In this document: positions 1 to 33,340 of the stretch, piece by piece
How positions within the stretch are numbered: the first letter of the stretch is position 1
Layout: every line of letters begins with the position of its first letter
Origin: a virus
DNA: 33,340 bases
Direction: 5' to 3' (one strand)
Virus record (IMG/VR): IMGVR_UViG_3300013132_003902
Span: 1-33,340 of that record
Made by a program: the position numbers and the translations under genes
Notes under the pieces: generated by a model
Told to the model about the DNA's origin: nothing
Databases searched by the model: none
Seen by the model: only the letters and a program-made list of their open reading frames with translations

Positions 1-270
1 GCCTGTATCATTTTCATAAGAAATTCCAGTAACCATAACACCAGCTGGTGGTAAAATAATAAATGGCTCTCCACTGATAAATCTACCCCAATTCACATCA
101 GCATTAAATGACCATTTAAATCCGTTATAAGTAACTGGAACTCTGGAAGTATTATACAAAGTAGGTGCTGTATTAGCCAAAGTCGTTTGATATGGATTTA
201 AAAGCGGATTAATATTAAATGATGTAGCTGAGGATTCATTGTTTATTGATACATTTGGGTTATTTTTCAT
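1..270 (-). CDS. Partial gene, probable virion-surface or fibre protein (N-terminal 90 residues)
   Basis: An open frame starts with ATG at 268-270 and continues through the left edge of the window without a stop, so only 90 residues are visible and the C-terminus is missing. The first 40 residues are rich in Asn, Ser and Thr and look extended. They are followed by an aromatic, beta-rich stretch with WSFNADVNWGRF and FIILPPAGVMVTGIS. I do not recognise a catalytic motif. Composition and position, just after the terminator that closes the glycan island, fit a structural or adhesin-type phage protein, but this is inference. There is no clear Shine-Dalgarno before the ATG. It could also be an unrelated secreted or surface protein. 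Confidence 0.6.
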   Translation of the reverse strand, partial: MKNNPNVSINNESSATSFNINPLLNPYQTTLANTAPTLYNTSRVPVTYNGFKWSFNADVNWGRFISGEPFIILPPAGVMVTGISYENDTG

Positions 271-297
271 ATTAATATATATGTAAATAAAAAAAAT

Positions 298-324
298 AAA
301 AAAAAAGGCTTTCGCCCTTTTTTT
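298..324 (-). terminator. Rho-independent terminator closing the glycan island
   Basis: On the minus strand this reads A7-GGGC-GAAA-GCC-T9. It forms a GC stem capped by a GAAA tetraloop and extended by A-T pairs and one G-T wobble, and it ends in a T run. It overlaps the stop codon of the glycosyltransferase gene at 323-1531. The flanking A and T runs could also let it work in the plus direction. Confidence 0.75.
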
Positions 325-1531
325 ATTTTCTCTCTTTAAATTTCTTCTTTTTTATATTATTTTCATTTATTGGTATATTATTTTCTTTCATTTTTATTTG
401 AAAGGCTGTCTGTTGACGTTGAATTTGTTCCAATATATGCATATATTGTTGCATATTGCTTTGAATTCTAGAAATTTCTGATTTTGGTACTTTATTTTCT
501 ACTAATAGTTTTTTACATGTCTCATAACCCAAATCAAACTGTCCTACTGCGTGTGCTGTTGCGGCTAATTCATCTAAAATGGCATAATTATATATCATAT
601 CAGGAACAAATAATATATCATCCTTTGGGAATGGAATTTCAGATGCTGCTTTAGCAAACATATAAGCAACTGCTGGTAGATTGAATTTTGTACGATATAT
701 TTGAGCAATATGATATAATGGCTCGGCACGAATAGGTCTTGAGTTATATGCCAGAAGGAATGCTTCCATAATTTCACCCCAAGGGCGATTTAGCATGGCC
801 TTGGCAACAGCAATACGGTAAAGGGAATAATATACCTCTTCACCCCATCCACCTTTCTCAGCCCTTCTCATATAGGCTTCAACTGCCTTTTCCCATTGCT
901 GTGAATCAAAGTATGATTGTCCCAGATAAAATATATACCTGATATTATCTGGTTCGTCTATTAAAGCTTTTTCAAGTGTCTCTGCATCTTTTGAATATTT
1001 CTCAATGGCCGTAATTCCAACATTTCTTGCACCAACTGTACGGGCCACGACACGATAATTTCCTTCAAGTTTCATTATCAATGGTTGTTCTTTTCCACGA
1101 CAATGAGCATATTCATGCAATATGCCAACATATTCCCAATCTGAGTCTACTTTGAATATTTGATTTCTCCACCAAGAGAATTCCTCTCGTCCAAGACGAA
1201 GTGCAAAGGAATCAATTTGATTTCCTGGTGGTAATTTAAATTCCCCCTGAACATAATCATCAGCATCAATCATGTAGGCATATTCTGCCTTACCTTTACA
1301 AAGATCTAATGCTTCTGTTCTTGATTTACCAAATCCTTTCCATTCTTGTTGGTGAAGTTCTCCTGGAATACCTTTTTCGGCAAAGAAGTTCTTGATGATA
1401 TCTTGAGTTCCATCTGTAGATCCAGTATCCACCACTACCCAATAATCAATCATTTTGTAAACTGAATTAAGACACTCAAGAATCACATGTGATTCATTTT
1501 TTACAATCATTGCCAACGAAAGTCTATGCAT
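323..1531 (-). CDS. Family 2 glycosyltransferase with TPR-like C-terminal region
   Basis: Predicted sugar transferase of 402 residues. The N-terminus shows a GT2-type GT-A fold: LSLAMIVKNE at the first strand, VVDTGSTDGT near residue 35 (nucleotide binding) and MIDADDYV near residue 90 (the DxD-type metal site). From about residue 175 onward, helical repeats with YLGQSYFDSQQWEKAVEAY-type spacing resemble tetratricopeptide repeats. The GT2-TPR combination is common in bacterial and phage glycan loci and is also seen in protein glycosyltransferases. The C-terminus is Lys-rich. A TATAAATA motif and an AAAGGA ribosome binding site precede the ATG. It is the last gene of the island and is directly followed by a terminator. 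Donor and acceptor are unknown. Confidence 0.85.
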   Translation of the reverse strand: MHRLSLAMIVKNESHVILECLNSVYKMIDYWVVVDTGSTDGTQDIIKNFFAEKGIPGELHQQEWKGFGKSRTEALDLCKGKAEYAYMIDADDYVQGEFKLPPGNQIDSFALRLGREEFSWWRNQIFKVDSDWEYVGILHEYAHCRGKEQPLIMKLEGNYRVVARTVGARNVGITAIEKYSKDAETLEKALIDEPDNIRYIFYLGQSYFDSQQWEKAVEAYMRRAEKGGWGEEVYYSLYRIAVAKAMLNRPWGEIMEAFLLAYNSRPIRAEPLYHIAQIYRTKFNLPAVAYMFAKAASEIPFPKDDILFVPDMIYNYAILDELAATAHAVGQFDLGYETCKKLLVENKVPKSEISRIQSNMQQYMHILEQIQRQQTAFQIKMKENNIPINENNIKKKKFKERK

Positions 1532-1549
1532 TATATAAATCCTTTATAC

Positions 1550-1557
1550 TATTTATA
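1550..1557 (-). promoter_or_regulatory. Candidate T4-type late promoter
   Basis: The minus strand reads GTATAAATAG, a full match to the T4 late box TATAAATA. A start about six bases downstream would leave a leader of about 12 bases containing AAAGGA before the ATG at 1531. The box overlaps the TAA stop of the upstream RfbH-like gene. Confidence 0.55.
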
Positions 1558-2896
1558 CTCTAAAATTATCTGCTTTAATAAAATAAGCATCAACAACAGA
1601 TTCAATATAATCTAATTGTTCATCAGTAATAACTGGACTGGTTCCCAAGAAAAATGTGTCAGTAGTTACTTTAGTAGATACTGGGAAATCTTTCTTTGCA
1701 TCGCCAGAATAAACTCCATCATATGCTGGTTGTAGTAGAACATTTCCACCAAAATAATTTCTTGTTTGTATCTTATTATCTTCAAGATACATTGTGAATT
1801 GATTTCTCTTAATGCTAATATCATCTCTTATAGTAAGGGGGAATGCAAACCAGGAAGGATCTGACTTTACTGTTGCCTTTGGTAAAATAAAGATTTTATC
1901 GTATTTAGAAAATATTGAATAAAGGCGATTAAAGTTCTTTTTACGAATTTCAATAATCGTATCAAGCTTTTTTAGTTGAACTAATCCAATTGCTGCTTGC
2001 ATTTCAATAGGTTTTAGATTATATCCAATCTCTTCATAAACATACTTGTGATCGAAAATTTCATCAGGAAATGCTGGAAGCCAATTACTAAATCGTTTTC
2101 TACACATTCCATCCTTTAAACAAGATGCACCTTTACCTGAGCAATAGCATCCTCTGCCCCATTCTCGTAAACTTTTAATAACTGTTTCTTGTTCATCAGT
2201 TTTACAAGCAACAAAACCACCCTCACCCATAGTTATATGATGTGCTGGATAAAATGAGCATGACGAAAATTGTCCAAAAGAACCAAGATATTTTCCATCA
2301 TATTTACTTCCAAGAGCATCGCAACAATCTTCTAATAAAATAAGATTATATTTATTTACGATCTCCATTAAACGATCCATATTTGGTGGATTACCCAAAA
2401 CATGTGCAAACACAAGAACTTTAGCACCTTGTTTTGCTGCCTCTTCTACTTGATCAAGATTAAGATTAAGAGTATCAAGTTCAATATCAACAAATACTGG
2501 AATAAATCCATTTTGTAAAATAGGATTAATTGTTGTTGGAAATCCTGCTGCTGGTGTTATTATTTTTGTTCCAATCGGAAGATTATAAAGTCGTTTTGAC
2601 TTTAATGCACTAATCATAAGAAGATTAGCACTTGATCCACTATTGGTTAAAGCACCATATTCCTTACCCAAATATGATTTAAATTGTCTTTCAAATCTAA
2701 GACCATTTTCTCCGAGCACCCACCATCCATTTAAAACGGATTCAATGGCAGCAAAAAATTCATCATCATCAAAAAAGTCACCAGAATATTGAACATAATC
2801 TTTACCAGATGTCCAAGTCTTTTTTTCTGTTCTTTTTAATTGAATTAATTCAAGAATTTTAGTTTTTACTAAATCATTATTTGTTAATTTTATCAT
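1553..2896 (-). CDS. rfbH: RfbH/E1-like CDP-4-keto-6-deoxyglucose 3-dehydrase (DegT/DnrJ/EryC1 superfamily)
   Basis: 447 residues, the usual length of E1 (RfbH/AscC/DdhC). These PMP-dependent iron-sulfur enzymes remove the C3 hydroxyl of CDP-4-keto-6-deoxyglucose on the way to 3,6-dideoxysugars. The aspartate that contacts the cofactor is in ILLEDCCDALGS (D190). Where ordinary aminotransferases have the PLP lysine, this protein reads SFYPAHHITMGEGG (H219/H220), the hallmark His replacement of E1. Cys250, Cys252, Cys259 and Cys265 lie just after it and are the likely [2Fe-2S] ligands. The start overlaps the upstream SDR gene by 20 bases. No E3 reductase or CDP-glucose-forming enzyme is seen in the window, so the substrate would have to come from the host or from genes outside it. 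Confidence 0.88.
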   Translation of the reverse strand: MIKLTNNDLVKTKILELIQLKRTEKKTWTSGKDYVQYSGDFFDDDEFFAAIESVLNGWWVLGENGLRFERQFKSYLGKEYGALTNSGSSANLLMISALKSKRLYNLPIGTKIITPAAGFPTTINPILQNGFIPVFVDIELDTLNLNLDQVEEAAKQGAKVLVFAHVLGNPPNMDRLMEIVNKYNLILLEDCCDALGSKYDGKYLGSFGQFSSCSFYPAHHITMGEGGFVACKTDEQETVIKSLREWGRGCYCSGKGASCLKDGMCRKRFSNWLPAFPDEIFDHKYVYEEIGYNLKPIEMQAAIGLVQLKKLDTIIEIRKKNFNRLYSIFSKYDKIFILPKATVKSDPSWFAFPLTIRDDISIKRNQFTMYLEDNKIQTRNYFGGNVLLQPAYDGVYSGDAKKDFPVSTKVTTDTFFLGTSPVITDEQLDYIESVVDAYFIKADNFRV

Positions 2897-3668
2897 AATT
2901 TAAATCTTTTAGTTGATTATAAGTATTTATAATCCCTAAATCAAGTCCTATTTCTTCTATATTGATATCATGTGAATTACCACAATAAAATTGCAAATCA
3001 TTATTATTTTCTATAATAATTGGAACTTTATATTCTGATAAAGAATTTATTTTTTCTGCTATTGATTTTAATGTATATTTTTGTTCATATGAACAATTTA
3101 TATTCTTAGGACCATCATTTTGAATATAATGATCTACTAAAGTTACTAAATCATTCATATAATAAAAATCCATTATTTTATTTGAATGAATAATAATTGG
3201 TTCTTTTTTAATATAACGAATTATATTTGATTTAATAAATCTTGTTGATAATTCATTATGGTCAAATACACCAAATATTCTTAAATTATACCAATTATGA
3301 ACATTATTAATCATTTCATTAATAGCATTTTTACTTATACCATATGGTGTATTATTTTGAAATATTTCTGCACCAGAACCAAATGATATTAATTTTTTAA
3401 ATGAATTTTTGTTATCATATAAATTATAAATCATTTTAAGATTTTGATAAACGGTATCTTTATTGTCTTTTTTTAATCTACTACCACCAATCACGGCGGT
3501 ATGTATAACAATATCAAAAAATTTATTTTCAAAAAATTCTTTAGTTGATGAAGAATCGCTTAGATCGAATTCATTTCTTGTAACATTTGAAATATTATGT
3601 TTAATAATTAAATTATTTTTTATACTTTGTGCGATATATCCATTACCACCAGTTATCAAGACATTCAT
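2877..3668 (-). CDS. NAD(P)-dependent epimerase/reductase, extended SDR type
   Basis: 263 residues. The N-terminus has the Rossmann glycine pattern ITGGNGYIAQSI (residues 5-16). DIVIHTAVIGG near residue 55 marks strand 4, and YGISK near residue 110 carries the Tyr-x-x-x-Lys catalytic pair; an upstream Ser (SFGSG) fits the third member. Such enzymes epimerise or reduce keto-sugar nucleotides. Next to an E1-like dehydrase and a thiamine-diphosphate enzyme, a likely task is reduction of a keto group on the modified sugar, as YerF does in yersiniose synthesis, but this is inference. ATG and the upstream stop share ATGA, implying translational coupling with the methyltransferase gene. The base composition is very AT-rich. 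Confidence 0.8.
   Translation of the reverse strand: MNVLITGGNGYIAQSIKNNLIIKHNISNVTRNEFDLSDSSSTKEFFENKFFDIVIHTAVIGGSRLKKDNKDTVYQNLKMIYNLYDNKNSFKKLISFGSGAEIFQNNTPYGISKNAINEMINNVHNWYNLRIFGVFDHNELSTRFIKSNIIRYIKKEPIIIHSNKIMDFYYMNDLVTLVDHYIQNDGPKNINCSYEQKYTLKSIAEKINSLSEYKVPIIIENNNDLQFYCGNSHDINIEEIGLDLGIINTYNQLKDLNYDKINK
2924..2931 (-). promoter_or_regulatory. Candidate late promoter inside the SDR gene
   Basis: TATAAATACTTA on the minus strand matches the T4 late box. It lies 28 bases upstream of the ATG of the RfbH-like gene and inside the 3' end of the SDR gene. It could boost late expression of the last two island genes. The surrounding sequence is AT-rich, so chance is possible. Confidence 0.35.
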
Positions 3669-4423
3669 TGTTTTTTCCTGAAGACTGCAATATAGTTAAT
3701 TTCATTTGGATCAAGTACTATTTCTAGTAATTCAAAATTATCGTTTATATCTTTATTTTGCTGATCATTCAAGAAACTTGAATATATAATATTTGTTTTT
3801 TCTGCTAATAGTAATTCTTCACCTAATAACGAATTATCATATTTATACCAACCTCTTGATTTTAGAGAATTTTGTATATCTTCCATAAAATATAAACCGT
3901 CTTTTTCCAATAGATCTATTGATTGCCATAAGCTAATCATCATATGATTCGGCCAATGACTACCATCTTCTATTATAAATTTATATTTCACATTTAATTT
4001 TTTAATATCAGACCAATCATTAAAATTACCCTGATCTGCATAGATAAAATTTATAGATTTATTATTTAACTCTTTTATTTCATCTAATTTATCTGATAAA
4101 TTATTTCCCCAAAAATTATCAACACAATATAAATTTATATTTTTGAAATAAGTCATCCACATTTTAGCTGATGCATATGGAAATCGTTTATCACAAACAC
4201 CAATTTCCAACATATTAAATTGCCTGTCTCTATATGATGACATATATTTATCATAGACTTTTGTGTAATGCATACAAAAGTGAGATGGATAATTATTACC
4301 CCATGTTAATGTTTTTTTATCGGCTGTTCCCTTATCTGTTTCGTAATGATTAGCAATTTCATTTAAATTTTTATCAGCATTATAAAAATTATTTACACTA
4401 GATTGTTTTTTAAAAAATTTCAT
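3665..4423 (-). CDS. Class I SAM-dependent methyltransferase
   Basis: 252 residues. NMLEIGVCDK near residue 70 is the SAM-binding motif I, followed by LYCVDNFWG as the acidic end of strand 2. FIIEDGSHWPNHM near residue 150 and LLEKDGLYFMEDI fit motifs IV-V of the MycE/TylF-like sugar and macrolide O-methyltransferases. The preceding ETDKGT stretch is also typical of that group. Methylation of a sugar hydroxyl is the natural role in this locus. The gene ends in an ATGA overlap with the SDR gene. An AAAGGA ribosome binding site precedes its ATG. Confidence 0.8.
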   Translation of the reverse strand: MKFFKKQSSVNNFYNADKNLNEIANHYETDKGTADKKTLTWGNNYPSHFCMHYTKVYDKYMSSYRDRQFNMLEIGVCDKRFPYASAKMWMTYFKNINLYCVDNFWGNNLSDKLDEIKELNNKSINFIYADQGNFNDWSDIKKLNVKYKFIIEDGSHWPNHMMISLWQSIDLLEKDGLYFMEDIQNSLKSRGWYKYDNSLLGEELLLAEKTNIIYSSFLNDQQNKDINDNFELLEIVLDPNEINYIAVFRKKQ

Positions 4424-4432
4424 TAATATCCT

Positions 4433-6178
4433 TTATAAATTAAAAACGTCAGAAATATACATATCAGTCAATTCACCAGGAATAATTTTTCCATTTTTAT
4501 CTATACCCTTGTGAACTACTTTTGGTTCATGTTTTTCGTATGGATATGAAAATAATTCACAAATCAATGGTCCATTATAATTAAATACATCATTCAATAC
4601 GTCATCTATTTGATTATTATCTATAATTGAAAAATATTTAATACCATACGCATCACTTATTTTTGATAAATTTGGAAAGCTAATTCCGCTATCTGGACCG
4701 GAAGCAATCTCTTTTCCATTAAAAAAAGTTTCTTGAGTTATTTTAATAGACAAATATCCTTCATTATTTATAACAAATATTTTAATAGGAAGATTGTGAT
4801 GAATTATTGTTTGTAATTCTTGTATATTCATTTGTAAACTTCCGTCACCTTCCATACAAATAACAGGATTTTTATTATTCGCAAAACAAGCACCAATTGC
4901 AGCTGGTAAACCATATCCCATACTAGCACAACCAACATTAGTAAAACATATTTGATCTTTTTTTAGATTATACGTTTGTAGTGTAACAACATGTGCTGTG
5001 CCATCACTTGTTATAATTGGATGTAAATTGGCGTAATTTTTTAATTTATTAATAAAATAATAAACACTAACATATCCTTTCATTTTTTCGTGTTTTGGAT
5101 AATAGTATATTTGTTGTTTTCTAGTTTCTTTTACAAAACATCTCCATTCATCAATATTGATCTTATAATCTTCTTTACAAACTGTTTCAATAAAGGTATT
5201 TACATCAGAATTTATAGCCAGATCTATTGGAAATTTATGTTTATAAATTTCGGACGAATCTATATCTACTTGTATTTTTTTAGAATTTGGAGAAAAACCT
5301 TTAAAATTGTATCCAGTCATTTTAACATTTAATCTACTGCCTAAAATAATTAGTAGATCAGCTTCCTGTACAATTTTATTTGATGTCAATTGTCCTAAAA
5401 TACCTATTCTACCAGAATATAATTCATATTCATTATCAACTGAATCAATTCCACTATGAACACCAGTAACTACAGGAATTTTATATTTTTTTATAAAATT
5501 ATCCAATATTTTTATACTATTAGATATACGAATTCCGTTACCAGCAACAATTAATGGTTTTTTAGAATTTTCCAATAATAATTTAAAATTATTTAATATA
5601 GTTTCATCTATTGTATCGATTTTAATTAAATTTTGATATTTTTTCAAATCATCAATATCAATTTCAGCACCTTGAAAATCTAAAGGTATATCAATCCAAA
5701 CTGGTCCTGGTCTACCAGTAATTGCTATTCTATATGCTTTTTCCAATTCATATAGAATATCTTTTGGATTTTTTAACATTACAGCATATTTGGTCATAGG
5801 TTTTACTGAATCAATAATATTGAATTCTTGATCACCAATCTGGCGACAACCCGTTTCATCTCTAAGTTGATTCGAAGAAACTTGACCTGAAATAAAAATA
5901 GCAGGAATACTATCTAGCCAACATCCTAATACACCAGTCAATGTATTGGTTCCACCAGGTCCGGTGGTAACTATTGCAGCACTTAGGTTATTACTTAATC
6001 TAAAATAACCCTCAACAGCCATTGCTGCTGCTTGTTCATGGTGTGTGCAAATATATTTTAATTTATCAGATTTACCTAAAGAATCAATAAGATGTATACA
6101 ACCACCACCAGATACAGTAAATACATGTTTTATTTTTTTATTTTCTAAAAATTGTATTACTATATCAGATAATTTCAT
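4433..6178 (-). CDS. Thiamine-diphosphate enzyme, acetolactate synthase-like (YerE-like candidate)
   Basis: 581 residues with the three-domain layout of the acetolactate synthase family: N-terminal pyrimidine-binding domain with catalytic Glu48 (THHEQAAAMA), a central domain at about 200-340, and a C-terminal diphosphate-binding domain with GDGS at 445-448 and NN about 25 residues later. True acetolactate synthase would be odd inside a sugar cluster. The enzyme YerE belongs to this family and attaches a two-carbon unit from pyruvate to a 3,6-dideoxy-4-keto-hexose, the step after E1. The E1-like gene is in the same operon, so a branched-chain sugar is a reasonable hypothesis. It overlaps the HAD gene by 14 bases. 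Confidence 0.85.
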   Translation of the reverse strand: MKLSDIVIQFLENKKIKHVFTVSGGGCIHLIDSLGKSDKLKYICTHHEQAAAMAVEGYFRLSNNLSAAIVTTGPGGTNTLTGVLGCWLDSIPAIFISGQVSSNQLRDETGCRQIGDQEFNIIDSVKPMTKYAVMLKNPKDILYELEKAYRIAITGRPGPVWIDIPLDFQGAEIDIDDLKKYQNLIKIDTIDETILNNFKLLLENSKKPLIVAGNGIRISNSIKILDNFIKKYKIPVVTGVHSGIDSVDNEYELYSGRIGILGQLTSNKIVQEADLLIILGSRLNVKMTGYNFKGFSPNSKKIQVDIDSSEIYKHKFPIDLAINSDVNTFIETVCKEDYKINIDEWRCFVKETRKQQIYYYPKHEKMKGYVSVYYFINKLKNYANLHPIITSDGTAHVVTLQTYNLKKDQICFTNVGCASMGYGLPAAIGACFANNKNPVICMEGDGSLQMNIQELQTIIHHNLPIKIFVINNEGYLSIKITQETFFNGKEIASGPDSGISFPNLSKISDAYGIKYFSIIDNNQIDDVLNDVFNYNGPLICELFSYPYEKHEPKVVHKGIDKNGKIIPGELTDMYISDVFNL

Positions 6179-6563
6179 TTGTAAAATTCTTTATATCAAT
6201 TAATGCTTGATTCCAATTATGAAATCGAATAGCCTTATCGTCAATATAACATATACATCTTGGTTTTTCAGCAGTAACTTCAGAAATATATTGTTTAATA
6301 TTATATTTTTCAAGCCATTCCCATACTAATTGAGTTCCAGTTTTTCCATTAACTAATGGTCTATCTGCTTTTGCCTTTGCCGTAAATATGACTATCTTAT
6401 ATTTCTGGGATAATAATCTTAGCGATTCGATGGATCCCTCAATAGGACTACCATATATTGTTCCATCATGATATCCATATTCAAAACTATGAACAACTCC
6501 ATCAAAATCTACTGCTATTATTTTAGATTCGTCTTCCTTAATTGTATTTTTATAAGTCATCAT
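6165..6563 (-). CDS. Small HAD-family phosphatase
   Basis: 132 residues. IIAVDFDGVVHSF near the N-terminus gives the DxDG nucleophile motif, IVIFTAKAKAD supplies the motif II Thr, and CYIDDKAIRF supplies the acidic motif IV; a Lys before it (EKPRC) could serve motif III. There is no large cap domain, which suits phosphatases acting on small or exposed phosphates. It lies between an aldolase-like gene and the thiamine-diphosphate enzyme and starts in an ATGA overlap with the aldolase stop. The role may be removal of phosphate from a sugar intermediate; the substrate is unknown. Confidence 0.78.
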   Translation of the reverse strand: MMTYKNTIKEDESKIIAVDFDGVVHSFEYGYHDGTIYGSPIEGSIESLRLLSQKYKIVIFTAKAKADRPLVNGKTGTQLVWEWLEKYNIKQYISEVTAEKPRCICYIDDKAIRFHNWNQALIDIKNFTNEII

Positions 6564-7357
6564 ATAGCCATTGATTGATTGATTCTATCTTGAATCATTT
6601 TAATTCTTTTAATATCTTGATTTGCTAATTTTGTATAAAATTCATGTTTTGTTTGTAGCCATTCATATTCAAACAATTGACCTTTTGCTAAGGCTTTTGA
6701 TAAATTTTTAAGAGCAATGGATGAATCGTATATTGCATATCTTGTCTCAAACTTATCAAGTAAGCCATCAGAATGTAATTTTTTCAAAAATTCTAAAGAA
6801 TCAATAGATATTGCTCCACCTAAACACAACTTAAGACCTTTTTCTTTAATCTTACAAAATACTGTTTTTGTCATATTATATACTTCATCACTATTTACAT
6901 ATGATCTATCTTTTCCCATAGAGGATACTAAATCAACTCTGCCGATAGTAATTCCGTATAATTTATTAATTTCCTGCGTATTTAGCATTTTATCTATATT
7001 ATTTACGGCAGTTATTGTTTCTACATTAATATTCAAATTAATACCAGAAATAACATCTTCTGGAATGTATGATGTGGATGCTTGAATAAATTTCTTTAAT
7101 CCAAATTCAGATTCTACCATTGGTGCAACAATGCCTTTAACACCAATAATTAGAGAATCTTTAATATCCCTTATAGCTTCGGGTCCACCAATTTTTAATG
7201 TTAATTTTGTATTAGATTGATTACATAATTCTTTAAGACGTACAGTTTCATTGAATAACGCACCTTCATCTTCGAAGGATGTTTTTATGCCTATCAAACC
7301 ATGATTTTCTATCATATCTGTAAGTAATTTTACACATTTAAATTCTCTGCTGTTCAT
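6560..7357 (-). CDS. HpcH/HpaI-type aldolase (citrate lyase/aldolase TIM barrel)
   Basis: 265 residues. The pattern LKIGGPEAIRDI, then KGIVAPMVESEFGL, then LNINVETITAVNNIDKM and ITIGRVDLVSSMG matches the class II HpcH/HpaI aldolases, which use a Glu and an Asp (here in VETI and GRVDL) to hold a metal and condense pyruvate with an aldehyde. In a glycan locus such an enzyme could build or split a keto-acid sugar or sugar side chain. The following HAD gene overlaps it by 4 bases, so the two may act in sequence. AAAGGAAA precedes the ATG. The actual substrate cannot be read from the sequence. Confidence 0.78.
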   Translation of the reverse strand: MNSREFKCVKLLTDMIENHGLIGIKTSFEDEGALFNETVRLKELCNQSNTKLTLKIGGPEAIRDIKDSLIIGVKGIVAPMVESEFGLKKFIQASTSYIPEDVISGINLNINVETITAVNNIDKMLNTQEINKLYGITIGRVDLVSSMGKDRSYVNSDEVYNMTKTVFCKIKEKGLKLCLGGAISIDSLEFLKKLHSDGLLDKFETRYAIYDSSIALKNLSKALAKGQLFEYEWLQTKHEFYTKLANQDIKRIKMIQDRINQSMAI

Positions 7358-7369
7358 ATTATATTTCCT

Positions 7370-8323
7370 TTACCATATAAATTTATTTTGATAATATCGT
7401 ACTATATTTTTAATTTCAATAGAAAAATTCTTTTTAGGAAACCAACCTAATTTTTTTAACTTAGTATCGTCAAGTGAATATCTTACATCTTGTCCTACTC
7501 TATTGCAAGAAAAATCTACAAAATCTTCAATATTATTATTTGAAATATTATAATGATATAAAATATTTTTAATTGTTTCCAAATTACTTTGTTCAAATCC
7601 ACCACATATATTATAAATTTCATTTTTTACACCAGAATCTATAATAGTAATCACAGCATCAGCTGTGTCTTCTGAATGTAGCCAATTTCTTATAGGCGTT
7701 CCATTATTATGGAGTGGAATTTTTTTACCTAGATTAATATATTTACATGCTTTTGGTATTAATTTTTCAATATATTGACCTACACCATAATTATTTGTAG
7801 GTCTTAATATAACATATGGTATGTTGTATGTTCTTGACCAAGCAAGTATCAACATATCTGCTGCTGCTTTTGTTGCAGAGTATGGATTTGATGGTTTAAG
7901 TAAATCAGTTTCGGTGTGGGAACCTTCAACAATATCTCCATAAACTTCATCCGTGCTAAAATGTAGAAGCACTGGTGTTTTTGAGCTTTCTTGTCTATAA
8001 TTCTTAATCAATTTTAGTAAATTGTGAACGCCATCTATATTTGATTTTATAAAATCGTCACTATCCGCAATTGAATTTCCAACATGTGTTTCTGCGGCGG
8101 TATTAATAATATAATCACAATCATATAAAAATTTTAAATCATTTATATCGCAATGTACAAATGAAAAATTATTATAATTATTAAACTCATTTAAAAGTTC
8201 TTTATTGGCAGCATATGTTATTTTATCTACGCCTTTTACATACCACCCTTTTTGTAAACATGCTCGCGTAATATAAGACCCAATAAAACCTAAGCATCCT
8301 GTAATATATACAACTTTTTTCAT
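7370..8323 (-). CDS. RmlB-like nucleotide-sugar 4,6-dehydratase
   Basis: 317 residues. Extended SDR with ITGCLGFIGSYI (NAD-binding glycines, residues 8-19), AAETHVGNSI, the catalytic STDEVYG (Thr-Asp-Glu) near residue 125 and YSATKAAAD (Tyr-x-x-x-Lys) near 148, then RPTNNYGVGQYIEKLIP and a RNWLHSEDTADA segment. These are the signatures of dTDP-glucose 4,6-dehydratase (RmlB). That enzyme makes the 4-keto-6-deoxy sugar required by later deoxysugar enzymes. It is somewhat shorter than typical RmlB. A CDP- or UDP-sugar substrate cannot be excluded, and CDP-glucose would fit the E1-like enzyme better. No RmlA, RmlC or RmlD partner is present. Confidence 0.85.
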   Translation of the reverse strand: MKKVVYITGCLGFIGSYITRACLQKGWYVKGVDKITYAANKELLNEFNNYNNFSFVHCDINDLKFLYDCDYIINTAAETHVGNSIADSDDFIKSNIDGVHNLLKLIKNYRQESSKTPVLLHFSTDEVYGDIVEGSHTETDLLKPSNPYSATKAAADMLILAWSRTYNIPYVILRPTNNYGVGQYIEKLIPKACKYINLGKKIPLHNNGTPIRNWLHSEDTADAVITIIDSGVKNEIYNICGGFEQSNLETIKNILYHYNISNNNIEDFVDFSCNRVGQDVRYSLDDTKLKKLGWFPKKNFSIEIKNIVRYYQNKFIW

Positions 8324-8336
8324 TTTATAAACTCTA

Positions 8337-9215
8337 TTAATTTTGTTTTATAGCTATCCAATCACTTGGAAAATAATTACCATTTAAATATTCAATATCT
8401 GGGCGTTTATCATTTACATAATTATATGGACAAATAACTTTTCTATCCTTATTTGTGTTCAAATAAGCTGCCATCCATGGAAAACTACTATTAGATATTA
8501 TATTATGATTACAAATACTCATTAAAGATAATTGTTGAAATTTATCTAATCCTTCAACATAAACTGCGTTATCTATTTTGAAATTTTCTTTAACCCAAGA
8601 CATACCACTATCCCCAAATGCAGCCCCAGAAAAAATTAAATATTTTATTTTTTTATCTGGTATTAATTCTTTTATTTTTTCAACTGCTTTATAAAAATAT
8701 TCCAATGAAAGATTTAAAGATGCTAACTGCAAATAATCTCCTCTTCTAAATGAAATAGATACAGTTATTTCGTCATTATAAACATTTTTATTTAAAAAAT
8801 TTAAAGAGTGTTCTATATATTCTTGTTTAAATGTAAATAATTTTTTTAAATCATCTATATTTTGATGATAATACTTATAAAGTCCAACATCTCCATCAAT
8901 AATGTAGTTTTTTTTATTATCTAATTTAAATAAATTTAAATCTATAGGACTTAATTTATTATTATTTTTTGGCTCTACATAAACAAATTGTTTATCTTTT
9001 AATTCTTCAGCAGATATTAACTTTGGTTTATTTACAAATGGAATATCTAAACAATAATTGTAAGCACCATTATATAAAGTTCCATATAAATATTCTTTCA
9101 CAAATACTAATTCAAGACCACACGATTTTGCTATTGAGTATAGTCCTGCATATTGTGCCATTTGAGATGCAAATCCACAGCAAATTGGTATGTTTAATTT
9201 TGTTAGATATCCCAT
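8337..9215 (-). CDS. GT11-like alpha-1,2-fucosyltransferase
   Basis: 292 residues. SISFRRGDYLQL near residue 155 matches the HxRRGDY donor-binding motif of the GT11 alpha-1,2-fucosyltransferases, with Ser-Phe in place of the usual His. YLIFSGAAFGDSGMSWVKENF and CNHNIISNSSFPWMAAYLN match the later GT11 motifs. The N-terminal CGFASQMAQYAGLYSIAKSCG replaces the classical GGLGNQ(L/M)FQYA start. Transfer of fucose or a similar deoxysugar from GDP-sugar onto a glycan is expected. A long A-run with AAAAGGAAAA precedes the ATG. The gene is among the most AT-rich of the window. Confidence 0.82.
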   Translation of the reverse strand: MGYLTKLNIPICCGFASQMAQYAGLYSIAKSCGLELVFVKEYLYGTLYNGAYNYCLDIPFVNKPKLISAEELKDKQFVYVEPKNNNKLSPIDLNLFKLDNKKNYIIDGDVGLYKYYHQNIDDLKKLFTFKQEYIEHSLNFLNKNVYNDEITVSISFRRGDYLQLASLNLSLEYFYKAVEKIKELIPDKKIKYLIFSGAAFGDSGMSWVKENFKIDNAVYVEGLDKFQQLSLMSICNHNIISNSSFPWMAAYLNTNKDRKVICPYNYVNDKRPDIEYLNGNYFPSDWIAIKQN

Positions 9216-9230
9216 ATATTTTCCTTTTTT

Positions 9231-9929
9231 TTATAAATAATTTTTAAAATAAGTATTTAAAATTCGTTTTCGATGAATATTTGATGCTCCAGTTAAATGA
9301 CATATAAAAGAATTTGTATTCCAGTGATATGGTATATCTGCTCTAGTTGCCCATTGTTCTGCATACATCTCTTTTGATGGTGCTGCATTTAAATAATCAT
9401 GGTCAAGTATTTTCATCATACTTTTTAATGGAGTATTAAAATATAAATAATTCATGGCTACTTGTTCATTTTCCAATTTACCATTTAAACTATAAAGTGC
9501 ATTTAAAAAATTATTCGTATTATGATTTTTAATAAACAAAAAATTTCCACCACTGATGCTGTATCTACCATTCCAATCATATGATGCGTAAAATGTAATA
9601 TTTTCTTCTAAAGGAAAATTTTCTATTTTTATATCATTATTAGTTATTATTGAATCAGCATCAACCCATAAAACAATATCATAATATTTCAACATATCAG
9701 CTGATCTGGATACTCTCAAAAAACCCATATTTGATTCTTTGAAATTTTTTTCTTTATCCTCACCAAAATCTTGTATAGTTAATAAATCATAACCATGTTT
9801 ATTAACGTATCTTTGTTTTGATGGAAGTGTCATATCTGAAATTTCTTTTATTGTCAAATCTCCGGATGAATAGTATGCATCTAAAGATTGTTTTCCATAT
9901 CCAGTAACAATTAAAATTCGTTTATTCAT
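9231..9929 (-). CDS. GT-A glycosyltransferase, GT34 (GMA12/MNN10)-like
   Basis: 232 residues. IVLWVDADSIITN near residue 85 is a DxD metal-binding site. YSISGGNFLFIKN and NEQVAMNYLYFN, then a late Trp/His-rich region (HWNTNSFICHLTG), match the layout of galactosyl transferases of the GMA12/MNN10 type. The start overlaps the upstream GT2 gene by 8 bases. It probably adds one residue to the glycan made by this island. Family assignment is by motif only, and a GT8-type assignment is the main alternative. Confidence 0.7.
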   Translation of the reverse strand: MNKRILIVTGYGKQSLDAYYSSGDLTIKEISDMTLPSKQRYVNKHGYDLLTIQDFGEDKEKNFKESNMGFLRVSRSADMLKYYDIVLWVDADSIITNNDIKIENFPLEENITFYASYDWNGRYSISGGNFLFIKNHNTNNFLNALYSLNGKLENEQVAMNYLYFNTPLKSMMKILDHDYLNAAPSKEMYAEQWATRADIPYHWNTNSFICHLTGASNIHRKRILNTYFKNYL

Positions 9930-10764
9930 GTATATTCATTCCCCAATCATTCAAATTTGGTATATTGTATTTTTTTACATTATCTTTTATATAATTAATT
10001 TTATAATTATTTTTTAAATTTTGATTTTCATATATTTTTTCATCTATTTTTAGTGGAAATTCAAAATTTTCATATTGCCAATCAAAATTATTCACGGAAG
10101 CATCATATGCAGTAGAAGGTAGTACATCTATACTAAAATTTTTGTTTAAAACATAGTCTTGTATTTTCCAAAAATATTGTTTTATTGCTACTGTTTTTTT
10201 ATCTAACCACTGAAGGTGAGCTATGAATAAATAGGGAACAGGTATAACTGCTTGTTTTTCTGGTACTGGAAGATGTTCTGAGTGTTTTTGTATATTTTTA
10301 AAAAATACTGGTTTATTATAAGAACCCAATCTATCTTTTAAATTATATTTCCACGGTCCATCAACTCTGATTTTATTTTTTGATGTATATTGAATCCACT
10401 GTAAATGAATCATAATATCTTTATTATTATCTAAAATATTATTAAGTTCATTTTTACTTAATGTACCATCTAAATATTCATCAGTATCTAAACATATTAT
10501 TTTATTGCTATATTTTTTTGCTTCATCAAATAATTTTTGTCTTATATTTGATTCAATTTGTGTTGTTAGATTACTCTCATTAACACCACTATCTAAAATA
10601 GATAAAATATTAAACTTATCTTTATTTTCAGTTAAATATTCTAACGTCCCATCATCACATCGATCTAACATAAAAACAAAAGCATCGGCATATTTTTGCC
10701 ACTGAGGCATCATTTCTTTGATAAGAAATAATTCATTTCGTGTAATAGTAATTTGTACAATCAT
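9922..10764 (-). CDS. GT2-like glycosyltransferase
   Basis: 280 residues. It begins MIVQITITRNE, then FVFMLDRCDDGTLEYL takes the place of the usual DDGSxDGT, and IICLDTDEYLDG near residue 93 provides the metal-binding acid pair. The C-terminal half with PVFFKN and HLQWLDKKT is typical of distant GT2 proteins in phage and bacterial glycan loci. GGAG precedes the ATG, and the upstream GT10 gene overlaps by 4 bases. Specificity is unknown. Confidence 0.75.
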   Translation of the reverse strand: MIVQITITRNELFLIKEMMPQWQKYADAFVFMLDRCDDGTLEYLTENKDKFNILSILDSGVNESNLTTQIESNIRQKLFDEAKKYSNKIICLDTDEYLDGTLSKNELNNILDNNKDIMIHLQWIQYTSKNKIRVDGPWKYNLKDRLGSYNKPVFFKNIQKHSEHLPVPEKQAVIPVPYLFIAHLQWLDKKTVAIKQYFWKIQDYVLNKNFSIDVLPSTAYDASVNNFDWQYENFEFPLKIDEKIYENQNLKNNYKINYIKDNVKKYNIPNLNDWGMNIHE

Positions 10765-11597
10765 TTAATCTCCAATATTCTTTCAAAAATATTTTTACAA
10801 TATTTTTTTGCTTCCTCAAAGTTTTTATTAATCTTTTCAATATTATTGTTATAATATTCTTCAGTAAAATTAAAATTTATTAAATCTTCTACTGTAAGCC
10901 AGTAACTAGTATCAAAAAAATCAGATACATTCGGACAACCCCAATAAACTGGTATTGTCTTAGTTATTAAACAATCAATAAGTTTTTCAGTTATATAATT
11001 TTTTTCTTGTGTACTTTCAATAGAAATTGAGTACATACTCTTAAATAAATTTATTTTGTCATCATTTGGTAATGTTGGAAACCCTGGAATAATAAATCTG
11101 GTAGAACTATAGAACTTCTTAGCAACGTTAATTCTATTTTGATTCTGGAATATAATATGTCGTAGATTATATCCAGGTTTTCCTGATAATGATCCGCATA
11201 CCATAGACAGACTAAGATCTTTATCTAATTGTCTAAGACTTTCTGTATATTTTCCAAATGAGTCTGGGTGATGATTTGATTTGTTAAGCCATGTAGTTCC
11301 ATAAAGCATAAATCTAGCATTAGAACATTCATTTAATATTTTTTCATTTGATGTTATGATTTTATCATATGCTTTATGGTGTAGAATTATATGATCTACT
11401 GGCTCTACCCATCTTGATGTGGTTGGTTCATTTACATGACAAAAAATCTTATATGAATCTTTATTTACAAAATTAGGAATACCACTAGGATATTGATTTT
11501 TACCAAATCTTGTAAAGTGTATTTCTGTTTCCTGATCAACTTCTGGAATTTCATTGTCAGGAAACATATAGTCTGCATTTAAAATAATAGGTTTCAC
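10761..11597 (-). CDS. GT10 fucosyltransferase-like protein (copy 1)
   Basis: 278 residues. The diagnostic segment is ISIESTQEKNYITEKLIDC followed by TIPVYWGCPNVSDFF, the donor-binding block of alpha-1,3/1,4-fucosyltransferases of family GT10. It starts with GTG, in a GTGA overlap with the stop of the upstream gene. The N-terminal half carries an FCHVNEPT segment and is poorly conserved, as usual in this family because it binds the acceptor. It is paralogous in fold to the gene at 12288-13130 but diverged, which suggests a different acceptor or linkage. Confidence 0.8.
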   Translation of the reverse strand: MKPIILNADYMFPDNEIPEVDQETEIHFTRFGKNQYPSGIPNFVNKDSYKIFCHVNEPTTSRWVEPVDHIILHHKAYDKIITSNEKILNECSNARFMLYGTTWLNKSNHHPDSFGKYTESLRQLDKDLSLSMVCGSLSGKPGYNLRHIIFQNQNRINVAKKFYSSTRFIIPGFPTLPNDDKINLFKSMYSISIESTQEKNYITEKLIDCLITKTIPVYWGCPNVSDFFDTSYWLTVEDLINFNFTEEYYNNNIEKINKNFEEAKKYCKNIFERILEIK

Positions 11598-12277
11598 TGA
11601 TTCACCAAAAATTTATTTCCAGGACTTTGGAATTTAATATTATGTTCATCGAATCCCATGTTTCTCAGCACTTGCTCTTTTGAGTCTCCATCAGCAAGTC
11701 CCATAGTAATCATAGGCTCTCCCCCATGTACAGTAATACCAGGCCAAACACAGTAAGCATTTCCTAAGAATGCCATACGAACGCCTGTATTTTCTTGTAT
11801 CATCTTCATAAAGATCTTTAACAATACTTCATGATCGAATGCTACATTTGCTTGTTTTTCTAAAGTTTCACTTGCTTCAATCCATGCATAGATAAATTCA
11901 TATGCTTTCGGAGTCTGATTCAGATAAATTGGTGATGCCTTTGGCATACCAATACTCTGATCTTCTTGTGTTGGTACTTTAGGAAAGGCCATAGCCAAAT
12001 CAACCTTATCCGAAAACTCATCAAATACATCAAGTTTCTTATGAACCAATGAATCAACATCCAACCAAACTAATGGTGTACGTATTTCATTCATCATTTC
12101 AAGAATGAATCTTGGCTTTGATAAGCAGTTTGAACGATATGAGCCTTTAGATGGTTTATGGCGTATAATATTAGGAACGCCAAGATCATCAAGATTTTTC
12201 TTCAATCTTGAAGCATGATCGCTGTAATAGGAACGACCATCCACATCAGCATAAAAAGAAATCACAGGTGTCTTCAT
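11594..12277 (-). CDS. GT-A nucleotide-sugar transferase of unassigned family
   Basis: 227 residues. TPLVWLDVDSLVHKKL near residue 68 is a clear DxD site. SKPRFILEMM before it and FDHEVLLKIFM further on fit nucleotide-diphospho-sugar transferases with a GT-A fold, similar to GT77-like or anonymous phage enzymes. Base composition is visibly less AT-rich than in the genes that follow it, suggesting a separate origin. A TATAAATACTAG late-promoter motif lies only 7 bases before the ATG and there is no Shine-Dalgarno. Confidence 0.7.
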   Translation of the reverse strand: MKTPVISFYADVDGRSYYSDHASRLKKNLDDLGVPNIIRHKPSKGSYRSNCLSKPRFILEMMNEIRTPLVWLDVDSLVHKKLDVFDEFSDKVDLAMAFPKVPTQEDQSIGMPKASPIYLNQTPKAYEFIYAWIEASETLEKQANVAFDHEVLLKIFMKMIQENTGVRMAFLGNAYCVWPGITVHGGEPMITMGLADGDSKEQVLRNMGFDEHNIKFQSPGNKFLVNQ

Positions 12278-12284
12278 GGTCTAG

Positions 12285-12292
12285 TATTTATA
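12285..12292 (-). promoter_or_regulatory. Candidate T4-type late promoter next to start codon
   Basis: TATAAATACTAG on the minus strand matches the extended T4 late consensus. It overlaps the stop codon of the upstream GT10 gene. The predicted start would leave only about two bases before the ATG at 12277. Confidence 0.5.
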
Positions 12293-13130
12293 ATTGTTTT
12301 ATCATGTGGTAGAGAACATCATCAGCATTCTCTAATTTATTCACACGATCAAAGTTATGTTTGATTGCATCTATTTTACTATAATATAATTCTTCAGTCA
12401 ATTGTGATGGATCAAATGAAGAATTCAACGTAATTATTCCATCTGAATTAAAATAATTACCAATGTCAGGAGTACCCCAATAAATCGGTATTACTCCTGT
12501 AGCAAAACAATCAGTTAATTTTTCTGTAAAATAAGTTGGATATTTATCATTTTCGATGACAATTGAGAACATATATGGATTTAATGCCTTACTTTTATCA
12601 CCCCATGGACGTTTTTCGTATCCAAATCTAGGTGAACCTAATACACCTCCATATAAATCTACTTTGTCTTTCCAATTTTCAGCTAAAGTATGGCGAATCT
12701 GATGTCCAATAGTAGATTTTTTAGGAGATGCTATAAGTGAGACTAATTTATTCTTTTCAAAGATTTGCCTATCTTCTATCCAAGGTAAGTTACTGCCAGC
12801 AAATGAGAAATGAATTTTTTTATTTTTAGTACAAAACGACCTATCAGAAAAATAAACAGCATCATAATTATTACAAATATGCTCAAGATGTTGTTCAAAG
12901 ATATCTTTAGGAAAGTAAAATTCATAAAATATTGCCCTTGATTCACAAATCCATGCTATCTTTTTTTCACCAGGCTTTTTTACGTAATTTATTCCATGCG
13001 AAATAGCTGCATCTATAAAAACTTTTATACTGCTATCTTCTTTAGTCCACGAAAATAGTTTAGGTTTTTTATCAGAACACGAAGACTGATCCGTATCAAA
13101 CGGTGCTCCAATCGCTTGCATTATATCCAT
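12288..13130 (-). CDS. GT10 fucosyltransferase-like protein (copy 2)
   Basis: 280 residues. FSIVIENDKYPTYFTEKLTDC, followed by VIPIYWGTPDIGNYF, is the GT10 signature. KKIAWICESRA and AVYFSDRSF mark the N-terminal domain. It is the first gene of the glycan island after RegA. ATG at 13130 is used here; a second ATG three codons later is possible, and neither has a strong ribosome binding site. It is expected to move fucose or a related 6-deoxysugar onto an acceptor glycan. Confidence 0.82.
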   Translation of the reverse strand: MDIMQAIGAPFDTDQSSCSDKKPKLFSWTKEDSSIKVFIDAAISHGINYVKKPGEKKIAWICESRAIFYEFYFPKDIFEQHLEHICNNYDAVYFSDRSFCTKNKKIHFSFAGSNLPWIEDRQIFEKNKLVSLIASPKKSTIGHQIRHTLAENWKDKVDLYGGVLGSPRFGYEKRPWGDKSKALNPYMFSIVIENDKYPTYFTEKLTDCFATGVIPIYWGTPDIGNYFNSDGIITLNSSFDPSQLTEELYYSKIDAIKHNFDRVNKLENADDVLYHMIKQL

Positions 13131-13142
13131 ATCAAAAACAAC

Positions 13143-13550
13143 TCACTTTCCTATATGGTATTTAGGAATGAGTTGCCAGTTACTTTTGTCTTTATGCGAC
13201 ACTATTTTTATTCTAGCCAATGTTAATTGGGGCGTTGTGTATTCTTCTGGATCTATTGCATCACATAAACCCCATTCTACCAACAATTTAACAATGGTAT
13301 TTCTTCTACCAATATCATCCTCTGATATATCACTCTCTAAATCATCAAGTATAAACATTTCCTTGAAATGCATAATTGCATATCTGCCTCTTTTATGTAA
13401 AATATGGCAAGATTGAAAAAGTTTATTTTCTTTCTTTGATGAAACTCCAACGCGGGTAAGAGTTTCCTTAATTTTTAAAAAATCTTCTTTTGATTTTAGT
13501 GTCACTTCAACACCCAATCCATCAAAAATATCATCATTATGTTCTTTCAT
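13143..13550 (-). CDS. regA: RegA translational repressor
   Basis: 135 residues from the chosen ATG (T4 RegA has 122). RegA binds AU-rich initiation regions of early phage mRNAs, including its own and those of the clamp loader and clamp, and blocks translation. The segment FLKIKETLTRVGVSSKKENK, then SCHILHKRGRY, HFKEMF, RRNTIVKLLVEWGLC and a proline before the C-terminal tail align with T4 RegA. A longer reading from TTG at 13562 is rejected because that TTG is part of the TTGGAG ribosome binding site of the ATG at 13550. It follows gp62 as in T4. Confidence 0.93.
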   Translation of the reverse strand: MKEHNDDIFDGLGVEVTLKSKEDFLKIKETLTRVGVSSKKENKLFQSCHILHKRGRYAIMHFKEMFILDDLESDISEDDIGRRNTIVKLLVEWGLCDAIDPEEYTTPQLTLARIKIVSHKDKSNWQLIPKYHIGK

Positions 13551-13571
13551 TAAATACTCCAAAATATAAAA

Positions 13572-13579
13572 TATTTATA
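13572..13579 (-). promoter_or_regulatory. Candidate late promoter before regA
   Basis: ATATAAATATTT on the minus strand, just after the gp62 stop. It would give a leader of about 15 bases with GGAG before the regA ATG. The match is good but the region is nearly pure A/T, so chance is possible. Confidence 0.4.
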
Positions 13580-13969
13580 TTATTTAATATTTCCACCAGT
13601 ATTTAATAGTTGTTTAAGAGTCTGAATTTGATCTTTTGTTAGGATTTTGCTGGATTCTACCGCTTTTTTATCCGAATATCCATAATATTGCTTAATTATT
13701 GAAATATCATCAGAATCTGTGGTTTTTTCTTTATGCCATTTTCCAAATCTTTTCTTTTTTACAATACTTAATAGATAATAATCATACTGAAGTTTTTTGC
13801 CAATATGGCCATAAAAATTCATCATATTTGCATGAAATAGAGTATCTGAAAAATAAGATAATGATTTATTGATGATAAAAGGAATATAGATCCGTTCGCA
13901 TCCCGGATCTATATTCATTAGGTTTCGTTTATTATCATTAATACTATTAAGAAAATCAAAGACTTCCAT
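13580..13969 (-). CDS. 62: Clamp loader small subunit gp62
   Basis: 129 residues, shorter than T4 gp62 (187). With gp44 it forms the complex that opens and loads the gp45 clamp onto primer-template junctions. KKKRFGKWHKE near residue 72 corresponds to the conserved KRYGKW segment of T4 gp62, and the surrounding FHANMMNFY and ISIIKQYYGYS fit the same alignment. ATG overlaps the gp44 stop as TAATG, giving strong translational coupling. Identification rests on this motif and on position between gp44 and RegA. Confidence 0.85.
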   Translation of the reverse strand: MEVFDFLNSINDNKRNLMNIDPGCERIYIPFIINKSLSYFSDTLFHANMMNFYGHIGKKLQYDYYLLSIVKKKRFGKWHKEKTTDSDDISIIKQYYGYSDKKAVESSKILTKDQIQTLKQLLNTGGNIK

Positions 13970-14913
13970 TAAATAAACTCACAAGTCATCATAAGTTCAA
14001 CAAGACAGGCCACCATATTAATTTCCTGATCGCTTACAAACGCAGCCTTGTATTGGTATTCCCCAAGTACGATGATTGCTCCAGGGATGCTCATAGGGGC
14101 TAGATATGCGTTTAAATTATCATATATCTTCCTAAAAATATCATTTTCTGATAAATGTACATTAGTGGCTACCCATTTGCGAACAGTCCCAAAATCTTTG
14201 CTTTTCATTGCAGTAATAAGATTCTTGATCTCATTATCAGCAATATTTACCAGAATTCCTTCGTCAATTTTACCAGATACCGAATACCTCTGTAATTCAT
14301 TGAGAATTCTCCTAAAATCTGGATAATGCTTCATGATAAGTTTGGCCAATGCCTTCTTATCAAAAATAACATTTTCATTTTTTAGAATATATTCACATCG
14401 ATCAAGAATACCAGCACAAATAGTAGGCCGTTCATCATTTGATATGGTAAAATCAATACAAGTACAACGAGAATGAATTGGTTCAATAATTCTAGACTTA
14501 TAATTACAAGTCAGAATAAATCTACAATTACTTGAAAATTCTTCAATTGCTCCACGAAGGGCTGGCTGGATACTCTGTGCGTTTGAGTAATCAAACTCAT
14601 CCAGAATTACAACTTTCTTGGTATTTTCAGTAAATGAAACAGTGCTTGCAAATTGACGAATCTTTGTACGTAAAGTATCAATATTACCGTCTTCTGAGCA
14701 ATTAATCAAAATCCAATCTGCATTAAGTTCATTACATAATGCTTTCGCTACAGTAGTTTTTCCAGTTCCTGCTGTTCCTGAGAACAGAAGATTTTGTGGT
14801 TCTCCTTTAGCAACCATGTCCTTGAAGGTCTTCTTCAAGGACAATGGAAGGATACACTGATCAATGGTTTTGGGTCGATATTTTTCGACCCATAAAAATT
14901 CATTAGTATTCAT
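13969..14913 (-). CDS. 44: Clamp loader ATPase gp44
   Basis: 314 residues from the chosen ATG (T4 has 319). AAA+ ATPase that loads the sliding clamp. WVEKYRPKTIDQ at 8-19 is the RFC-type N-terminal box, GTAGTGKT at 46-53 is Walker A, VVILDEFD at 101-108 is Walker B and HSRC at 147-150 is the arginine-finger SRC motif. The ATG at 14913 is preferred over the in-frame ATG at 14949 because the longer form would run into the end of gp45 and the RFC box begins right after the chosen start. An 11-bp perfect inverted repeat lies near its 5' end (see findings). The gene is coupled to gp62 by TAATG. Confidence 0.95.
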   Translation of the reverse strand: MNTNEFLWVEKYRPKTIDQCILPLSLKKTFKDMVAKGEPQNLLFSGTAGTGKTTVAKALCNELNADWILINCSEDGNIDTLRTKIRQFASTVSFTENTKKVVILDEFDYSNAQSIQPALRGAIEEFSSNCRFILTCNYKSRIIEPIHSRCTCIDFTISNDERPTICAGILDRCEYILKNENVIFDKKALAKLIMKHYPDFRRILNELQRYSVSGKIDEGILVNIADNEIKNLITAMKSKDFGTVRKWVATNVHLSENDIFRKIYDNLNAYLAPMSIPGAIIVLGEYQYKAAFVSDQEINMVACLVELMMTCEFI

Positions 14914-14914
14914 G

Positions 14915-15601
14915 TTAGGCAGTATAACGAGAATTTGGTTCCATTGCAAACCAGTAAGTAAGATTTAACGATTCATTATCGAATTGAACCGCAACATTCT
15001 TGGCAAAGGAAATTTCATAATCTCCAGCAAGTAGACGAATATTCTCCATCTTAAAGTTGAGTTCAAACTCAGCACCGTCCGCATTACCTTCAAGCTCAAC
15101 TTTATAACTATTGCTTGTTGGATCCTTGAGATCACAAATAATTGCATAAATGATTGTTCCATCACTTTGGAATGAAAGATCCGGTAGTTGCAAAACAGAA
15201 GAAATACGTTGAAGTTCATTAAACATTCCTTCATCAATACGTGTCTTCACCGTAACAGGAGGCATATTTACAGACTTTGTTGGATATGTAAGAAGGCGTG
15301 GCTCTGAGTAAAAATAATTTACTACTGAATTGTTAGATCCAATGATCTTCACGCTCTTCTCACCAAATTGGAATTGTGGATTACTGAATAGACTTACAAC
15401 ACCAAGAAACTTATTGAGATCCCAAATACCGAATTCGACATCAAATGTCTCTTCAATAACGGCTTCTCCCATTCCGCTCTTAGATGGTGTAATGGTCTTA
15501 ATAACATTCCCAGGCTTTACAAGAATATTTGAATTCATATTTGCAAAGTTCTTGAGAATAGAAAGTGTAGTTTTACTGATTGTAATTGCTGTAGATGTCA
15601 T
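14915..15601 (-). CDS. 45: Sliding clamp gp45
   Basis: 228 residues, the same length as T4 gp45. The trimeric clamp gives processivity to the phage polymerase and also activates late transcription together with gp55 and gp33. The protein starts with TAITISKTTLSILKNFANMN, and its alternating beta pattern with FDVEFGIWDLNKFLGVVSLF near residue 50 matches the gp45 fold. GGAAAC lies before the ATG. A sigma70-like promoter sits directly upstream. The start of gp44 follows after a single base. Confidence 0.95.
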   Translation of the reverse strand: MTSTAITISKTTLSILKNFANMNSNILVKPGNVIKTITPSKSGMGEAVIEETFDVEFGIWDLNKFLGVVSLFSNPQFQFGEKSVKIIGSNNSVVNYFYSEPRLLTYPTKSVNMPPVTVKTRIDEGMFNELQRISSVLQLPDLSFQSDGTIIYAIICDLKDPTSNSYKVELEGNADGAEFELNFKMENIRLLAGDYEISFAKNVAVQFDNESLNLTYWFAMEPNSRYTA

Positions 15602-15609
15602 ATGTTTCC

Positions 15610-15638
15610 ATTATAATACATTTATTCAAAGTCGTCAA
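15610..15638 (-). promoter_or_regulatory. Strong sigma70-like promoter before gp45
   Basis: The minus strand has TTGACG at 15638-15633, a 17-base spacer and TATAAT at 15615-15610. The -35 box is in the last codons of the preceding small gene. The expected start near 15603 would leave about two bases before the gp45 ATG. Confidence 0.55.
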
Positions 15639-15804
15639 GATCATCTTCGTTAAGATGTGAAAAATCACCATCGACGTAATTTTTCAATTTATTCTTATAA
15701 TCATTTCTTTCAGACGCACGTTCTTTATCTTTTACACGACGATCATAGTTTTTTAATGTGTTTTTATGTTCGCCTTTACCATTACGATCTCTATTTTTTG
15801 ACAT
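15622..15804 (-). CDS. Small charged protein of unknown function
   Basis: 60 residues from the ATG at 15804, which has a good AGGAG ribosome binding site seven bases upstream; a longer in-frame start at 15828 is not used here. The N-terminal two thirds is Lys/Arg/Asn-rich (SKNRDRNGKGEHK), and the C-terminus is acidic (HLNEDDLDDFE). It has no recognisable domain and is probably disordered. Small basic proteins of this kind are common between replication genes of T4-like phages. The end of the gene carries the -35 box of the gp45 promoter. Confidence 0.65.
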   Translation of the reverse strand: MSKNRDRNGKGEHKNTLKNYDRRVKDKERASERNDYKNKLKNYVDGDFSHLNEDDLDDFE

Positions 15805-15812
15805 GTTTACTC

Positions 15813-16136
15813 CTAAAACTCTACCCAATGAAGTCCGTTTATATCTCGTATTCTAGTATATACGATACCAGAAACCAGATCAAGCCATCTATCTCCTTCA
15901 TTTGCTTCAGATGGTTCGACTTCCGATCTAAAAAATCTTGATGCTACTTCCAATTCCTTCCAAGATATTGGATTATTTAGAGGAATTGTATTTTTTACAG
16001 TTTTTACTGCGACGTATCTTTTTCCAAGATACTCTACGACATCGCCAGTATTATAGACATTATAATAACCATCAGGATCATACTTCCTGTATTTTCCTCT
16101 AAAATTTAATTCTTGTGGTGTTTCTTCAAAAAACAT
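15813..16136 (-). CDS. Small protein with carbohydrate-binding/fibre-like modules
   Basis: 107 residues. YNTGDVVEYLGKRYVAVKTV, followed by a short gap and ISWKEL, resembles the compact chitin-binding-like modules (CBM5/12 type: Y..GD.V.Y.G..Y.A...W). The C-terminal half, GDRWLDLVSGIVYTRI then GLHWVEF, resembles a repeat seen in phage tail fibres. It starts two bases after the gp46 stop. A sugar-binding or virion-decoration role is inferred from these patterns only; no catalytic residues are evident. Confidence 0.6.
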   Translation of the reverse strand: MFFEETPQELNFRGKYRKYDPDGYYNVYNTGDVVEYLGKRYVAVKTVKNTIPLNNPISWKELEVASRFFRSEVEPSEANEGDRWLDLVSGIVYTRIRDINGLHWVEF

Positions 16137-16137
16137 A

Positions 16138-17847
16138 TCAGATCATCTTACTGAAATTGTTCTTTTTTTCAAAGTGTATGACATGATTGAATTTATCTAC
16201 TATTAGATCTGCCTTATGACTGATTACAAATACGTTTGAGTTTACACCTAATGTATTTAGTAATTTCATTACCTCATCCGTACCGACTGAATCTAGTGAT
16301 GAATCAAAGACTTCATCCAATATCAATAAATTACAATTTACACTATTTTTAAGTTTAGCGATTTCTCTCCAAGCCAAAAGTAATGAAAGATCAATACGCA
16401 TCTTTTCGCCTTCACTAAAATTCATATAAGAAAACTCATCCCTATTTCTACTTTTAATTACTTCTTGAAAATTTTCATCCAAATAGAATTGAACAAAGAA
16501 ATCCATTGCTTTAAGATATTTGTTTATATTTTTATTCATAGAAGGAAGATAGTGTTTAATAATTTTGGATTTTACACCGCTATCCTTTAAAATATCAGAA
16601 ATTTGTTCAAGTTGAATATATTCTTCTTTTTTAGATTCCTTTTCTTCTTCCAATAATTTTAATTGTATATTGTATTCAGATAATTTGTCTTTTTCTTTTA
16701 TAATATCGGTTTGATTAATCTCAGTTTTCTTTAATTTGGATTTAGTGTGATCAATTGACATATTGATTATGACAATTTGATTCTTTAAATCGTTTATCTT
16801 ACTTTCAATATCATTATTCAATTTTATTTTGTTTTTAATTGAAGAAATATTTTCAGTTACTTTTTCAATTTGTTCTTCAAACGTCTTGTTCGCTTCTTCG
16901 AACTGCCCAATATTTTTTTCGATTTCTTGGAGATTGGTTTTTTTAGTTTCCTCTGTGATCTTACCTTTACATTTCGAACAATTTTCTTCTTTTTCATAAA
17001 ATTGTCTTTCTTCTATAGCATTTGCCATCTTTAGGGAAATCTGAGTAGTAAATTTTTGAAACTTAACAAGATCTTTTTCCAAATCACTTAAGTCATCATC
17101 ATTTATTTCAATTTTAGTATTAATGTAATTTGATATACTATTATTTAGATTCTTGATACTTATTTCATTTGATGAAATCGTCTGATTGATCTCTTCAATT
17201 TCATCTGAAGTAAGACCAATCGTTTTATTAATAATAATTTTTTGATAATCTATTTTTTGTTTTTGGTTATCGATCTTATTTGTTAAATCTCTTAGATTTT
17301 CTTTACTCTGAAGAATTTTTCCTTTTAAGAGCGTATTCATATTTGTGAATACATTGATGTCCAAAATATTTTCTATAACGGCTCTACGATCTGCCGCAGT
17401 TAATTGCATAAAAGGAATAAATGATGAACTACCAAGTATAACGACCTGTGTAAAAGTCTTATAGTTCATCTTTAGGATTTGTTGCTCAAGTAAATCTTGA
17501 TAATCAGAAGTTTTTGCATCCTGATTTAATAATGTATCATTTTTAATGATTTCAAATAATTTTGGCCCCAGACCACGACGAATAATATATTCATCATTAC
17601 TAATAGAAAAATATAATTCAACTAAACAATCTTTTGTATTAATTGAATTTTGTAGTTGTGGTATATTAATTTTTCTAAATGGTTTTCCAAATAGAGCAAA
17701 TGTAATAGAATCTAATAATGCAAAAGATTTACCACTTCCATTTTTTCCGCACACCAATGTAGTTGGTGATTTTAGAAGATCTATTTCGGTAAATTTATTA
17801 CCAAAAGATCCAAAATTCTTAAATTTTATCTTTTTGAAGATGATCAT
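16138..17847 (-). CDS. 46: Recombination nuclease subunit gp46 (Rad50/SbcC family)
   Basis: 569 residues (T4 gp46 has 560). ATPase subunit of the gp46/gp47 complex that resects DNA ends for recombination-dependent replication and degrades host DNA. GKNGSGKS at 34-41 is Walker A, and a long coiled coil runs over about 180-420. The Cys290-x-x-Cys293 zinc hook lies at its apex. NFSEGEKMR at 476-484 is the ABC signature and LLILDE at 507-512 is Walker B. All required elements are intact. Its 5' end overlaps the small ORF at 17819-17944. Confidence 0.96.
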   Translation of the reverse strand: MIIFKKIKFKNFGSFGNKFTEIDLLKSPTTLVCGKNGSGKSFALLDSITFALFGKPFRKINIPQLQNSINTKDCLVELYFSISNDEYIIRRGLGPKLFEIIKNDTLLNQDAKTSDYQDLLEQQILKMNYKTFTQVVILGSSSFIPFMQLTAADRRAVIENILDINVFTNMNTLLKGKILQSKENLRDLTNKIDNQKQKIDYQKIIINKTIGLTSDEIEEINQTISSNEISIKNLNNSISNYINTKIEINDDDLSDLEKDLVKFQKFTTQISLKMANAIEERQFYEKEENCSKCKGKITEETKKTNLQEIEKNIGQFEEANKTFEEQIEKVTENISSIKNKIKLNNDIESKINDLKNQIVIINMSIDHTKSKLKKTEINQTDIIKEKDKLSEYNIQLKLLEEEKESKKEEYIQLEQISDILKDSGVKSKIIKHYLPSMNKNINKYLKAMDFFVQFYLDENFQEVIKSRNRDEFSYMNFSEGEKMRIDLSLLLAWREIAKLKNSVNCNLLILDEVFDSSLDSVGTDEVMKLLNTLGVNSNVFVISHKADLIVDKFNHVIHFEKKNNFSKMI

Positions 17848-17944
17848 TATCTAATACCTTTTCAGGAACAATCATTGAACGAAATATAATCTTTTTTTCT
17901 TCTTCCTTTTGGAAAAGAAATTCGTCGGCTGATTTTTCTGTCAT
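17819..17944 (-). CDS. 41-residue ORF nested between gp47 and gp46
   Basis: The ATG at 17942-17944 overlaps the gp47 stop as ATGA, and the frame runs 41 codons to TAA at 17819, overlapping the first 29 bases of gp46. It begins MTEKSADEFLFQKEEEK and includes IIFRSMIVPEKVLD. It fills the 93-base gap that would otherwise separate gp47 and gp46. T4 also has small ORFs between these genes (46.1 and 46.2). Function is unknown. The clean ATGA junction is the main reason to believe it is translated. Confidence 0.6.
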   Translation of the reverse strand: MTEKSADEFLFQKEEEKKIIFRSMIVPEKVLDNDHLQKDKI

Positions 17945-18981
17945 AATGACATACTCTCCATATACAATTCTTTAATAAGCATTTTTATTCGATCTTTATG
18001 TATAATATTCTCATTCATGTCTACTTCAGAAGCAATTATACTTATGGTATCTTGGGTTATATCAACTTCTGAATCTTCATTAATATTATTCTCAAAGTCT
18101 TCTATTACTGTTAATTCTTGAAGTTCACATGTTGCTAATGCATTCATAAACATATCAAAAATCTTTGGTTTTTTCTTGTTTAAGACAATTACTTTAACAT
18201 GAGTATTTCTGATTTTACTTGCATCTGGTTTATCAAAACCATTTACATCATCATATTTTATAATGTTAAATATTTTTCTTGTATTTTCAATAAATTCCAT
18301 TTCTCTGGTATCTGTATCTAAAATAGTAAAACCTTTTTTAGAATTTACATCACCAAAATTTAATTCATATTGAGTACCCAAATAGTGTATGTTTGATTTA
18401 GACTGTCTAAGATGAAAATGACCAGACAAAACTTTATCAAACTTACTGAACATTTCTGAATCAGCTCCAGATGAATGTCTAATATTAGTTACTACTTCGA
18501 ATCCGTTGATTTCGAAATGCCCAATAAGAATAGAAGCAGATGTAGTTTGAATGAAATCCAGGCAATCATTTTCATTATCATTTGTTATCCATGGCACAAT
18601 GCCAATTTTTAATGTATCAAAATTTATTTCTATAGGTTTGTCATAAAGAATAATATTCTTTGAATCTCCAAATAACTCATTGATTGAATTTATAAAATTT
18701 GTATTTTTATAAAATGTATCATGATTTCCTAATGTAATATGCAAATTTATATTATTATCAGAGAAAAATTTTATAAATTTATCTCTTACCAAATGTAAAG
18801 TATTAAAATTTACATATTTACGCCTATCCATCAGATCCCCCATATGAATAACGTGGTCAATATTATTCTTTAGAAGATATGGAAAAAATTGTTCTTCAAA
18901 GAATTTCAAAGATTCTTCTAAAAAGAACAACGAATCATTCTTATGACCAAAATGTGTATCTGAGATTATTGCAATTTTCAC
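17941..18981 (-). CDS. 47: Recombination nuclease subunit gp47 (Mre11/SbcD family)
   Basis: 346 residues (T4 gp47 has 339). Metal-dependent phosphoesterase partner of gp46. Motifs in order: ISDTHFGH at 6-13, MGDLMDRR at 47-54, LGNHD at 84-88, ILIGHFEI near 151 and SGHFHLRQS near 180, which together hold the two metal ions. It starts with GTG in a GTGA overlap with the gp55 stop, and it ends in ATGA with the small ORF that follows. Confidence 0.95.
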   Translation of the reverse strand: MKIAIISDTHFGHKNDSLFFLEESLKFFEEQFFPYLLKNNIDHVIHMGDLMDRRKYVNFNTLHLVRDKFIKFFSDNNINLHITLGNHDTFYKNTNFINSINELFGDSKNIILYDKPIEINFDTLKIGIVPWITNDNENDCLDFIQTTSASILIGHFEINGFEVVTNIRHSSGADSEMFSKFDKVLSGHFHLRQSKSNIHYLGTQYELNFGDVNSKKGFTILDTDTREMEFIENTRKIFNIIKYDDVNGFDKPDASKIRNTHVKVIVLNKKKPKIFDMFMNALATCELQELTVIEDFENNINEDSEVDITQDTISIIASEVDMNENIIHKDRIKMLIKELYMESMSL

Positions 18982-19541
18982 GACTTTTTACGTTTTCTTT
19001 TTTTCTTTGGTGCTGTCTCTTTTTCCATTTTTTCTATATCATTCTCAGTTAGATAAAAATTCTTTTGTAAGAATTCAGCAAATGTAGCTGATTCGTTATT
19101 TTCTTTTAACCATTGTGAGAATTTAGCATCTATATTATGCATCTCAAGACATTTAAATTTAATATAAGCTTGCTTTTTTTCTTTTTCTATTCGTCTTAAG
19201 AATGCAAAATATATTATTTGTGTAAAATACGAAAATGGATTTTTAGACTTGGTATCATCAAAATTATGAGCATATTGCAAACAATTTTCTACTCCATCAC
19301 TAATCATATCCTCTCTAAAAGGATAATTAATAAAATTAGGTCTTTGTGATAAATGTTCTGCAATTTTCATAAAACAATCACCAATATAATTAGTAACTGG
19401 GGGAATAGACTGTTTCTTTTTTAAAGCCTTATTTACCACTTTTTTCCAAGAATTCATTTCTTTTAGAAATTCTTCATTATTTACATAATGTTTTAATTTT
19501 TTATCTTTTTTTGTTTCTTCCATATCATCATTATACATCAT
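18978..19541 (-). CDS. 55: Late-transcription sigma factor gp55
   Basis: 187 residues (T4 gp55 has 185). It binds host RNA polymerase and recognises the TATAAATA late promoters found in this window. YVNNEEFLKEMNSWKK aligns with the T4 N-terminal region. EDMISDGVENCLQYAHNFDD, then KNPFSYFTQIIYFAFLRRI, is the sigma region 2-like core. The C-terminus ends in PKKKRKRKKS rather than the hydrophobic clamp-binding motif of T4 gp55. The gene is preceded by a terminator, so it probably has its own promoter. Confidence 0.93.
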   Translation of the reverse strand: MMYNDDMEETKKDKKLKHYVNNEEFLKEMNSWKKVVNKALKKKQSIPPVTNYIGDCFMKIAEHLSQRPNFINYPFREDMISDGVENCLQYAHNFDDTKSKNPFSYFTQIIYFAFLRRIEKEKKQAYIKFKCLEMHNIDAKFSQWLKENNESATFAEFLQKNFYLTENDIEKMEKETAPKKKRKRKKS

Positions 19542-19567
19542 ATCTTATCATCTTTCAATATTAATTT

Positions 19568-19594
19568 AAAAAAATGTCAAGATTGCTCTTGACA
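19568..19594 (-). terminator. Rho-independent terminator upstream of gp55
   Basis: On the minus strand TGTCAAGA-GCAA-TCTTGACA forms a perfect 8-bp stem with a GNRA tetraloop, followed directly by seven T. It would end transcripts coming through UvsW and the gene at 19659-20375. Confidence 0.85.
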
Positions 19595-19658
19595 CGTTTT
19601 CAAAAGATAATTATAATTACTTTGTCTGGTATAAGTAAGACTAGGTTTCTTAGAGAAC

Positions 19659-20375
19659 TTATAGGTAATCATCTGACTTTGGATCTGGATTCCAGTCACT
19701 AAATTTATTACCAAAATCCTTACGATTCTTCTCATCACCGGAAAACTTGGCTTTTTTCTTTACTTCATCAATCATAGTCTGAAGTATTTCTGGATCAAGT
19801 ATACCAGCCGTCATAAGATTCATTATAGCTTCTGGTGGAATTACCATATTTAAATAAATCATTGGTCTTTCTTGTAATTCTTTAGGTATCATATTATTTT
19901 CAATATTCTTCTTACGTTTACGACGCTTCTTGCGTCGTTTTTCTTGTCTTTCAATCTCATCATATGGGAGTTCATCATCATATGGAATATCATCAGCTAT
20001 TCCATCTGGATTGAATATCTTTTCCATAACAGAATCAATATCTTTCATAAATTGTTCTAATTCTTTTTCTGAAAGATTATTTTTCATTTTTTCTTCATTT
20101 TGAGTTTTTTCAACTTCATAATTATAATACTTGATACATTTTTTACTTGCATCAATCATTGCCACGACTTTATCTTTATTTAATTCAATTGTTTTGATAT
20201 CACTATTATTCAGCCAATCTTTCATAAATGTAACATCAATACCAAGTCCTTGGTCATCTGACATTGTAGTTGTCAAAAATACCATTGGATTGGTTATTAT
20301 ATATTTTTCGGAGTCTTCTTGAACATCGGCAATTAATTCTTCACCATTGCTCAGTTTAATTATTTTACAATTCAT
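19659..20375 (-). CDS. Conserved phage protein of unknown function, Sm-like N-terminus
   Basis: 238 residues. The N-terminus KIIKLSNGEELIADVQEDSE followed by YIITNPMVFL has the short strand pattern of a small Sm/SH3-like barrel, as in proteins found next to uvsW in marine T4-like phages. Residues 95-155 are highly charged with a run of basic residues (EKRRKKRRKRKK). The C-terminal part has a helical stretch (IPPEAIMNLMTAGILDPEIL). AGGAGTAGCAATG gives a good start. The function is not known; RNA binding is conceivable from the barrel and the basic patch but untested. A terminator follows. Confidence 0.75.
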   Translation of the reverse strand: MNCKIIKLSNGEELIADVQEDSEKYIITNPMVFLTTTMSDDQGLGIDVTFMKDWLNNSDIKTIELNKDKVVAMIDASKKCIKYYNYEVEKTQNEEKMKNNLSEKELEQFMKDIDSVMEKIFNPDGIADDIPYDDELPYDEIERQEKRRKKRRKRKKNIENNMIPKELQERPMIYLNMVIPPEAIMNLMTAGILDPEILQTMIDEVKKKAKFSGDEKNRKDFGNKFSDWNPDPKSDDYL

Positions 20376-20383
20376 TGCTACTC

Positions 20384-21853
20384 CTATAAGCGAATGTTTT
20401 TGACATCAAAAGTAAACTTCTCTTTAGTATATAGTTCCAACCTCTCATCCATATGACGTAATGTATGGTTTCTATAAGACTTCCAGGAAAGATTATCACC
20501 GAGATCAAATACAACTGCTTTATCTTTTCTTTCTGATTTTCTTAGACCTCTACCGATAGATTGTAAAATTCTCACTACAGATTTTGATGGAGAAGCAAAA
20601 ATAATAGCATTTATATTTTTAATATTAATTCCAGTACTACAGGTTCCATATGAAGCAACAAGAATACTATTTGTATGTTTATCTACGATGTTTCGAATTA
20701 ATTCACGTTGTTCTATATCTGTCTTTCCATAAATCATAAAGGTATCTTTTTTACTGGATAATTTTAATTGATTAAACAATGGAATACCGTGTTTTTCAAC
20801 ATAATTAAATAAAAGTAGAACATTTCCTGGAATATTATTTGCCAATTTACAAATAAAATCATTTCTTTTTTGATTTGTTACCAACCATTCAATTTCATGT
20901 TGATAGCTACACTTTTTTATATCTTGATAATCTTTGATATCATAATTAAATAATATAGAGTGAATATTAAGATTGGAAAGAATCTTGTCGTCCATTAAGG
21001 CTTTTGTGGTGGTCACAGAAAAACACCTACCAAAAAGACCTTCAATCATTAATTTATGTGCCTGTGTATTATCTAAAGTTCCTGTAGTACCTGTTCTGAA
21101 TACACAATTTTTGCATTTTTTCATCATTGTTGATAAAGATTTTGCTTTATAAAGATGAACCTCATCACCAAATATACCATAAAAATTCTTGAAGAATACA
21201 TCTGGTTCTTTATAGATGCTTTGCCAGGTTGATATTATTATTCTACGACTAATTTCTTTGGATTTACCTTGAAATATTGTGTGAATTTGTCTAAGAATGT
21301 TCTTATCATGATTACAATAGTCTGAAAAATCTCCTGCCATTTGTGTTACAAGGCCAGTAGTAGGTACAATTATCAGATATTTTGTATTCTCATAGTGTTC
21401 TAAAAGATAGCGTAAAATAAGGTATATAATTAATGATTTACCAGAGCCAGTAGGAGACAGCAGGAGGCTTCGGTTTTTTGTAAGTGCGCGGAGAACAGCA
21501 TCTATCTGATGGGCGTGTGGGACGATTTCCTTACCCCCAGAATAAATCTTTTGACAGATTATCCATCTTCGTATTTCATCTTCTGATATTTTTTGAAGTT
21601 CTATACCATGAATTTCATACTTATACATACGCTCTTCACAAAATTTAATGATATAATCAAGTAAGCCAACATAAATTGTCTGTGCGGCTAAATTAAATAA
21701 TTTAATAGTTCCATCCCATCTTTTCTTTTTATAGGCTGGAGTAAATTGATGATTTGGAACCTTAAATGTAAAGAATCCTGAAAGTTCTTTTGCAATTGAA
21801 GGTTCACAGTCGATTTTTAGATAAACTTCATCGACTTTATGAATCTTAAGCAT
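20384..21853 (-). CDS. uvsW: UvsW DNA/RNA helicase
   Basis: 489 residues from the ATG at 21853, which overlaps the UvsY stop as TAATG; T4 UvsW has 503. It is a superfamily 2 helicase that unwinds R-loops and branched DNA and drives the switch from origin- to recombination-dependent replication. The N-terminal domain contains YKKKRWDGTIKLF. SPTGSGKS near 133-140 is Walker A, VPTTGLVTQM is motif Ia, GDEVH near 229-233 is motif II, RTGTTGTLD is motif III, and VASYGTCSTGINIKN plus LQSIGRGLRK are motifs V and VI. An ATG 27 bases upstream inside uvsY is less likely. Confidence 0.95.
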   Translation of the reverse strand: MLKIHKVDEVYLKIDCEPSIAKELSGFFTFKVPNHQFTPAYKKKRWDGTIKLFNLAAQTIYVGLLDYIIKFCEERMYKYEIHGIELQKISEDEIRRWIICQKIYSGGKEIVPHAHQIDAVLRALTKNRSLLLSPTGSGKSLIIYLILRYLLEHYENTKYLIIVPTTGLVTQMAGDFSDYCNHDKNILRQIHTIFQGKSKEISRRIIISTWQSIYKEPDVFFKNFYGIFGDEVHLYKAKSLSTMMKKCKNCVFRTGTTGTLDNTQAHKLMIEGLFGRCFSVTTTKALMDDKILSNLNIHSILFNYDIKDYQDIKKCSYQHEIEWLVTNQKRNDFICKLANNIPGNVLLLFNYVEKHGIPLFNQLKLSSKKDTFMIYGKTDIEQRELIRNIVDKHTNSILVASYGTCSTGINIKNINAIIFASPSKSVVRILQSIGRGLRKSERKDKAVVFDLGDNLSWKSYRNHTLRHMDERLELYTKEKFTFDVKNIRL

Positions 21854-22287
21854 TATACACCCTGAGTGAATTTGATCCATTCAATTGATGCACGAATAGA
21901 CCATATTTTATTTGAAATTAATTTAACAATGCTTTCAAGATAATTTACTTTTTCTTTTTGCATTGTAAGTTTTAGATCTAATTGAATAATATCCTTATCA
22001 CTTTCAATAAATCTATCTAAATCTTGACGAATAATTGCAAGTTCAAATGGTTCCCATTCAAGTTCTTTAAGTTGTTCTTCACTTAATTTACCAGAATAAT
22101 ATAACCATTTATTTCTTTTTAAAATATTAAGATCTGATTCAAATTTAGCAAGTACTAATTTTTCATCAGATAATATACAAAGATATTTGTTATGTTGTTG
22201 TGGTACTATTGATGCCTCATGATCTAAACTAGTATTATCAATGAGAACATCATCCTCTACCATCTTTTTGATGTCATTTAGTGTCAT
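21853..22287 (-). CDS. uvsY: Recombination mediator UvsY
   Basis: 144 residues (T4 UvsY has 137). It helps load the UvsX recombinase on gp32-covered single-stranded DNA. The start MTLNDIKKMVEDDVLIDNTS aligns with the T4 protein, and the remaining sequence is helical with conserved WLYYSGK and DKDIIQLDLKL segments. The ATG at 22287 comes one base after the gp3-like stop. A longer frame from 22347 is rejected because it would lie within the upstream gene and add a non-homologous leader. Confidence 0.9.
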   Translation of the reverse strand: MTLNDIKKMVEDDVLIDNTSLDHEASIVPQQHNKYLCILSDEKLVLAKFESDLNILKRNKWLYYSGKLSEEQLKELEWEPFELAIIRQDLDRFIESDKDIIQLDLKLTMQKEKVNYLESIVKLISNKIWSIRASIEWIKFTQGV

Positions 22288-22288
22288 A

Positions 22289-22855
22289 TTATAAAGTCTT
22301 ATCTTCAAAAATATCAAAATGGGTATATGTAAATACCGCTGACGCAATTACTACCTCTGTATCATTTAATGTTACGTCAAAATCTAACCCAGAAAGAAAA
22401 CTTGGAAATATATTATAAAATTTATATGTTATGATTGGATTATATTGACTATTGAGAATAGTCAAAGATGCATCAGATGTTTTATGAATTTCTTTTAATT
22501 CTTCGACATCATCTGTATATGGCGCAAGACCTTTCATCCAATCAAATAATTCTTTATAGTTCAACATATTTTCATCAACAGGAAAACTTACTTGTAAATC
22601 TTCAAATTGAAATCTATTTCCAGCCAAACGAATATCAATAGAAGAAGGATTTGATTGAGTGGATAATCCAATACTTAAAGATGGTAAATTTACTCTTTGT
22701 AGAAAATAACTCATTGTAGGACATCTATTTAATCTAAAGACAAATCTATTCTGTAATAAAAAATTTGTATTTACTGGTATAGATGGATTTGATGAGTAAA
22801 AATCACCAGGAAGCTTTGATTTTAAATTTTCTGGTATATTTTTAGGATTGAACAT
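22289..22855 (-). CDS. 3: gp3-like tail terminator / sheath stabiliser
   Basis: 188 residues from the ATG at 22855 (T4 gp3 has 176). It would cap the tail tube and sheath before head joining. Recognition is by position between gp23 and UvsY, as in T4-like cyanophages, and by the pattern NTNFLLQNRFVFRLNRCPTM, then QRVNLPSLSIG, FEDLQVSFPVDE, WMKGL and LSGLDFDVTLND. A longer frame from GTG at 22894 would begin inside the terminator hairpin and is rejected. The distance between terminator and ATG is only 18 bases, and the motif CCTAAATACTAG there is a weak late-promoter candidate. Confidence 0.78.
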   Translation of the reverse strand: MFNPKNIPENLKSKLPGDFYSSNPSIPVNTNFLLQNRFVFRLNRCPTMSYFLQRVNLPSLSIGLSTQSNPSSIDIRLAGNRFQFEDLQVSFPVDENMLNYKELFDWMKGLAPYTDDVEELKEIHKTSDASLTILNSQYNPIITYKFYNIFPSFLSGLDFDVTLNDTEVVIASAVFTYTHFDIFEDKTL

Positions 22856-22873
22856 ACTAGTATTTAGGTAAGC

Positions 22874-22901
22874 AAAAAGGGTGGCTTTCGCCACCCTTTT
22901 T
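22874..22901 (-). terminator. Strong terminator after the major capsid gene
   Basis: A perfect 12-bp inverted repeat: AAAAAGGGTGGC, the loop GAAA on the minus strand, then GCCACCCTTTTT. The GC core has seven pairs and a stable GNRA tetraloop. It lies 24 bases after the gp23 stop, where T4 also ends its capsid transcript. Confidence 0.9.
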
Positions 22902-22925
22902 GTGATTATAATTTAATCATATGCT

Positions 22926-24347
22926 TTATGCTGTAGAATCAATACCGTGTAGATTAATTACGCGGGTGAGTCTGTAATAGACGTTAGTATCTTTTTCAAG
23001 ACCATCTGTGCTTTGATCGAAAGTATTACGACCCTTGGCGAATGGATTTGCGACCATGCCGTAGCGAGTCTTAAATCCAATCTTGGGTTGGAAGGTATCT
23101 TGACCGACTGCACGTACCATTTGTAGAGGAACGTATGGGCAGTAGAACATACCAGCATCATAGGGTGATTGACCCTTATAACCGACCATGAAGAAATCTA
23201 CGCCAGCAGGAACGAATGGATCGATGAAAACTTTGTATTTGCCATTGAGAACACCAGCAAATACGTTTCCAGTATCATCAACATTCATTTGAACATTGAG
23301 TGCTGGTGAGAGATTTAGGAATCCACCCATTGCGAGAGCAGAGGCGACATCTGCGCTGCAAAGAATGAAATTACCCTTACCTCTACGAGTTTCCTTAGCA
23401 ATTACGTTTGCTTCGCGTTCAATTTGGAACATAAGGCCACGATAACGCTCGGCTGACCAACGACCATCAGAATCTGTCATAATATCGTATGAACCAGTGT
23501 AAGAAAGATCTGATTGTTGTGAACCAGTCTTAGCAATGGTATATACTGCACGAAGAATTTCGCGGTTGATTTCATTCAATATTTCGGTTGAAAGAATATT
23601 TGCGAGTTCTGCTTCAGCATCAAGACCATGAACAGCCTTGAGATCTTGTGCAAGTTCAGTAGTATATTCTGCTTTGAGTGCGCGTGTACGAGCTTGTACT
23701 GCAACACGTTCAATACTGAATGACATTTCCTTGAATGATGGTGGATTACCTCCAAGATTTTCAGCATTCTGAGTGAGGAAACCACGGAATCTGCTGAAGA
23801 GATCTTTGCGAACTGGTGATTCATCCCAGGCACCTGAAGAAGCACCAAGTGCGAATGGGTTGGTATAAGTTGAACCTTCTGAACTATTATCTACACCAGT
23901 CGAACCTGAAGCACCAGCGAAGGATGCGATTGGTTCGTCATACATGGCCTCAAGACCAGTTTGATTATCGTATCTTGATCGGAATGCAAAGATAAGACCA
24001 GTTGGAGCAGTCATTGGTTGAACGCTTGCTACGTCATAAGCAACGACGTTAGGCATTGCACGACGAACAAGACTAATTAGAATTGGATCATAACCAGCAA
24101 GAGCTGAAGTAGAAGCACCACCTTGAGTAACTTGACCAGTACCAAAATTACCACCCATTGCATTTGTTGGGGCTTCTGTAAGGAAATCTTGAGCATTTTC
24201 TCTGAGAGCTTTCTTTTGATTCTCAAGAAGAACTGCGGTATTACGTCTACGATGAACATCGTTGATCTTATCTAGTTCGGGGTGATCAATGACGGGGGAC
24301 CACTTCTCAAGAAGTTGGTCGTATGGGGTTATTCCATTAAAATCCAT
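22926..24347 (-). CDS. 23: Major capsid protein gp23
   Basis: 473 residues (T4 gp23 has 521). It forms the hexamers of the head. The N-terminal 58 residues are the delta propeptide; AQDFLTE followed by APTNAMGG matches the gp21 cleavage site of T4 (SFLTE before AEIGG), so cleavage is expected after Glu58. Conserved blocks include LVRRAMPNVVAYDVASVQPM, PTGLIFAFR, LAQDLKAVHGLDAEAEL, GKGNFILCSADVASAL, FAGVLNGKYKVFIDP and GFKTRYGMVANPFA. AGGAG precedes the ATG. It is clearly richer in G and C than the neighbouring genes, probably because of codon selection for high expression. Confidence 0.97.
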   Translation of the reverse strand: MDFNGITPYDQLLEKWSPVIDHPELDKINDVHRRRNTAVLLENQKKALRENAQDFLTEAPTNAMGGNFGTGQVTQGGASTSALAGYDPILISLVRRAMPNVVAYDVASVQPMTAPTGLIFAFRSRYDNQTGLEAMYDEPIASFAGASGSTGVDNSSEGSTYTNPFALGASSGAWDESPVRKDLFSRFRGFLTQNAENLGGNPPSFKEMSFSIERVAVQARTRALKAEYTTELAQDLKAVHGLDAEAELANILSTEILNEINREILRAVYTIAKTGSQQSDLSYTGSYDIMTDSDGRWSAERYRGLMFQIEREANVIAKETRRGKGNFILCSADVASALAMGGFLNLSPALNVQMNVDDTGNVFAGVLNGKYKVFIDPFVPAGVDFFMVGYKGQSPYDAGMFYCPYVPLQMVRAVGQDTFQPKIGFKTRYGMVANPFAKGRNTFDQSTDGLEKDTNVYYRLTRVINLHGIDSTA

Positions 24348-24376
24348 TTTATTTCTCCTATTTTTTATTTATTTAA

Positions 24377-25309
24377 TTAAGCTTTTGTGGCTTTAAGATG
24401 CTTACTGATTGACTTGACATATACATTCATATCTTCATTGATAATTGGTTTTACTGAAGCAGAAGTTTCTTCGGTAAGACTTTCGGCTTCAGGTAATTTA
24501 CCATTGAAGTATGACTCTTTTAGTATTTTTACTTTTTCCTTATATTGGTCAACTGAACTAAATTCAATCGATTCGCAAAGTGAAGCAAGTTTTTCTACTT
24601 CAGTATCTGCAAGATCTGATGAAAGTTCCATGAAAGCATTTGAGCATTCATTTACAATATTCTTTTCTTGAAGCTCCATATGTTGTTTCATGAGTTGATT
24701 GAGATTTTCTTCAAGCTGACGATTCTCGGCAAATAATTCATCAACGAGATCAACTTTTTCCTCTGGAACTTGAACGTAACTATTTTGAAATAGTTCTTTA
24801 AGTCCCTGAATAAAATTTTCTGCAATCTCGGTACGGAAACCTTGCTCGACTTGAAGTTTGTTTTCTTCCATCCATTCATTGAGAACATATCCCAAGTAAC
24901 CATCAACTTGCTCGGTAAGAGCAGTGGCTACATCTGAAACTTGTTCCTCAATTACTTCCTGTGAGGCTTGTAAAATTGCTTGTTCAATTATTGATACTTT
25001 CTCATTTAAAGCAGCCTCAAAAATTGTTGCGGCTTTTGCTTTAAATTCATCTGAAAGTTCTTGACCTTCAAAAAGAGCATCAACATAATCAGTAATATCT
25101 AATTGAACTGATTCTTTTTGTTGCATTTCACCTTCTGGTTCTTCTGTGGTATTTTGCTTTACGGCTGCACCACCTTGAGGTGAAAGTGAAGCCATATTTG
25201 CCTTTGCTAAACCATCTTTTGCAATTGGTTTAGCAAACATAGGAGTCACGCCATTTGCGGCGAAAGTTCCTTTTCCTGTTGCATCTTGTACATCTTGACC
25301 TTGATTCAT
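24377..25309 (-). CDS. 22: Prohead scaffold protein gp22
   Basis: 310 residues. It is the main core scaffold around which gp23 assembles, later degraded by gp21. The protein is acidic and mostly helical: VDALFEGQELSDEFKAKAAT at about 76-95, VLNEWMEENKLQVEQGFRTE near 145 and a coiled coil in ELFAENRQLEENLNQLMKQH near 190 match cyanophage and T4 gp22. The N-terminal 60 residues are low-complexity. The gene lies directly before gp23. CGGAGAAAATTATG gives the start, and a TATAAATA late box is placed ahead. Confidence 0.92.
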   Translation of the reverse strand: MNQGQDVQDATGKGTFAANGVTPMFAKPIAKDGLAKANMASLSPQGGAAVKQNTTEEPEGEMQQKESVQLDITDYVDALFEGQELSDEFKAKAATIFEAALNEKVSIIEQAILQASQEVIEEQVSDVATALTEQVDGYLGYVLNEWMEENKLQVEQGFRTEIAENFIQGLKELFQNSYVQVPEEKVDLVDELFAENRQLEENLNQLMKQHMELQEKNIVNECSNAFMELSSDLADTEVEKLASLCESIEFSSVDQYKEKVKILKESYFNGKLPEAESLTEETSASVKPIINEDMNVYVKSISKHLKATKA

Positions 25310-25330
25310 AATTTTCTCCGTAATTAATAT

Positions 25331-25338
25331 TATTTATA
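25331..25338 (-). promoter_or_regulatory. Late promoter for gp22-gp23
   Basis: ATATAAATAATATTA on the minus strand is a full TATAAATA match. It lies in the 61-base gap before gp22, leaving a leader of about 15 bases that holds CGGAG. This is the best-placed late promoter in the window. Confidence 0.65.
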
Positions 25339-25370
25339 TATTTTATTTTTTACAAAACGATATGTAACAT

Positions 25371-26234
25371 TTATGTTGGAAATCTAACATCAGATAATCT
25401 ACTACGAAATGGCTCTAAATTTCCCGTGAGAGGATTTTTAAGTAAATATTTGCCCAAATATGGGTTGCTACCTGAATCAACCTCAGCATGAACATTTTTT
25501 AAAATATTTCTTGCATTTAACAGTTTTGTTGCTGCGTGTCTTTGTTCAGTACTAGATAATTTTGAAATATCAGCACCAGATCCAGAAATTACAGCATTAG
25601 CCTCTTCAGCAGCTTTTGCTAATAATTTTGCCTGATAACTTTGAGAATATGCATCTTTTGGATTATATTGAGATGTTGTTTTAAATTGATCAGATGGTAA
25701 ATTATTTAAATTTCCTTGAACGACTCCACCCATTTTTCGTAATGCCATACCACCCTTTAAAACATTGGCTCCAGATATATTTAAACTTGGAATATTTCCT
25801 CTTTTTGTTGGAATTCCAACTCCAGGTGTTAACATTGCCTTAACACCAATTTTTGCTATTGCACCCAATACTGGCTTATATCCGGCTATTATACCTCTTT
25901 TAATAGATCCAGATATTTTATCCATAGTTGTTGGATTTTGCATTCTAGATAAAATATCGCCAGCTGTTTTTGGACCAGTAATTCTAGATCTTATATTTCG
26001 TCCAAGCTTCATCAAACCACTTTTTTTTCCAAAAAAAGAAGGCATTGTCTTATCTAAACGAAATGTTCTTCTTAATGAAGGTTGAAATGTTGGTCTTATT
26101 TGTGTTGCATTTTTCATGAAAGGCAAATTTACGTCATATATGTCTTCCATAATAATATTTTTTACTTTACAATAAATAGCATATCTAGCATTTCTGCTAG
26201 ATATGCTTGATAAATTATTTGAATCTTTATTCAT
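25371..26234 (-). CDS. Unrecognised basic protein between prohead protease and scaffold
   Basis: 287 residues, rich in Lys, Arg, Gly and Asn, with no domain that I recognise. An early patch RRTFRLDKTMPSFFGKKSG leads to basic stretches such as LGRNIRSRI, then a Gly/Ile/Pro-rich middle (LTPGVGIPTKRGNIPSL) and an Ala-rich helix (YQAKLLAKAAEEANAVI). ATG at 26234 overlaps the gp21 stop as ATGA. In T4, gp21 and gp22 are adjacent, so this is an extra gene inside the head operon. Its basic character and place suggest a capsid-internal or core protein, but this is inference. Confidence 0.75.
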   Translation of the reverse strand: MNKDSNNLSSISSRNARYAIYCKVKNIIMEDIYDVNLPFMKNATQIRPTFQPSLRRTFRLDKTMPSFFGKKSGLMKLGRNIRSRITGPKTAGDILSRMQNPTTMDKISGSIKRGIIAGYKPVLGAIAKIGVKAMLTPGVGIPTKRGNIPSLNISGANVLKGGMALRKMGGVVQGNLNNLPSDQFKTTSQYNPKDAYSQSYQAKLLAKAAEEANAVISGSGADISKLSSTEQRHAATKLLNARNILKNVHAEVDSGSNPYLGKYLLKNPLTGNLEPFRSRLSDVRFPT

Positions 26235-26872
26235 AATTTTCTCAAGAAATTTTCAAACATTTTAATGGCTTTTTTTTCCATATCTCGTTTACATGGTTTC
26301 TTTATTTCTTTTTTCATTTCTGAGAGTTCTTTTTCCTTCAATAAACCATTGTCCCAAATCCATTCTTTACCTTCTAAAATACCATTTACAAATGCATCTG
26401 GTGCAGATGGATCAGCGACAATATCAATCGCGCTTAATGTAAAATCTGGTTGAACTTCATTTATTTCATTTACTCTTTTTAGTGTACCCATACCTCTTGA
26501 TGAAACACCAAGTAAAGCACCTTCATCAATGAGCGATTTCACAATCTTACCCATCGGAGTATCTAAAATTTTTGCTCTTCCCATAAAATTATTTCCATCT
26601 TGATTTAATTCTATAATCATGTGAGAAACACGATCAAGATTTACAGATGGACCTGATGGGTGATTTAATTCACCTAAAGAACGTTTTTTCAATACACATT
26701 CTTTTACATATCTTCGGCATTCATTTTCGAGAATATTGATGCTATATTTTCTTCCATTACGATTCACAGTTTCACCTTGCATCATGATACCTTCAATGTA
26801 ATAATTTTTACCATTGTCGGTAGCCTCAACAAGAGTCTTTACATTTTCAATTGTTTCTGTGATTAATTTCAT
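26231..26872 (-). CDS. 21: Prohead core protease gp21
   Basis: 213 residues (T4 gp21 has 212). It is the serine protease that cleaves gp23, the scaffold and internal proteins during head maturation. RSLGELNHPSGPSVNLDRVS places the catalytic His at 71, LLGVSSRGMGTL places the Ser at 124/125, and LSAIDIVADPSAP supplies the third residue near 150, as in the herpesvirus-type S78/U9 proteases. The C-terminal 45 residues are Lys/Glu-rich and are probably removed by self-cleavage. AAGG precedes the ATG. Confidence 0.95.
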   Translation of the reverse strand: MKLITETIENVKTLVEATDNGKNYYIEGIMMQGETVNRNGRKYSINILENECRRYVKECVLKKRSLGELNHPSGPSVNLDRVSHMIIELNQDGNNFMGRAKILDTPMGKIVKSLIDEGALLGVSSRGMGTLKRVNEINEVQPDFTLSAIDIVADPSAPDAFVNGILEGKEWIWDNGLLKEKELSEMKKEIKKPCKRDMEKKAIKMFENFLRKL

Positions 26873-26881
26873 GGAAAAACC

Positions 26882-27430
26882 TTATTTTTTCTTTTTACAA
26901 TCTTCGCAATCATTTTCATCATCGTCTTCTTCATCATCGCCTTCTTCATCATCGTCTTCTTCATCATCTTCCATTTTTTCTTCGGAAAGCATCTCTTCAG
27001 CGATTTCTGCAATTTCTTCTTCAGTCAATTCTTCGCCCAGTTCAGCCTCAATTTCTTCTACTATCGCTGATAATTCATTTAAAAAATCTTCTTCAATAGT
27101 ATCATCATCGTTTAATTCTACTTCTTCTGTTTGTGTGCCCATTGCTTTTCGAATTGCGTTTGAACGTTTATTTAAATATTCATCGCTTTTATCTGAGTCT
27201 CCATCTTCGTCTATATCACCATCTTTGTCTTCATCATTTACATCTAATTTTTTCTTGGCTTCATGAATTTCTAATTCTTCTTTTGTCATGAATACGGTTG
27301 GTGCAAAATCTTCAAGACGTTGTTCTAACATTACTCCCAGTTTTGAATAAAGTCTTTCATTCAAAACATCCTTAGCTTGTGATAATTTATTTTCCATTAT
27401 TAGTGGTATAAGATCAGAAAAATTGTTCAT
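26882..27430 (-). CDS. Acidic prohead core protein, gp67-like, with EF-hand-like loop
   Basis: 182 residues. The N-terminal 50 residues (LIPLIMENKLSQAKDVLNER then LYSKLGVMLEQRL) look like the start of T4 gp67 and other core proteins. DEDKDGDIDEDGDSDKSDEYL near residue 66 closely resembles a calcium-binding EF-hand loop (DxDxDGxI). The C-terminal 45 residues are almost only Asp and Glu, ending CEDCKKKK. T4 gp67 is also a short acidic core protein at the same locus, but this one is more than twice as long. AGGAGCAAACAATG gives the start, overlapping the upstream gene stop. Confidence 0.75.
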   Translation of the reverse strand: MNNFSDLIPLIMENKLSQAKDVLNERLYSKLGVMLEQRLEDFAPTVFMTKEELEIHEAKKKLDVNDEDKDGDIDEDGDSDKSDEYLNKRSNAIRKAMGTQTEEVELNDDDTIEEDFLNELSAIVEEIEAELGEELTEEEIAEIAEEMLSEEKMEDDEEDDDEEGDDEEDDDENDCEDCKKKK

Positions 27431-27696
27431 TGTTTGCTCCTAGTTCTTTTATTATTTATTTTTTTCATATTTTCTGTAAAAGATCCAAGAAAATTATTTA
27501 GGGTTTTTTGGTCTTTCAATAACATTTTTAACTTTTTATTATCGCTATTAATATAGGTTTGAATCATTTGAACTTGAGTTGGGTGCAAATTCACTGTAGT
27601 TCTATCTCTAAGATAAATTGTTACCGGAACCTTTAATTTTTTTGGCGAATTAAATAATTTGGTCAATCTTTCTTTTTCATGATAATAATATCTCAT
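27427..27696 (-). CDS. Small basic protein at the gp68 position, prohead core candidate
   Basis: 89 residues, strongly basic. YYYHEKERLTKLFNSPKKLK is followed by a beta-like VPVTIYLRDRTTVNLHPTQV and a helical LKMLLKDQKTLNNFLGSFTE. It starts in an ATGA overlap with the gp20 stop and ends in ATGA with the acidic core protein. T4 has gp67 and gp68 at this place between gp20 and gp21; this is the natural counterpart of one of them, but sequence alone does not prove it. Confidence 0.68.
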   Translation of the reverse strand: MRYYYHEKERLTKLFNSPKKLKVPVTIYLRDRTTVNLHPTQVQMIQTYINSDNKKLKMLLKDQKTLNNFLGSFTENMKKINNKRTRSKQ

Positions 27697-29264
27697 TTCT
27701 TAGGTGTCTCTTCTTCCTGTGGTGGTCCTTGCAGCATCTGTTGTTGAGCCTGAGCCTGTGCCGCCAAAGCCTGTTCTTCCGAGATTTCAGCATCTATTTG
27801 CTTCATTATATCATCAGATTGTCGTAAAATATGCTTACGAATATACTTAGAAGAGAAATATTTTCCTTCATATGAAGCTAAAATATTTAACATATCAACC
27901 TTTTCTCTTAATATTTCATTCTCTTTGAGTTCTGTAAAATATGAATCTTTGGTAAATGTGAAATTAATATCTTGATATATTCTTTCCCAATCATTCATCG
28001 TGCATATTCCCTTAAGTAGTAATTGTTTCTTAAGAAGATCAAGGAAAAGCATAGCAAATTTTGCTCTTAATCTTTCAATAAATTTAAAGAATTTAACTTC
28101 ATCTCTACTAATTTCGCTTGATCTACCCATATTAAAACCAGTAGTAGTTTCAAGTCTAGAAATGGGAACATTTAATGCACGATAAAGTTTTCTTTGAAGA
28201 TATTCAACATCTTCCATTTGACCAAGATTTTGGCCTCCATCAATAGTGCTAATTTCAGTACCTCTTCCACCCTCGCGTCTTGGAATCCAATAATCCTCAA
28301 GCATTGTCAAATGAGCACGATCATCCTTGACTTCACCTGTTTTTTGATCATAAACAAGGCGATTTCTATAGCGATTCATTAGATCTCGCATATATTGTTC
28401 GGCCTTATTTTTTGGTAAATTACCAACATCAATATAGAAAATTCTTCTTTCAGGTGCTCTTGTCATTCTATAAATAACAACTGCATCTTCAGTTTGTCTT
28501 AACATATTTAAGGGTCTTATTGCCTTATGAAGATAACCCATAACACGTTTTGTATTTAAATCAACCAAACCAGAATGCACATATGAGATTGAATCTAAAG
28601 CAATTTTAAGACCAGCAGAACTTGTTTGCATTATGGCATCAGGATCAAGATCAGTATAAATAAAATATTCTTCAATATTTTTGATTACAGTTGTCTGTAT
28701 GCCGTTAATTGATTTTATTTCTTTATCAACTTTACGAACCTTTTTAATTTTCAAAGGATCGATCATACGCAATTCTTGAATACCTTTTTCTGGTCTGGTA
28801 ACATCAATAATCGTATGATAATATAATCTTCCGTCAATATACCATTTTCTAAAGATATCGCATCCTTGATGATGAAAACGTAATAGTTTTAATATACTTT
28901 TAAATTCTTTGTGAATTTTTTCTTTTATCTGCGGTGATAAATTTTCAACATTTGATAAATCTAAAAATACAGCATTATTATCTTCATCATATACTATAGT
29001 TTCATTGATAATATCTTCAATTGCCATGTCAACTTCAGGATATAATGACATTGATCTATAGTGAGATAATTGTGTATTATCATCACGAATAGAGCCACCG
29101 AAGTCATAAATTGTCGAGAAAAATCCACCAGATTCAGCAGTAATCGTACCGTCATAATCATCTGGTGCAGCAAAGGAAGGCTGATTTGTAATCTCTTGTG
29201 TTACAGGAGATAACTGATTATCAGTATTTTTTCCGAATAAAAAACCAAAGAAATTGTTTACCAT
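27693..29264 (-). CDS. 20: Portal vertex protein gp20
   Basis: 523 residues (T4 gp20 has 524). Twelve copies form the DNA entry channel and the initiator of prohead assembly. Conserved blocks: YRSMSLYPEVDMAIEDIINE near 68, VFLDLSNVENLS, FHHQGCDIFRKWYIDGRLYY near 133, IRPLNMLRQTEDAVVIYRMT near 245, PERRIFYIDVGNLPKNKAEQ, then GRGTEISTIDGGQNLGQMED and LETTTGFNMGRSSEISRDE. The C-terminus is Gln-rich (AAQAQAQQQMLQGPPQEEE). There is no clear ribosome binding site before the ATG; it probably depends on the upstream tube gene ending 8 bases before. Confidence 0.97.
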   Translation of the reverse strand: MVNNFFGFLFGKNTDNQLSPVTQEITNQPSFAAPDDYDGTITAESGGFFSTIYDFGGSIRDDNTQLSHYRSMSLYPEVDMAIEDIINETIVYDEDNNAVFLDLSNVENLSPQIKEKIHKEFKSILKLLRFHHQGCDIFRKWYIDGRLYYHTIIDVTRPEKGIQELRMIDPLKIKKVRKVDKEIKSINGIQTTVIKNIEEYFIYTDLDPDAIMQTSSAGLKIALDSISYVHSGLVDLNTKRVMGYLHKAIRPLNMLRQTEDAVVIYRMTRAPERRIFYIDVGNLPKNKAEQYMRDLMNRYRNRLVYDQKTGEVKDDRAHLTMLEDYWIPRREGGRGTEISTIDGGQNLGQMEDVEYLQRKLYRALNVPISRLETTTGFNMGRSSEISRDEVKFFKFIERLRAKFAMLFLDLLKKQLLLKGICTMNDWERIYQDINFTFTKDSYFTELKENEILREKVDMLNILASYEGKYFSSKYIRKHILRQSDDIMKQIDAEISEEQALAAQAQAQQQMLQGPPQEEETPKK

Positions 29265-29272
29265 ATTACTAT

Positions 29273-29815
29273 TTATGGATAAAAGTCAGCATAGTCATAT
29301 GCTAGAGTCACGGTAAATTCTGCAAATACGTCAGTTACGTCATTTGTCAGTTCTATTGGTGAAATGTCAATTGGAAATACATTAATTAAACTACAAATTT
29401 TTTCATATTGTGAATTGGATTGACTTCCAAACATATCATCATAAGAAACACTCCACTCACCAGCATAGGCTTTCCAATTCATTTTATCATGACTGCCACT
29501 ATTAATAAAATTAATCCATTTTTGAAATAGTGTTCTTAAATCTTTAGTATTTAAAGATGACGAATAAACCTGTATAGCCCAATCAGCAGCGACTCTTTCC
29601 GCTGGAAATTTAACAGGTCTTCCTCTATAATTTAAATTAATCAAACCTACGCTTGAACCTGGAAATTGACTAGCCTTACAATAAATTTCAAGTGCCTCGT
29701 TAAAGTCACTTGAATTAATTTCTGATGATAATAAAGATGGTATTCCACCAGTTATTCTAAATCTGTTGGACTTAACTCCTGCAAAATTCTGTCTGAAATC
29801 ATCAATTTTTCCCAT
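29273..29815 (-). CDS. Second tail tube protein, gp19-like
   Basis: 180 residues from the ATG at 29815, which overlaps the stop of the first gp19 as TAATG. It is a clear paralogue of the upstream gene: both begin MGKID.FRQ.F.GV..NRF, share PGSS.G, then KGRPVKF or RGRPVKF, DWA.QVY.SS and end in VDISPIEL or VDISSIDL, FAEFTV and TLAYDY. It has an insertion near residue 30 and differs through the middle. A longer start at TTG 29830 is rejected. It may form a specialised part of the tube or replace gp19 at one end. Confidence 0.88.
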   Translation of the reverse strand: MGKIDDFRQNFAGVKSNRFRITGGIPSLLSSEINSSDFNEALEIYCKASQFPGSSVGLINLNYRGRPVKFPAERVAADWAIQVYSSSLNTKDLRTLFQKWINFINSGSHDKMNWKAYAGEWSVSYDDMFGSQSNSQYEKICSLINVFPIDISPIELTNDVTDVFAEFTVTLAYDYADFYP

Positions 29816-30321
29816 TAGATGTATTGCCAATAATCATATGTAAGAGTTAATGTAAACTCAGCAAAAGTGTCTGGTGCATCGTAACTTAGATCTATTGAAG
29901 AAATATCAACTGGAAAACAATGTATCAATTTAATTTTACGATTATATACTGAATTAGAAGAAGTATTTGTCATATCTTGATAATGAACTTCCCAATCAGC
30001 AGTAACATCGTAATTTACTTCATGATCTGAACGATTGTCCATCGTTTCAATCCAATTTTCAATTACAGTACGAATATCTGCTTTAGATGAGTCATATACT
30101 TGTACTGCCCAATCTGTATATGTACGTTCACCTGAAAATTTGACAGGTCTTCCCTTGAATCCAACTGGAATAATTCCAATACTTGATCCAGGAACAGATC
30201 CAGCTTTTGCATAAATTTTAAAATCTGGAATGTCAACCTGACCTGGTAATTTTCCAAAAATTTCAAATCTATTTGCTCTTACACCCTTAAATGATTGTCT
30301 AAAAGTATCTATTTTACCCAT
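29815..30321 (-). CDS. 19: Tail tube protein gp19
   Basis: 168 residues (T4 gp19 has 163). Hexameric rings of this protein form the inner tail tube. MGKIDTFRQSFKGVRANRFE, then GSVPGSSIGIIPVGFKGRPV and WAVQVYDSS, WEVHYQDM and FAEFTLTLTYDYWQY match the gp19 family. AGGAGAAAAAATG gives the start. The stop is fused as TAATG to the second tube gene. Confidence 0.95.
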   Translation of the reverse strand: MGKIDTFRQSFKGVRANRFEIFGKLPGQVDIPDFKIYAKAGSVPGSSIGIIPVGFKGRPVKFSGERTYTDWAVQVYDSSKADIRTVIENWIETMDNRSDHEVNYDVTADWEVHYQDMTNTSSNSVYNRKIKLIHCFPVDISSIDLSYDAPDTFAEFTLTLTYDYWQYI

Positions 30322-30329
30322 TTTTTCTC

Positions 30330-30411
30330 CTATATCCTAAACGCGGATGCGGGTGATCTATCTTTAGGAACATTTAATGATACATTATTATTATTATTCA
30401 TCACATCATTC
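30330..30411 (-). other. Open -1 frame after gp18, possible C-terminal extension
   Basis: Right at the gp18 stop the coding strand has C followed by nine T. In the -1 frame translation would continue for about 27 more residues, including NVPKDRSPASAFRI, to a TAG that overlaps the gp19 ribosome binding site. Inside it, ATG at 30399-30401 could also start a separate 23-residue peptide beginning with five Asn, but that ATG has no ribosome binding site. Confidence 0.4.
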
Positions 30412-31603
30412 AAAAAAAAAGTTGTGAACTTAAATCCTTATTTGTAAGAGTTAGTCTTACAAAATTTATTGATGGAATTGGCTTGACTAATATATCTGCC
30501 ACGAAATTTTTAGCCTCTATAATTTCGGCAGTGTTATTTGTTTCATCACAAATAATTCTATATTCTGAAATTCCTCTTCCAGCCTGAACTTCTCTTAGAA
30601 CACTATCTGCGGCTGAAACAAAAGCTGAACGTGTGGTTGTATCATTTTGTTCAAATAGTACACCTCTTGCTAGTGGTCCTAGTGATCTCTTAAGATAAAT
30701 GAATAATCTTGCGACGTTAATTGAACCTAAAGTTGAAGAACTAGTATAAAGTGTTTTATCACCGAAAAGAAGTGTTCCTTCTCCTGGAACATTAAATACT
30801 GGATTTACTTTATTATTGTAGAGACTTGCTTTATCTGCCTCAGATAAAATTCTTGTTAGTCCAACAACATTATTAATTCTACCTCTACGTGCTCCTGCGG
30901 GTGAGAACCATGGGAATGAATCTCTATCTGTTCTCATGATACATCCAGCAACATCTGGTGCAAGGGAAGAAATTATAAGATTGGTTGGATCTCCAGCAAC
31001 ATTAAAGTGTTTCTTTTCACCATATACAGCACATGTATTTTCTCCATACGTTGACGATGGAGGTGTAACTGAAGACGGTTGTAAATTAGAATTAACACCT
31101 AAAACACCAAATACTGGCAATGGACTATCGGCTCTTGCATTTACTGTGTTATTTACATAAACTTGATATGCTTCTCCAGTACCACCTTGAAACACGACAT
31201 CAAAATCTTGTTGATAAAAATCACCAGATCCACCAGAGTCTTGCCATGAGACATAACATGGTGCTCCATATTGTAAGAAGTTGTGAATGTGATACCATTC
31301 ATCCGTCCATGCAGTGGCTCCATTTGATCCTAAATCAATAGCGGCTAAAGTCACACCATTCGTTGCTGAAAAACCTGGATAATATGTATTGTAATAATTT
31401 GTTAATCTGTTAAACCATTCATTTAAATTTTCAACGTAGTAATATCCTTGTGACAGTTCAGATGCATCATAACTGAATAATTTCATAGAAAAATTTCCAC
31501 CCTGACCTAAAAATGCACCTACTGCTGGTGAATTTAGTTCAGATCCGCTTCTGGTTAATGATTCATCAAGTATTCTTACAGTTACTCCGGGGTAGCTGCT
31601 CAT
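30410..31603 (-). CDS. 18: Tail sheath protein gp18 (short form)
   Basis: 397 residues, much shorter than T4 gp18 (659). The sheath contracts to drive the tube through the envelope. The start SSYPGVTVRILDESLT and the C-terminal block with PWFSPAGARRGRINNVVGL, EGTLLFGDKTLY, VARLFIYLKRSLGP, GVLFEQND, ISEYRIICDETNN and KPIPSINFVRLTL are typical of contractile sheath proteins. Missing parts probably correspond to the surface-exposed domains of T4 gp18. AGGAGAAAATTATG gives the start. The frame ends at a T9 run where a frameshift or a sequencing error could add about 27 residues. Confidence 0.92.
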   Translation of the reverse strand: MSSYPGVTVRILDESLTRSGSELNSPAVGAFLGQGGNFSMKLFSYDASELSQGYYYVENLNEWFNRLTNYYNTYYPGFSATNGVTLAAIDLGSNGATAWTDEWYHIHNFLQYGAPCYVSWQDSGGSGDFYQQDFDVVFQGGTGEAYQVYVNNTVNARADSPLPVFGVLGVNSNLQPSSVTPPSSTYGENTCAVYGEKKHFNVAGDPTNLIISSLAPDVAGCIMRTDRDSFPWFSPAGARRGRINNVVGLTRILSEADKASLYNNKVNPVFNVPGEGTLLFGDKTLYTSSSTLGSINVARLFIYLKRSLGPLARGVLFEQNDTTTRSAFVSAADSVLREVQAGRGISEYRIICDETNNTAEIIEAKNFVADILVKPIPSINFVRLTLTNKDLSSQLFF

Positions 31604-31648
31604 AATTTTCTCCTATTCTTTTAATATATATTTTTTTGGCTATTTTGA

Positions 31649-33340
31649 CTAAAATATCCAGAATTGGGTAGAAATATTATTTTTACGATCATTTCGATCA
31701 AACCACACATCATTACTTACAACTTCACCTATTTGACCTCTTCCATCTTCAATAAATCCAAATGGAACAATTTCTGCTTCGATTTTATCTATTTCTTCAT
31801 TAAACATTTCAACACGAATATCTTTATTCGTTAATGTTTCAAAAAAGTCTTGTCTTGTCGCCCAGGAAAATAATACAAGGCACATAACAAGATCGTCTGT
31901 ATGACCTTCATCGGCTCTAAATGATACTCCATCGGCAATGAATGTGGTTAATTCATCAATAGTATCTGAATCATCAACCACCATTTTATCCTGTTCTATT
32001 AGATTTTTAAGAATAGCACATCCTAATTTTTTTACTGGATTAGTTGTTCTTACTCCAAGTAAAAGTCTATTACCTCCACCGATTTCAGTTATAGTCTGTC
32101 CTTTGGTTCCTTTGAAGTTTGATTTAATTAAATTCTCATATTCAAGATCATTGTGTAAAATATCTGCAACTTGTGATCCAATGTCATTGACTTCAACAAG
32201 TACATAAGCATTATTGTATTTCTTTCCTACAGCACGTATATAAGACGGTAACAGTAATGGAGACACCACATTACTTTTAAAACGCGCTACGATTCGATAT
32301 GGCATGGTTGTTATATCAAACACCACGAAAGCACTGTTATCTTTTCCTTGGCCTCTGGCGACATCTACGGTGATAAAATACTGATGATCTGGATTTTCTT
32401 TTTCATCTGTACCCTTAATTGGATCTTGGTATACAACTAGACCTTCACCATTTCTATGTCTTGGTTTACCGTAACTTAATTGATTTAATTTATTTGCATC
32501 AATTAGAGTATTAGCAGAACCAATGAATGAACAGTTATATTCAGCATCAAATTGTCGTTCAGATGTATTTTTTATTTGTTGTTCTTTCCATACATCATCG
32601 CGTAATGGACCACCTGGATATTGAGGAACATCTCTCCAACTTACTTCAAATGGAACATATTCACTTTGTTTGGAAATAGCTGCTTTCCACAATTGATAAT
32701 ACATATTCAAACCTTTTGGGGTTGAAATTATTATCATCTGTGTACTTTGACCAGCTGTAATTGTTGGATATACTGATGAAAAGAATTCTTCAGCAACTGT
32801 TGTAGGTACGAATGCAAATTCATCAAGAAAAATGCAATTGTGTACTAATATATTATTAGCAAAGAATGAATGAGTATCTGTTACTTCAAGTAAATCATAA
32901 ACATGAGAATCATCATCATTAATAATATCGACTAAATGTAATATATTATTGCTACTAATGACCTCATGATTTTTATTTAATTTTTTAGCTTCAATGAAGC
33001 CATCATTAGTTGCTATTTTATGATCTTCTGTACAAATTAATTCGGAATTATTATCAAATACTAATTTTATTGTTGCTCTATTATGTGTTTTTGAGATTCC
33101 TCTAAAACTTTTAAATCCGTCTGCTGTGAGAACTTCCCATCTATTAAGTATTTTTGAATTTTGATGAGAAAAATATAGCATTTCTTGCATTTGTTTTCCA
33201 AAATGATTATTAAAATTTTTATAATAATCAGTATTTCTAGACGAATTAGAATAAAAATCTTCTATCGAAATATTATAAATTTCACCAGTTAAATTATCTT
33301 TTATTGTTATTATGCTTGTTCCAGAAATACAATTATATGA
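31649..33340 (-). CDS. 17: Terminase large subunit gp17, C-terminal part, interrupted by an intein
   Basis: The frame is open to the right edge of the window, so the N-terminal ATPase part with Walker A is missing; the Met at 33190 lies inside the intein and is not a start. After the intein, CIFLDEFAFVP is the Walker B strand, and IIISTPKGLNMYYQLWKAA is the coupling motif (T4: ITTTPNGLNHFYDIWTAA). The nuclease domain shows FITVDVARGQGKDNSAF, LVEVNDIGSQVADIL and DDLVMCLVLFSWA, carrying the metal-binding acids. The protein translocates DNA into the prohead and cuts it. It requires intein removal for activity. gp18 follows after 45 bases. Confidence 0.95.
   Translation of the reverse strand, partial: SYNCISGTSIITIKDNLTGEIYNISIEDFYSNSSRNTDYYKNFNNHFGKQMQEMLYFSHQNSKILNRWEVLTADGFKSFRGISKTHNRATIKLVFDNNSELICTEDHKIATNDGFIEAKKLNKNHEVISSNNILHLVDIINDDDSHVYDLLEVTDTHSFFANNILVHNCIFLDEFAFVPTTVAEEFFSSVYPTITAGQSTQMIIISTPKGLNMYYQLWKAAISKQSEYVPFEVSWRDVPQYPGGPLRDDVWKEQQIKNTSERQFDAEYNCSFIGSANTLIDANKLNQLSYGKPRHRNGEGLVVYQDPIKGTDEKENPDHQYFITVDVARGQGKDNSAFVVFDITTMPYRIVARFKSNVVSPLLLPSYIRAVGKKYNNAYVLVEVNDIGSQVADILHNDLEYENLIKSNFKGTKGQTITEIGGGNRLLLGVRTTNPVKKLGCAILKNLIEQDKMVVDDSDTIDELTTFIADGVSFRADEGHTDDLVMCLVLFSWATRQDFFETLTNKDIRVEMFNEEIDKIEAEIVPFGFIEDGRGQIGEVVSNDVWFDRNDRKNNISTQFWIF
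32837..33331 (-). other. Mini-intein in terminase gp17 (165 residues)
   Basis: The intein begins with Cys (CISGTSIITIKD, block A) right after the extein residues Ser-Tyr-Asn at the right edge. NSELICTEDHKIATND contains the block B Thr-x-x-His. VYDLLEVTDTHSFFANN is block F, and NILVHN followed by Cys is block G with the penultimate His, the terminal Asn and the Cys+1 nucleophile. Removing it joins SYN to CIFLDEFAF. At 165 residues it has no room for a LAGLIDADG or other homing endonuclease, so it is a mini-intein. All splicing residues are present, and splicing is likely to work. Confidence 0.93.

Follow-up and report, generated by a model that had tools for sequence, protein, structure and literature searches.

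The window analysed here is the whole 33,340-nt stretch (positions 1 to 33,340) of the viral record IMGVR_UViG_3300013132_003902 from IMG/VR. It is a fragment of a T4-like virus, and its viral origin was confirmed by genes for a T4-type major head protein, portal, terminase and tail sheath. An operon with all its frames on the minus strand comprises the following genes:

323-1531, minus strand: GT2 glycosyltransferase with a C-terminal extension, the last operon gene (PF00535, 2e-14; phrog_13126, 8e-28)
1553-2896, minus strand: RfbH/E1-like NDP-4-keto-6-deoxyglucose 3-dehydrase, a PMP enzyme with His220 and a [2Fe-2S] Cys set (NF011936; PDB 3bcx)
2877-3668, minus strand: extended-type SDR, probable acyl-branch reductase with a putative YerF-like role (PF01370, 5e-18)
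3665-4423, minus strand: sugar O-methyltransferase-like protein, a TylE/MycE relative (PDB 8ia9, 3ssm; motifs; phrog_21658)
4433-6178, minus strand: YerE-like ThDP-dependent carboligase, the C-branching enzyme (JanthE 8rph; tree; AHAS Trp replaced by Thr)
6165-6563, minus strand: small HAD phosphatase-like protein, putative part of a donor cassette (motifs; phrog_1238, 1e-15)
6560-7357, minus strand: HpcH/HpaI-type class II pyruvate aldolase-like protein, proposed donor maker (PF03328, 1e-9; AF2 fold; metal-ligand residues)
7370-8323, minus strand: RmlB-type NDP-glucose 4,6-dehydratase, probably acting on dTDP-glucose (TIGR01181; PDB matches; motifs; tree)
8337-9215, minus strand: GT11 (fucosyltransferase-like) glycosyltransferase, same operon (PF01531, 5e-19)
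9231-13130, minus strand: further glycosyltransferase-like genes, namely GT34-like, GT2-like, two GT10-like and one of no assigned family (profile matches)

The reading frames between positions 1553 and 6178 are as given in the initial annotation and encode proteins of 447 (RfbH-like), 263 (SDR), 252 (methyltransferase-like) and 581 (ThDP enzyme) aa, with the SDR and the methyltransferase-like gene between the RfbH-like and ThDP genes. The operon genes for RmlB, HpcH and HAD fall outside that interval, and they change the interpretation.

The RfbH-like protein scored 483 bits against the NCBIfam RfbH model NF011936 (cut-off 423), in line with its assignment as an E1-type 3-dehydrase, and its best PDB match was Yersinia E1 (3bcx, E=3e-108). 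Alignment with E1 upheld the His pair and the four cysteines pointed out earlier: in FYPAHHITMGEGG, H219-H220 occupy the position of the E1 His pair, with His instead of the PLP lysine, and Cys 191/192, 250, 252 and 265 align with E1 C193, C251, C253 and C261 (E1 numbers counted on this alignment). The His-His pair was kept in 133/133 distinct viral RfbH homologues of at least 50% identity. The replacement of the PLP lysine by His and the four [2Fe-2S] cysteines are shared with E1/RfbH (AscC) and SpnQ (PMC8987622), whereas the window protein has a Cys loop about 5 residues longer than that of E1, with an extra Cys259, its nucleotide may be dTDP, and the window virus has no E3. Neither the E3 partner reductase (PF00175 and PF00111) nor ferredoxin genes were found in 45 viral records, and RfbH would thus depend on the host. 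In the case of SpnQ, ferredoxin/flavodoxin reductase pairs serve in place of E3 (PMC8987622).

The ThDP enzyme has complete TPP_enzyme N, M and C domains, the catalytic Glu48 and a GDG motif at 444-446. Its best NCBIfam model was acolac_lg, at 352 bits under the cut-off of 538, a match which could suggest an accessory acetolactate synthase that serves to make branched-chain amino acids. Such a role is highly improbable in view of the operon context and of three further results. First, in a 156-row tree (FastTree only), the enzyme fell into a 73-row clade with the characterised JanthE (support 100), and the IlvB rows formed a separate clade. Second, JanthE (8rph) was the top PDB match at 375 bits, the next reaching 278, and ranked far above AHAS. 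Third, the AHAS acceptor-site Trp (W574 in At), present in 26/35 IlvB rows and 0/77 viral rows, is Thr in both the window enzyme and JanthE. An IlvB/AHAS identity was therefore rejected, and the YerE-family assignment of the initial annotation stood up to the phylogeny. The JanthE hot-spot residues Y297/K567 are retained as Y290/K553, the IlvB rows having a gap or Met. AHAS Arg377 was dropped as a diagnostic because many YerE-like rows retain Arg. Isolate phage records contained no ThDP match above 33% identity (the best were at 32%); we rejected them as a source of close relatives, the listed matches largely resembling bacterial ilv genes or DNA.

By analogy with YpYerE (yersiniose), ErwE (erwiniose) and JanthE, whose clade it shares (PMC12247030, PMC12188165), the window enzyme is expected to ligate an acyl unit to a ketone or keto-sugar. 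As in those systems, RfbH and an SDR are found in the cluster, and aldehyde-ketone coupling onto a 4-keto-3,6-dideoxysugar would be expected; unlike them, the window system belongs to a T4-like virus, has RmlB instead of RfbF/RfbG, lacks E3 and includes a dedicated HpcH and HAD cassette, with a donor that is probably not pyruvate.

The HpcH-like protein is divergent, with a weak sequence match to HpaI (0.015), and its AF2 model (pLDDT 96.6) has the HpaI/SbnG fold (Z ~19). Glu113 and Asp142, at metal-ligand positions, are invariant across 35 homologues; Lys55 lies near the position of HpaI Arg70, as judged by eye in alignments with this weak HpaI match. The HAD protein carries the motifs DFDG19, TAK61 and DD108, and in the loci that were mapped its relatives immediately precede a ThDP gene. 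The closest relatives have the HpcH-HAD pair directly ahead of the ThDP gene, and 31 of the 32 non-redundant HpcH-anchored viral loci have a ThDP gene nearby. In other clades, NeuB, PanB or MhpF and MhpE, confirmed with Pfam/NCBIfam, take the place of HpcH-HAD beside the ThDP gene. Judged by family, all three alternatives yield 4-hydroxy-2-oxo acids. The JanthE clade includes MhpF/MhpE-linked ThDP enzymes, and 4-hydroxy-2-oxovalerate, which MhpE produces, is accepted as a substrate by JanthE (PMC12188165); ErwE prefers 4-hydroxy-2-oxo acids (PMC12247030). The cassette type tracked the ThDP tree, with 11 changes versus 52 after shuffling, in part reflecting common descent of linked genes. Two other cassettes, DJ-1/cupin/HAD and HpcH/SDRx/AroB-like, have no evident donor chemistry. 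The 'HOA/MhpE' labels beside true IlvB genes (L127-L160) probably denote LeuA-type proteins and were left out of the evidence.

From this arrangement we infer that the cassette next to the ThDP gene makes the ThDP donor. With makers of 4-hydroxy-2-oxo acids adjacent to the ThDP genes, the branch would probably be longer than the two carbons of yersiniose, and a hydroxylated, aldolase-made donor appears reasonably probable compared with pyruvate; a part for HAD in making it is more tentative. The two-carbon, yersiniose-type branch of the initial annotation, in which pyruvate would be the donor, the acetyl unit would be added and reduced, and HpcH and HAD would serve another purpose, is unlikely. 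It draws on the YerE-family placement, on the use of pyruvate by YpYerE (PMC12247030) and on an SDR that could be YerF-like, but it sits poorly with an aldolase and HAD cassette that adjoins the ThDP gene and is exchanged in relatives. The position of JanthE V121 also argues against it, being Asp116 in the window enzyme, Asp in 11/12 HpcH-type rows and Phe in 34/35 IlvB rows. Nor does the window hold the RfbF and RfbG pair of the yersiniose pathway: RmlB stands in place of RfbG, and there is no cytidylyltransferase above cut-off.

The RmlB-type protein scored 299 bits against TIGR01181 (equivalog cut-off 365, not reached) versus 66 bits against TIGR02622. Its top PDB matches were all dTDP-glucose 4,6-dehydratases, the Thr-Asp-Glu and YxxxK motifs are present (TDE124-126, YSATK148), and the dehydratase tree, likewise from FastTree, placed it on the RmlB rather than the RfbG side. 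Since the family falls under the TIGR01181 cut-off, the nucleotide used by the viral RmlB is not certain. No glucose-1-phosphate cytidylyltransferase (RfbF) was found above cut-off in the 45 viral records. The 'RfbG' BLAST labels in viral loci (22-28% identity) were rejected as generic SDR matches, only L055 falling in the RfbG clade. Thus, the view that E3 and the CDP-glucose enzymes are missing holds for E3, RfbF and RfbG but not for the 4,6-dehydration step, for which the operon has its own RmlB gene, one that is conserved alongside the module. With E3, ferredoxin and cytidylyltransferase genes missing from the 45 records, the host would have to supply NDP-glucose and electrons.

In 34/46 non-redundant loci anchored on the ThDP gene, and in 29/35 anchored on RfbH, RmlB adjoins the module. 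Viruses carry RmlB where bacterial YerE-like clusters use the CDP-glucose genes RfbF (15/33) and RfbG (15/33), which suggests a dTDP-sugar, and the RmlB-side dehydratase together with the missing cytidylyltransferase makes it quite likely that the sugar is dTDP-linked and not, as first proposed, CDP-linked. The same branched-sugar pathway could still be CDP-linked, with a host CDP-glucose 4,6-dehydratase feeding RfbH and RmlB serving another sugar. The NF011936 score of RfbH and the CDP-glucose genes of the bacterial clusters are consistent with this arrangement, which is nonetheless improbable given the conserved RmlB neighbourhood and given that most viral RfbH proteins form one group 50-90% identical to that of the window, the bacterial ones being 37-45% identical. 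SpnQ, a Cys4 3-dehydrase able to use dTDP sugars, provides a precedent (PMC8987622).

The SDR has the motifs G..G..A and Y109xxxK113, and its AF2 model (pLDDT 94) has the fold of NDP-sugar epimerases and 4-ketoreductases (Z 25-27), a comparison that does not separate reductase from epimerase. Its annotation as reductase-like was borne out, and it probably reduces the acyl branch in a YerF-like role. The methyltransferase-like protein matched demethylmacrocin O-methyltransferase (8ia9, 3.5e-8) and 3ssm (1.5e-7), carries EDGSH and ED motifs and corresponds to the methyltransferase family phrog_21658. Several of the viral loci also have the glycosyltransferase-like genes of 9231-13130 conserved next to the module, and the GT2 gene often adjoins RfbH/SDR in relatives.

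The enzyme families and the YerE placement support the branched-chain dideoxysugar pathway of the initial annotation, for which the operon appears to encode nearly all the enzymes. Judged from sequence, a C-branched deoxysugar pathway is very likely, and its phage-encoded product is probably a C4-branched 3,6-dideoxysugar made from host NDP-glucose, most plausibly dTDP-glucose. We infer substrates, step order, nucleotide, donor and final glycan as follows. RmlB would convert host NDP-glucose to NDP-4-keto-6-deoxyglucose, and RfbH would remove the 3-OH via PMP and electrons of host ferredoxin-type proteins. HpcH would join pyruvate and an aldehyde, which may carry a phosphate and be trimmed by HAD, into a 4-hydroxy-2-oxo acid. 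The YerE-like enzyme would decarboxylate the 4-hydroxy-2-oxo acid and join its acyl unit onto the keto-sugar at C4. The SDR would reduce the branch ketone, the methyltransferase would O-methylate, and the neighbouring glycosyltransferases would attach the sugar to a glycan of a surface or of the virion.

Enzyme families, key residues, exclusion from the IlvB clade and operon conservation are all documented at the sequence level, the last by separately anchored scans (RmlB, HpcH, ThDP, RfbH) of non-redundant loci. Among 51 RmlB-anchored viral loci, a ThDP carboligase was present in 49, a 3-dehydrase in 44, an SDR in 47 and RfbF in 0; by type, the carboligases of these 51 loci were YerE-like (35), split transketolases (9) and split E1-type (7), three superfamilies implicated in C-branching of sugars (PMC12247030). 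Seven of 121 RmlB loci were classed as 'other', and 5 of these (L024, L033, L034, L036, L037) have their ThDP gene located upstream of RmlB. The bacterial relative L098 has the gene order RfbF-RfbG-RfbH-HpcH-HAD-ThDP-SDR. Related viruses carry in the RmlB-SDR slot types akin to the alpha-KADH2 and split transketolases that C-branch the sugars of the antibiotics aldgamycin, paulomycin and miharamycin (PMC12247030), but the window has the YerE-like type and the viral pairs consist of short proteins (208+178 and 206+158 aa). The LPS clusters of cyanophages such as Synechococcus phage S-B05 (MK799832), also T4-like, likewise have DegT/RfbH-like and sugar SDR genes; however, the RfbH is only 42% identical and no ThDP gene is annotated nearby.

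No report of a phage C-branched sugar pathway, or of a phage acetolactate synthase in such a context, was found in the literature searched. The swapping of three ThDP superfamilies in one viral locus independently supports the idea that split transketolases branch sugars, which according to a review is still unproven (PMC12247030). In the viral clusters, each YerE-like enzyme is paired with a candidate for making its donor; the donor specificity of YerE-like enzymes should thereby become testable and open to prediction from the gene neighbourhood, and the viral clusters also supply numerous new biocatalyst candidates for tertiary alcohols. C-branched deoxysugars are known in some bacterial O-antigens and antibiotics. 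On balance, we lean towards a modular sugar-branching system in T4-like phages, with a constant core of RmlB, a His-type 3-dehydrase and an SDR, one slot for three types of ThDP carboligase (YerE-like, split E1-type and split transketolase) and an exchangeable donor cassette for the YerE-like type. If so, the phages would generate diverse C-branched, dTDP-linked deoxysugars that may change cell-surface or virion glycans.

The 33.3-kb virus record carries T4-type genes for the major head protein, portal, terminase and tail sheath, and its portal protein shares at most 51% identity with cyanophage and pelagiphage portals. The operon lies on the minus strand, from 13130 down to 323, is preceded by regA/clamp-loader genes, and consists mostly of overlapping or closely spaced genes in the order 5-6 glycosyltransferase-like genes, RmlB, HpcH, HAD, the ThDP enzyme, methyltransferase, SDR, RfbH and a GT2 gene. 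The initial annotation, which proposed a yersiniose-like branched-chain dideoxysugar pathway, overlooked RmlB, HpcH and HAD directly upstream.

Among solved structures, the closest match to the ThDP enzyme was JanthE (8rph), a YerE-like enzyme (PMC12188165), both with the single sequence (375 bits; next 278) and with a family profile (612 bits; next 511). The proposed phylogenetic comparison with IlvB, an approximate FastTree of 104 rows in which JanthE alone, without a YerE or ErwE sequence, anchors the YerE-like clade, placed the window enzyme with JanthE in a 73-row clade (support 100), apart from the clade of 13 IlvB rows. The acceptor Trp of AHAS occurs in 0 of 77 viral ThDP rows, and the JanthE active-site residues Y297 and K567, both lacking in IlvB, are retained in the window. 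The JanthE V121 site is Asp116 here (codon 116, window 5831-5833), a candidate donor-specificity residue; Asp occupies it in 11/12 HpcH-type and 11/20 NeuB-type rows, and Phe in 34/35 IlvB rows. At another viral locus (L071:10001-11735), the ThDP gene is split over three reading frames and the HpcH match is also partial, reflecting decay or assembly errors. Several records of the phage collection matching the ThDP query (OR844999-OR851439 and AFYI/AGRM) appear to hold bacterial ilv genes, that is, cellular DNA.

RfbH matched NF011936 (483 bits; cut-off 423) and Yersinia E1 (3e-108), and retains the His-His pair and Cys set of E1; the pair is invariant in 133 distinct viral homologues (at least 50% identity). 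Given these matches and residues and the intact reading frame of the ThDP enzyme, the earlier residue and domain assignments were right. Some clusters (L006:7674-8816, L010, L049, L052) carry in place of RfbH a 380-aa DegT enzyme with the motif SHVITAGG, His at the Lys position and no Cys set, possibly a ColD-like dehydrase that does not need an iron-sulphur reductase.

So as not to count only what a ThDP search selects, separate scans were anchored on HpcH, RfbH and RmlB, with near-duplicate anchors (95% identity or more) removed and only loci having 4.5 kb of flank on either side kept. The contigs are metagenomic and possibly redundant or mis-binned (e.g., L037, with TRAP-transporter-like genes), and genes were named from BLAST matches, which were verified for representatives only. 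Among 51 RmlB-anchored loci, the closest relatives of the window RmlB and hence giving rates for that subfamily only, 49 had a ThDP carboligase (35 YerE-like, 9 split transketolase, 7 split E1-type), 44 a 3-dehydrase, 47 an SDR and 0 RfbF. ThDP was found in 31 of 32 HpcH-anchored loci; RmlB and a carboligase accompanied RfbH in 29 and 28 of 35, respectively. The split enzymes are short pairs, either E1_dh plus Transket_pyr (208+178 aa; PF00676/PF02779) or Transketolase_N plus Transket_pyr (206+158 aa; PF00456/PF02779):

L074:8810-9979, short split ThDP pair in the YerE-like slot
L350:4014-5104, short split ThDP pair in the YerE-like slot
L324:9945-11041, short split ThDP pair in the YerE-like slot

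No C-terminal transketolase domain was recognised in these pairs. The three viral types belong to the same three ThDP superfamilies that PMC12247030 lists as known or proposed makers of branched sugars. That they replace one another at a single position argues strongly, if circumstantially, for this slot as the sugar-branching step. The window SDR shares its fold with NDP-sugar epimerases and 4-ketoreductases; by analogy with YerF, and from the presence of an SDR with all three carboligase types, it would reduce the branch ketone. The methyltransferase is similar to the macrolide-sugar methylating enzymes TylE and MycE.

The genes beside 89 non-redundant YerE-like viral ThDP genes varied: HpcH+SDRx+AroB-like (27), PanB (18), NeuB (15), DJ-1/cupin (10), MhpF plus MhpE or a related aldolase (9), HpcH+HAD, the window type (4), other HpcH (4) and none recognised (2). 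Representative PanB, MhpF and MhpE proteins exceeded NCBIfam cut-offs, and NeuB its Pfam cut-off. At the level of enzyme families, HpcH is a pyruvate aldolase, NeuB performs PEP condensation, MhpE is a 4-hydroxy-2-oxovalerate aldolase and PanB transfers hydroxymethyl to a 2-oxo acid; all four families yield 4-hydroxy-2-oxo acids. HpcH and NeuB exchange inside the window's own 16-row ThDP clade, and JanthE shares a clade with MhpF/MhpE-linked ThDPs. ErwE prefers 4-hydroxy-2-oxo acid donors (PMC12247030), and JanthE accepts 4-hydroxy-2-oxovalerate (PMC12188165). From these products, donor preferences and the HpcH/NeuB exchange, we infer that the donor used by the ThDP enzyme is produced by the cassette. 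The window HpcH, though divergent in sequence, has invariant metal-ligand Glu and Asp and a predicted HpaI fold (pLDDT 96.6; Z about 19); HAD, speculatively, would fit a phosphorylated aldehyde.

The commonest cassette (L049:7578-10014 and about 26 similar loci) combines HpcH, a short-chain dehydrogenase and an AroB-related putative sugar-phosphate cyclase (TIGR04425) with ThDP. A DJ-1/PfpI, cupin-like and HAD cassette (L014:8406-10001, L012, L034, L077) precedes a distinct ThDP clade holding 14/14 of its rows. At L298:11702-13564, a ThDP gene adjoins phage-borne genes for an acetylating acetaldehyde dehydrogenase and a 4-hydroxy-2-oxovalerate aldolase, which are otherwise typical of aromatic catabolism.

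Relatives were found at 79 viral loci and, among bacteria and archaea, at about 46 (L081-L126). Bacterial YerE-like clusters comprise RfbF, RfbG, RfbH, ThDP and SDR (of 33 non-redundant loci, 15 have RfbF and 15 have RfbG), whereas viral loci have RmlB instead (51/79 at 50% identity or more). In an approximate dehydratase tree the viral enzyme lies with RmlB, away from 18 RfbG. As already noticed for E3 and the CDP-glucose enzymes in the window, such genes are missing more widely: 45 viral records of up to 358 kb contain neither an E3-type NAD-binding domain nor a Fer2 domain, and no G1P cytidylyltransferase in them scored above cut-off, so the host must supply NDP-glucose and electrons; an NTP-transferase matched strongly in one of these records and more weakly in two. 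dTDP-glucose would be the likelier host pool. The nucleotide, like the donor and the final glycan, is a prediction, the last drawing on the genes before the module:

Window 8337-13130, minus strand: glycosyltransferase genes, two GT10-like, one GT11 and one GT34-like

These genes suggest that the branched sugar enters a larger, possibly fucosylated glycan.
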